Positions 1-46,850 of a DNA stretch of 46,850 nt are shown one piece after another. Source of the DNA: an uncultured Bacilli bacterium (GTDB taxonomy: Bacteria; Bacillota_I; Bacilli_A; RF39; UBA660); the NCBI GenBank assembly GCA_947626055.1, contig CANQQP010000006.1, positions 1 through 46,850 on the forward strand. Direction: 5' to 3'. The notes under the pieces are model-generated. The model searched no databases and had not been told where the DNA came from. It saw only the letters and a program-made list of their open reading frames with translations. The position numbers and the translations under genes are program-made. Each line of letters opens with the position of its first letter. The first letter of the stretch is position 1.

Positions 1-3
1 GGG

Positions 4-9
4 TATAAT
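4..9 (+). promoter_or_regulatory. -10 box of a promoter cut by the window edge
   Basis: TATAAT lies directly after GGG at the very first bases of the window, 30 bases before the first start codon. The -35 box would lie outside the window. The same GGG-TATAAT junction occurs at the G-run promoter near 22245, so this may be the end of a second G-tract spacer, but only three G can be seen. Confidence 0.55.
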
Positions 10-39
10 AGGTATAGAAAAATAGGAGAGATAACCCTC

Positions 40-1407
40 ATGAAAGAAAAAAGAATAAAAAAAGAAATAAAGAAAGCCCAGAAAAAAGGAATATATAATC
101 CCAAATTAAAATTAGGGATAGTAGGACTAATATTAGTAATAGGAACAGTAATAGGAGTATCATATGCGTATTATACAGACAAGTCAAATACAGTATTAAC
201 AATATCCGGAACAGTAAGCAAAAAGATAAAGGTAACAGTAACTAGTAGTGGAAATGGAACTGTAAATTCTTCTTCTCAAACAGTAGACTATGGAACCCAA
301 GCAGCATTTACAATGTCTCCAAATGCAGGTTACCAATATAAAAATATAAGCTGCGATAATAATTCAAACACCTCTCATTCAGGAAATACATTATATATAA
401 CGCCTAAAACCAGTAAAGACGTAACATGTACAGTAGAATTTGAAGAGATACCATATTTAAGAACAAAAATATTAGCAGCTAATCAGTTAAAAACAGCTGT
501 TCCTAACTTGCAATATGCAGAACCGTCAACTACTATAACCAATACAGGTAGTGGTTTATATAAAACCAATGATAGCAGTGGAGACACATATTATTTTAGA
601 GGAAAGATAGACAATAATTATGTCAAATTTGCCAATAAAATCTGGCGAATAGTACGAATCAATGGAGATGGAAGTATAAGATTAATATTAGATGGTCAAG
701 ATATTGCTTTAAATGATTCAGCTAGTATATTGGGATTAGTAAAATATAATGAAATTGGAAATGATGAAAAATACGCCGGCTATACATATGATAATACTAC
801 GCCATGTACAAATAGTAATCCATGTCAAAGTATAGAAATAGCAACAAACAATGAAGAAAGTATAGGAACAACAGACCACGGGGGAACAAATAGTACAATA
901 AAGAAAAAATTAGAAGCATGGTATTATGATAATTTAAAAAGTTATGATAATTACATAATCTATGGAACCTACTGTAATGATACATCATATAATGGTGACC
1001 GTATGAATGGAATTTCCTTTGGAAGTATACAAAGATTACAAAAAGGCGTTTTGAAATGCCCTGATCCCAAAGGTAAAGATGAAAAAATGCAAAAATATGG
1101 AGGAGTATACAAATTAAAGATAGGTTTATTAGATATAGTAGAAGCAGTGTTAGCGGGCTATCCGTATGGGGGAGATGCAGCAGCTTCAACTAGGTATTTA
1201 TTTTATTCAAAAATTATTTGGACAATGTCACCCTCATATTTTGATAATCATGCGTTTATGCAATATCTCGGTAATTTAGGTTGGATTGATGACGTGCTGT
1301 CTGTATCTGATGATGTTCCTGCTGTGCCAGTTATCAATTTAAGATCCGATGTAACTGTAATAGGAGATGGAACAGGAGCAAAAAATAATCCATATATAAT
1401 AAATTGA
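40..1407 (+). CDS. Anchored surface protein with InlB-type repeat and lectin-like C-terminal domain
   Basis: The 455-residue protein begins with a lysine-rich stretch and one hydrophobic segment (about 25-44) ending in SYAYYTD, which resembles the SipW-type signals of TasA-like proteins. Residues about 60-135 look like a divergent InlB B-repeat (GNGTVN, NAGYQYKNISC). The C-terminal part (about 190-455) contains WRIVRINGDGSIRLI, WTMSPS and PVINLRSDV, which recall DUF6273/C-type-lectin-like domains of surface proteins in uncultured Bacilli; that match is from memory. AGGAGAG precedes the ATG. Most of the gene uses ATA for Ile and is A-rich, but bases about 1200-1350 switch to T/G/C-rich codons, suggesting a variable or exchanged segment. 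Likely role: surface adhesion or display. A hairpin terminator follows the gene. Confidence 0.7.
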   Translation: MKEKRIKKEIKKAQKKGIYNPKLKLGIVGLILVIGTVIGVSYAYYTDKSNTVLTISGTVSKKIKVTVTSSGNGTVNSSSQTVDYGTQAAFTMSPNAGYQYKNISCDNNSNTSHSGNTLYITPKTSKDVTCTVEFEEIPYLRTKILAANQLKTAVPNLQYAEPSTTITNTGSGLYKTNDSSGDTYYFRGKIDNNYVKFANKIWRIVRINGDGSIRLILDGQDIALNDSASILGLVKYNEIGNDEKYAGYTYDNTTPCTNSNPCQSIEIATNNEESIGTTDHGGTNSTIKKKLEAWYYDNLKSYDNYIIYGTYCNDTSYNGDRMNGISFGSIQRLQKGVLKCPDPKGKDEKMQKYGGVYKLKIGLLDIVEAVLAGYPYGGDAAASTRYLFYSKIIWTMSPSYFDNHAFMQYLGNLGWIDDVLSVSDDVPAVPVINLRSDVTVIGDGTGAKNNPYIIN

Positions 1408-1454
1408 AAACAAATTTTATTTATTGAAAGAAAATCCTGGATTGAAAGCCAATT

Positions 1455-1478
1455 AAAACTGTTTAATACAGTTTTTTT
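1455..1478 (+). terminator. Rho-independent terminator of the surface protein
   Basis: AAAACTGT (1455-1462) pairs with ACAGTTTT (1468-1475) around a 5-base loop and runs into a T tract. Confidence 0.75.
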
Positions 1479-1479
1479 A

Positions 1480-1488
1480 TGTTATAAT
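1480..1488 (+). promoter_or_regulatory. Extended -10 promoter of the tsaB-rimI-tsaD operon
   Basis: TGT-TATAAT is an extended -10 box (TATAAT 1483-1488). The -35 position is only weakly matched. It lies 20 bases before the tsaB start and just after the preceding terminator. Confidence 0.6.
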
Positions 1489-1507
1489 CTATGCTGGAAG
1501 TGATTCT

Positions 1508-2059
1508 ATGTATTCATTATTAATAGATACGCACGATAAAATTATTAATTTAGTACTATACAAAGATGATGAAGTAATTGATTTATTAACAAAACAAACT
1601 GAGAAATCTCACTCTATATTTATTATGCCTTTAATTGACCAATTACTAACAAGTAATAAAGCGAATAAACACAATATTACGCAGATTATTGTGGTAAATG
1701 GTCCGGGAAGTTTTACGGGAGTTAGACTAGGAATTACTATTGCTAAAACTTGGGCTTATACCCAAAAAATAAAAATTAAAACTATTAGTTCATTACAAGT
1801 ATTAGCATGTAGTTTAAAGCAGAAAGAAAAAAAAGTAGCTATTCCTGATCCTAAAGGGTTTTATATAGGATCTTTTACTGAAAATAATAAACCTTTGGGA
1901 GAATATCAATATGCAACTAATTGTAGTGATGATTATATATTAGAACAAGATATAAAAGTTGATTATAAATTAGTTTATGAATTTTTAAAAGATATACCGG
2001 CTTTAAATCCTCATGCTGTTAATCCAATTTATATTAAAAAAATTGGAGTGGAACAATGA
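1508..2059 (+). CDS. tsaB: tRNA threonylcarbamoyladenosine biosynthesis protein TsaB
   Basis: TsaB is the non-catalytic ASKHA-fold partner of TsaD in making the N6-threonylcarbamoyl (t6A) modification on A37 of tRNAs reading ANN codons. The family motif NGPGSFTGVRLGI is clear around residues 65-77. At 183 residues it is shorter than the usual 220-230, mostly in the second half, which is often degenerate in TsaB. GGAAGTG precedes the ATG. Its TGA overlaps the rimI ATG by four bases, so tsaB, rimI and tsaD are translationally coupled, a common bacterial arrangement. TsaE and TsaC are not in the window. Confidence 0.93.
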   Translation: MYSLLIDTHDKIINLVLYKDDEVIDLLTKQTEKSHSIFIMPLIDQLLTSNKANKHNITQIIVVNGPGSFTGVRLGITIAKTWAYTQKIKIKTISSLQVLACSLKQKEKKVAIPDPKGFYIGSFTENNKPLGEYQYATNCSDDYILEQDIKVDYKLVYEFLKDIPALNPHAVNPIYIKKIGVEQ

Positions 2060-2478
2060 TTACAAAGGCAAAGTTAGCTGATAAAAAACAAATAGAATTA
2101 TTAGGCCAGGAACTTAATCCTAATTATGCTAAATTATTTGATTTGACGGAATTATTAAAATATCAATATACGAGATTTTATGTTTGGGAAGAGGGTAAGC
2201 AAATAATTGGGTTTATTCATGCAAATGTCTTTTTTGAAGATGGTGATATTATTAATATTGTTGTTGCCAAAAATTATCGTCGACAACAAATAGGGACACA
2301 ATTATTTAATTATTTATTAGCTAATAATCCAATTAAAAATTTAACATTAGAGGTCAATATTAATAATCAAAAAGCGATTGCTTTTTATCAGAAACAAGGA
2401 TTAGAAGTCTTAACTATTCGTAAAAATTATTACCCTGATGGTGATGGATATTTAATGGGAAGGAAGTATGAAAAATGA
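2056..2478 (+). CDS. rimI: Ribosomal protein S18-alanine N-acetyltransferase RimI
   Basis: This 140-residue single-domain GNAT protein has the acetyl-CoA pyrophosphate loop in VAKNYRRQQIGTQLF (about residues 74-88) and the usual C-terminal NNQKAIAFYQKQGLEV segment. RimI acetylates the N-terminal alanine of ribosomal protein S18. The assignment over other GNAT enzymes rests on its place between tsaB and tsaD with 4-base overlaps on both sides, the standard location of rimI. Its TGA overlaps the tsaD ATG, which also supports TGA as a stop codon here. Confidence 0.88.
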   Translation: MITKAKLADKKQIELLGQELNPNYAKLFDLTELLKYQYTRFYVWEEGKQIIGFIHANVFFEDGDIINIVVAKNYRRQQIGTQLFNYLLANNPIKNLTLEVNINNQKAIAFYQKQGLEVLTIRKNYYPDGDGYLMGRKYEK

Positions 2479-3479
2479 AAGATGTATATATTTTAGCGAT
2501 TGAAACGTCTTGTGATGAAACTAGTATAGCTATTGTTAAAAATGGTCATGAATGTATTTATATGAATGTTTTAACCCAAATGGATATTCATGCTAATTTT
2601 GGAGGAGTTGTGCCTGAAATTGCTTCGCGCATGCATACGGAAAATATTACGATGGTATTAGATGATGTTTTAACTAATTCTCATATGCAAATAGAAGACA
2701 TGGATGCTATTGCAGTAACCTATGCACCTGGATTATTGGGTAGTTTACTCGTTGGAGTGGAATTTGCTAAAACATTAAGTTACTTATATGCAAAACCATT
2801 AATTGCTGTGAATCATATTGCGGGACATATTTATGCAAATAATTTAACTTCAAATTTAAGATTTCCGCTTTTAGCTTTGGTAGTAAGTGGGGGTCATACA
2901 GATTTAGTTATGATGCAAAAAGATTATGATTTTAAAGTGATAGGTAAAACTTTAGACGATGCGATTGGGGAAGCTTTTGATAAAGTAGCCCGCGTTTTGG
3001 ACTTGAAATATCCAGGGGGACCTAATGTCGAAAAATTAGCGCAGGAAGGCGTGCCTACTTATAAGTTAGGTATTATTCATAATAATGATAATTATAACGT
3101 TTCTTATAGTGGCTTAAAATCGAGTGTTATCAATATAGCTCACAATGAAAAGCAAAGAGGAAATACGATTAATAAAGCCGATTTAGCTTGTTCATTTCAA
3201 ACTGTAGCTATTAATCAATTAATTTCCAAAGTTAAAAAAGCTATTGAAAATGAACAAATAAAAAATGTTATTATTGCTGGGGGCGTTTCAGCTAATAAAT
3301 ACTTACGCAGAGAAATGGAAAAACTATGTGATGAGTATAATGTAAATTTAGCTGTCCCAGAATTTAAATATTGCACTGATAATGCTGCTATGATAGGAGC
3401 TGCTGCTTATCCCATGTATTTAAAAAAAGAATTTGTTTCCTTAGATTTGAATGCTTCTAGTACGTTAGAGTTATTTTAA
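2475..3479 (+). CDS. tsaD: tRNA N6-adenosine threonylcarbamoyltransferase TsaD
   Basis: TsaD transfers the threonylcarbamoyl group from threonylcarbamoyl-AMP to A37 of tRNA, completing t6A with TsaB and TsaE. The 334 residues match the normal length. The N-terminal ASKHA signature (LAIETSCDETSIAI, 7-20), the metal-binding HIAGH (H114, H118), VSGGHTDL and the late GGVSANKYLR and NAAMIG motifs are all present. It is the last gene of the tsaB-rimI-tsaD operon; a new promoter follows directly. It is an essential gene in most bacteria. Confidence 0.96.
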   Translation: MKDVYILAIETSCDETSIAIVKNGHECIYMNVLTQMDIHANFGGVVPEIASRMHTENITMVLDDVLTNSHMQIEDMDAIAVTYAPGLLGSLLVGVEFAKTLSYLYAKPLIAVNHIAGHIYANNLTSNLRFPLLALVVSGGHTDLVMMQKDYDFKVIGKTLDDAIGEAFDKVARVLDLKYPGGPNVEKLAQEGVPTYKLGIIHNNDNYNVSYSGLKSSVINIAHNEKQRGNTINKADLACSFQTVAINQLISKVKKAIENEQIKNVIIAGGVSANKYLRREMEKLCDEYNVNLAVPEFKYCTDNAAMIGAAAYPMYLKKEFVSLDLNASSTLELF

Positions 3480-3485
3480 GGTCCA

Positions 3486-3514
3486 TTGACTTTTGAAATT
3501 TGATAAGATAAAAT
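3486..3514 (+). promoter_or_regulatory. Sigma-A-type promoter of the ZIP/SDR gene pair
   Basis: TTGACT (3486-3491) and TAAAAT (3509-3514) are separated by 17 bases, 51 bases before the ATG of the ZIP transporter gene. Confidence 0.7.
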
Positions 3515-3564
3515 TTAGATAGAAAATTTGAAGAAAAAAGTAAATAAGAAAAAGGAAGATTGCT

Positions 3565-4329
3565 ATGACTAATTTTTTAGCATTTTTAATTACCTTAATA
3601 GCGGGATTTTTATTTTTTTTAGGCATATTAATTATTAAAAAAGTAAAACGTAAAGACTTTTTTTATAAATTTGCGAGTGCTTTAGCTTTTAGTGTAATAA
3701 TATGCCTGCTAGTTTTAGATATTATTCCCGAGATAATGATTTCTTTTGGGGAAATGGGCAATAATAAGCGCATAATTTATTTTTTAGGCTTTACTTTAAT
3801 TGGTATTATTGTTTTGAAAATATTAGATAGCTTAGTTCCGACTCATACCCACCACCATCAAGAAGCAGAAACTAATATTGTGGAACATGAAAATCATTTG
3901 ATTCATATTGGCATAATGACAAGTGTGGCTTTAATTATTCATAACGTCATTGAAGGCATGGCTATTTATAGTCTTAGTATAACTTCTTTAAAAGCGGGAT
4001 TATTAATGGGAATCGGAGTAGCTTTACACAATATTCCCTTAGGAATGGAAATATCCTTAACATTAGATATTATCAAAAATAAATTTAATCGAGTAATAAC
4101 ATATGGATTACTGATAATATCTCCTTTAATTGGAGGGTTAATGATTGCTATTTTTAATAATATTAACGAAGTTTTTTTAGGAATTTTAATGTGTATAACG
4201 TGTGGAATGCTAATTTATATTTCTTTTTTTGAATTATTTGGGGAAATCAAAAATAATATTAAACATAAGGAAATAATTTTAGGTCTAATTACGGGATTAG
4301 TTCTAATGACCGCGACATTATTTTTATAA
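3565..4329 (+). CDS. ZIP-family metal transporter
   Basis: This 254-residue membrane protein has about eight hydrophobic helices, the ZIP architecture. The helix IV-V metal-site motifs are visible as HNVIEGMA and HNIPLGMEISL. A histidine-rich cytosolic loop (THTHHH followed by HENHLIH, about residues 92-116) lies between helices III and IV, as in many ZIP zinc transporters. It probably imports Zn2+ or another divalent cation. It has its own promoter, and an SDR gene follows after 13 bases, so the two are probably cotranscribed. A second, more ZupT-like family member lies at 27529-28329; the two are only distantly alike. Confidence 0.85.
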   Translation: MTNFLAFLITLIAGFLFFLGILIIKKVKRKDFFYKFASALAFSVIICLLVLDIIPEIMISFGEMGNNKRIIYFLGFTLIGIIVLKILDSLVPTHTHHHQEAETNIVEHENHLIHIGIMTSVALIIHNVIEGMAIYSLSITSLKAGLLMGIGVALHNIPLGMEISLTLDIIKNKFNRVITYGLLIISPLIGGLMIAIFNNINEVFLGILMCITCGMLIYISFFELFGEIKNNIKHKEIILGLITGLVLMTATLFL

Positions 4330-4342
4330 AAGGAGTAAGACA

Positions 4343-5272
4343 ATGAAGAAGTGTTTAGTAACAGGGGCAAGCGGAATAGTAGGGAAAAAATTAATATCTA
4401 AACTTTTAAATAAGGGAAATTATGAAATAACGGCTTTAGATTTAAAAAGTACGAAATCTGTTAAAACTCTTAATAAATTTAAAAATAAGATTAATATAGT
4501 TTATGGCGATATAAACGATAGTACAATTATGAATGCTTTAATAAAAGATCATGATGTAATTTTTCATTTAGCGGGACTTATGCCTCCGGCTACCGAGTTA
4601 CATTCTAATTTAGCTAATATTATTGAGTATGGCGGTAGTAAAAGTATAATTGATGCGATAACGGAACTTAATCCTAAAGCTTATTTTATATTTCTTTCGA
4701 CAACAGCAATTTATGGCAATGTTAAACAGGCGAGAGTTGATAGTGATATTAATATTTTAAATAATGATATATATAGTCAAAATAAGTATAAAATAGAAGA
4801 TTATATTAAAAAGAATTTAACTAATTATACTATATATCGTGTACCTTTAATTATTGAAAAGAATAATTATAATTCGTTTATGTATAATATTCCTTTAAAT
4901 ACGAAAATTGAAGTAATAACTAATTCTTTAGTAGCTAATGCTTTAGTTACGAGCTTAACAAATAAACGAAAATTAAATAAAAAAATCTTTAATTTATCAG
5001 GGGGTAAAAAATACCAAATTTCTACTAATACATTATATATAAAAGCTTTACAAATTGAGGGAGTTTCTTTAAGATTTTTCTTAATGCGTTATTTTATTCC
5101 GCAAAATTTTTATGGGCATATATATCCAGATAATCAAGAATTAAATGATATTTTAGATTTTCAAAAAGGTTCTATAACCGAATATTTAAACAGTTTTACT
5201 GTCTCGAAGAAATTTTTACGTTCCATAAATAGATTTATTGCTTATTTTTATATTAGAAAATTATCTAAATAA
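4343..5272 (+). CDS. NAD(P)-dependent epimerase/dehydratase-type SDR protein
   Basis: This is an extended short-chain dehydrogenase of 309 residues. It has the Rossmann motif TGASGIVG (G8, G11, G14), a nucleotide-binding GDIND around 55-59, HLAG at 75-78, and the catalytic YSQNK (Y144, K148) with a serine/threonine stretch (STTAIYG) ahead of it. The family includes sugar-nucleotide epimerases and many oxidoreductases, so the substrate cannot be read from sequence. The C-terminal 100 residues are basic and divergent. AAGGAG precedes the ATG, 13 bases after the ZIP gene. Confidence 0.8.
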   Translation: MKKCLVTGASGIVGKKLISKLLNKGNYEITALDLKSTKSVKTLNKFKNKINIVYGDINDSTIMNALIKDHDVIFHLAGLMPPATELHSNLANIIEYGGSKSIIDAITELNPKAYFIFLSTTAIYGNVKQARVDSDINILNNDIYSQNKYKIEDYIKKNLTNYTIYRVPLIIEKNNYNSFMYNIPLNTKIEVITNSLVANALVTSLTNKRKLNKKIFNLSGGKKYQISTNTLYIKALQIEGVSLRFFLMRYFIPQNFYGHIYPDNQELNDILDFQKGSITEYLNSFTVSKKFLRSINRFIAYFYIRKLSK

Positions 5273-5281
5273 AAAGATCTA

Positions 5282-5290
5282 TGATATAAT
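5282..5290 (+). promoter_or_regulatory. Extended -10 promoter of yebC
   Basis: TGA-TATAAT (TATAAT 5285-5290) lies 24 bases before the yebC start; no good -35 match is seen, which is usual for extended -10 promoters. Confidence 0.6.
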
Positions 5291-5313
5291 ACTAAAAGAA
5301 AGAAGGACTTATT

Positions 5314-6033
5314 ATGGGAAGAGCTTATGAAGTAAGAAAAGCAAGCATTGCTAAAACAGGAGCTATAAAAGCTAAATTATATTCTAATTTTGCGAAGGAA
5401 ATTTATTTAGCTGCGAAAAGTGGCGTGCCGGAAATAGATTCCAATATTGCTTTAAAAAGAATTGTTGATAAAGCTAAAAAACAACAAGTTCCAAGTGATA
5501 TAATTAATCGGGCAATTGATAAAGCGAAAGGTGTTGGAGGCGAAGACTATAAAGAGGTTATCTATGAAGGATTTGGTCCTGGGGCTTCTACATTAATTAT
5601 TAAAACTTTAACTGATAATGTCAATCGGACTGTTGGTTTTGTAAGAGCAGCTTTCAATAAAGTGGGTAAAAGCTTAGGTGTTACTAATTCCGTTTCCTAT
5701 AATTATGATCATTTAGCCATTATTAGTTTTAAAAGTGATAAAGAAGAAGAAATTTTTGAAGCGTTATTAAATGCTGGTATTGAAATAGTTGATTTTGAAA
5801 ATGAAGATGGTTTTATTACAATTAGTGCTAATCCGACTGATGCCCATCATATCAAAGATGTAATTGAAAGTATCATTCCTGATGTTGATTATGATCTTGA
5901 TGAAGTTGGTATGTATCCAAAAGAAAAAATTACTTTAGAAGGTGAAGATAAAGAAATCTTTGAGCGCCTTTATAATTTATTAGATGAAATAGAAGACGTA
6001 ACCGAAATTTATCATAATGTTAATATGGATTAA
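5314..6033 (+). CDS. yebC: YebC/PmpR family protein
   Basis: This family was first described as DNA-binding regulators (PmpR) and more recently tied to relief of ribosome stalling. The 239 residues match the usual length. The N-terminal basic three-helix domain is clear (MGRAYEVRKASIAKTGA, then NIALKRIVDKAKK), followed by YEGFGPGA and the second-domain motif NRTVGFVRAAFNKVGKSLG. The C-terminal part ends with acidic helices as expected. The usual histidine after MGR (MGRKH or MGRAH) is tyrosine here. AGAAGGA precedes the ATG and a terminator follows, so this is a single-gene unit. Confidence 0.93.
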   Translation: MGRAYEVRKASIAKTGAIKAKLYSNFAKEIYLAAKSGVPEIDSNIALKRIVDKAKKQQVPSDIINRAIDKAKGVGGEDYKEVIYEGFGPGASTLIIKTLTDNVNRTVGFVRAAFNKVGKSLGVTNSVSYNYDHLAIISFKSDKEEEIFEALLNAGIEIVDFENEDGFITISANPTDAHHIKDVIESIIPDVDYDLDEVGMYPKEKITLEGEDKEIFERLYNLLDEIEDVTEIYHNVNMD

Positions 6034-6056
6034 TGGAAATTTTTCCATTTTTTTAT
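6032..6056 (+). terminator. Terminator of yebC
   Basis: AATGGAAA (6032-6039) pairs with TTTCCATT (6042-6049), followed by a T run. It overlaps the stop codon. Confidence 0.75.
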
Positions 6057-6063
6057 TTAAAAC

Positions 6064-6092
6064 TTGCCATAATATCAAAAACTTTGTAGAAT
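6064..6092 (+). promoter_or_regulatory. Promoter of the PH-like gene
   Basis: TTGCCA (6064-6069) and TAGAAT (6087-6092) with a 17-base spacer lie 26 bases before the start codon. Confidence 0.55.
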
Positions 6093-6117
6093 AATTATAG
6101 ATAAAGAGGAAAAAAAT

Positions 6118-6561
6118 ATGAATGTATATGCAAAACTTTTAGAATATATTAAAAATTATCCCGGCGGTATTGCTTGGCGCATAAAAAAACACTGCCGCGT
6201 AATTGAAGAACACTTAAATCCCGAAGAAGATATTTTGTTTATTTTCTGTGGTCAAAAAACTATTAGTTTGTGGGATATCTTCTCAACTTGTGTGGTCGCT
6301 ATTACAAATAAAAGATTGATTGTTGCGAAAAAAAGAGTGTTATGGGGATATACTTTTTTATCAATAACTCCCGATATGTATAATGATTTAACAGTCAGAG
6401 AAGGACTTATCTGGGGGCGAATTACGATTGATACTGTAAAAGAGTTAATTTCCGTTTCAAAACTATCAAAACAGGCTTTAAGTAAAATTGAAACAGAAAT
6501 TACAGAATATATGATTAGGGAGAAGCAAAAATACCAGAATAATGAAAAAGAGGAAGACTAG
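6118..6561 (+). CDS. YokE-like bacterial PH-domain protein
   Basis: This is a 147-residue soluble protein. Its centre (about 45-125) shows the bacterial short-PH pattern: an acidic lead-in (NPEEDILFIFCG), then CVVAITNKRLIVAKK, a WGYTFLSITPDMYNDL strand pair and a final helix (TIDTVKELISVSKLSKQAL). That pattern resembles YokE-like PH domains, which are intracellular and of unclear ligand. The last 20 bases overlap the next gene in another frame, so the two are probably cotranscribed. It ends with TAG. The role is unknown. Confidence 0.65.
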   Translation: MNVYAKLLEYIKNYPGGIAWRIKKHCRVIEEHLNPEEDILFIFCGQKTISLWDIFSTCVVAITNKRLIVAKKRVLWGYTFLSITPDMYNDLTVREGLIWGRITIDTVKELISVSKLSKQALSKIETEITEYMIREKQKYQNNEKEED

Positions 6562-7669
6562 AAAATTTCATAAAAAAAGAATTATTATATTTCTATTAAG
6601 TATAATTTTTATTATATTTCTTTTTAAAATGCCTCATAATTATAAGATTCATTATAAATTAGGATCTATTCAAGTAGAGGAAGAATATAATAAAAAATTA
6701 AAAGCTCATTATATTCAAGTGCAAAAAGATAAGCATACATATGAATTTGTCATTAATAATATTTGGAAAAGAAAAATAGTGCAAGATGTGGATTATTATC
6801 AAAAAGATAATACCTATTGTTTAGCTATTGTTACTAAAGATAGCACTTCTAGACCAATATGTATTGAAAATAAAATTTCTCAAGATATTAGTTTAATTAA
6901 AAATCAGGATGTTCTAAAGCATTATAAAATTAAAAATGAAGATAGTAAGATAAATAGCCAATTTAACAATATAATGATTTATAACCAAGATAAATCCGCA
7001 TTCTTACTCTGGAATTATAAAGGTTTTTATTACCTAAACAATAATATTACTGATAATTTAAAAATTACGGATCATGATGTCTATAACTTAAACGTTATAG
7101 CTAAATTAAATAATTTAGTGATCTTAGCGGATTATAATGAAGATTATCATTTTAATAAATTTATCATTATTAACTTAGAAAGTGGCAAAAAAAGTACTTG
7201 GAAAATTGATTATGATATCTCTATGGATAGCTACATCTTAGGAAGTTATAATGAAAGTATTTTCTTAGTTGACCGCAAAGCAAAAACCGAATATGAAATT
7301 GTGCCTTCTCATCAGAAAATTAGAATTGTCGGAACTAGTAATAAAGAAGGGATTATCTATGATCAAAAATTTACGAAAATTAGTTTAACTAAACTGGTCC
7401 AAAAAGATTATCAATTTCAAAAACTAAATGCATATAACTATACAGTAAATAACGGTAACTTATATTTAAAACTATATAATAGTGATAATAAAATATTAGT
7501 AAGTAAGAAAGATAATCTAAAAATTGTTGATTATAATCAAGAAAATGTCTATTATTTATCTGACTCTAAGTTATATCGTTATAATCCTAATTTAGGAGAG
7601 CAATTATTATTAGAAAATTTTGAATGGAATTTTAATTATCAAAATATGATTTTTGTTTATCGTCAATAA
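6542..7669 (+). CDS. Unknown single-pass envelope protein
   Basis: The 375-residue protein starts with a strongly basic stretch (MKKRKTRKFHKKR) and one hydrophobic segment (about 14-30), then a long lysine- and tyrosine-rich extracytoplasmic part without cysteine pairs or known motifs. The repeated short hydrophobic strands with turns (VVKHYKIK-like and YNLNVIAKLNNLVIL-like) suggest a beta-rich fold, perhaps a propeller; this is weak inference. The start overlaps the preceding gene by 20 bases; AGGGAG about 20 bases upstream is far for an SD, so coupling by overlap is likely. I do not recognise a family. Confidence 0.7.
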   Translation: MKKRKTRKFHKKRIIIFLLSIIFIIFLFKMPHNYKIHYKLGSIQVEEEYNKKLKAHYIQVQKDKHTYEFVINNIWKRKIVQDVDYYQKDNTYCLAIVTKDSTSRPICIENKISQDISLIKNQDVLKHYKIKNEDSKINSQFNNIMIYNQDKSAFLLWNYKGFYYLNNNITDNLKITDHDVYNLNVIAKLNNLVILADYNEDYHFNKFIIINLESGKKSTWKIDYDISMDSYILGSYNESIFLVDRKAKTEYEIVPSHQKIRIVGTSNKEGIIYDQKFTKISLTKLVQKDYQFQKLNAYNYTVNNGNLYLKLYNSDNKILVSKKDNLKIVDYNQENVYYLSDSKLYRYNPNLGEQLLLENFEWNFNYQNMIFVYRQ

Positions 7670-7712
7670 CATTCTAGGATATTTATCATATCTTACTATT
7701 AGGAGTGATAGT

Positions 7713-8168
7713 ATGTTTGATAAATATACAATTAAACAAGGAGATAATTTAGAAATTATCGCTAAAAAATTTAATACGACGGTAGATATGTTAAAAGATA
7801 TTAATAATATGGAATATTCAACTTTATTAAGACAAGGGATGGAAATTATCGTTCCGAAAAATAAAGAACAATATTTTGAATATTATACCATTGAAAAAGG
7901 CGATAATTTATATCAAATAGCCAGACGTTATAATATTAATCCCGAATTATTAGCAGCTTTAAATGGTTTGACTATGAATGATTATATTTATCCCGGCCAA
8001 GAAATTTTAATCCCAAAAAGCGGGTATAGTTATTATATTACAACCGAAGGGGATACTTTAGATATTGTGGCTAATCGTTTTAAAGTTGATAAAGATCGAG
8101 TAATGCGTGAGAATGAAACTATATATTTAATGCCTGATCAATTACTAGTATCGCGAAAAAGTATGTAG
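7713..8168 (+). CDS. Triple-LysM protein without export signal
   Basis: From the ATG at 7713, which follows AGGAGTGAT by the correct spacing, the product is 151 residues made almost only of three LysM modules: about 4-49 (YTIKQGDNLEIIAKKFN), 55-100 (YTIEKGDNLYQIARRYN) and 105-149 (YYITTEGDTLDIVANRF, more divergent). LysM binds N-acetylglucosamine-containing polymers such as peptidoglycan. No signal peptide or membrane segment is present. A longer frame upstream (from 7653) would overlap the preceding gene and lacks an SD. It may act inside the cell, as with SafA-like spore proteins, or be released by another route. Confidence 0.85.
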   Translation: MFDKYTIKQGDNLEIIAKKFNTTVDMLKDINNMEYSTLLRQGMEIIVPKNKEQYFEYYTIEKGDNLYQIARRYNINPELLAALNGLTMNDYIYPGQEILIPKSGYSYYITTEGDTLDIVANRFKVDKDRVMRENETIYLMPDQLLVSRKSM

Positions 8169-8192
8169 AAAGTTTAATCTTTCTTTTTTTTT
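8167..8192 (+). terminator. Terminator of the LysM gene
   Basis: AGAAAG (8167-8172) pairs with CTTTCT (8179-8184), followed by a long T run. The stem begins inside the stop codon. Confidence 0.8.
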
Positions 8193-8202
8193 GCTCCTAT
8201 AT

Positions 8203-8208
8203 TATAAT
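8203..8208 (+). promoter_or_regulatory. -10 box of the membrane protein / HD hydrolase pair
   Basis: A consensus TATAAT lies 27 bases before the start codon; the -35 region overlaps the T run of the previous terminator. Confidence 0.5.
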
Positions 8209-8235
8209 GAATATGATAGAAAGAGGGGAATTCAC

Positions 8236-9840
8236 ATGGTATTTAAAAAGCCTTATGCTTTTTTAATCAAGCATTTTAAAGCAATTCATTTAGTAATAGT
8301 GGGTTTACTTGTTTATTTAGCTTTTAAAGTGTTTAATTTAGTAAGATTTTTTAGTGAGTTTGCTTCTTCGGGATATTATACATCTTCTTCAAATATTGCG
8401 GGAAGCTACATTAATTTATTTATGTATCTGGCCGTTATTTTAATTTTAGGTATTAGCATTTTTGTTTATATGCTAATGAAGAATAAAAAGAAAGATACAA
8501 GACTATATGTCGCTTTAATAGCTTATTACATATTTGTATTTGTTTTATTATCTGTATCATTTGGAATATTACAAAGTTTAGAAAAAAGTGTTGTAGATGC
8601 TCAATCGGCTCGTTTGTATCGCGATTTATCGCTGTTATTTTCTTTACCGCAATATTTTTTCATAATCGTTACGGCCATGCGCGGTTTAGGGTTTAATTTA
8701 AAGAAATTTAATTTCCAATTAGATTTAAAAGAAATGGAAATTGAAGCTACTGATAATGAAGAAGTTGAACTGACTGTTGGGGTTGAAACTTATAAAGCCA
8801 AAAGAACTTTACGTAGATTTATTAGGGAATTTAAATACTATATAGTGGAAAATACCTTTATCTTTACCTGTATTATTGCCATTATCGGTATAATTATTGG
8901 CACCGGAATATTTATGAACGTCAATGTTTATAACAAGGTATACAAACAAAACGCAGTATTTTCGTATAAAACTTTTAATTTAAAAGTGAATAATAGTTAC
9001 ATTACAAATACTGATTATCGAGGCAATGAACTAATTAAAGATAAATACTATCTAATTGTTAATATGAATATTGTTAATAAATCTAATATTGCAAATAATT
9101 TAGAACTAAGTGATTTTCGTTTAAGATTAAATAATGATAATATATATCCTACTAAAAGTAAAATACAGTATTTTACCGATTTAGGTACTCCTTATAAAGG
9201 AGATAAATTAAAAGCGGGAACTAACGGAGATTATATTTTAATTTTTGAATTAGACAAACCTTACTTGCGCAAAAATTATGTTATTAATATATTAGAGTCT
9301 ATTAATTATAATGTCGGTGATATTAAAGCCAATTATAAAAAAGTCAAAGTAGTTCCGGAAGATATTTCGAAAGTAGAGAATATGGGTACTTATAAGCAAC
9401 AAGAAAAGATATCATTTAAAGATAGTATGCTTAAAGATAGCTCTCTTAAAATAACTAATTATAATATTACGAATACTTATAAATATAATTATGAATTTTG
9501 TATTAATGAAGATTGTCGTGATTCTGTAGGTATCGTAACTCCTAAATATACAAAAGCATCTAATGCTATTTTATTAGTTTTAGATTATGATTTAAAACTT
9601 GATAAAACAACTAACTATTATAAGAGTAATAAGAATGCGAGTACATTTTTTAGTCAATTTGCTAAAGTTAGATATAGTCAAAATGGTAGTGATTCTGTTA
9701 CGTTAAATACGGAAAATTTAACACCTAAAGAACTGGAAGGCAAAGTTGTTTTACAAGTTGATGCTGCAATTAGAAATGCCGATAATGTCGAACTAGTACT
9801 TTCAATTAGAAATAAAGAATATGTTGTCAAAATAAAATAG
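8236..9840 (+). CDS. Unknown multi-pass membrane protein with large extracytoplasmic domain
   Basis: The ATG at 8236 follows GAGGGG and gives 534 residues. Hydrophobic segments lie near residues 15-35, 62-82, 92-115 and 135-155. A cytosolic linker then precedes a further helix (about 208-232, FIFTCIIAIIGIIIGTGIF). The remaining 300 residues are outside and begin like DUF4352 proteins: YLIVNMNIVNKSNIANNLEL describes a beta-sandwich strand pair, but the match is tentative. Two cysteines (CINEDC) could form a disulphide. The HD gene starts immediately after the stop, so they are one operon. The function is unknown. Confidence 0.75.
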   Translation: MVFKKPYAFLIKHFKAIHLVIVGLLVYLAFKVFNLVRFFSEFASSGYYTSSSNIAGSYINLFMYLAVILILGISIFVYMLMKNKKKDTRLYVALIAYYIFVFVLLSVSFGILQSLEKSVVDAQSARLYRDLSLLFSLPQYFFIIVTAMRGLGFNLKKFNFQLDLKEMEIEATDNEEVELTVGVETYKAKRTLRRFIREFKYYIVENTFIFTCIIAIIGIIIGTGIFMNVNVYNKVYKQNAVFSYKTFNLKVNNSYITNTDYRGNELIKDKYYLIVNMNIVNKSNIANNLELSDFRLRLNNDNIYPTKSKIQYFTDLGTPYKGDKLKAGTNGDYILIFELDKPYLRKNYVINILESINYNVGDIKANYKKVKVVPEDISKVENMGTYKQQEKISFKDSMLKDSSLKITNYNITNTYKYNYEFCINEDCRDSVGIVTPKYTKASNAILLVLDYDLKLDKTTNYYKSNKNASTFFSQFAKVRYSQNGSDSVTLNTENLTPKELEGKVVLQVDAAIRNADNVELVLSIRNKEYVVKIK

Positions 9841-9850
9841 GGTGGTAAAG

Positions 9851-10429
9851 GTGCAATTAAATAGTAAAGAAGCTAAAAAAATGTTAGAAGATGCTAAAGG
9901 TAAAACTCCTCATGATGGTTGGATATATCATTCAATTTGCGTGGGAGATAGTGCCGCTAGAATCGCTACTTGTTTGAATTTGGATAGTGAGAAAGCGCGA
10001 ACTTTAGGATATATTCATGATATTGGGAAAATTAAAAGTTTTCAAAATCATATTATGGAAGGATATAAATTATTAAAAGAGAAAAATGTTGATGAGGAAT
10101 ACTGTAATGTATGTTTAACCCATTCCTATCTTAATAATGATATTAATTGTACAGCAGGTGGAATCCCTGAAGATATTCCTTTTAGAACTAATTTTATAAC
10201 TAATCATAAATATACCATATATGAAAAAATAATTAATTTGTGTGATCTTTTGTGTACAAACAAAGTCTGTACTTTAGAGCAAAGATTAATTGATATCATG
10301 ATTAGAAGAGGAGTTCATTCTAATACAGTTTATCATATTAAAGAAAGTTATAAATTAAAAGAATATTTTGATAATTTACTTGGCCATAATTTATATGATT
10401 TGTTTCCTGAAATAAAAGAAAACATATGA
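9851..10429 (+). CDS. HD-domain phosphohydrolase
   Basis: I chose the GTG at 9851, five bases after AGGGTGG; a GTG at 9842 would add three residues but lacks an SD. The product is 192 residues. The HD signature is present: an early His (IYHSICVGD), then HDIGK and HIMEGYKLL, and THSYLNN. HD enzymes hydrolyse phosphate esters of nucleotides or related compounds; similar small proteins act on unknown substrates. The gene begins ten bases after the membrane protein ends and is closed by a strong bidirectional terminator. Confidence 0.8.
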   Translation: MQLNSKEAKKMLEDAKGKTPHDGWIYHSICVGDSAARIATCLNLDSEKARTLGYIHDIGKIKSFQNHIMEGYKLLKEKNVDEEYCNVCLTHSYLNNDINCTAGGIPEDIPFRTNFITNHKYTIYEKIINLCDLLCTNKVCTLEQRLIDIMIRRGVHSNTVYHIKESYKLKEYFDNLLGHNLYDLFPEIKENI

Positions 10430-10430
10430 A

Positions 10431-10460
10431 AACGTCATCATTTAAAGATGACGTTATATT
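10431..10460. terminator. Bidirectional terminator between convergent genes
   Basis: AACGTCATC (10431-10439) pairs perfectly with GATGACGTT (10447-10455) around a 7-base loop, with T-rich sequence on both strands. It separates the HD gene from the opposite-strand unknown gene. Confidence 0.85.
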
Positions 10461-11906
10461 TTATTTTAAGATTTTTTTCTTTGGCCTTTCTTGTTTATAA
10501 TATTTAATAAATGTTTGTAAGATGTTTTCTAAATGTTTTAAAGGAACTCCGTCTTTTACTTCACTAAGTAACTCTAAAACTCTATTATCTAATTCTTTTA
10601 TTGTTTGGATAGATATAGCATTATCTAAAGCAATTAATGGTTTATTATTTTGAACTGCTTCTTTATTAATAATAGGAATTAATTTATTTACTAACTCTCC
10701 AATTAAATCTAAAGTAATGTCACCATAAAATAAAGTAGTATAAAGTTCTTCATCTTCCTTAATTATTTTTTCACTAAAGTCATACCCATAATAATCTTTG
10801 CGACTTACAAATTTTAAAGAAAATTGGTCATAATTTTTATCGGGAGCAATTCTTAATCTATATAAGCCATTTATTTTATTTTTATAGTTTTTATGGGTAC
10901 GAAAATCAATATAACAATTAGTTAATTTTCCTTCTTTGCACCATAATTCTATAGCTATCGAAGAGTTATTAACTATATCACTAATATAATTAATTCTACT
11001 TCTGTCAGGATTAATTACAATTTTTAAATGATTATTTTGAATTTCTGTAAAAATAGGATTATGCTCAATTTTAAAATTCTCTAAGTAGCCGTGTTCTACT
11101 AATGTAAATCTATCGCCTAAAACATTATAATCGATTGTACAATTTTTATGATTTTTTCTATTTCTAGTTTTATAATTTTGTTTAGAATAAGAAATATCTC
11201 CATTTTGGTAAAATATAATATTTCTTGTCGCATTATTAGAATTGATGTCCTGCCATACTATTTTATCAAATTTACTAAATAGTTCAGGATAGGTAACTGT
11301 CCCATCTTGAATACTTTCTTTTAATACATTATCATATGTCCTAGATAAATTTTGGTTCATATCTAAATGTTGAAACCAACCTTCACCCCAATTAGTTAAA
11401 TTTTCTTCACAAGTAGTTACTTCTTCTACGAGGGCCGGCATTAAAAGATTATTTAGCGTATTTTTAAAAATATAAGTAAAAGTGCCATCATCATTTAAAT
11501 TTTTGCTATCACAATCTAATTCTAAATCTTCCTTATTTAAAATATTTAAAATAACATTTTCTTTATCATAAAAATATTGTTTTAAAGAAGTAGCAAGGTC
11601 ATTTAATATCATAGCAATTTTATTTAGACCATATGGGTTATTAGGATTTAAGTGTAAACGAACCTCTAAATTTTTTTTAGATGTATCAATACTTACACCA
11701 CCTAGAAGATTATGTCGATAACAAAGCATATAACTTTGGATTTGTTTATCTTTAAATAATTGCTCACCCTTTTTAATATCATCAGCCATTAAGATATTAT
11801 GATCATTTACATCAAAGTAATAGGAATCTTCTTCTTGATATTTTTCATTATATTTAACTAAACCTATATCACTCTTAGAATTTAAACTTATGCTTCTATA
11901 TTTCAT
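10461..11906 (-). CDS. Unknown 481-residue protein
   Basis: Start at 11906 (MKYRSISLNS), eight bases after GAGG; a longer frame up to 11963 would begin inside the promoter. No signal peptide or membrane helix is seen. The protein is rich in Asn, Lys, Asp and Tyr, with beta-type strands such as NIIFYQNGDISYSKQNY and a helical end (LKHLENILQTFIKYYKQ) closing on a basic tail. No catalytic motif is recognised, so no function is given. It has its own sigma-A promoter and ends at the shared terminator. It opens a stretch of accessory-looking genes. Confidence 0.7.
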   Translation of the reverse strand: MKYRSISLNSKSDIGLVKYNEKYQEEDSYYFDVNDHNILMADDIKKGEQLFKDKQIQSYMLCYRHNLLGGVSIDTSKKNLEVRLHLNPNNPYGLNKIAMILNDLATSLKQYFYDKENVILNILNKEDLELDCDSKNLNDDGTFTYIFKNTLNNLLMPALVEEVTTCEENLTNWGEGWFQHLDMNQNLSRTYDNVLKESIQDGTVTYPELFSKFDKIVWQDINSNNATRNIIFYQNGDISYSKQNYKTRNRKNHKNCTIDYNVLGDRFTLVEHGYLENFKIEHNPIFTEIQNNHLKIVINPDRSRINYISDIVNNSSIAIELWCKEGKLTNCYIDFRTHKNYKNKINGLYRLRIAPDKNYDQFSLKFVSRKDYYGYDFSEKIIKEDEELYTTLFYGDITLDLIGELVNKLIPIINKEAVQNNKPLIALDNAISIQTIKELDNRVLELLSEVKDGVPLKHLENILQTFIKYYKQERPKKKILK

Positions 11907-11934
11907 AAATGAAACCTCATTTCTGTTATCTGTT

Positions 11935-11963
11935 ATACTAATATTTTTTAGTAAAAATGTCAA
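11935..11963 (-). promoter_or_regulatory. Promoter of the unknown 481-residue protein
   Basis: On the minus strand TTGACA (11963-11958) and TAGTAT (11940-11935) are 17 bases apart and 29 bases before the start at 11906. This decides the start codon. Confidence 0.7.
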
Positions 11964-11978
11964 TTTATAATTTGAGAA

Positions 11979-12665
11979 TTATTTATATTCTTTAAATAAT
12001 TTAGTAGCTTTTTCTTCAATATCTTCGGTTATATCTTTAGTTAATTTTTGATAACCATCTGTTTGCTTTTCAGAAATACAATCGTCTATTGCTTTCGCTT
12101 TTCCTTTTTTGTAGACGATAAAAGTTGGAGCAAATAGTCGGTTTTCACCCGTTTCATATTCTTTGTTGTTTTCATCAGTTACCGTATATGGAGTTAAAAA
12201 GTCATTTAAAGTATTTAATACATCATGATAATATTTATCCGGATATACTTCATAAACTACTTTGCCTTCTTCACTAACTTTGTAGTAGCCGCGTAGGTCA
12301 GATTCTTTTGTATTATCTTCCCGCACATTAACATAATAAATTTTATCTATATCATACTTTTTAGCTTCTTTTAAAACATAAGGTATAACAGAACGACACC
12401 AAGGACAACCTGAAAAACCAACATATAAAATAAAAGTATCTTTATTTTCAATTTTTTTTGTAACATCTTTAAAGGTCGTATATATGATAGGATTATCTTT
12501 ATCTATTTTTATACTACGGTATTTAACACCTGCTGTAGCCGTTTCCTTATTATTAAGACTTTCATAATCATTTTTAAATTTCAAAGCATCTGTTTCTTTA
12601 ACTTTACATCCTCCAAGGATTAAACATCCTAAAATTAAAACTAATAATAAACTTCTTTTTTTCAC
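11979..12665 (-). CDS. Thioredoxin-fold lipoprotein with CPWC motif
   Basis: The 228-residue protein has a lipoprotein signal (MKKR, hydrophobic 5-16, lipobox LGGC with Cys20) and a thioredoxin-like domain whose redox motif CPWC is at 87-90 after FILYVGFSG. It is therefore probably anchored outside the membrane and involved in thiol-disulphide exchange. The C-terminal half contains APTFIVYKKGK, resembling the cis-Pro loop region of thioredoxins, and a further Cys (DDCISEK). The start is GTG at 12665 with no SD. An extended -10 box only about a dozen bases upstream suggests a leaderless or near-leaderless mRNA. Confidence 0.82.
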   Translation of the reverse strand: MKKRSLLLVLILGCLILGGCKVKETDALKFKNDYESLNNKETATAGVKYRSIKIDKDNPIIYTTFKDVTKKIENKDTFILYVGFSGCPWCRSVIPYVLKEAKKYDIDKIYYVNVREDNTKESDLRGYYKVSEEGKVVYEVYPDKYYHDVLNTLNDFLTPYTVTDENNKEYETGENRLFAPTFIVYKKGKAKAIDDCISEKQTDGYQKLTKDITEDIEEKATKLFKEYK

Positions 12666-12685
12666 TTCATGAAGTTATTATAGCA
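12664..12685 (-). promoter_or_regulatory. Extended -10 promoter and palindrome at the lipoprotein start
   Basis: On the minus strand TGC-TATAAT (12685-12677) is an extended -10 box. Between it and the GTG start lies the perfect 12-base palindrome ACTTCATGAAGT (12664-12675), which includes part of the start codon. This could be an operator or merely chance. Confidence 0.5.
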
Positions 12686-12714
12686 TGTTCTAAATTAAAA
12701 TAGGAAATTATTTT

Positions 12715-12743
12715 AATCTTAAATTTTTATAAAATTTAAGATT
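12715..12743. repeat. 13-bp perfect inverted repeat between divergent genes
   Basis: AATCTTAAATTTT (12715-12727) and AAAATTTAAGATT (12731-12743) form a perfect stem with a 3-base loop. No strong T tract follows on either strand, so it is not a typical terminator. It lies between the lipoprotein gene and the divergent small ORF, where an operator would sit. Confidence 0.6.
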
Positions 12744-12764
12744 GCCGAAAGGAAATGTTAGATA

Positions 12765-12899
12765 ATGCAAGTGGTGACTTTAATAAGCGGTGGAGAGATT
12801 TTAATTAATCCTAAAGATTTAGAAGAGTTATTGAATTTACCACATAATCATGGGAGAAAAATAAACAATGATACCACTTATAGCATAAAAGAACAATAA
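12765..12899 (+). CDS. Possible 44-residue small protein
   Basis: An open frame of 44 codons starts MQVVTLISGGEILINPKDL and ends in SIKEQ. AAAGGA lies 11 bases before the ATG, slightly far for an SD. The start contains two short hydrophobic strands and a helix (PKDLEELLNL), plausible for a small folded protein, but length and SD make it uncertain. The larger frame on the opposite strand here has no SD and looks like a shadow. A downstream gene begins after 61 bases. Function unknown. Confidence 0.4.
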   Translation: MQVVTLISGGEILINPKDLEELLNLPHNHGRKINNDTTYSIKEQ

Positions 12900-12960
12900 A
12901 ATAATTCCAGCTAAAAGTAAATTTATGTGGTAAAATATTATATGTAAGGAGTGTTTTGAT

Positions 12961-14109
12961 TTGAAAAGTGTTGATGAATTTGTTAAAGAAAATTGTGAGG
13001 GACCGAAAACTCTTGCTGGAGAGCTTGCTTGCTATCAAGAATTAAATACTAAAATTGAGGATGTCTTATCCAAGAAAAAAGTGTATGATGCCTTAATTAA
13101 TGATAAACAAAATAGTAATAAAACAAATAAGTTAAGTTTTAAAGAACAATGGGATTTATATAGAATTATTGATAACTTAATTAAGAAAAGTTCGGGCGAG
13201 TATACTTATTTAGGAATAGATTTATTAAATTTAAAAAATCGTTTAGAAAATGTTTTTAGTATAGCTTTAAATTATGCCAAGATTAATGAAGAATTAAGAA
13301 GTCTTAGAGAAAGTAAAAGGAGGATACCCCAAAATATTACTTTTGATATTTTCTATAATAATTATTTTAATGAACGTTGTATGGATAGACACTTTTTTGT
13401 AAGATTAGATGATGAATTAAAGTGTATGTGTTGTGGAGCAACTACAAAAGATTATCCTTTAAGTAAAGAAGAACTTGATTTTTTAACCTTTTGTGCTGAA
13501 AGTCAAGGGATATTATTAAAAGAGGTAACTAAATACGACTTACCTTTATTACAAGTTTTAATGGCAAAACAAAATTATTATAGGAATTTAAGAAACTCTT
13601 TAAATTCAGTCGATGATGAAGATTATTTAGAGCAGGCTGAAAATCAATGGTTATCTGAGCAAGCGGAAATATCTGATTTAAGAAGGGCTGTTAGAAAAGC
13701 CCATTTACTGGATTCTAAAATTTATGATAGTGAAGATATTAAAGTTACTAATCCAAAATACTTATCAGAAGAGCAAGCCAAAGAATTATTAAACGAAGTT
13801 GAAAATGAATATGAAAAATTGCAAAAAAGTAATTCGCGCTTTAAAGATTTGATGTTAGAAGAATGTAAAACGGCCAGATATGAAATATTAATTTTATCAG
13901 GAGCTCATATTCCGACTTTATTAAACCAAGCTCAAGACGAAGAAGATAAAGTCGCTTTAACAAAAGCTTATTATAATATTTCTAGTCAAGAGTTTAGAAT
14001 TAATAGTAATTATTTTTCTTCAATAGATCAGGCTATATTCTATGATTGTTTAACTGCTAATAAAGAGATAAATAATAGAATATTACAAATGAAATTAACA
14101 GTAAAATAA
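12961..14109 (+). CDS. Unknown helical protein with a cysteine cluster
   Basis: The TTG start at 12961 sits seven bases after AAGGAGTG, giving 382 residues. The protein is mainly alpha-helical and charged. In the middle (about 140-155) it has KCMCCGATTKDYPLS, with another Cys in NERCMDRH just before, which may form a small zinc knuckle. Long heptad-like helices follow (EEQAKELLNEVENEYEKL). There is no signal peptide, so it is probably cytosolic. No family is recognised. A terminator follows directly. Confidence 0.7.
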   Translation: MKSVDEFVKENCEGPKTLAGELACYQELNTKIEDVLSKKKVYDALINDKQNSNKTNKLSFKEQWDLYRIIDNLIKKSSGEYTYLGIDLLNLKNRLENVFSIALNYAKINEELRSLRESKRRIPQNITFDIFYNNYFNERCMDRHFFVRLDDELKCMCCGATTKDYPLSKEELDFLTFCAESQGILLKEVTKYDLPLLQVLMAKQNYYRNLRNSLNSVDDEDYLEQAENQWLSEQAEISDLRRAVRKAHLLDSKIYDSEDIKVTNPKYLSEEQAKELLNEVENEYEKLQKSNSRFKDLMLEECKTARYEILILSGAHIPTLLNQAQDEEDKVALTKAYYNISSQEFRINSNYFSSIDQAIFYDCLTANKEINNRILQMKLTVK

Positions 14110-14118
14110 TGAATTATG

Positions 14119-14140
14119 ACAAGCGAATGCTTGTTTTTTT
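14119..14140 (+). terminator. Terminator of the cysteine-cluster protein gene
   Basis: ACAAGC (14119-14124), loop GAAT, GCTTGT (14129-14134), followed by T6. Confidence 0.85.
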
Positions 14141-14161
14141 AGTTTCTGCTAATTTTGATAT

Positions 14162-14187
14162 AAAAAAATCAGCCGTTATAGACTGAT
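14162..14187 (-). terminator. Terminator of tRNA-Cys
   Basis: On the minus strand ATCAGTC pairs with GGCTGAT around a 6-base loop, followed by seven T. It lies 12 bases after the CCA end of the tRNA. Confidence 0.8.
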
Positions 14188-14199
14188 ATACTTCAAAAA

Positions 14200-14274
14200 T
14201 GGAGGGCCTAGTCGGATTTGAACCAACGCATCAGGGAGTTGCAGTCCCACGCCTTACCACTTGGCTATAGACCC
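14200..14274 (-). tRNA. tRNA-Cys (GCA)
   Basis: On the minus strand the acceptor arms GGGTCTA and TAGGCCC pair (one G-U), the D arm is GCC-loop-GGC, the anticodon loop reads CTGCAAC with anticodon GCA, and the T arm is GTTGG-TTCAAAT-CCGAC. Discriminator U and an encoded CCA end are present. The outermost anticodon-stem pair is a U-U mismatch. Confidence 0.96.
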
Positions 14275-14377
14275 GTTTTTTAAATACATTATGATTTTAC
14301 ACTAATAATAGGTATTTGTCAATTGAACTAACTATTAATATAATATGTTAAGCGTGTCAAAATATGTATAAAATTAG

Positions 14378-15244
14378 CTAACGGATTATCTTACTATCTT
14401 TAATGTATCTTTTAACTTTTAAGTCACTTTGTAAATATTTTTCTTTAAGATATTCCGGAATTTTTATTCTATTAGTATCTTCTACTTCTTGTATAAAAAG
14501 TGGCATGCGGGCGTCCATAAGTAGTAGTAAGAGTTTTTGAAAAAAGTCATCGTTATTAACTAATTGGCGAGTTTCTATAAAATCTAAATATAATGTTCCT
14601 AAAACATTACGGTAACAATGAAAGTTAGTGTAGTGGTCAAAAGCCATTTCATAATCAAATAAAGGTGCCATTCTTATACTATTTTTTTGACACTTAAATA
14701 AAAGATTGTGATTATTTCTATCATTTTGTATAGTATAAAAATCTCTAATAAATAATTTCTTAATATCTTCCAATAATAAATCTTTATTCTGTAGGGTAGG
14801 ATTTTCCTTAATTTTATTTATAATATCTAGATTATTTTGTCCTGTAAAATTTAATTCCCTGCTAGTTTTATAAGAAAAATCTTTACAACAAAAGTTTTGA
14901 CTAATTACACCTTCTTTATTATCTAATTTTGCTAATATGTAGTGCGCGGTATCTAGACCAAAGTATTTTGAAATAACTTCGCCCATTAATTCATTAATAA
15001 TACAACCTTGTCCTTTTGCCCATTTAAAATAAAACCATTGGCCTTCTATGTTATACCAATTTAGTACATAATCAAACCACTCAATTGTGTCACCTGACCA
15101 TATATGTTTGAGAGGTAAACCGGTTTGCCTACTTATTTTATGAGCAATAGCGGAAGTAATTTGTTTCTCCGGAAAATTATTTTTGTCAAAATAATTAGGT
15201 TGTAAATTTATAATTTTCGTTTTAGCATTCGTAATATTTTGCAT
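14378..15244 (-). CDS. HipA-like kinase, orphan
   Basis: The 288-residue protein follows GAGGGGTGG on the minus strand. Its features match the HipA-like kinase fold: a likely ATP-binding Lys (FYFKWAK, K74), a helix glutamate (NELMGEVISKYFGL, E85), the catalytic loop NDRNNHNLLF (D175, N180) and the metal-binding APLFDYE (D197). HipA kinases phosphorylate proteins, classically glutamyl-tRNA synthetase, causing growth arrest; others phosphorylate different targets. It lacks the N-terminal HipA subdomain and has no HipB-type antitoxin next to it. Whether it is a toxin or a housekeeping kinase is open. Confidence 0.72.
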   Translation of the reverse strand: MQNITNAKTKIINLQPNYFDKNNFPEKQITSAIAHKISRQTGLPLKHIWSGDTIEWFDYVLNWYNIEGQWFYFKWAKGQGCIINELMGEVISKYFGLDTAHYILAKLDNKEGVISQNFCCKDFSYKTSRELNFTGQNNLDIINKIKENPTLQNKDLLLEDIKKLFIRDFYTIQNDRNNHNLLFKCQKNSIRMAPLFDYEMAFDHYTNFHCYRNVLGTLYLDFIETRQLVNNDDFFQKLLLLLMDARMPLFIQEVEDTNRIKIPEYLKEKYLQSDLKVKRYIKDSKIIR

Positions 15245-15296
15245 ATTGCCACCCCTCAGGTAGATAATATTATATTATAATTCAAAATATAGTCAA

Positions 15297-15320
15297 TAAA
15301 AAAAGCCTATCTTTAGGCTT
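15297..15320 (-). terminator. Terminator of the zinc-ribbon gene
   Basis: AAGCCTA (15303-15309) pairs with TAGGCTT (15314-15320) around TCTT. On the minus strand it is followed by a T run. It overlaps the stop codon. Confidence 0.85.
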
Positions 15321-15510
15321 ATTCATTATCAATTGTTTTCCAAGTAGTTTCTCCGCATGTTGTACAAACAAAGGGAACTAAAACTTTTTTGCCTTTTGGT
15401 TTTTCATATTTTTCTTCTAAAGAAACACATAATATTCCTGTTTCTTCATCAATATAAGCACGTCCTTGTAAAGTGCTTTCGTCACATTTACTACAACCTT
15501 TATTTTTCAT
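15319..15510 (-). CDS. Small zinc-ribbon protein
   Basis: The ATG at 15510 follows GGTGAT on the minus strand; four codons further upstream is another ATG that would consume this SD. The 63-residue product has two CxxC knuckles, CSKCDES near the start and CTTCGETTW near the end, enough for one zinc ribbon. The middle is acidic and then Lys-rich. Such small ribbons occur in many Firmicutes with unknown roles. It is a single-gene unit with its own terminator. Confidence 0.72.
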   Translation of the reverse strand: MKNKGCSKCDESTLQGRAYIDEETGILCVSLEEKYEKPKGKKVLVPFVCTTCGETTWKTIDNE

Positions 15511-15560
15511 TTTAATCACCATTTATAGTATGGTTAAATATTTAAAATTTAAACCATTTT

Positions 15561-15589
15561 TTGACTTTTAAAGGAAATTATGTTATACT
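15561..15589 (+). promoter_or_regulatory. Promoter of the HExxH protein gene
   Basis: TTGACT (15561-15566) and TATACT (15584-15589) with a 17-base spacer; TGT directly before the -10 makes it also an extended -10. The start codon is 30 bases downstream. Confidence 0.75.
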
Positions 15590-15618
15590 AGCGGCCACTA
15601 TTAAAGGGATGGTTTAGT

Positions 15619-16446
15619 ATGACAAATTATGAATCTAAAATAGCTAATCATAGGCCGTTAAATTTTTTGGATATTCAAAATTTTTGTTATGATCAAGTTG
15701 ATAAGTATCGATTAAATGAATTTGTTCAAACAGTTACTTTTGAACAAATTGGTGATAACAATACGTGGGCAAATTATAATTCAGGTGTACGTACTATATA
15801 TATAAATAAAAATATTAAAAAACAATTTAAATTATTAAAAAGATATTTTTTATATAAAAATTTTTGGGATAAAATCTCTATTAATGCTAACGATATTTTT
15901 AATATAGAAATTATTCAATTGATTTTTCATGAACTATGGCATGCTAAACAAACCGAAAAAATATATTATAGTACTAATTTTGAGGAATGTGTTTTGTTAA
16001 TAGTTTCTTATATGTATCAGTCGAAAAGCGACACGCTTTATGACATGTATCATTCGCATTTTTATCATGAATATGATGCTAATTTTAACAGTATAAGACT
16101 GACTTGTGATTATTTAAAAAATAAAAAATTTAATAAAAAAGTTTTGTTTTTAATAAATAGAATCAATGCCGCTGATTTATTAACTAGCTATTCTTTAAAA
16201 AAATATCCGTCTCCTATTGATTTTTTCACTTTTTTAAAAAAGAACGATTTTAATTTAACAGCCGAAGAAAAAGAACCGGTTGATATGCTTAAAAAAGTGC
16301 TTGTTAAACCAGATAGCGCTTTTGAATGTTTAAAAAAAGGGTATTCTATTCAAGGTGATGTTTTAGAAACATTACAAAATATAAAAGAAGGTAAAATTGA
16401 AACAACTAATATAATGAGTGAATTAAAATTAGCCAAAACCAAATAG
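15619..16446 (+). CDS. Putative zinc-metallopeptidase-like protein (HExxH)
   Basis: The 275-residue protein carries HELWH (104-108), the zincin zinc-binding motif with its catalytic Glu. A second cluster, FYHEYDAN (H150, E151), 42 residues later, could supply the third ligand, so it may be an active peptidase. No signal peptide is seen, suggesting a cytosolic enzyme. I do not recognise the family. It stands alone between its own promoter and terminator, after zinc-ribbon and HipA-like genes. Function could also be non-peptidase, as HExxH occurs in other metal proteins. Confidence 0.65.
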   Translation: MTNYESKIANHRPLNFLDIQNFCYDQVDKYRLNEFVQTVTFEQIGDNNTWANYNSGVRTIYINKNIKKQFKLLKRYFLYKNFWDKISINANDIFNIEIIQLIFHELWHAKQTEKIYYSTNFEECVLLIVSYMYQSKSDTLYDMYHSHFYHEYDANFNSIRLTCDYLKNKKFNKKVLFLINRINAADLLTSYSLKKYPSPIDFFTFLKKNDFNLTAEEKEPVDMLKKVLVKPDSAFECLKKGYSIQGDVLETLQNIKEGKIETTNIMSELKLAKTK

Positions 16447-16463
16447 GTTGGCTAATTTTTTTT
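16429..16463 (+). terminator. Terminator of the HExxH protein gene
   Basis: TTAGCCAA (16429-16436) pairs with TTGGCTAA (16448-16455), followed by eight T. The 5' arm lies inside the coding region. Confidence 0.85.
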
Positions 16464-16493
16464 GAAATTTAAGTGAAATATTAATTTTAAGCA

Positions 16494-16522
16494 TTGACAT
16501 AATTTTAGGCAAAGATTAATAT
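16494..16522 (+). promoter_or_regulatory. Promoter of the ABC exporter operon
   Basis: TTGACA (16494-16499) and TAATAT (16517-16522) are 17 bases apart, 39 bases before the ATG. ATATTAAT upstream and ATTAATAT at the -10 form a distant inverted pair, too weak to call an operator. Confidence 0.65.
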
Positions 16523-16560
16523 TTATATAGTGCGTTTTAAATATTAAAAGGGAGGTAAAT

Positions 16561-18318
16561 ATGCTTAAATTATTAAAAGGATTGAATAAAAAAGTTTACT
16601 TATTTATAGCTATTAGTTTTATTTTAATTTTTGCCCAAGTGTGGTTGGAATTAAAAATGCCTGATTACATGTCAGAAATAACTGTTTTAGTGCAAACTGA
16701 AGGTAGTAAAATGGCCGATATTTTAAAAAATGGGGGCTTTATGATGTTATGTGCTTTAGGAAGCTTAATATCGGCTATTATTGTTGGTTATTTTATTGCT
16801 AATGTGGCTGCTTTGTTTTCCTTAGAAACTCGTAAAAAATTATTTACTAAAGTAGAAAATTTAGCTATGCATGAAGTAAAACAATTTAGTACATCTAGTT
16901 TAATTACGCGAACAACAAATGATATTACCCAAATTGAAATGTTTTTGGCCATGGGAGTCCAATTGTTGATTAAAGCTCCTATTACAGCTATTTGGGCGAT
17001 TACGAAAATTTTAAATAAAAGTTGGGAATGGAGTATGCTTACCGGGATAGCTGTTATTATTTTACTTACAGTTATTGGTATAATTACTGCTATTGTTATG
17101 CCCAGATTTAAAATTGTCCAAAAATTAATTGATAAAGTTAATGGGGTAACTAGAGAAAATCTAACAGGTATTAGAGTAATTAGAGCTTTTAATGCGGAGA
17201 AATTTCAACAAGATAAATTTGATGACGTTAATAATAAATTAACTAAACAACAATTATTTAATCAAAAAACTTTTGCTATTATGATGCCGATTATGTATTT
17301 GGTTATGTATTTTCTAACTTTATTTATCTATTTAATTGGTGCTAATTTGATTGATGGTGCATTATTGGCTGATAAGATTTCTTTGTTTGGCGATATGGTT
17401 GTTTTCTCATCATATGCTATGCAAGTTATTATGTCCTTTTTAATGTTAGCCATGATTTTTATGATGATGCCAAGAGCCAGTATTTCGGCCAAACGTATTA
17501 GAGAAGTATTAGATGAAGATATCACCATTACGGATGGCCAACAAGAAGGCTTGCAAATTAAACAAAAAGGTACAGTAGAATTTAAAAATGTAAGCTTTAT
17601 GTATCCCGATGCTGAAGAGTACTTGTTGGAAGATATATCTTTTAAAGTAGAAAAAGGCCAAACAGTTGCTTTTATTGGTTCTACGGGTAGCGGTAAATCA
17701 ACTCTTATTAATTTAATTCCGCGTTTTTATGATGTTACTAAAGGCGAAATTTTCGTAGATGGAATTAATATTAAAGACTACAAACAAACGGATTTACATA
17801 ATAAAATAGGGTATGTTCCTCAAAAAGCGGTATTGTTTAATGGAACTGTTAAAGAGAATGTTGGTTATGGTGATAATGGAAAAAAGATTAGTGATAAAAA
17901 AATTAAAGAAGCGATTAAAATTGCCCAAGCTGAAGAATTTATTTTAAAAATGGATGATAAATACGATTCGCATATTGCCGCCAGAGGAACAAATATATCA
18001 GGAGGACAAAAACAACGATTAGCCATTGCACGAGCTATTGCTAAAGATCCCGAAATTTATATCTTTGATGATTCGTTTTCGGCCTTAGATTATAAAACGG
18101 ATGCTACTTTGCGAAAAGAATTAAAAAAATATACAAAAGAGGCAACGACTTTAATTGTTGCGCAAAGAATTGGTACTATTATGCATGCTGATCAAATAAT
18201 AGTTTTAGATAATGGTAAATGTGTGGGAATAGGCACTCACAAAGAGTTATTACAAAATTGTGAAGTCTATAAACAAATTGCCTTATCACAAATATCAGAG
18301 GAGGAGTTAGCAAAATGA
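16561..18318 (+). CDS. ABC exporter subunit with degenerate catalytic site
   Basis: A fused half-transporter of 585 residues: membrane domain about 1-320 (six helices), then ATPase domain. Walker A is GSTGSGKST (373-381), the signature is ISGGQ (S480), and Walker B is YIFDDS, where the catalytic Glu is replaced by Asp504. In heterodimeric exporters such as BmrC/BmrD, LmrC/LmrD and TM287/288, one subunit carries this change. AAGGGAGG precedes the ATG. Its last four bases overlap the start of the partner gene, so both subunits are made together. Substrate unknown; drug or lipid export is common in this family. Confidence 0.92.
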   Translation: MLKLLKGLNKKVYLFIAISFILIFAQVWLELKMPDYMSEITVLVQTEGSKMADILKNGGFMMLCALGSLISAIIVGYFIANVAALFSLETRKKLFTKVENLAMHEVKQFSTSSLITRTTNDITQIEMFLAMGVQLLIKAPITAIWAITKILNKSWEWSMLTGIAVIILLTVIGIITAIVMPRFKIVQKLIDKVNGVTRENLTGIRVIRAFNAEKFQQDKFDDVNNKLTKQQLFNQKTFAIMMPIMYLVMYFLTLFIYLIGANLIDGALLADKISLFGDMVVFSSYAMQVIMSFLMLAMIFMMMPRASISAKRIREVLDEDITITDGQQEGLQIKQKGTVEFKNVSFMYPDAEEYLLEDISFKVEKGQTVAFIGSTGSGKSTLINLIPRFYDVTKGEIFVDGINIKDYKQTDLHNKIGYVPQKAVLFNGTVKENVGYGDNGKKISDKKIKEAIKIAQAEEFILKMDDKYDSHIAARGTNISGGQKQRLAIARAIAKDPEIYIFDDSFSALDYKTDATLRKELKKYTKEATTLIVAQRIGTIMHADQIIVLDNGKCVGIGTHKELLQNCEVYKQIALSQISEEELAK

Positions 18319-20648
18319 AAGAAGAAAAACATGTAAAAAGACCTCCAAGAGGGCCAATGGCTCCTTTACAAAAAGCTAAAAATTTTAAAAGTTCTATCCT
18401 GCGTCTTTTAAAGGAATTAAAACCATATAAGTTTTTAATAACTTTATCGATGATATTAGCAATTGCAGGGGCAGCTTTATCGATTATGGCACCCAACCGT
18501 CTGGCGGATTTAACTGATGAAATCTCGAAGGGCTTAATTGTTAATACAAAAAATTTAGAAAAATTAACTAAAGATATTACTTCTTCGTTATCTAATAATG
18601 ATAGGCTAAATGCTATTTTAGATATCCAATTAAATGAAAAAACATCTTTTACCATAATGGCATCTAGTTCTATTACTCCTGAAGATAAAGAAGAATTTAA
18701 CAAATTTTTAAATGAGATCCAAACAAGTAAACAAGAAGATTTTGTGAAAAATCTTACAAATTTACCAACTAGTGTTTTAGAAGTTTTATTACAAGATAGT
18801 ATTTATCAAGATGTTGCTATAACAGCGCAAGATAAGATAGCCTTTTTAAAAGTTTCTCAAAATATCGAGGCTCACAAAGAAATAGATATTCCGATAAATA
18901 TTGAAAAGGTTTTATTTTCCGAAATTACTTTAGATAAGGTGCAAATAACCTCTCAAGATCAAGCCAAATTTTTAGAACTTATGAGTAAAGTAGGAGAAGA
19001 CCAAACTCAACTTTATAAACAGTTGGATAAGGCTCCAAAGCATATCAAACAAGTAATTGAACCAAAAATGAATATGAAGGCAATTAAGACAATAGGAATT
19101 ATCTTAATAGCCATGTATTTAAGTAGTGCTTTGTTTACTTATATTGAACAAATTTCCATGACCGATGTTTCTAATAAATTTGCCAAAAGTTTAAGAACTC
19201 GAATTTCAAATAAAATTAATCGTTTACCACTTAAGTATTTTGATCGACATTCAACGGGGGATATTTTATCTAGAGTAACAAATGATGTCGATATGATTGC
19301 GATGAATATGAACCAATCTCTAGCTACTTTAGTGTCGGCTTTAACGTTATTTTTGGGAACTATTATCATGATGTTTTATACTAATTGGATAATGGCTATA
19401 ACAGCGATTTTATCAAGCTTTTTAGGATTTTTGTTTATGTCCCAAGTATTAGGAAGATCCCAAAAGTACTTTAGTGCTCGTCAAGAAGAACTAGGAAATT
19501 TAAACGGTCATATCGAAGAGATTTATTCCGGTTTAAATGTTGTTAAAGCCTACAATGGTTCTAAAGAAGCAGATCGTAAATTTGATGAATATAATAAAAA
19601 AGTTTATGAAGCTAATCGTAAAAGTCAATTCTTATCCGGTTTAATGATGCCAATGATGGGATTTATTGGTAATTTAGGATATGTGGCAGTATGTATTGTT
19701 GGAGCCGTATTGACAATGAAAAATCAAATTAGTTTTGGTGTTATTGTGGCTTTTATTACTTATGTAAGACTATTTACTTCCCCATTATCACAAATAGCTC
19801 AAGCTATGACGGCGATGCAATCAACTGCTGCCGCTAGTGAGCGCGTCTTTGCTTTTATTGATGAAGAAGAGATGAATAATGAAAAAAATATTATTAAATC
19901 GCTTTCTCGTTCGAAAGTTAAAGGAAATATTGAATTTAAAAATGTTGTTTTTAAATATGATGGCAATGATAAACCTACAATCAAAAACTTTAGTGCTGTG
20001 GCCCATGCGGGTGAAAAAATTGCAATTGTTGGTCCAACCGGGGCTGGAAAAACTACAATGGTTAATTTACTGATGAAATTTTATGAAATAGATAGTGGAG
20101 ATATTTTGATAGATGGTATTTCTACGAAAGAATTAACTCGCGAAAATGTTCATGATTTATTTACGATGGTCTTACAAGATACTTGGGTTTTTGATGGAAC
20201 TGTTAAAGAAAACATTATTTATAATCGTCAAAGTATAAGTGATGAAGAAGTCAAAGAAGTATGTAAAACTGTAGGACTTGATCACTTTATTAAAACTTTA
20301 CCAAAAGGTTACAATTCTAAAATTGTTGATAATGATACGATATCAGCTGGTCAAAAACAACTTTTAACTATTGCTCGTGGTATGTTAGAAGACACGCCTT
20401 TCCTAATCTTAGATGAAGCTACAAGTAATGTTGATACTAGAACTGAGGAATTAGTCCAAAAGGCTATGGATAAATTAACGGAAGGTAGAACTTCATTTAT
20501 AATTGCCCATCGTCTTTCTACTATTAAAAATGCTGATTTAATTTTAGTAATGAAGGATGGAAATATTATTGAAACAGGTAGTCATGAAGAACTTATGGCT
20601 AAAAACGGTTTCTATGCTGATTTATATAATTCGCAATTTGAAATTTAA
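18315..20648 (+). CDS. ABC exporter subunit with large extracellular insertion
   Basis: The partner half-transporter, 777 residues. Walker A is GPTGAGKTT (573-581), Walker B is FLILDEATS with the catalytic Glu701, and the signature reads ISAGQ (Ala678 for Gly). Thus the changed signature here faces the Asp504 site of the first subunit, giving one degenerate and one good ATP site. After a short basic N-terminus (KRPPRGPMAP) and helix 1 (about 38-58), roughly 190 extra residues precede helix 2 (about 256-278). This insertion lies outside the cell and makes the protein longer than the usual 580-620. Such insertions occur in related Firmicutes exporters. Confidence 0.92.
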   Translation: MKEEKHVKRPPRGPMAPLQKAKNFKSSILRLLKELKPYKFLITLSMILAIAGAALSIMAPNRLADLTDEISKGLIVNTKNLEKLTKDITSSLSNNDRLNAILDIQLNEKTSFTIMASSSITPEDKEEFNKFLNEIQTSKQEDFVKNLTNLPTSVLEVLLQDSIYQDVAITAQDKIAFLKVSQNIEAHKEIDIPINIEKVLFSEITLDKVQITSQDQAKFLELMSKVGEDQTQLYKQLDKAPKHIKQVIEPKMNMKAIKTIGIILIAMYLSSALFTYIEQISMTDVSNKFAKSLRTRISNKINRLPLKYFDRHSTGDILSRVTNDVDMIAMNMNQSLATLVSALTLFLGTIIMMFYTNWIMAITAILSSFLGFLFMSQVLGRSQKYFSARQEELGNLNGHIEEIYSGLNVVKAYNGSKEADRKFDEYNKKVYEANRKSQFLSGLMMPMMGFIGNLGYVAVCIVGAVLTMKNQISFGVIVAFITYVRLFTSPLSQIAQAMTAMQSTAAASERVFAFIDEEEMNNEKNIIKSLSRSKVKGNIEFKNVVFKYDGNDKPTIKNFSAVAHAGEKIAIVGPTGAGKTTMVNLLMKFYEIDSGDILIDGISTKELTRENVHDLFTMVLQDTWVFDGTVKENIIYNRQSISDEEVKEVCKTVGLDHFIKTLPKGYNSKIVDNDTISAGQKQLLTIARGMLEDTPFLILDEATSNVDTRTEELVQKAMDKLTEGRTSFIIAHRLSTIKNADLILVMKDGNIIETGSHEELMAKNGFYADLYNSQFEI

Positions 20649-20670
20649 ATACTAGAGAAATCTAGTATTT
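20647..20670 (+). terminator. Hairpin after the ABC operon
   Basis: AAATACTAGA (20647-20656) and TCTAGTATTT (20661-20670) form a perfect 10-bp stem with a GAAA tetraloop. The T tract is short, so termination may be partial. Confidence 0.65.
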
Positions 20671-20674
20671 TAAA

Positions 20675-20703
20675 TTGACTTATTAGATATCTAAACATAT
20701 AAT
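20675..20703 (+). promoter_or_regulatory. Near-consensus promoter of the amber-broken gene
   Basis: TTGACT (20675-20680) and TATAAT (20698-20703) with a 17-base spacer, 23 bases before the ATG. Confidence 0.8.
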
Positions 20704-20725
20704 AATTTTACTAAGGAGAGATATT

Positions 20726-21187
20726 ATGACGACAGAAAATTTACCAGAAATATTTTATATATCCTTTAATGAACCACAAAATATCAGTAATGATTATAAT
20801 GTAACATATGAATAGTGTGTAGAAAGAGCCTTACTAGCTCATCAACGTAAAGAATTAAATTTGACTAGTGATTTAATTATTTTTGATGGACGAGGCGAAT
20901 TTGCTAATATTAATTTTAGTAGATATTATTATGAAAAATTGCGATTTTTAGCGAGTTGTGTGGCAGCGAATAATAATAAATGTGTTACTTTTGGGTATGT
21001 TTATGAACAAGATGGATTTGTGATTGTCAAAGTGGCTTTGAAAAAACAGGGTGAATTTTTAGAAGATGATATCATAATTATAGAACCTGAAGAAAGTAAA
21101 GAAATAGATGCTCAAATATTAATTGACACAGTAAAGGAATTCCAGGAACATTACAAATATCGTCGTATTTTAAATAGAAAAAAATAA
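20726..21187 (+). pseudogene. Unknown small protein gene interrupted by an in-frame TAG
   Basis: A frame of 154 codons starts at ATG 20726 seven bases after AAGGAGAG and behind a near-consensus promoter, but codon 30 is TAG (20813-20815). The frame then continues without interruption to the TAA at 21187, and the part after the stop reads as a normal protein (CVERALLAHQRKELNL, then LIIFDGRGEFANINF). One base change, for example CAG to TAG, explains it. TAG ends several other genes here, so general recoding is unlikely. A restart at TTG 20861 would give 108 residues but has no clear SD. Either a fresh pseudogene, a sequencing error or readthrough. Family unknown. Confidence 0.7.
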
Positions 21188-21210
21188 ATCAGTGTGTTGC
21201 TGATTTATTT
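21182..21210. terminator. Bidirectional terminator
   Basis: AAATAAATCAG (21182-21192) pairs with CTGATTTATTT (21200-21210) around a 7-base loop, T-rich on both outer sides. It serves the broken gene and the convergent aquaporin gene. Confidence 0.8.
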
Positions 21211-21891
21211 TTCTTTATTAGTTTTTAATGTGAACTTATAAATTATGACGGCAATAAGTGAACCAATAAGCGGTCCCACAATAAATACCCACACTTGCGC
21301 AAGGGCTTTACCTCCTAATAAAATAGCCGGAGCTAAGCTACGCGCAGGATTTACTGACGTACCAGTTAAAGGAATGCCAATAATATGAACTAGTGTTAAA
21401 GCAAGACCGATAAGTAAACCACTTATATTAGCTTTGTTTTTATCACTTGTGACTTTAATAACCGTTAAAACAAAAACAATTGTTAAAATAATTTCAACAA
21501 GTAAAGCACCACCCATAGACAAATTAACGCTCGAAAGTTCTTTAAAGCCATTTGCACCCAAACCAACACTTTGAATACTTCCTAAATTAGCACTAGTAAT
21601 AATCCACATTAATAAAAACGATCCTACTAAAGCTCCTAGGATTTGCGAAATAACATAACCTATAAATTCTTTTAAATCAATTTTCTTTAAAAGAAACATA
21701 GCTAAACTGACAGCTGGGTTAATATGACAACCTGATATTTCCCCGATAATTGAAGCTGCAACTATTAGAGCCAGACCAAAAGCAATTGCAACTCCTAAAG
21801 TACCAACATAGGCTCCCGCTAAAGCAGCTGTACCACAACCAAATAAGACTAAAATGGCTGTGCCTAAAAATTCACTAAAATACTTCTTCAT
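21205..21891 (-). CDS. aqpZ: Aquaporin (AqpZ-like)
   Basis: The ATG at 21891 follows AAGGAGG; the frame six codons longer overlaps the -10 box. The 228-residue protein has six hydrophobic helices and both half-helix NPA motifs, CHINPAVS (58-60) and TSVNPARS. The region around the second motif (VHIIGIPLTGTSVNPARS) has His and Thr at the positions forming the narrow AqpZ water filter, and lacks the Asp after NPAR that marks glycerol facilitators. It probably conducts water. It is transcribed alone, or together with the small membrane protein upstream. Confidence 0.9.
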   Translation of the reverse strand: MKKYFSEFLGTAILVLFGCGTAALAGAYVGTLGVAIAFGLALIVAASIIGEISGCHINPAVSLAMFLLKKIDLKEFIGYVISQILGALVGSFLLMWIITSANLGSIQSVGLGANGFKELSSVNLSMGGALLVEIILTIVFVLTVIKVTSDKNKANISGLLIGLALTLVHIIGIPLTGTSVNPARSLAPAILLGGKALAQVWVFIVGPLIGSLIAVIIYKFTLKTNKEK

Positions 21892-21908
21892 TTCTCCTCC
21901 TTGATACA

Positions 21909-21914
21909 ATTATA
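21909..21914 (-). promoter_or_regulatory. -10 box of the aquaporin gene
   Basis: TATAAT on the minus strand (21914-21909), 18 bases before the ATG; the -35 is not clear. Its position excludes a start further upstream. Confidence 0.55.
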
Positions 21915-21942
21915 CAAAAAAATAAGAAGTTTTAAAACTTCT
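21915..21942 (-). terminator. Terminator of the small membrane protein gene
   Basis: AGAAG (21925-21929) and CTTCT (21938-21942) enclose TTTTAAAA, itself self-complementary; on the minus strand a T run follows. Confidence 0.7.
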
Positions 21943-22147
21943 AATCTAGGAATTTTTTATTTATTTTTAGAAGAATGTAGTGAAATATCATCCCCACACT
22001 AATACCTATAAAAAAACCACAGACAGTGCTATTAACTATACTATTGATAAAATTGCCAATAACATAGCCGGCTAAAGCTCCGCTAAAAGCAAATATAATA
22101 TAGAGAAGTGCAACTATTAGAAAAAAGTTATCTATTCCTTTTTTCAT
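21941..22147 (-). CDS. Small two-helix membrane protein
   Basis: A 68-residue protein with two hydrophobic helices (about 8-30 and 38-60) separated by a short turn (NFINSIVNSTV), and a basic C-terminus (KINKKFLD). AGGAGGT lies eight bases before the ATG. Glycine-rich packing faces (GALAGYVIG, GFFIGISVG) suggest tight helix pairing. No family is recognised. It is divergent from the prepilin operon. Confidence 0.7.
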   Translation of the reverse strand: MKKGIDNFFLIVALLYIIFAFSGALAGYVIGNFINSIVNSTVCGFFIGISVGMIFHYILLKINKKFLD

Positions 22148-22219
22148 AGTATTTACCTCCTATGGTATTTTATGAAAATATGCAAAAGAAAACTGTGTGT
22201 ATATAATAACATTCCCCCT

Positions 22220-22250
22220 TTGACAATAAATTAGGGGGGGGGGGTATAAT
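22220..22250 (+). promoter_or_regulatory. Putative phase-variable promoter with G11 spacer
   Basis: TTGACA (22220-22225) and TATAAT (22245-22250) are both consensus but 19 bases apart, two more than optimal. The spacer ends in 11 consecutive G (22234-22244) that touch the -10 box. Loss of one or two G by slipped-strand pairing would bring the spacer to 18 or 17 and strengthen the promoter. A C5 run (22214-22218) just upstream could pair with the G run. It drives the prepilin operon. Confidence 0.8.
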
Positions 22251-22285
22251 GAATACATAATATATAATATTTAGGGAGTGGACAT

Positions 22286-24205
22286 ATGAATAAAAAAGGT
22301 TTTACACTTGTAGAATTATTGGCAGTTATTGTAATACTAGGTATTTTGATTTCTCTAGCTGTGCCATCAGTATTTTCAGTTTTAGATAACAGTAAAAATA
22401 AAATTAATGATGCAAAACAAAAAGAATATGAATCCTTAGCTAGGATTTGGGGAAATGATTTTGCCGATTCATTGTCAAATAATCAGTGTTATTTTATGAG
22501 CTTAAATTATATGGTTAAAAATGGTTTAAGTGCAGATTTACCTGAAGATATTGATGAAGATGTAGAAAAAGCTGGTGTCGAAATTACGAAAAAAAATAAT
22601 AGACTTAATTATCAATATAGTACAAATAGTTCTTGTCAAACAGTTGATAATTTATCACCTACACTTGTAGATTATTCCGATGATGAAACTATTGTCATAG
22701 CATCGGATGATAAAGTTCCAACTACAGATCCGACAGTTAAATACCCTGATATAGAACAAGTTTATTCTGAGATTGGCGAAGATACAACAGGAGCAAATAA
22801 GCCCGAATTTGATAAAGTATTTCCTGAGGCCGTTCCAGTAGTTTATGATGAAAGTTGTGATTATGATAATGGCTGTTGGCGTGTAGCTGATCCTTCCAAA
22901 AATTGGTATAACTATGGTAAAGGAATTTGGGCTAATATTGCTATTTTATCTCCTTCTAGTAATTATTGTAATAGGACACATGATGTTATTTGTTTAGATG
23001 AAATAGCGAAACATCCAGCAAGTTACTATAAAAACAATCTTGGCATTCAAATATCCATGGATGATATACAAAGTATGTATGTTTGGATTCCTCAATTTAG
23101 TGTCAATAATGTTGATACAAGTAGAGGTGATTATCCTAATATCGATGTTACTTTTACCAATATAGCAAATGTTAATACCTCCTCTTTGCATCGTGCCTTT
23201 ATACATACTACTAAGTTAAAAGTTATAAAAGGGTTTTGGGTTCAAAAGTTTGAAGGTAATAAAATGTATGCAAAAATTTCTAGATATCAAAAAACAAATG
23301 GTGGGGATACTTCGGATGTAGTATGGTTGAATGATGTAATGACTTCTGCCAATCTAATAACAAATTTTGAATGGGGAGCAATAGAATATTTAGCGTATTC
23401 TCAATATGGTATAAAAAATAATAGTATTTGTAATGGACAGATAAAGCCAACATATCAATATTCTTTAAATAAAACCGACTCTTATAAAGTTTCTTACTCG
23501 GGAGTCTCATATGATGGAAATCAAAAATACATTTCGTATGATGGCAGGCAATTTAGTTATTTTGGAGGTAGTTTTGAATCAGCTAATCCGAATCAAGATA
23601 TTTATTTAAATGATCCAATCGAAAATAGGCAGTCCGCTTATTGTAAAAGTACTTCTGGAACTGTATATGGAGTGTATGATATGGCTGGGGGCTTTCCCGA
23701 ATTTACTTTTTTAACAATGAAAAATAAGGAAAATAAACAAATAGAGTTCGTTGGTAGATGGATAACCTCAAATAAAAGTGAAATTAATGGGTGTCAGGGA
23801 ACTATTAAAAAAGAAGATTTGTATATTAAAGATGGTTATGTAACATCGATAACTATGCGAAGAAACGTACCTGGTGCTAATACTTATCCTTATAATGATG
23901 ATGAAAACAACTCTAAAGGATCAGTTAAGTATGATGGAATGAAAGACTTTCAAAAGTATGCGGAAGAAAAATCTTTCCCTTATTGTGGCAAACTGAGTTC
24001 AAGTGCTGCGAGTAGTGTTTATAAAAATGTGACTTCATCTAATAGAAACTCTTTCTATGAGGCTCATATAGCAATGATAAGGGGCTCTGAGAGTATATTT
24101 GATTTTAGTTCTACTAGGTTAAATAATGTTTATTATAAAGGTAGATATTGGCCGGATCTTGGAAGTACGAATGCTATTATGAGGAATGTGTATTTAAATG
24201 AATAA
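22286..24205 (+). CDS. Large prepilin-like surface protein with FGE/lectin-like C-terminus
   Basis: The 639-residue protein begins with a class III-type prepilin signal: MNKKG then FTLVELLAVIVILGILIS, cleavage expected after Gly5 with Glu at mature position 5. It is much longer than a normal pilin. The C-terminal half contains YGVYDMAGGFPEF, like the GxYDMxGxxxE signature of formylglycine-generating-enzyme/C-type-lectin folds, and later IAMIRGSES followed by MRNVY, at the place where family members read RGG...RPV. It may be a pilus-borne or membrane-bound adhesin. AGGGAGTGG precedes the ATG. First gene of a four-gene prepilin operon controlled by the G11 promoter. Confidence 0.82.
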   Translation: MNKKGFTLVELLAVIVILGILISLAVPSVFSVLDNSKNKINDAKQKEYESLARIWGNDFADSLSNNQCYFMSLNYMVKNGLSADLPEDIDEDVEKAGVEITKKNNRLNYQYSTNSSCQTVDNLSPTLVDYSDDETIVIASDDKVPTTDPTVKYPDIEQVYSEIGEDTTGANKPEFDKVFPEAVPVVYDESCDYDNGCWRVADPSKNWYNYGKGIWANIAILSPSSNYCNRTHDVICLDEIAKHPASYYKNNLGIQISMDDIQSMYVWIPQFSVNNVDTSRGDYPNIDVTFTNIANVNTSSLHRAFIHTTKLKVIKGFWVQKFEGNKMYAKISRYQKTNGGDTSDVVWLNDVMTSANLITNFEWGAIEYLAYSQYGIKNNSICNGQIKPTYQYSLNKTDSYKVSYSGVSYDGNQKYISYDGRQFSYFGGSFESANPNQDIYLNDPIENRQSAYCKSTSGTVYGVYDMAGGFPEFTFLTMKNKENKQIEFVGRWITSNKSEINGCQGTIKKEDLYIKDGYVTSITMRRNVPGANTYPYNDDENNSKGSVKYDGMKDFQKYAEEKSFPYCGKLSSSAASSVYKNVTSSNRNSFYEAHIAMIRGSESIFDFSSTRLNNVYYKGRYWPDLGSTNAIMRNVYLNE

Positions 24206-24707
24206 TAAAGGATTTGTATTTGTTGAATCAATTGTTGTAAGTGTATGTATTTTAGTTATTACTATACCATTATATATCTTGACCTTAAACACTTTATCCT
24301 CTTTTAAGGTGAGAAGTTCTTACGATTCTGTAAATCATTTATATGATTTAAACACAATAAAAATATTTCTATATCGAAATGGTGATGTTAATATATTATG
24401 TGATAAAGTAGATAAAGATAAAACAATTTTATCCATTTATCAACTTAGCTTTGGAAGTAATGATAAAAATAACGTATATATGGGTTTAAAAAATCAAATG
24501 AAAATAAAAAAATTATTTTTTACTCACTTTAATATTAATTTAGCAGCAAACAATAAAATTAATAATTTAATAAAAAAGGATACTAAGTTGTATAATTATT
24601 TAAATTATTTAAATAAGGATCAGACTGTTAATAAATATTTATATCGATTAGTTGCTGAGTTTGAAGATGGTAATTTTGCTTCAATAAATATGTATAGAAC
24701 AGAGTAG
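24198..24707 (+). CDS. Prepilin-like minor pseudopilin
   Basis: A 169-residue protein with a prepilin signal, MNNKG then FVFVESIVVSVCILVITI, including Glu at mature position 5. The rest is a short soluble part rich in Lys and Asn. It overlaps the preceding gene by eight bases, showing cotranscription. Similar small proteins act as minor pilins priming type IV pili or competence pseudopili, but the match here is only by the N-terminus and gene order. Confidence 0.78.
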   Translation: MNNKGFVFVESIVVSVCILVITIPLYILTLNTLSSFKVRSSYDSVNHLYDLNTIKIFLYRNGDVNILCDKVDKDKTILSIYQLSFGSNDKNNVYMGLKNQMKIKKLFFTHFNINLAANNKINNLIKKDTKLYNYLNYLNKDQTVNKYLYRLVAEFEDGNFASINMYRTE

Positions 24708-24714
24708 GGAAATT

Positions 24715-25179
24715 ATGAATAAAAAAGGTATAATGTTAGTGGAATTACTTATAAGTATTGTATTTACTTCTATAATTTTAATAGGTATAACATCTATTAT
24801 TGTAAATATGCTAAATCTTTTAAATCAAGGTATTGTTTATAAAATAGAAAATGAGGAAAAAACTAGTATTTATAACTATATTGCTCCTAAATTTGCTAAA
24901 TATAATATAAAAAATATTACTAAGAATCAAAATAATAATTATACAATTGAATGTGATAAAGACTATACTATGAATATAAGCATTGAAAATCAAAATCTAA
25001 ATATAGATTCTCAGCAATATAAAAAAGATAAATTTATTAAGTATAATAGTTTGAAATTAGAAAGAAAACAGCAGGGTGAAGAATCTTATATATTATTAAC
25101 AATTGATATGACGTTATTAAATAAAAATTCAAATATTGTAATATATTATGTTAATGATGAATATAACGGTGAGATATAA
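24715..25179 (+). CDS. Prepilin-like minor pseudopilin (ComGF-like)
   Basis: A 154-residue protein with a prepilin signal, MNKKG then IMLVELLISIVFTSIILIG, with Glu at mature position 5. The soluble domain has alternating polar strands (YTIECDKDYTMNISIENQ) and ends with a beta pair, resembling ComGF-type pseudopilins in size and layout. It lies seven bases after the previous prepilin gene with AGGGAAATT ahead of its ATG. The exact subtype is uncertain. Confidence 0.75.
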   Translation: MNKKGIMLVELLISIVFTSIILIGITSIIVNMLNLLNQGIVYKIENEEKTSIYNYIAPKFAKYNIKNITKNQNNNYTIECDKDYTMNISIENQNLNIDSQQYKKDKFIKYNSLKLERKQQGEESYILLTIDMTLLNKNSNIVIYYVNDEYNGEI

Positions 25180-25201
25180 CTTTTATAGGAGAGGAATATT
25201 T

Positions 25202-25384
25202 ATGAGAAATAATAATAAAGGTTTTATTACAACCACGATAGTATTTTCTTGCTTAATTGTTACTATTGCCTTGATTTTCTTTTTGTTAAATATTATTGAA
25301 AATCAATTAAATGGCATCTATAATAGTGACTATATAAAAGAGCGGATTAATCATATAGTTCCGTATGATGTAAAATTGGATTAA
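25202..25384 (+). CDS. Short prepilin-like membrane protein
   Basis: The ATG at 25202 follows GGAGAGGAA; an upstream extension of the frame has no SD and overlaps the previous gene. The 60-residue product has MRNNNKG then FITTTIVFSCLIVTIALIF, a prepilin-like signal without the usual Glu at position 5. Pseudopilins lacking this Glu (such as GspK types) sit at pilus tips and are normally much longer, so this may be a truncated or accessory member. Last gene of the operon, followed by a palindromic terminator. Confidence 0.7.
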   Translation: MRNNNKGFITTTIVFSCLIVTIALIFFLLNIIENQLNGIYNSDYIKERINHIVPYDVKLD

Positions 25385-25386
25385 AA

Positions 25387-25410
25387 AATAGGTTTTAATT
25401 AAAACCTATT
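25387..25410. terminator. Palindromic bidirectional terminator
   Basis: A perfect 24-base palindrome, AATAGGTTTTAA followed by its reverse complement, lies between the convergent prepilin operon and the PRPP synthetase gene. Confidence 0.7.
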
Positions 25411-26494
25411 CACTGTCATTTTTATAAAAATTGTAACGAGCGGAATTATATTCTATTAAATCGGTAATTGATTCATCTTTATTTAAAGTATCAATAATAC
25501 TAGCCATATATAAAGAACAATCAACGATATGAATCCAGGGTTTTTCTTTAATTATTTCGGGGATGTATGAAAGGTTTGAAGTATATATTTTATCAATTAC
25601 TCCTTTGTTATAGGCATCATCGAAAATTTCATAACCTCTAGTAAATAAACTATAAGTGGCAAAACAATATATCTTACGAGCTTTTTTTCTTTTTAACTCT
25701 TCGGCGACATCAATAATAGATCCACCACTAGCTATCATATCATCAACGATGATGATATCTTTATCTTTAACATTTTTTCCTAAATATTCATGAGCAACAA
25801 CCGGATTTTTGCCATCAACTATTTTGGATAAATCACGTCTTTTATAAAACATGCCAACATCAACTTTTAAAATTTCGGCTAAATATCTCGCGCGTTCCAT
25901 AGCGCCCATGTCGGGAGATACTACTAATAATTCTTCTTTATTAATTGTTTCGTTTTCTAAGAATTCTCTTAAAGTATCATTTGTAGTATAAAAGTTGTCG
26001 CAAGGCAAGTTAGGAATAGCATTTTGAATATTGGGATCATGTACATCGAAAGTTATAATGCCTTTGACTCCTAAATGATTTAGTTCTTGCAAGGCCTGCG
26101 CGCAATCTAAAGATTCTCTTGATTTTCGTCTATGTTGTCTAGCTTCATACATTAAAGGCATAACAACATTGACACTTTTGGCGTGGCCCATTGTTGATAA
26201 AATAATTCTTTTAATATCTTGATAATGATCATCGGGACTATAATGATTTGTAAAATCAAACATCTTATATGTACAACTATAATTGCCTATATCACTTATA
26301 ATATAAACGTCTTTGCCGCGAATACTATTTTTAATACAAGCCTTGGCCTCCCCATTATTAAATCTTGTTAAACAAACCGGAACTATATAACTATTTTTTG
26401 TTTTACGGATCTTTTGCAAATGCTTGTCTACTTTCTCGCCAAAATCTTTACAATTATCTAACACAATTAATTTTAAATCGTCAATACTCTTCAT
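25406..26494 (-). CDS. prs: Ribose-phosphate pyrophosphokinase family protein
   Basis: PRPP synthetase makes 5-phosphoribosyl-1-diphosphate from ribose 5-phosphate and ATP for nucleotide, His and Trp synthesis. The PRPP loop IIIVDDMIASGGS, the flexible-loop basic motif YKRRDLSK, the ATP-site region MYEARQHRRK and the FDVHDPNIQNAIPNL segment (corresponding to the DLHA region) are present. At 362 residues it is about 45 longer than the usual 310-320, the extra being in the N-terminal half. Active-site residues look intact, so it is likely a functional but divergent enzyme. SD is weak. Confidence 0.82.
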   Translation of the reverse strand: MKSIDDLKLIVLDNCKDFGEKVDKHLQKIRKTKNSYIVPVCLTRFNNGEAKACIKNSIRGKDVYIISDIGNYSCTYKMFDFTNHYSPDDHYQDIKRIILSTMGHAKSVNVVMPLMYEARQHRRKSRESLDCAQALQELNHLGVKGIITFDVHDPNIQNAIPNLPCDNFYTTNDTLREFLENETINKEELLVVSPDMGAMERARYLAEILKVDVGMFYKRRDLSKIVDGKNPVVAHEYLGKNVKDKDIIIVDDMIASGGSIIDVAEELKRKKARKIYCFATYSLFTRGYEIFDDAYNKGVIDKIYTSNLSYIPEIIKEKPWIHIVDCSLYMASIIDTLNKDESITDLIEYNSARYNFYKNDSE

Positions 26495-26612
26495 ACTACC
26501 AAACTACCTACCTTCAATTTGATTGTAACATAATTAAATTATTATGCAAGGAATGTTTTGCTAAATCAGTTATAAAATTTAATATTTTTAACATATTAAA
26601 ATTGGTGATTAT

Positions 26613-27521
26613 ATGCAAAATAAAATTGTTGTTATTGGTTGTGGCAACGTTGGTACCAGTTATATTCATGCTCTTTTAAATCAAAAAATAAATATCCAAG
26701 AAATTGCTATTATTGATATAAATAAAGAAAAGGTAAAAGGAGAAGTTTTAGATTTTAATCATACTTTACCATTTCTTGGCTTAGATATTGACATTCATTT
26801 TGGCGATTATCAAGATTGTCAAAATGCCAATATTATAGTTATTAGTGCCGGAGCTAATCAAGATATTGGGCAGACACGTTTAGATTTATTAGCCAAAAAC
26901 AGCAAAATTATAAAAGATATAGTCCGTAATATAATGGCTCATAATTTTCAAGGGATTATTTTAAATGCTACTAATCCTTTAGATGTTATTACCTTGGAAA
27001 TTTATAAAGATAGTAATTTAGCAGCTAATAAAGTAATTGGCAGTGGGACTTTTTTAGATACAGCTCGTTTAAAATATTATTTACATAAAAAGTTAAATAT
27101 CTCATATACAAAAATTTGTGCTTATGTGCTAGGAGAACATGGTGATAGTGCAACAATTCCTTGGGACAAGTGCTATATCGATAATAAAAAAGTAACTGAA
27201 TACCTAAAAGAAAAAGAGCTTAAAAGTATCGAAAAAATGGTGAGGAATGTTGGTTATGAATTACTTTATACTAAAGGCTTTTCCTCTTGGGCAATTGGCA
27301 CTTGTTTAGCAAAGATAACTCAAATAATTATAAATGATCAAAAAGAAGAAGTGATTCTTTCGGTTTATGATGAGGAAGAAGATGTTTATTATAGCTATCC
27401 GGTTGTTTTAGGAAAAAATGGCATAGTTGAAAGAAAGAACCTAGATTTAACAAATCCCGAAAAAAAAGAGTTAGCAAAATCCATAAAAATAATTAAAGAA
27501 GCATCTAAAAAAATCTCTTAA
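26613..27521 (+). CDS. ldh: L-lactate dehydrogenase
   Basis: The enzyme interconverts pyruvate and L-lactate with NAD(H). The 302-residue protein has a Rossmann start (IVVIGCGNVGTSYIHALL), the active-site loop GANQDIGQTRLDLL with Gln83 (the lactate-specific choice; malate enzymes have Arg), Arg89, and the catalytic GEHGDS with His176. Substrate-binding Arg152 is seen in LDTARLKYYL. It is slightly shorter than the typical 310-320. GGTGAT precedes the ATG. Its presence fits a fermentative lifestyle. Confidence 0.9.
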   Translation: MQNKIVVIGCGNVGTSYIHALLNQKINIQEIAIIDINKEKVKGEVLDFNHTLPFLGLDIDIHFGDYQDCQNANIIVISAGANQDIGQTRLDLLAKNSKIIKDIVRNIMAHNFQGIILNATNPLDVITLEIYKDSNLAANKVIGSGTFLDTARLKYYLHKKLNISYTKICAYVLGEHGDSATIPWDKCYIDNKKVTEYLKEKELKSIEKMVRNVGYELLYTKGFSSWAIGTCLAKITQIIINDQKEEVILSVYDEEEDVYYSYPVVLGKNGIVERKNLDLTNPEKKELAKSIKIIKEASKKIS

Positions 27522-27530
27522 AGAGATTTT
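27510..27530. terminator. Terminator between ldh and the zupT-like gene
   Basis: AAAATCTCTT (27510-27519) pairs with AAGAGATTTT (27521-27530). It lies between the two stop codons of convergent genes. Confidence 0.65.
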
Positions 27531-28329
27531 AACCTAAAGCAACATCTAGAATCATCATTACGGAAAACCCAACTAAGGTAAATAAGGCCATAAGGTCTTT
27601 TTTTTCATTTGTTTGACTTTCGGGGATAAGTTCTTGAACTACGACATATATCATGGCTCCAGCCGCAAAGGCCAGAAGAAATGGTAAAATAATTCTAATT
27701 TTTAAAACAAGTAGAGCCCCAATTACCCCCGCAATCGGTTCGACAATACCACTAAATTGTCCCCAGAAAAATGCTCTTTTACGTGAAAAACCTTCTCTTC
27801 TTAAAGGAACAGAAACGGCAGTTCCTTCCGGGAAATTTTGTAAACCTATACCAAAAGCTAAAATAATCGCCGCTAGGGGTGTTGCCCCGTTTAAATTATA
27901 AGCTAAAGAGCCAAAGGCCACACCGACAGCCATACCTTCGGGAATATTGTGAAGAGATATAGAAGATACGAGCATTAGACAACGTTTTAGACTTGAAGAT
28001 TTTTCCTTTTTCTTTTTACTCATAAAATAGTCGTATATTTTGTCACCAATGAAAAGTAACACTCCGCCACTAAAAAACCCTAAGAAAGCTGTTAACCAAG
28101 AATTCATTTTTAAACTATTAGCCATTTCAATAGAAGGAGCTAGGAGCGAAAAGAAAGAGGCAGCTACCATAACTCCGGCCGCAAAACCTAACATAGCATC
28201 CATGAAGTTTTTATTAATTTTTTTAAAAAAGAAAACTAAAGCTGCTCCCAAAACGGTTATAGCATAAGTAAATAGGGTTGCTAACAATGCTGCTATTATA
28301 GGGTTTATATTATTAAGAAATTCTAACAC
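27529..28329 (-). CDS. zupT: ZIP-family metal transporter (ZupT-like)
   Basis: A 266-residue protein with about eight hydrophobic helices. The metal-site motifs HNIPEGMAVGVAF and LQNFPEGTAVSVPL match ZupT/ZIP family helices IV and V, where His and Glu bind Zn2+, Fe2+ or Mn2+. The loop after helix III is Lys/Ser-rich (MSKKKKEKSSS) rather than His-rich, unlike the other ZIP protein in this window. It starts with GTG eight bases after GGGGG on the minus strand. Confidence 0.88.
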   Translation of the reverse strand: MLEFLNNINPIIAALLATLFTYAITVLGAALVFFFKKINKNFMDAMLGFAAGVMVAASFFSLLAPSIEMANSLKMNSWLTAFLGFFSGGVLLFIGDKIYDYFMSKKKKEKSSSLKRCLMLVSSISLHNIPEGMAVGVAFGSLAYNLNGATPLAAIILAFGIGLQNFPEGTAVSVPLRREGFSRKRAFFWGQFSGIVEPIAGVIGALLVLKIRIILPFLLAFAAGAMIYVVVQELIPESQTNEKKDLMALFTLVGFSVMMILDVALG

Positions 28330-28383
28330 ACCAATAACCCCCTACAATTATGGTATGTATATTCATCTTGGGAGAGTGGGCTT

Positions 28384-29613
28384 TTATACTTTTAGTGAGT
28401 AAGTAATTTGTTCTTGTAAAATAGAGTTTTCGTAACGCTTTAACCCGTTTTTAAATACCTTTATTATCCCGATAGGTATATCTAAATTCATCTTCATAGC
28501 GTCAATTGCATCCTGAACTGTAATATCTTGATTATCTTTATTGAGCGTTGTTATTATTGCCTTTTTAAAATCAGGTAGTAAATATTTTAAGTATTGTTGT
28601 TTATTGGCGGGAATATGATTAATAATAAATTTTTCTAAATTCCAATTTAGTATATCTAGTTTTAAATTATCCCTTTGACTTTGTAAATTGCTAATTGTGT
28701 CATTTGTTGATGTTAAACTTAAGCCATAATTATTTAAAATGTGCTCTAAATAATTTATTGTTTTAAAACCAATATTATTACTATTTTCAATCCAATCAAA
28801 GTTAATGCCAATTAAATCATAAACTTTAGTCATATTGTTAGGAATATGACGATAAGTACCAACTACATCAACAACATCACTAATAATAATCCTGCCTTTA
28901 AAATTCGGCTGCTTACTTTCAATTTGGAGAAAACTTTTTAAGTCTAAATTTAATATTTCTTCTTGGGATTTAGCTGAATTGCCTTTATATTCAATATGAT
29001 ATTTTTGAAATAATTCATTTAAATAAGTTATGACATTTTTATCCAGGGTATTTTGAACAAGAGGATCATTAAGATCTAAGTAACATAGTTTATTTACAGT
29101 TATTAATCCTTCCGAAATATGCCAATAGGAAGATAATTCCTCGATAATTTTTTGGTTTAAATTATCGTTCTGACTACTCACACGTAATAATTGTTTTAAA
29201 GATATATTATTAATATTTTGGTACGAAATATCTTTTAAGTTATAATTATATTGATTTAAAATTGTATTTAAAGTGATAATTGTTTGGGGACCGATATGGC
29301 TTTGTTGTACTAGCCAAGTTGAATCCACTTCTATTAAATGTTTTACAAGGACATCTGAATTTGGAATATTATAATACTGGGCTAAATGATTACATAGGGC
29401 ATAAATTCTTACTTGTCTAAGAATTTTAACTTTTGGAATTTCATTTTTTAAAAATACTATTAAATTTAAATTTAATATATCGGAGTTATTATAAATAGAA
29501 ATTGAAAGTTTCTTAGTCAAATAATTTTTTAATTTTTCTAAACTTTCTCGATCATTATTAGATATATCTTTATCTATTAATTTTTTTATATAATTTAATT
29601 CTTGTTCTTTCAT
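28384..29613 (-). CDS. Helical protein with alpha-CTD-like repeat units
   Basis: A 409-residue protein, probably cytosolic, built of helical units. At least two contain the helix-hairpin-helix-like pattern seen in the RNA polymerase alpha C-terminal domain: QSHIGPQTIITLNTILNQYN and NNIGFKTINYLEHILNNYGL (compare FGRKSLNEIKEVL in alpha CTD). Each follows a similar segment of about 35 residues (VRIYALCNHLAQYYNIP and VVDVVGTYRHIPNN). This suggests an internal duplication and perhaps DNA or sigma contact, but it is inference. The start is ATG preceded by AGGAAGGGA. Confidence 0.6.
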   Translation of the reverse strand: MKEQELNYIKKLIDKDISNNDRESLEKLKNYLTKKLSISIYNNSDILNLNLIVFLKNEIPKVKILRQVRIYALCNHLAQYYNIPNSDVLVKHLIEVDSTWLVQQSHIGPQTIITLNTILNQYNYNLKDISYQNINNISLKQLLRVSSQNDNLNQKIIEELSSYWHISEGLITVNKLCYLDLNDPLVQNTLDKNVITYLNELFQKYHIEYKGNSAKSQEEILNLDLKSFLQIESKQPNFKGRIIISDVVDVVGTYRHIPNNMTKVYDLIGINFDWIENSNNIGFKTINYLEHILNNYGLSLTSTNDTISNLQSQRDNLKLDILNWNLEKFIINHIPANKQQYLKYLLPDFKKAIITTLNKDNQDITVQDAIDAMKMNLDIPIGIIKVFKNGLKRYENSILQEQITYSLKV

Positions 29614-29673
29614 GGTATTTTTCCCTTCCTAATGTGTCATATTGTAACATATTTTTATTAAAAAGCAAAAAAA

Positions 29674-29710
29674 ATTATGATATTTAACAAAAAAAATTAA
29701 ATATCATAAT
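29674..29710. repeat. 14-bp inverted repeat overlapping a promoter
   Basis: ATTATGATATTTAA (29674-29687) and TTAAATATCATAAT (29697-29710) form a perfect stem with an A-rich 9-base loop. A candidate promoter, TTAACA (29684-29689) to TAATAT (29707-29712) with a 17-base spacer, overlaps it, which suits an operator. On the minus strand the hairpin is followed by a run of T, so it could also stop transcription toward the 28384-29613 gene. Confidence 0.55.
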
Positions 29711-29766
29711 ATATAGTATAAAAGGTTTAAAAGGTAAGGAATAATATGATTTATGGATAGTGTATA

Positions 29767-29855
29767 AAAGAAGTAAAACTTCTTTCACTATTAAGATATG
29801 ATTTTGTTAATTGAATTGTAAAGAGCAAATAACTAGAAAACTTCTAGATTTTTTT
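29767..29855 (+). promoter_or_regulatory. Structured leader with terminator ahead of the collagen-like gene
   Basis: A first hairpin pairs AAAGAAGT (29767-29774) with ACTTCTTT (29778-29785). A second, CTAGAA (29833-29838) with TTCTAG (29842-29847), is followed by ATTTTTTT and looks like a terminator 55 bases before the gene. AGAAGT of the first hairpin could instead pair with ACTTCT at 29840-29845, which would break the terminator. This suggests attenuation or a short RNA, unproven. Confidence 0.45.
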
Positions 29856-29909
29856 ATTAACGCATTTTTAGTATTTAACATAAATTAATATTAGAATGGA
29901 TGTGAAAAA

Positions 29910-30779
29910 ATGAATAATGGATTAATTTATAATCGCCAAACATGTAGTCAATGTAATCCTACGGGTCCAACTGGTAGTGTAAGTGGCCCAACCGGTCCAA
30001 CTGGTCCAACCGGCCCACAAGGTCCTTTCGGTCCAACCGGTCCTCAAGGTGTTCAAGGAATCCAAGGTATTCAAGGCCCTGTAGGTTCTACAGGCGCAGC
30101 TGGTCCTCAAGGTGTCCAAGGCCCTATTGGTCCAACTGGGGTGGCAGGTCCAACTGGTCCAACTGGCCCAACCGGTCCAACTGGTCCAACCGGAGCCCAA
30201 GGAATCCAAGGTTTAGTCGGAGCTATAGGTCCAACTGGTCCTCAAGGAATCCAAGGTCCAATCGGTCCAACTGGAGCAACTGGTGCAACAGGTGAAACCG
30301 GAGCTGCTGGTGCTATAGGTCCACAAGGTCCAACTGGAGCAACCGGTCCAACTGGTCCTGCGAATGGCTTAAATGCTTTCGGCGGATTATATGACACAAC
30401 AGCTGACCCTGTAACTTTAGATACAGCAACGCCAGTTACAGTACCAATTGAAACTCAAATGCCATCATCTAATGTTAACTATGGTACTTATACAGTGCAA
30501 ATAACAACTCCTGGTACATATGCTATCGATTACAATGCAGTTGTATCAGTTGATTCGGCAGATACTGTTACATTAGCAGTTGCTCAAAATGGCACTGATA
30601 TACCAGGAACAGTAAATTCACAATATTTAACAGCTAATAATGATGGAGTAATTTCAGGAAGTACAATCTATACTTTAAATGCTGGTGATAATTTAACTTT
30701 AAGAGCTTTATCTGGAACTGGAACACCAAGTGCTACTTTTGATACGGTATCATTATCAGTTCGTAAACTTGATGCTTAA
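29910..30779 (+). CDS. Collagen-like GXY-repeat protein with BclA-type C-terminal domain
   Basis: A 289-residue protein. After a short N-terminus with CSQC (12-15), residues about 18-150 are nearly uninterrupted Gly-X-Y triplets dominated by GPT, GPQ and GIQ. The last 135 residues form a beta-rich domain ([19 protein letters not shown], then [12 protein letters not shown]) like the BclA/C1q-TNF-like trimerisation domain of exosporium filaments. No signal peptide is seen, as is also true for BclA-type proteins, which are attached during spore-coat assembly; the host need not sporulate, however. Many Thr in the Y position are possible glycosylation sites, and a glycosyltransferase follows. GGATGTG precedes the ATG. 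Confidence 0.9.
29957..30360 (+). repeat. Tandem GXY-coding repeat
   Basis: Nine-base units such as GGTCCAACT/GGTCCAACC are repeated many times. They code for Gly-Pro-Thr triplets and are richer in GC than the surroundings. Length change by recombination or slippage in multiples of nine would keep the frame. Confidence 0.85.
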
Positions 30780-30804
30780 AAAGAACTATTTTAGTTCTTT
30801 TTTT
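30780..30804 (+). terminator. Terminator of the collagen-like gene
   Basis: AAAGAACTA (30780-30788) pairs with TAGTTCTTT (30792-30800) around TTT, followed by more T. Confidence 0.85.
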
Positions 30805-30827
30805 CATATATAAAATTGAGGTGTTCT

Positions 30828-31913
30828 ATGAGTAAATATAAAATATGTGTCTATGCTATTACTAAAAATGAAGAAAAATTTGTTAATCGTTGGTATGAAT
30901 CTATGAAAGAAGCAGATGAAATATATGTACTAGATACTGGTTCTACTGATAATACGGTGGTTAAATTACAAGAGCTAGGAGTTAAGGTTGAGGTTAAAGA
31001 GATAAATCCTTGGCGTTTTGATGTCGCGCGAAATGCATCTTTAGAATTGGTTGCTGAAGATGCCGATATTTGTGTTTGTACTGATTTAGATGAGGTTTTT
31101 GAACCAGGCTGGCGTCAGGTACTTGAAGATATTTGGAAAGATAATACGCGGGTTAGATATAATTATAATTGGAGCTTTGATACTAGTGGCAATCCCGCTG
31201 TTAATTTTTACATAGATAAAATCCATAAAAGAAAGGGCTATACATGGACTCATCCTGTTCATGAAGTTTTAAAATGTGCGTATCCCGAAAAAATCGTTAC
31301 TACTGATGATATTACTCTAAATCATTATCCTGATTCTACAAAATCGCGAGGACAGTATTTAAAACTGTTAGAACTTTCAGTAGAAGAGGATCCCGAAGAT
31401 GATCGGAACATGCATTATTTGGGAAGAGAATACATGTTTTATGGTATGCACGAAAAATGTATTGAAACATTGCTCAAACATTTAAAATTAAAAACAGCAA
31501 CTTGGAAAGACGAAAGAAGTGCTTCAATGCGTTTTATTGCTCGATCTTATATAGGTTTAAACAGATTTGAGGAAGCGAAAATGTGGTATCAAAAAGCAAT
31601 GACAGAAACCCCTTATTTACGGGAACCTTTAGTGGAAGCGGCTTTATTAGAAAATTCATTAAAAAATTATAATAAAGTAAAAGAATATTGCTTAAAAGCT
31701 TTAGAAATAACAGATAAGTATAAATCTTATATAAATGAGCCTTCCAGTTGGGATGCGACTATCGACGATTTATTATCAGTAGCTTATGCTAATTTAGGAG
31801 TTTATGATTTAGCTTTAATATTTGTAAATAGAGCTTTGGAAAAAGAACCCGATAATAAAAGATTAATAAGTAATAAAAAGTTAATAGAAACGAGTTTAAA
31901 AAAATTCAATTAA
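30828..31913 (+). CDS. Family 2-type glycosyltransferase with TPR-like C-terminus
   Basis: The ATG at 30828 follows GAGGTG, giving 361 residues. The N-terminal GT-A domain has AITKNEEKFV, VLDTGSTDNT and the metal-binding CTDLDEVFEPGW (DxD). Residues about 190-360 are helical TPR-like repeats (LVEAALLENSLKNYNKVKEY, VAYANLGVYDLALIF). This GT2-TPR layout occurs in enzymes that glycosylate proteins or surface polymers. Its place directly after the collagen-like gene makes that protein a likely acceptor, but read-through past the terminator or an unseen promoter is needed for coexpression. Confidence 0.82.
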   Translation: MSKYKICVYAITKNEEKFVNRWYESMKEADEIYVLDTGSTDNTVVKLQELGVKVEVKEINPWRFDVARNASLELVAEDADICVCTDLDEVFEPGWRQVLEDIWKDNTRVRYNYNWSFDTSGNPAVNFYIDKIHKRKGYTWTHPVHEVLKCAYPEKIVTTDDITLNHYPDSTKSRGQYLKLLELSVEEDPEDDRNMHYLGREYMFYGMHEKCIETLLKHLKLKTATWKDERSASMRFIARSYIGLNRFEEAKMWYQKAMTETPYLREPLVEAALLENSLKNYNKVKEYCLKALEITDKYKSYINEPSSWDATIDDLLSVAYANLGVYDLALIFVNRALEKEPDNKRLISNKKLIETSLKKFN

Positions 31914-32005
31914 TAAAAAAATTCGTAAATAACTTAAATTAATTTTTTCTTGTTCTTGACATTTTTAAATTATAATTGTACCTTTAAAATAAGGATGTGA
32001 AACTT

Positions 32006-32806
32006 ATGCAAGAGCAAAAAAGTAACAAAGGGTTAATTGTAACACTAATTGTTTTTATAATAATATCTTTAAGCTTAGTTGGATATATCGCTTATGATAA
32101 GGGATATTTAGATTCTTTATTAGGTAGAGAAAAAGTAATTGATTCTAAAAAAGAAGAAATTACGGAAACTGAAGAACAAAAAGAGCCAAAAAAACTAACT
32201 TTAGATGATAAAGAAATTCAAAACTTATATAATAAAATTAAAAGTGTAGAAGTTTATGATCAAAAATTAATTAGTAAAGTTTTAGAAAGTAAAAAGGAAA
32301 TAATTGTTAAAGACCTTGGCGCCGATATTTTAAATTATTATGGTTATCGTAATTTAAAAGTTAAACAATTAGAAAATGATTTATGCAAGAATTATCCTAA
32401 TATTTTAGTAAATTCCCAGTATATTTGTAATAATAGTAATGATGTAGGAATTGGTGATGATGCTACTAATAATTCTACTAATGTTATTACTGAACAAGAT
32501 TTAAAAGATAGTGTGGAAGAAATATTTGGCAAAGGTAGTTACCAGCAAACGGAAATACTAGAAGTATCTTGGGATGAATATTACGTTTATGATTTAGCTT
32601 CTAAAAAATATGTTGATACGTTTATTCCGGGAGGAGGAACTGATATATCATACGAAAAAGAGTTAAGCGATATTAAACAAAGCGAAGATAGTTTATCATT
32701 AATTGAAAGTATTAAATTTGAAGATAGCTTAAATGAGAAAATATCATATAATTATAAAATAGATGACGATAATTACTTTTTGTATTCAATTAGTTTAGTA
32801 AAATAA
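32006..32806 (+). CDS. Unknown single-pass anchored protein
   Basis: The ATG at 32006 follows AAGGA by ten bases; the GTG at 31997 is too close to it. The 266-residue product has a short cytosolic part, one hydrophobic helix (about 9-30, LIVTLIVFIIISLSLVGYIA), an acidic/basic linker (KKEEITETEEQKEPKK), and an extracytoplasmic domain with two Cys (NDLCKNYPN, QYICNNS) that could pair. No family is recognised. A TATAAT at 31971-31976 is a possible -10. A terminator follows. Confidence 0.7.
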   Translation: MQEQKSNKGLIVTLIVFIIISLSLVGYIAYDKGYLDSLLGREKVIDSKKEEITETEEQKEPKKLTLDDKEIQNLYNKIKSVEVYDQKLISKVLESKKEIIVKDLGADILNYYGYRNLKVKQLENDLCKNYPNILVNSQYICNNSNDVGIGDDATNNSTNVITEQDLKDSVEEIFGKGSYQQTEILEVSWDEYYVYDLASKKYVDTFIPGGGTDISYEKELSDIKQSEDSLSLIESIKFEDSLNEKISYNYKIDDDNYFLYSISLVK

Positions 32807-32812
32807 TAACAG

Positions 32813-32840
32813 CAAGGATTAGTCCTTGTTTTCTTTTTTT
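32813..32840 (+). terminator. Terminator of the anchored protein gene
   Basis: CAAGGA (32813-32818), loop TTAG, TCCTTG (32823-32828), then a T-rich tail. Confidence 0.85.
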
Positions 32841-32854
32841 GTTCTTTGTATAAT
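32826..32854 (+). promoter_or_regulatory. Promoter of the pduL gene
   Basis: TTGTTT (32826-32831) and TATAAT (32849-32854) with a 17-base spacer, 23 bases before the start. The -35 box lies in the tail of the preceding terminator. Confidence 0.6.
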
Positions 32855-32876
32855 TTTAAAGAAAGAGGGTATATTT

Positions 32877-33449
32877 ATGCAAGAAATAATTAAAGTGGGA
32901 ATAAGTAATCATCATGTTCATTTAACAAAAGAAACCTATGAAAAATTATTTGCCGAAGAGTTAACGGAAAGAAATAAATTACATCAAATAGGAGAGTTTG
33001 CCTCTAATCAAACTGTAGATATTAAATGTGGAGAATATGAACTTAAAAATTTAAGAGTTATTGGGCCTTTGCGTTCTTATAATCAAGTGGAGATTTCCGC
33101 CAGTGATGCTCGTAAGTTGAAAGTAAAACCGCCGGTTAGAAAAAGTGGCAATGTTAAGGGCTCTGTTCCGGTAACAATTATTGGCCCCAAGGGCAGTGTC
33201 GATTTAGAAGAAGGCATAATAATTGCTAATCGTCATGTTCATTTTAATCCAGAAGATGCCCAAAAATATAACGTTGTTGATGATGAAAAGCTTTACATTA
33301 AAATTAAAGGGGAAAAAAGTGGCATAATTGAAGCTGTGGCAAAAGTTAGTGATAATGGTTATTTAGAATTACACATCGATACAGATGACGCTTTTGCTTT
33401 TATGCTTAATAATGACGATGAAGTAGAAGTAAGCGATACTTTAAAATAA
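32877..33449 (+). CDS. pduL: PduL-type phosphate acyltransferase
   Basis: PduL transfers an acyl group between CoA and phosphate (acetyl- or propanoyl-CoA to acyl phosphate), replacing Pta in many Firmicutes. The ATG at 32877 follows AAAGAGGG; 190 residues. The two metal-binding motifs are clear: SNHHVHLT near residue 10 and NRHVHFNP near 120, each starting a beta-barrel repeat. No encapsulation peptide precedes the first domain, so this is the free housekeeping form, probably linked to acetate formation and ATP gain. It stands alone with its own promoter and terminator. Confidence 0.92.
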   Translation: MQEIIKVGISNHHVHLTKETYEKLFAEELTERNKLHQIGEFASNQTVDIKCGEYELKNLRVIGPLRSYNQVEISASDARKLKVKPPVRKSGNVKGSVPVTIIGPKGSVDLEEGIIIANRHVHFNPEDAQKYNVVDDEKLYIKIKGEKSGIIEAVAKVSDNGYLELHIDTDDAFAFMLNNDDEVEVSDTLK

Positions 33450-33491
33450 AAAAAGAATGATTTAAAAGTTTAAACTTAAGCCATTCTTTTT
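33450..33491. terminator. Bidirectional terminator of pduL and pepF
   Basis: AAAAGAATG (33451-33459) pairs with CATTCTTTT (33482-33490); the 22-base interior contains the self-complementary AAGTTTAAACTT. T runs lie on both sides. Confidence 0.7.
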
Positions 33492-35220
33492 ATTTTGTTA
33501 AAAGTCTTTCATAATCATTTAATAAATTATTTAAATAAGAAAATGCATTATCATAAATTTGGGGATCACTTAAATCAACACCTGCTTGTTTTAAAGCCTC
33601 TAAAGTAGGTTTACTACCATCAATAGTTAAAAAATTTAAATAATCGGTTATATTACCCTCATCAATATTTTTATTAATAACTAAAGCAGCAATTTTTCCA
33701 GTAGCATATTGAAAATTATAATAGCGATATTGGCCATAAAATAAGTGTAATCTTGTTTGCCATAAATATTTTAGTTCTTCATCAATATCTACCGTATAAT
33801 AATATTTTTTATATAAATTAATAAAGGTCTCATTAATCAAAGAAGCACTCAGTGAATTTCCTTGTTCAATTTCTTCACATAATATTTTTTGAAACTCTAA
33901 AAATAAAGTTTGAAAATAGATAGCTGTTGTCATTTTATCAATAATTTGTTCTAAATGAATAATTTTATTTTCAGTCTCCGCTTTATCATATAAATATTTT
34001 TCCACACGGTCTTCGTTAACAGTAGAAGCTACTTCCGATAAAAATGCGGAGAAATGAAAATCTTGATAGGGTTGATTTTCTCTTATATAAATCCCATTTA
34101 CAGCATGTCCTAGTTCATGAGCCAAAGCAGCAACTTCTCGAAAATTATCTTTATAATTCATTAATATCATAGGTTTAATATAATTACGAAAATGATAGCC
34201 GCCCCCAAATTTATTTTTTCTTTCAAAAGCATCAATACATCCACTACTTAAAGCAATATCTAATTTTTGTTGATAGTCTTCTCCCATAACTTTTAGAGCT
34301 TCTTTAATAACATCTAAGGCCTCATTAAAAGTATATTTTGGATTGTAGTCCTCATTAATAGTTAAATCATAAAAATGGAAATCTTCTAAACCTTGTCTTT
34401 GCTTTTTTAAAGTTAAGTATCTATTTAATAATTCTAGATTATTATGGACGGCTATAATTAAATTATCAATGATTTTCATATCTAAATCATCTTCAATTAT
34501 AACTTGCTCCAAAATAGAATTAAAATTTTTTTCAGAAGCAATATCATAACACATTTGATATCTTAAATTCAGAAGGCCACTAACACTTTTATTAACATTA
34601 GCTAAACTGTGCATAAAACCTAGGAATATATTTTTTCTAATATTACGGTCTTTACTTTTACTATATTGATTGTAAGAACTTTTATCAGCTTTCACTTTTT
34701 CTTTATTTATTTGGATATCTTCACACGGTAACTCCACATTCATAAGCATATTATAAAGCGTATTAACATTTTCAATAGCTATGCCTTCTTTAGTGATTAA
34801 AGTAGAATTAATATTGTGTTTTTTACATCTTAAAACATCATAAAAATGCATATAGTATTTTTGCATATTAGGGTATTTATGCATATACATATCCAAAGGC
34901 ATATCAATTTTTAGAATTTCTTCATTGATAATATTTTTAAATTGAGCTATTTTTCCTTTTGCTATGTAAGCTTCATCTTTATATTTAGCATAGATATCGC
35001 TAGCCAGATTTAAATCATATTTAAGTTCAGCATAAGTATGTAATTTTTCGGCTGTAAGTGCTAAACCATAATAATTTTTTAATTTCTCTTCTAAGTTTAA
35101 AGTTTTAAAACTTTCCTCTAAATTTTTTACGCTTATTAAAAATTGCTTTTTAGTTTCTATAAAATCCTCGTCATTTAGAAAAAAGTCTTGAAAATCCCAA
35201 GTAAAATCTTCTTTTTTCAT
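33490..35220 (-). CDS. pepF: Oligoendopeptidase F (M3 family)
   Basis: PepF is a cytosolic zinc peptidase that trims oligopeptides of about 7-17 residues. The ATG at 35220 follows GAGGTGGGTG on the minus strand; upstream residues of the frame cross the promoter. The 576 residues include the zinc site HELGHAVNG (HELGH 368-372) and the third-ligand region FLSEVASTVNE about 25 residues later. The N-terminal helical domain starts KKEDFTWDFQDFF, normal for the family. It is transcribed alone from an extended -10 promoter (minus-strand TATAAT 35242-35237 after TGT). Confidence 0.93.
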   Translation of the reverse strand: MKKEDFTWDFQDFFLNDEDFIETKKQFLISVKNLEESFKTLNLEEKLKNYYGLALTAEKLHTYAELKYDLNLASDIYAKYKDEAYIAKGKIAQFKNIINEEILKIDMPLDMYMHKYPNMQKYYMHFYDVLRCKKHNINSTLITKEGIAIENVNTLYNMLMNVELPCEDIQINKEKVKADKSSYNQYSKSKDRNIRKNIFLGFMHSLANVNKSVSGLLNLRYQMCYDIASEKNFNSILEQVIIEDDLDMKIIDNLIIAVHNNLELLNRYLTLKKQRQGLEDFHFYDLTINEDYNPKYTFNEALDVIKEALKVMGEDYQQKLDIALSSGCIDAFERKNKFGGGYHFRNYIKPMILMNYKDNFREVAALAHELGHAVNGIYIRENQPYQDFHFSAFLSEVASTVNEDRVEKYLYDKAETENKIIHLEQIIDKMTTAIYFQTLFLEFQKILCEEIEQGNSLSASLINETFINLYKKYYYTVDIDEELKYLWQTRLHLFYGQYRYYNFQYATGKIAALVINKNIDEGNITDYLNFLTIDGSKPTLEALKQAGVDLSDPQIYDNAFSYLNNLLNDYERLLTK

Positions 35221-35236
35221 TTTTTCACCCACCTCG

Positions 35237-35245
35237 ATTATAACA
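35237..35245 (-). promoter_or_regulatory. Extended -10 promoter of pepF
   Basis: Minus-strand TGT-TATAAT, 17 bases before the start codon. Confidence 0.6.
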
Positions 35246-35298
35246 TAAATCCTTGCAATCCTAAACATATTTAAGTATTATAAAAATGTGAGGAAATT

Positions 35299-36276
35299 AT
35301 GGGATTTTGTATAGGAAATATTAAAATTAAAAATAAAATTGTCTTAGCTCCAATGGCCGGAATTTCGGATGCTGCTTTTATAAAAATATGTGCTGATTTT
35401 TCTTTAGGTTATGCAATAACGGAACTTTTAAGTTCTGAAGCAATTGTCAGAGGGAATAAAAAAACTTTTGATATGTTAAACGGCTTAAATGAGCTAAATA
35501 TTCCTGTAGCTTTTCAAATTTTTGGAGCAAATCCTAAGACAATGGCCAAAGCAGCGTCAATATTAGTCGAGGATTATGGGGCTAAAATTATTGATATTAA
35601 TATGGGCTGTCCAGTTCCCAAAGTAGCTATTAAAAATGAGGCGGGAAGTGCCCTTTTAAAAAATCCTGATAAAGTAAAGGAAATCGTTACAGCTGTGAAA
35701 CAAGCTGTTAATGTACCCGTTACTGTGAAAATTCGTAGTGGTTGGGATGAAGGACATATTAATGCCCCATTAATAGCTAAAATATGTGAAGAGGCTGGAG
35801 CAGATGCTATTGCTATTCATGCTAGAACCAAAACTCAAGGCTATAGTGGACAGGCGGATTGGAATATTATCAAACAAGTAAAGGAAAGTGTGAATATTCC
35901 CGTTATTGGTAATGGAGACATAAAAAGTTGCTATGATGCTCAAAAAATGTTAGAAGAAACTAAGTGTGATGCCATCATGATTGGTCGAGGAGCTTTAGGT
36001 AATCCATGGCTTATAAAAGCGTGTGTAGATTATATAGAAAAAGGGATAGAACCTCAAGAAGTGTCGAATTTGGAAAAAGTTGAAATGATGAAAAAACATT
36101 ATCAATTACTTTTAAAATATAAAATTGAAAAATTGGCTAATTTGGAAATTCGGACTCATATTTTATATTACTTAAAAGGGATGCCAGAAAGTAAAGAAAT
36201 GAAAAAGAAAATCTGTCAATGTAAAACTAAACAGGAATTATTAGATACTATTAATGAATATGAAAAGCATATTTAA
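35299..36276 (+). CDS. dus: tRNA-dihydrouridine synthase (DusB-like)
   Basis: Dus enzymes reduce uridines in the tRNA D loop with FMN and NADPH. The 325-residue protein has the N-terminal VLAPMAGISDAAF, the active-site Cys104 in NMGCPVPKV, the phosphate-binding HARTKTQGYSG and the FMN-binding GNGDI and MIGRGALGNPW motifs. The ending is the small helical tRNA-binding domain (LRIRTHI-like, here LEIRTHILYYLKG). The length and sequence are closest to DusB-type proteins of Firmicutes. GAGGAAATT precedes the ATG. Divergent from pepF. Confidence 0.93.
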   Translation: MGFCIGNIKIKNKIVLAPMAGISDAAFIKICADFSLGYAITELLSSEAIVRGNKKTFDMLNGLNELNIPVAFQIFGANPKTMAKAASILVEDYGAKIIDINMGCPVPKVAIKNEAGSALLKNPDKVKEIVTAVKQAVNVPVTVKIRSGWDEGHINAPLIAKICEEAGADAIAIHARTKTQGYSGQADWNIIKQVKESVNIPVIGNGDIKSCYDAQKMLEETKCDAIMIGRGALGNPWLIKACVDYIEKGIEPQEVSNLEKVEMMKKHYQLLLKYKIEKLANLEIRTHILYYLKGMPESKEMKKKICQCKTKQELLDTINEYEKHI

Positions 36277-36283
36277 TGTTAAT

Positions 36284-36312
36284 TTGAAAAATAAAGATTA
36301 GTATGCTATACT
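36284..36312 (+). promoter_or_regulatory. Promoter of the T-box transcript
   Basis: TTGAAA (36284-36289) and TATACT (36307-36312) with a 17-base spacer; TGC before the -10 also makes it an extended -10. Confidence 0.75.
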
Positions 36313-36317
36313 AAAGT

Positions 36318-36529
36318 TAGTTAAACAAAGATTATTTTAAAGTATTTTATAAATTTGTCTAAAGAGATTTTGTGGTTGGTGAAAACAAAAACAGTTTATA
36401 AAAGAAATTACAAAAATAGGAGTTTAAAACGGGTAACTTCGTTAAAGGTTTAAAGTGTATGATTAGTTCATAAATTAAGGTGGTACCGTGCTTTGCTGCA
36501 TCCTTAAGTTATGGATTTTTTATTTTTTT
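36318..36529 (+). promoter_or_regulatory. T-box leader, tyrosine type
   Basis: The T-box sequence AAGGTGGTACCGTG (36477-36490) matches the consensus AGGGTGGNACCGCG, whose UGGU pairs with the tRNA CCA end. The preceding region can form stem I with GTGGTTGGTGAAAAC in its distal part and a specifier bulge holding TAC (36409-36411), a Tyr codon, in line with tyrS downstream. A T-rich tract ends the leader. Uncharged tRNA-Tyr should therefore raise expression of the kinase-tyrS operon. The usual strong terminator is not obvious. Confidence 0.85.
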
Positions 36530-36545
36530 AAAGGAAGTGGTAAGT

Positions 36546-37127
36546 TTGAATATTGCTATTTTTGGAAGTGCTAGATCCGGTAAATCAACTTTAGCTAAAA
36601 TGATATCCCTTAAATATCCGCATTATCATATTATTGTTGGTGATGATGTTCGCGGAGCTTTTCAAGATGCACTTCCCCAAAATGATATTAATAGTAAGGG
36701 TGGCCAAGGAATGGTGGATGATTTTCCTAAATTCTTATCAGCTTATTTTTATAGAAGCATAAGAAGAAATAGAGGAATATTTAATTATATTGTCGAGACT
36801 TGTGATATTTATCCTGAAAAAGCAAAACAGTATTTTAATAAGAAAGATACTATTATAATTTATTTAGCTACCCCAAACTTAAGTGTATTAGATCATTTTA
36901 AAAAAATTAGAAAATATGAAACAGAAAAAGATTGGACTTATGGTCGTAGTGATAAAGAAATAATAAATCATTGCCAATATTGGATTAATCAAAGTAAAAT
37001 ATTTGAACAAGAATGTCAAAAATTAGGGATTGTGTTTGTAGATACCTCTGAAAATCGAGAGTTAGTTTTAGAGAAAACTATTGAAAAATTTGAAAAAATT
37101 ATAAAAGAAAAAGGAGCGAGATTATGA
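36546..37127 (+). CDS. P-loop kinase-like NTPase in the tyrS operon
   Basis: The TTG at 36546 follows AAGGAAGTGG; 193 residues. It opens with NIAIFGSARSGKST, a Walker A loop in the style of small nucleotide or metabolite kinases, then VGDDVRGAF, which may be the catalytic/substrate Asp region. A lid-like Lys/Arg stretch (KKIRKYETEKDWTYGR) follows, and the C-terminus has VFVDTSENRE, as in adenylate/shikimate kinase-like proteins. The substrate is not known. It overlaps the tyrS start by four bases and shares its T-box, so its product is tied to tyrosine supply. Confidence 0.78.
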   Translation: MNIAIFGSARSGKSTLAKMISLKYPHYHIIVGDDVRGAFQDALPQNDINSKGGQGMVDDFPKFLSAYFYRSIRRNRGIFNYIVETCDIYPEKAKQYFNKKDTIIIYLATPNLSVLDHFKKIRKYETEKDWTYGRSDKEIINHCQYWINQSKIFEQECQKLGIVFVDTSENRELVLEKTIEKFEKIIKEKGARL

Positions 37128-38341
37128 CATGTTTTGAAGAATTAAAAAAAAGAGGATTAATTAAAGATATTTCTAGTCCTGAGATAGAAAAAAAATTAAA
37201 TGAAGAAAAAATGACATTTTATATTGGCACAGATCCAACCGCCGATAGTTTACACATTGGCCATTTATCTTCACTTTTAATATGTAAAAGACTAGCTGCT
37301 TATGGTCATAAACCGATTATTTTAATTGGAGGAGCAACAGGTTTGATTGGAGATCCTCGTCCTACTGCCGAACGTGCGATGATAACTTATGAGGAAGTGC
37401 ATCATAATTTTGAAGGCTTAAAAAAACAAATTGAAAGACTATTTCCGGACGTTTTAGTTGTTAATAATTATGAGTGGAGTAAAGATATAACCTTTATTGA
37501 TTATTTAAGAGATTATGGAAAATATTTTAATATTAATTATATGCTTAACAAGGATATAATTAGAAGAAGATTAGATGAAGGTATCACTTATACTGAATTT
37601 TCTTATATGATAATGCAGTCATTAGATTTTATGCATTTATATCAAAGTAATAATTGTACTATGCAAGTTGCGGGTCAAGATCAATGGGGTAACATCACTG
37701 CCGGTATTGAACTAATTCGCAAGAAACTAAATAAAGAAGCTTATGCTTTTACAATGCCATTAGTAACGAAGAAAGATGGAACTAAGTTTGGGAAAAGCGA
37801 AAAAGGTGCATTGTGGCTTGATAAAGAAAAAACATCACCATATGAGTTATATCAGTTTTTCTTAAATTCCGAAGATGAAATGGTTATTCCTTATTTAAAA
37901 ATTTATACTTTTTTATCTTTAGAGGAAATTGAAAAATTAGCTCAAAAACATCAAGAAAAACCTGAGTTAAGAGAAGCAGCGAAGACTTTAGCTTTTGAAG
38001 TTGTGAAATTTGTCCATGGAGAAGAAGAAGCTTTAAAAGCTCAAAAAACTAGTGAGGAAGTATTTGCCCATAAAGGCATTAGTGCAGATATGCCAGGTGT
38101 AGATATTGCCAGCAGTGTTTTAGAGCAAGGAATAACGCTTGTTGATTTCTTAGTAGAGACCAAAATTGCTCCTTCTAAAAGTGAGGCACGTCGACTAATT
38201 ATCCAAGGCGGGATTTCTTTAAATAATGCAAAACAACTTGATCCTAATTTTATCGTTGATCAAAATTTATTAAAAGACGAAACCTTTATTATTCAAAAGG
38301 GTAAAAAAAATTATTGGAAGGTCAATATTTTTAGGGACTAA
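37124..38341 (+). CDS. tyrS: Tyrosyl-tRNA synthetase
   Basis: This class I synthetase charges tRNA-Tyr. The 405 residues contain the HIGH motif (44-47, ADSLHIGHLSSLL), the tyrosine-binding and dimer region (AGQDQWGNI, about 183-191) and the KMSKS equivalent KFGKS (221-225). The C-terminal 65 residues are an S4 RNA-binding domain (APSKSEARRLIIQGGISLN). The KFGKS variant and length are typical of bacterial TyrRS. It is translated from an ATG overlapping the kinase gene and ends in a terminator hairpin. Confidence 0.97.
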   Translation: MTCFEELKKRGLIKDISSPEIEKKLNEEKMTFYIGTDPTADSLHIGHLSSLLICKRLAAYGHKPIILIGGATGLIGDPRPTAERAMITYEEVHHNFEGLKKQIERLFPDVLVVNNYEWSKDITFIDYLRDYGKYFNINYMLNKDIIRRRLDEGITYTEFSYMIMQSLDFMHLYQSNNCTMQVAGQDQWGNITAGIELIRKKLNKEAYAFTMPLVTKKDGTKFGKSEKGALWLDKEKTSPYELYQFFLNSEDEMVIPYLKIYTFLSLEEIEKLAQKHQEKPELREAAKTLAFEVVKFVHGEEEALKAQKTSEEVFAHKGISADMPGVDIASSVLEQGITLVDFLVETKIAPSKSEARRLIIQGGISLNNAKQLDPNFIVDQNLLKDETFIIQKGKKNYWKVNIFRD

Positions 38342-38355
38342 TGTGTCCTTTTTTT
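38333..38355 (+). terminator. Terminator of tyrS
   Basis: AGGGAC (38333-38338) pairs with GTCCTT (38345-38350) around a 6-base loop, followed by T; the stop codon is in the loop. Confidence 0.75.
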
Positions 38356-38356
38356 A

Positions 38357-38386
38357 TTGACAAATTCCAGTTATAAAGGGTAAACT
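38357..38386 (+). promoter_or_regulatory. Promoter of the giant sigma gene
   Basis: TTGACA (38357-38362) and TAAACT (38381-38386) with an 18-base spacer, 104 bases before the chosen start at 38490. Confidence 0.6.
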
Positions 38387-38407
38387 AGGAATAGTGGGGG
38401 AGTTTAT

Positions 38408-38449
38408 ATGATAATTTTTAAACGAGGGATAAAAGCTTTTATTTTCTAA
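38408..38449 (+). CDS. Possible 13-residue leader peptide
   Basis: A short open frame begins at ATG 38408 five bases after GGGGGAG, a strong SD, and reads [13 protein letters not shown] before TAA at 38447-38449. It ends 40 bases before the giant sigma gene start on the same transcript. It may be a translated leader that tunes expression, or chance. Confidence 0.35.
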
Positions 38450-38489
38450 CAATTTTAATATATCACAAATAAAAAAGGAAGTGTTCCCA

Positions 38490-41400
38490 ATGAAGGAAAT
38501 TAAAAGCTTGGAAAATATAAAAAAAGAACTATTAGCGTTAGGGCGAAAAAATGGATTTATCACCTTTGATGATATTGATAATGTTACTAGCGGTTTTACA
38601 GTGGACAATGAAATCTTAAATGATTTATATAATTTTTTTGCTGTCAATAATATTAAATTAAAAGATGAGGATTTATCAGAATCAATAGATAAAAAATCCT
38701 TGGAAATTGAGGATTTAAGTGCAGAAGTTAGTCTAAAAGATTCAACACATGCTTATTTAAAAGAAATTGGTCAAATAAAATTATTAACAGAATCCCAAGA
38801 GCGAGAATTAGCTAAAGCGAGCGCTCAAGGTGACACTGAAGCTAACAAAAGATTAGTTGAGGCTAATTTGCGATTAGTTGTTTCTGTTGCTCGAAGATAT
38901 ATAGGCCGCGGTCTTGATTTATTAGATTTAATTCAGGAAGGTAATGGAGGCCTTATGAAGGCTGTTAAACTATATGATTATACTAAAGGTTTTCGTTTTT
39001 CTACTTATGCCACTTGGTGGATAAGACAAGCTATTACGCGAGCTTTAGCATATTCATCACGAACAATTAGAATACCGGTTTATATGGAGAACGAAATCAA
39101 TAAGTTAATTAAGACTCAAAGAATGTTAACATACAAACTTAACCGGGAGCCAAGCGAAGAAGAAATTGTTGCAGAATTAGGAATTACTATTAAAGAATTG
39201 CATAAACTAAAGAAATATTCACAACCTACGGTTTCTTTAGAATCTAAAGTGGGGGATGAAGAAGATGCGGAATTTCAAGATTTTATTCCTGATGATTATG
39301 ATTTAGAGGAGACGGCTATAGACCAAATAGGTAATAGCGATCTTTTACAAGCTATAACTAAAGTTTTGACACCTAGAGAACAAGAAGTCCTTTTTTTAAG
39401 ATTTGGTATAAAAGATGGCCGACAATATAAATTAGAAGAAATAGCTCAAAAATATAATGTAACGAGAGAGAGAATTAGACAAATTATCGTCAAGGCATTG
39501 CGTAAATTACGTGATAATTCTTCTTCTAAACATCTAAAAAGCTATTTAAAAGACGAATCTTCAAATTCTCCAGTTATCGAGCAAATGAATATAGTCGCTT
39601 ATTTTAAAATTGATTTAAAATTCATTAAAGTGGCTTTAACATTTATGCCCCTAAATGTAGTAAAATCTATTCATCAAACATTTGGCTCTAATTTAAATGC
39701 TACAATTACTCCGCAAACAATTGTAAAGGATGCCCAACCTTTAATAAATTTTATCAATCGCTATCGCCTGCTTTATACCCAAACTCTTTCTGAAGAAGTA
39801 ATTAAATCAGCAGTAAGGAATCCAGATCTTTTTGAAATGTATCAAAAAGGAAGGTTAAAAGATATTTATACATTGTTTAAAGATTATACTCCTAAATATA
39901 TAAATTACTGTTTGAGTCAAAATAAGCATTACAATGATCTACTACATCTAAGATATAAAAAGGAATTTAATGTTACTAATGTATTTTTAGATGCTAATAG
40001 TTTTAAGCGGGCTTTAACTTCTTTTAGAGCCTGGTTAGAAATAGAAAGAGATGATTACTTGGCGAAAAAATCTCTTACTATAGATCAATATTTTAATTTA
40101 CCTTTTAATATTATTAATACTATTACACTTTATCTATCTGCGGAAGAATATAAAATGTTAGTTAGCCATTTTGGCCCTAGTTTAAAAGATAAATATTTCT
40201 TTGAAAATGATGATGAATTAGAAGGATTAAAAACTAAATTTGCGCAAATTTTAAAAAATCCTGAAAGCTTTCCAAAATATTTTATATCTTTTAATGATTA
40301 TTTTCAAAATTTTAATAAAGAATATACCAGCTTTATGTTAAAACTTTATCCAGATAAAGATCAAATTTTAACTTTGCTTCAAAATGATTTAAATAAGTCT
40401 GTAAGATTAACAGTTAAAAATCAAGAATACTTTGATTCTCTAAATAAATTTTATCTTAAGTATTACCCTTTATATTTAGAAGACCCTGAAGAATTCAAAC
40501 TTATTGCCCATGATTATTTAAACTTTAAAACAGGAAACAGTCTTTCTGTAGGTATATATAATTATTTACAAAGATTTTCTAGCGTTAGGTATTCCAAAAT
40601 TATTGTTGATATATTGTTAAATGGTTTAAATAAATATGAAATAAAAAAATTAAAAAAGGTTTGGCAACAAAATGATTACCAAACAAGTAAGACTCTATTT
40701 GTTAATAATCAAACGGATCTCCGATTTTACAATATAATTATGAAATTAAATTTCATTTTAAAACAAATATATCAAACCCAAATACCTTTTAATGTTATAA
40801 AACAAAGTGCGGAAAATGTGGCTCGTAATGTGGTATACTTTAGCTCTGAAAATATTTATGAATTAATTGATAAAGATAAAAAATATCCTAAAGAATTAAT
40901 AGATTTTATTTTAGATAACGTAAATGAAAAAAATACGCAATTTTTACAAAAAATATATAGGAAAGAAAACTATAGAAATGTTTGTAGACATATTTGTTTA
41001 GCTTCTGATAAAGCCCACTTGGATAGATTAATAAGGATAATAAGAAATGATTTAGAAGAATTATCAAAGGTTGTTAACCAAGATTATTCACGAGAAACAT
41101 TAAAAATTCTATATCAAAATTTACCGACAAAAAAATTAGTAAAGACCACAGCTTTTACTATATATAATAAAATTCCTGAATTTGATCGAGAATATATAGA
41201 ATTTACGCTTCGTTCAACAACCTGTCAAAGAAGAGAAAAACTCGAATACTTTTTTGGCTCAGATTTTAACAAAATGGTAGATTATCAAAATTTAAATGAA
41301 AATGAAAAGCGAGTGTTAGATAAATTAGTATTTAATTTAAAAACTACTTTAAAGAAAAATTTTGAGAATTATACAAAAAGCAAGAAATACAAAAATACTT

Positions 41401-44400
41401 TCCCTTATAATACAATTTACTTTCAAATAAAAAATAGATTGCCCGAATATAATTTATCAAAAGAATTTATAACTTATATTTTAAAGGATTTAAAAAGTAA
41501 ATTTCTTATTAGAAAATTTAAAGACTTAAACTTTGATATTATTCCTGTTTTCAATAATATTAGTGAAGAACAAGTTTATATTAATATAGTAAAAAAAGTA
41601 GTAAATCAAATACAAGAAATTTATAAAATGGCTCCCACTTTTGATTTAGAAACTTTAAAATATATTTATGATAGAACCAAAAACGTAAATTCTTTTAAAC
41701 CTTTTACGATATATGATAAATATAAAGAATATACCCGTGAATATGTAGATTTTATTCTTTATCAAACACAAGGTTTTAGAAGAGAAACTTTAATAAAATA
41801 CTTCGGAGAAGATTTTAATAGAAGAATTAGTTTTGAAGATTTAACTGAGGATGAAAGAAAACAGTTAAGTGTTTTAATAAAAAAATTAAAATTATGTTTA
41901 GAACAGAATTTAGAAGAATATGAAAAAAGTAAGAAATACAAAAATGTTTTCCCATACAATACAATTTATTTTCATATAAAAAATAAATTGCCAGAATATA
42001 ATTTATCGAAAGAATTTATAATTTATATCTTAAAAACTTTAAATCAAAAATTTATTCATGATACTTTTCCAAATGAAAATTTTGATATTATTCCTGTGTT
42101 TACAAGTCGTTATGAAAAAAGGACCTATAATAAGCTTATTAACAATGTAAGTGATATGATAAAAAAGGTTTACGATAATGCTCCGGCTTTTGATTTGGAA
42201 ACTTTAAAAATAACCCATAACCAAAACCAAGGTAAAAATTTATATGAATTATTGCCTAATTATCCTCAAGAGTATATTCGATTAACTGCAGATATTTATC
42301 CTACTCGCTCCAAATTAATAGCTTATTTTGGTAACGATTATAGTCAAAAGTTTGATAGCAACCGAATGGACGCTAAAGAAAAAGCAAAATTTGGTATTAT
42401 GTTAAAACATTTTGAATGTAAATTACAAGCTAATTATGAAGACTATCAAAAAGGTGTTTTCGAAAGGAAAACTAATACTCTTTATCCGCCTTTAACTATA
42501 TATGACTACATTCAAAAACCAGTTATCCAATTTAATTTTTCTAAAGAAATTATTGATTATATGCTGAAAAATATTAGTCCGTCTCAAGAAGAAATATTAA
42601 TGAGAATAAGAAAAGAAGACTTTGCCACCGTGAAAATGGATAATTTGCCTAATAAAGACTGTGTTGCATTTGATAAAATGGTTAAAAGCATTCGTAGTCG
42701 CTTAATTAAAATGTATAGCCAAACAGATGACTATAGCTTAGAAAATTTAATTAAAGTATATAATAAGATTACGCGGCATGTAAGGTATTATAACTTGTTT
42801 GATAAATGTGGAGATTATTCTAAAGAATATATTCTTTTAATACTAGAAAAAAACACAAAGTTAAAGGCAATTTTCACTAAATATTTTGGTGAAAACTTCG
42901 TAACAAGAATTGACACTGCTTTATTAGATGAAAATCAAAAAGAAGAAATATATATTAAAATTAATTGTTTAAAAGTGATATTAAAAAGATATAGCTCAAG
43001 ATATAAAACTAATGGTAATGTTTCTTATCAACAGCTTTGGAAAAAAATCCACACATTAACTATTTATGAATATATTCAGAAAAATCAAAATGATTTTCAT
43101 TATGATAAAGAAATAATTGATTTATGCCTAGATGATTTACAAGACCGCGCGGAAGAGGTTTTCAAACAAGCTTGGCAACAGGACGATTATAGGCAATCCA
43201 ATACGTTAGTTATTCCTGAAAATGCTAATCTTTTCTATAATACAATTAGTAAAATTAAAGCAAAACTTTATAATTTATATTCTCAGGCTGAAAAGAATAA
43301 TTTAACTAAGGTAGAAGATATAAAAAGGCTTTATTATCACAATTCGAAATATGCTAGAGAATTTAACTTGTTTGATTTATATAAAGATTATGACCAAGAG
43401 TATGTAAGCCAGGTAGCAAGATTAATTCGTTCAAATTATTTAATTGAATTATTTTCTCCAACTTTGGATAAAAAAATTTCTATACAAAATTTTAATAAAA
43501 AAGAAAAGAAGAAATTTTATAATAATATGTCACTATTAAAAAAATCCTTAGAAAATCCGCCAACTTCTTATAAATATTTAAGTTTTAACTTGTTGGATAG
43601 TTTTTCTGACTATGAAAATGAATATATTTTATGGATGCTAAAACGTTACATTCAAAAAGATTATTTAATTAGTATTTTTGGTGAAAACTTAGAAAATATA
43701 GTTGATATGAAAAAGTTGGATAAAAATCAGAGACGAAAATTGCACTATAAAATAAATAATTTTAAAAGATTTTTAAAAACCCATTATAAAAGTTATATAC
43801 AAGATAAAAAAGCTTTAGAATGCCATCTGTCTAAAGATAGTTCTACTTATAAAAACATAGATATATATGAATATATAAAACAAAAGTTAGACTTTCCATG
43901 TAATAATGATATAATTGACTTTGTTTTAGATAATCTGAATGAAAATTATGAAAATACTTTAAAGGAAGTATGGCAACAGGAAGATTATCGTCATTCTTCT
44001 AATTTAAAGGTTAATAAACCAAATAGATTTTACTATATCATGGACCGAATAATTAGTAATTTAAAAAAACTATATACTGAAGCAAACAATGATTATGACT
44101 TTGAAAATTTAAAAAACTTATATAGAAAATTATATCCGAAAATTTTTGGAAAAAAGTATAATAAAAAGACTATAACTATCTATCAATTATTAAGGTCGAA
44201 GCACCGTAAATATTCTACTTCACTTATAGATTTTGTTTTAGATAATTTAGATGATAACGCCACTAAAGTGTTAGTTGATGCGTGGCAACAGGAAGATTAT
44301 CGCCATAGTAATAATTTAGTTTATCCAGCCGATATAAATCAATTTAATGCTATTATTAATCAAATAAAAGCTGATTTAAATTATATTTATGATAACGTCA

Positions 44401-45596
44401 AAAATCGAAATGATGTTGAAAAGATAAAATCAGCTTATTATAGCTTGCATCCTGAACTTTTTATAAAATTAATTAATATGTGTGGCAAATATGAAGAAGA
44501 ATATGTTTACTTTATGGCTTCTAAAGCGAGTGAGCCGCGCTATAGTTATTTTATTAGATTATTTGGCGAAGATTATCAAAAAGTCGTTAATATTAAAACC
44601 TTAACAACAGAAGAGTGGGGAGAATTAAAAGAGCAAATCCGCAAATTTAAATATATTCTATCTGTGAACCATAAAGCCTATTTAGAAGATAAAGAGGGAT
44701 TTATGAAATCAAAACAAAAGAAAGGTTCAGTTAAAATTACTAAATCGATCGTTAAATTGACGGATTTATATGATAATTTTGAAGAAGAATACGTTTACTT
44801 TATGGCTCAAAAATCACGAGAGCCAAGACATACCTATTTAATTAAATTGTTTGGTGAAGATTATCAAAAAACAATCAATCTGGAAACATTAACTCAAAAA
44901 GAAAAAACTAAATTGGATGAAGACATTCGTAAATTTAAACATATTTTGACTGTGAACCATAAAGCTTATTTAGAAAATAAAACTGAGTTTATGCGACCAA
45001 AGCAAAGAGTAGTCAAAACTAAAAATTCAAAACCTCTCGCCCGATATAGCCTTAAAACCGCAATAGAAAAAATTGATAATAGTTATCCTTATCATGAAGA
45101 AATTATTAAAATGATTATAACAAAAGAGTTATCATTGTTTGAAAAGAAAAACTATCAATATATGCTTACGACGACAGCGAAAAAGTTGAAAGCTTTGTAT
45201 AAGCAAGCGCATGATCCTAATGATTTAGAAGAAATTTTAAGACTATATGAGCAAAATTATAAGGTAATTAGTTCCAATAAACTAGAAATATTAAATCAAA
45301 GGAATAAAAAAATCAAAGAAATTTTAACTAATTCTGACTTAACAATTAAAATGCAAGAATATCTAATGAAAATTAAAGTATATGCGACACTATTATATAT
45401 TCCAGAAATTGCCGAATACAATTTCCCACTAGAAACTATTGCTTATATACTTGATTTAGATAAATTAACGACCTTAAAATATATTAAAGAAGGTTTACAA
45501 GTTATTAAAGAAAATTGTGTTGATTTTTTAGAAACAGAAGTATTAGAAACTTCTAATAATAAATTAATCAGGGATTTAAATGAAATTAATAATTAG
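38490..45596 (+). CDS. Giant RpoD-like sigma factor with ~2000-residue repeat tail
   Basis: I chose ATG 38490, ten bases after AAGGA; a GTG at 38481 touches that SD. The product is 2368 residues. Residues about 1-60 resemble region 1.1; 84-345 is a complete primary-type sigma core: [16 protein letters not shown] (1.2), [16 protein letters not shown] and [17 protein letters not shown] (2), [15 protein letters not shown] (2.4-3.0), [13 protein letters not shown] and VTRERIRQI (4). Region 2.4 has YSS where SigA has DQA. From about 500 to 2170 come alternating helical units of 75-105 residues. One type centres on WQQEDYRHS (aligned positions 725, 823, 1010, 1193, 1373, 1562, 1828, 1932). The other centres on LIKYFGEDF (561, 922, 1105, 1280, 1466, 1655, 1730, 2025, 2121). 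The C-terminus ([20 protein letters not shown]) again resembles a sigma-4 helix-turn-helix. No signal peptide. Confidence 0.93.
40170..44870 (+). repeat. Degenerate protein-level repeat array in the sigma tail
   Basis: At least seventeen units are recognised by conserved anchors. The F of FG(E/P/S/N)(D/N) motifs is encoded at 40170, 41253, 41802, 42327, 42885, 43452, 43677, 44562 and 44850. The W or equivalent of WQQ-type motifs is encoded at 40662, 40956, 41517, 42066, 42606, 43173, 43971 and 44283. Some neighbours are very alike ([19 protein letters not shown] at about 41380 and its copy at about 41930; WQQEDYRHS twice), showing recent duplication, while others are old and divergent. Confidence 0.8.
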
Positions 45597-45617
45597 AAAA
45601 TTTAAAGGAATAATATT

Positions 45618-46496
45618 ATGGATAATTTAGAAAATAATAAACTAGAAGAAAATGATAATTCTATACAAATAAGTAATCAAAAAAAGGAATATGAATTGAT
45701 AAAATTATATCAGGAAACTCATGATTCCAAATATTTTAGAGCCCTTGTTGCTATGCATCAAAACTTTATTTACCAGCAAGCTAACAAATATCATCCTTTA
45801 GATCCGACTTTTGATAAAGATGATATTGAACAGGAAGCAATGATTGGCTTTATGAAAGCAGTAGAGCGTTTTGATGTAGAAAAAAATAATTGCTTGCTTA
45901 CTTATGCGGGCTACTGGATAAATCAAAATATTCAGCAAAGCATACTCAAGTATGGTAAAACAATTAGATTGCCACAAGAGATTCAGGAGTTACAGTGGAA
46001 ATATAGGTTGACTATAAATAAATATTTAAAAGAAGAAAACCGAATTCCTTCTTTAGAGGAAATAGCCAAAGAAATTAAAGTCAGTGTTGATAAATTAGAA
46101 AGGATATTGGGTAGTACTAATGAACTTATTTCTTTAAATCAAAAAATGACGGCGGATGAAAAAGATGAATTAGGAGCTAAAATTCCTGATAATAATCAAA
46201 CTCCCGAAGAAAAAGTAATTCAAAAATTTATTAGCCAAGATTTGTTAAAAGCTCTCAATATTTTGAAACCAATAGATGCTAAAATTTTAATGCTGCATTA
46301 TGGACTTTATGATGGTAGAGTTCGAACATTGGATGAGGTAGGTAATATAATTGGTATAACTAAGCAAAGAGTATCTATTAGAGAGCGCAAAGCTTTAAAG
46401 AAACTTAAATATTGTCCCAAAACTTCTAATTTACAAAGCTATATAAAAGAAGATTATGATGAAAATAAATTGACTAAAAAACTTCGGAAACGTTAA
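45618..46496 (+). CDS. Second sigma-70 family factor
   Basis: A 292-residue sigma-70-type protein starting 21 bases after the giant gene, with AAAGGAAT ahead of its ATG, so almost surely cotranscribed. It has region 2 (DDIEQEAMIGFMKAVERFD, then LLTYAGYWINQNIQQSI, TIRLPQEIQEL), region 3 (RIPSLEEIAKEIKVSVDKL) and region 4 (DAKILMLHYGLYDGR, LDEVGNIIGITKQRVSIRE). The region 2.3 aromatic pair WW of primary sigmas is YW here and region 1.2 is reduced, which marks it as an alternative factor with its own promoter set. The C-terminus is basic (LTKKLRKR). No anti-sigma factor is seen next to it. Confidence 0.9.
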   Translation: MDNLENNKLEENDNSIQISNQKKEYELIKLYQETHDSKYFRALVAMHQNFIYQQANKYHPLDPTFDKDDIEQEAMIGFMKAVERFDVEKNNCLLTYAGYWINQNIQQSILKYGKTIRLPQEIQELQWKYRLTINKYLKEENRIPSLEEIAKEIKVSVDKLERILGSTNELISLNQKMTADEKDELGAKIPDNNQTPEEKVIQKFISQDLLKALNILKPIDAKILMLHYGLYDGRVRTLDEVGNIIGITKQRVSIRERKALKKLKYCPKTSNLQSYIKEDYDENKLTKKLRKR

Positions 46497-46577
46497 AAAA
46501 TGTCGATTTTTGTCGAACGGTTTTGATTGTAAATTTTGCTAAATTGGAGTATCATTAAGTTAAGAAAAGGAGCATTT

Positions 46578-46736
46578 ATGTTTGAAGTATTAGATGAAAA
46601 AGAACAAGAAAAATTTGTTAATCAGTTTTTCAAAGGATGGGATAACGATATTTGGAAGGTTAGCAAAATTTCTTACAAAAACATTGTAGAATACTTAATT
46701 AATGAACATTATATATTTACGGTTAGAGAAAAATAA
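46578..46736 (+). CDS. Small unknown protein
   Basis: The ATG at 46578 follows AAGGAGC, giving 52 residues: an acidic start (MFEVLDEKEQEKFVNQFF), a WDNDIWKVSK centre and a helical end. It is soluble. No family is recognised. It follows the sigma pair by 81 bases and is closed by a strong terminator; a small regulatory partner of the sigma factors is possible but there is no direct sign. Confidence 0.6.
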   Translation: MFEVLDEKEQEKFVNQFFKGWDNDIWKVSKISYKNIVEYLINEHYIFTVREK

Positions 46737-46739
46737 AAA

Positions 46740-46765
46740 ACAAAGCTTTAAATAGCTTTGTTTTT
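46740..46765. terminator. Bidirectional terminator at the end of the sigma region
   Basis: ACAAAGCT (46740-46747) pairs with AGCTTTGT (46754-46761) around a 6-base loop, with T runs on both strands; it also serves the opposite-strand tRNA-Asn. Confidence 0.85.
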
Positions 46766-46776
46766 ATATTCTTAAA

Positions 46777-46850
46777 TGGCGCCTGATGTAGGACTCGAAC
46801 CTACGACCTAACGGTTAACAGCCGTGCGCTCTACCGACTGAGCTAATCAG
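46777..46850 (-). tRNA. tRNA-Asn (GTT), 5' end cut by window edge
   Basis: On the minus strand the sequence has the D arm AGCTCAGTCGGTAGAGC, an anticodon loop CTGTTAA with anticodon GTT, a T arm GTAGG-TTCGAGT-CCTAC, the acceptor 3' strand ATCAGGC, discriminator G and encoded CCA. The first two bases of the acceptor 5' strand lie outside the window. Confidence 0.95.

Follow-up and report, generated by a model that had tools for sequence, protein, structure and literature searches.

A poly-G tract in the spacer of a prepilin operon promoter: one site of a probable phase-variable promoter set in uncultured gut Bacilli

Introduction

Why does a promoter of an uncultured gut bacterium carry eleven consecutive guanines between its -35 and -10 boxes? 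The promoter precedes a prepilin operon of a member of the Bacilli and lies within the 46.85-kb stretch of DNA that was analysed here at its full length and is called the window below. The original prediction was that the G run is a phase switch, in which slippage would alter the distance between the two boxes and, in this way, the expression of surface-exposed proteins. Slippage in promoter spacers has so far been described for a small number of loci in human pathogens, while the candidate described here is a multi-copy set of promoters in uncultured gut commensals. If the prediction is true, surface proteins would be switched at random in a large section of the gut microbiota that is still unstudied. 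In the literature outside subscription journals and preprints we found no earlier report of poly-G spacer promoters in gut Bacilli or Clostridia.

Results

The promoter consists of the -35 box TTGACA (22220-22225, + strand), which is identical in 10 poly-G promoters of the same genome, a spacer of 19 bp, and the -10 box TATAAT (22245-22250, +). The spacer is made up of a non-repeated part, ATAAATTA (22226-22233, +), and the G11 homopolymer (22234-22244, +), the proposed slippage switch, whose length differs among paralogous copies with identical flanks. Re-reading of the window letters gave the same positions for the boxes, the spacer and the tract as the original prediction. The resulting layout, TTGACA-N8-G11-TATAAT, places a homopolymer between recognisable boxes, as in the porA and tp0126 promoters. 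The sequence ATAAATTA is common to the window promoter and the poly-G promoter of contig C11, and the remaining copies carry ATAAGACAT instead. Transcription is predicted to start near 22257, upstream of a ribosome-binding site, AGGGAGTGG (22273-22281, +).

Apart from the G11 tract, the window has no run of G or C that reaches six bases. Under a first-order model, runs of at least 11 G or C are expected 0.0009 times in the window and 0.02 times in the genome, so the tract is very unlikely to be there by chance, as had been supposed; for runs of at least 9 G or C the expectation in the genome is 0.56. A single-strand DNA hairpin between C5 and the G run was no better than those of shuffled sequences (z 0.73).

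The first gene of the operon (22286-24205, +, start codon ATG at 22286) encodes a 639-aa prepilin-like surface protein with the prepilin methylation motif (PF07963, E 3.5e-7) and a TIGR02532 match above the cut-off, which bears out the claim that the promoter drives prepilin-like products; their surface exposure is predicted. The second gene (24198-24707, +) overlaps the first by 8 bases. Its 169-aa product, with the N-terminus MNNKGFVFVESIVVSVCILVITIP, looks prepilin-like by eye and had no match in a Pfam search. The third ORF (24715-25179, +) encodes a prepilin-like protein of 154 aa with the N-terminus MNKKGIMLVELLISIVFTSIILIG and weak pseudopilin-type matches only. The same genome has a gene for a prepilin peptidase. 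Among eight congeners no full-length orthologue of the 639-aa protein was found, its N-terminal prepilin part alone giving matches, and none of the N-terminally similar prepilin genes of these congeners is preceded by a poly-G promoter.

Sigma-factor-like genes are also present in the window. A giant RpoD-like ORF of 2371 aa (38481-45596, +) contains complete sigma-70 regions 1.1-4 within aa 15-344; the stretch of about 2000 aa behind them is repetitive and looks helical. Directly downstream of this ORF lies a gene for a 292-aa sigma-70-like factor with regions 2-4 (45618-46496, +). A normal RpoD of 372 aa comes from another locus of the same genome. Long RpoD-like versions also occur in the genomes G006 (2667 aa), G004 (2376 aa), G008 (1561 aa) and G002 (1369 aa).

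A search of the 1.05-Mb draft genome to which the window belongs (G000) for TTGACA, a run of at least nine G and TATAAT yielded 10 exact copies, and the reversed pattern, used as a control, yielded none. This genome contains 18 runs of at least 8 G (17 with 9 or more, one with exactly 8), and 14 of them are promoter tracts that abut a -10 box or are broken off beside it at a contig end. Two of these 14 have TCGACA as the -35 box, and in two the contig ends inside or just after the tract, the usual promoter stem standing before it. The other runs are located in cell-surface glycan genes (three) and in an FtsK-like gene (one). A fifteenth promoter, on contig C19 (L276:1100-2870, -), has the interrupted tract GGAGGGGG and a spacer of exactly 17 bp and precedes a gene for a camelysin/TasA-like protein; this interrupted, slippage-resistant copy is possibly a locked-on allele. 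In G006, an interrupted promoter tract on contig C24 gives a spacer of 19 bp and not 17.

Several of the poly-G promoters of the genome precede members of a protein family that begins with MKEKRIEKEIKKAQKKGIYNPKLKLGIV..GVSYAYYTG, has variable C-terminal parts and shows weak InlB-repeat or SpaA-like matches. Others stand before an 818-aa protein with OmpL47-type and dockerin-like matches, two secreted repeat proteins and, behind a G11 promoter (L041:4900-5640, -), a pair of small proteins that resemble type VII secretion substrates by eye and have no family match. A small protein of this last locus is 42% identical to a G006 homologue (L277:330-700, +) that is located behind an interrupted tract, GGGAGGGGG, with a 19-bp spacer.

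The three tracts in glycan genes are G9-G10 runs (L049, reverse strand, 4801 and 8496; L050:5563-5572), all in frame as assembled. They are hosted by a 418-aa ORF (near the end, beside an epimerase gene), a glycosyltransferase/methyltransferase fusion and a 550-aa membrane protein, and probably give this genome phase variation at the level of translation.

The poly-G promoters are not restricted to this genome. The exact promoter was found in six of the nine species of the genus, in 7-21 copies each (21 in G003), with no matches to the reversed pattern, and each species has its own word between the -35 box and the tract. A seventh species, G004 (L278-L290), lacks the TTGACA..G..TATAAT arrangement, yet has about 10 poly-G promoters with different -35 elements; the designs CTTTACAACAAACC-G9-TATAAT and TTGCAAATTACACTAC-G9-TATAAT stand there before similar surface proteins. 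The order as a whole was represented by 385 genomes in 117 genera, of which 41 and 18, respectively, have the pattern, again with no reversed match, and a poly-C version of the promoter was found in none of the 385 genomes. A scan of GTDB genomes gave at least 119 matching stretches. The matches listed come from uncultured gut Bacilli and Clostridia, Saccharibacteria and Spirochaetes, and include the isolates Streptobacillus notomytis, Blautia luti and Pumilibacter muris; some of those in GC-rich genomes may be due to chance. The same pattern scan of IMG/VR gave no matches.

Tract length appears to vary more than the sequence around it. In the window's own genome, the copies on contigs C3 and C39 have G9 and G10, respectively, with no mismatches over 41 flank positions and two in the next 300 nt downstream, one differing position having been masked in advance. 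In G201, the members of a tandem array have G10, G9, G9 and G8 with no mismatches in 252 compared flank positions, the paralogous promoters of G005 have G6, G7 and G8 with identical flanks, and similar pairs, equal in their flanks and different in tract length, were found in G006, G058 and G218. Thus, between paralogous copies in six species, the length varies while the flanks stay constant. We interpret these differences as a footprint of slippage, which at the level of sequence is evolutionary evidence between loci. The fact that the near-copies stand almost all before genes of surface proteins and differ mainly in the number of G makes it very probable that the run is a random on/off switch of what the cell surface displays. 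Within species the lengths are narrowly distributed, most being G9-G10.

Loss of mismatch repair was considered as a driver of slippage and rejected, because each of the nine species in the genus has a MutS1. On contig C36 of the window's own genome, the mutS gene (G000:C36, 5424-8003) is followed at a short distance downstream by a poly-G promoter, where the contig ends.

The nature of the products was assessed with a simple ORF caller and a hydrophobicity score applied to the first ORF behind each promoter. In the genus and family, an N-terminal hydrophobic segment (signal or anchor) was present in 47 of 55 first ORFs vs 20 of 70 neighbouring genes, and among the GTDB matches listed in 76 of 102 first ORFs vs 99 of 400 controls; overall, 75-85% of the first genes and 25-29% of the controls carry it. 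This bias is towards the class of targets expected for phase variation, with exposure at the cell surface being predicted from sequence.

The lengths of the spacers revealed a regularity. Ordinary promoters of the genus, sampled as TTGACA..TATAAT in three congeners that have no exact poly-G match, most often have a 17-bp spacer (34 of 62), in line with the predicted optimum that the window promoter would reach by losing two G from G11. The poly-G promoters of the family have 17-bp spacers in 5 of 174 cases vs these 34 of 62 (Fisher p 7e-19, a value that is over-optimistic because related, non-independent sites were pooled), their modes being 19 (94 of 174), 18 and 16 bp. The per-genome modes agree with an avoidance of 17 bp, which is the mode in only 1 of 44 genomes. 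Among the GTDB matches listed, spacers of 16 bp occur at 16 sites, those of 17 bp at 6 and those of 18 bp at 19, and poly-G sites with spacers of 14-16 bp exist as well. The gap at 17 bp is not produced by the 8-G threshold, since a looser search of seven genomes for runs of at least 5 G added just two sites, both with interrupted tracts. In a list for G003 and G005 that was made without a G threshold, all tracts of at least 7 G stood at spacings other than 17 bp; one G6 site of G005, with a different -10 junction, has a 17-bp spacer.

Discussion

The architecture, the copy number of about 15 in the genome, the footprints between paralogues, the near-absence of 17-bp spacers and the association with exported proteins are observed directly in the DNA. 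Combined with the surface type of the products and the 17-bp optimum of ordinary promoters, they make a phase-variable promoter of the prepilin operon, as originally predicted, the best reading of this locus. In all likelihood the G11 tract belongs to a set of phase-variable sigma-70 promoters that is spread over the genome.

Under this reading, DNA polymerase would slip on the G run and add or lose one G during replication. The run sits between the consensus -35 and -10 boxes, and for this reason each slip would lengthen or shorten the spacer by 1 bp and alter the strength of the promoter. Such slippage presumably takes place at 22234-22244 in living cells. With G11 (19 bp) the promoter would be weak and with G9-G10 (17-18 bp) strong; expression is thus expected to rise as the window tract shortens to G9-G10. 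The prepilin operon and every other surface gene behind a poly-G promoter would then be expressed at random and independently in each cell lineage, and the surface of the population would become diversified. The benefit may be bet-hedging against host immunity, phage or a change of the niche.

The G run might, on the other hand, be a fixed structural part of the promoter: A-like, shorter poly-G DNA would move the optimum to 18-19 bp, the promoters would be constitutively strong and the tract differences nearly neutral. The family mode of 19 bp (94 of 174), the fact that G is never swapped for C and the narrow lengths within species are all compatible with such a part, but other lineages have spacers of 15-16 bp with the same G9, where a fixed geometric shift fails, and the poly-G spacers of porA and tp0126 have a 17-bp optimum (PMC7864442). 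The glycan-gene coding tracts of the same genome also point to phase variation rather than to a structural element, which we therefore regard as an unlikely explanation. It is more improbable still that the tract is a recognition element of a dedicated regulator or sigma factor, such as a MerR-type activator on 19-bp spacers or the giant RpoD-like factor (38481-45596). The spacer mode of 19 bp, the conserved species-specific words beside the tract and the existence of a second RpoD paralogue would suit a protein of this kind. MerR-type promoters, however, require a dyad within the spacer, and there is none in ATAAATTA plus G11; the flanking word differs among species and even among the copies of the window's own genome, sites of 14-16 bp exist, and G003 has 21 poly-G promoters with a single RpoD-like match.

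That the runs are an artefact of assembly or sequencing (two-colour poly-G) or a product of chance is hardly credible. Several tracts do lie near contig ends, but the same promoter position is found inside the contigs of dozens of independent assemblies, those of isolates included, the reversed-pattern and poly-C controls are empty, and by chance the window would hold far less than one run of at least 11 G (0.0009). An invertible promoter (inverton) in which the G run is incidental would find some encouragement in the surface genes of gut bacteria, which are often inverton targets (PMC11892184). The window promoter is not surrounded by near-perfect inverted repeats, the longest pair being 31 nt with 74% complementarity, and we give an inverton next to no chance.

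For the phase-variable reading, the shortage of 17-bp spacers has its simplest explanation in the assemblies showing the majority states of the populations, with the majority off-optimum. Many copies are two slips away from 17 bp, and this distance, the narrow lengths within species and the interrupted G006 copy at 19 bp count against the phase-variable reading, while the interrupted copy on contig C19, with its 17 bp, counts in its favour. An optimum shifted in G-rich DNA could account for spacers of 18-19 bp, but those of 15-16 bp would stay unexplained by it. That poly-C is entirely absent also speaks against slippage as the whole explanation, as it goes beyond what slippage alone predicts: slippage treats G and C alike, which means that either the G run helps RNA polymerase or C at this place is harmful. 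Poly-G always puts G just upstream of the -10 box, and if G is needed on the coding strand, the run may itself take part in recognition by RNA polymerase. A broader conjecture, tentative and in our judgement rather doubtful as a whole, is that poly-G spacer promoters are a widespread surface-antigen switch of gut bacteria (uncultured Bacilli, Clostridia and others, e.g., Saccharibacteria), that the run does more than slip and aids RNA polymerase recognition, and that populations stay mostly off-optimum, to either side of a 17-bp ON state that is avoided, with each cell expressing only a few out of many surface proteins. Both the avoidance of a 17-bp spacer and the lack of poly-C are new regularities, and the interest of the system lies in its scale, in this avoidance and in the strand polarity.

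Of the precedents named in the original prediction, porA stands as an example of a spacer poly-G tract, and the other two do not. The Mycoplasma vsp genes are switched by DNA inversion and for this reason are not a precedent. In Neisseria meningitidis, the porA promoter has a poly-G spacer with a 17-bp optimum and serves a surface protein, and the poly-C of opc overlaps the -35 box and is not inside the spacer (PMC7864442), which makes opc a weaker precedent than first supposed. It shares with the window promoter the tuning of surface-protein transcription by homopolymer length, but is not a pure spacer switch. Treponema pallidum tp0126 is a closer match: the gene encodes an OmpW-like surface protein, and its poly-G tract lies between the -35 and -10 boxes with a 17-bp optimum (PMC7864442). 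The poly-G between the boxes and the surface protein are the same as in the window promoter, whereas here the promoters are multi-copy, belong to uncultured gut Bacilli and have perfect consensus boxes, a tract that touches TATAAT and a mode of 19 bp. porA is a single locus, whereas each of six congeners has 7-21 sister promoters in its genome. The tprE/G/J/L genes of T. pallidum, with poly-G upstream of the transcription start (PMC7864442), resemble our set in being paralogous surface-protein genes with a poly-G promoter each, but the tprL tract spans part of the -10 box and not the spacer. Coding G tracts of the Campylobacter type are similar to the three glycan-gene tracts of the same genome (L049, L050) and constitute a translational frameshift switch, whereas the window system would act through promoter spacing. 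As far as can be judged from sequence, it is best read as a phase-variable promoter system of the porA/tp0126 kind that is present in many copies and widely spread in gut bacteria.
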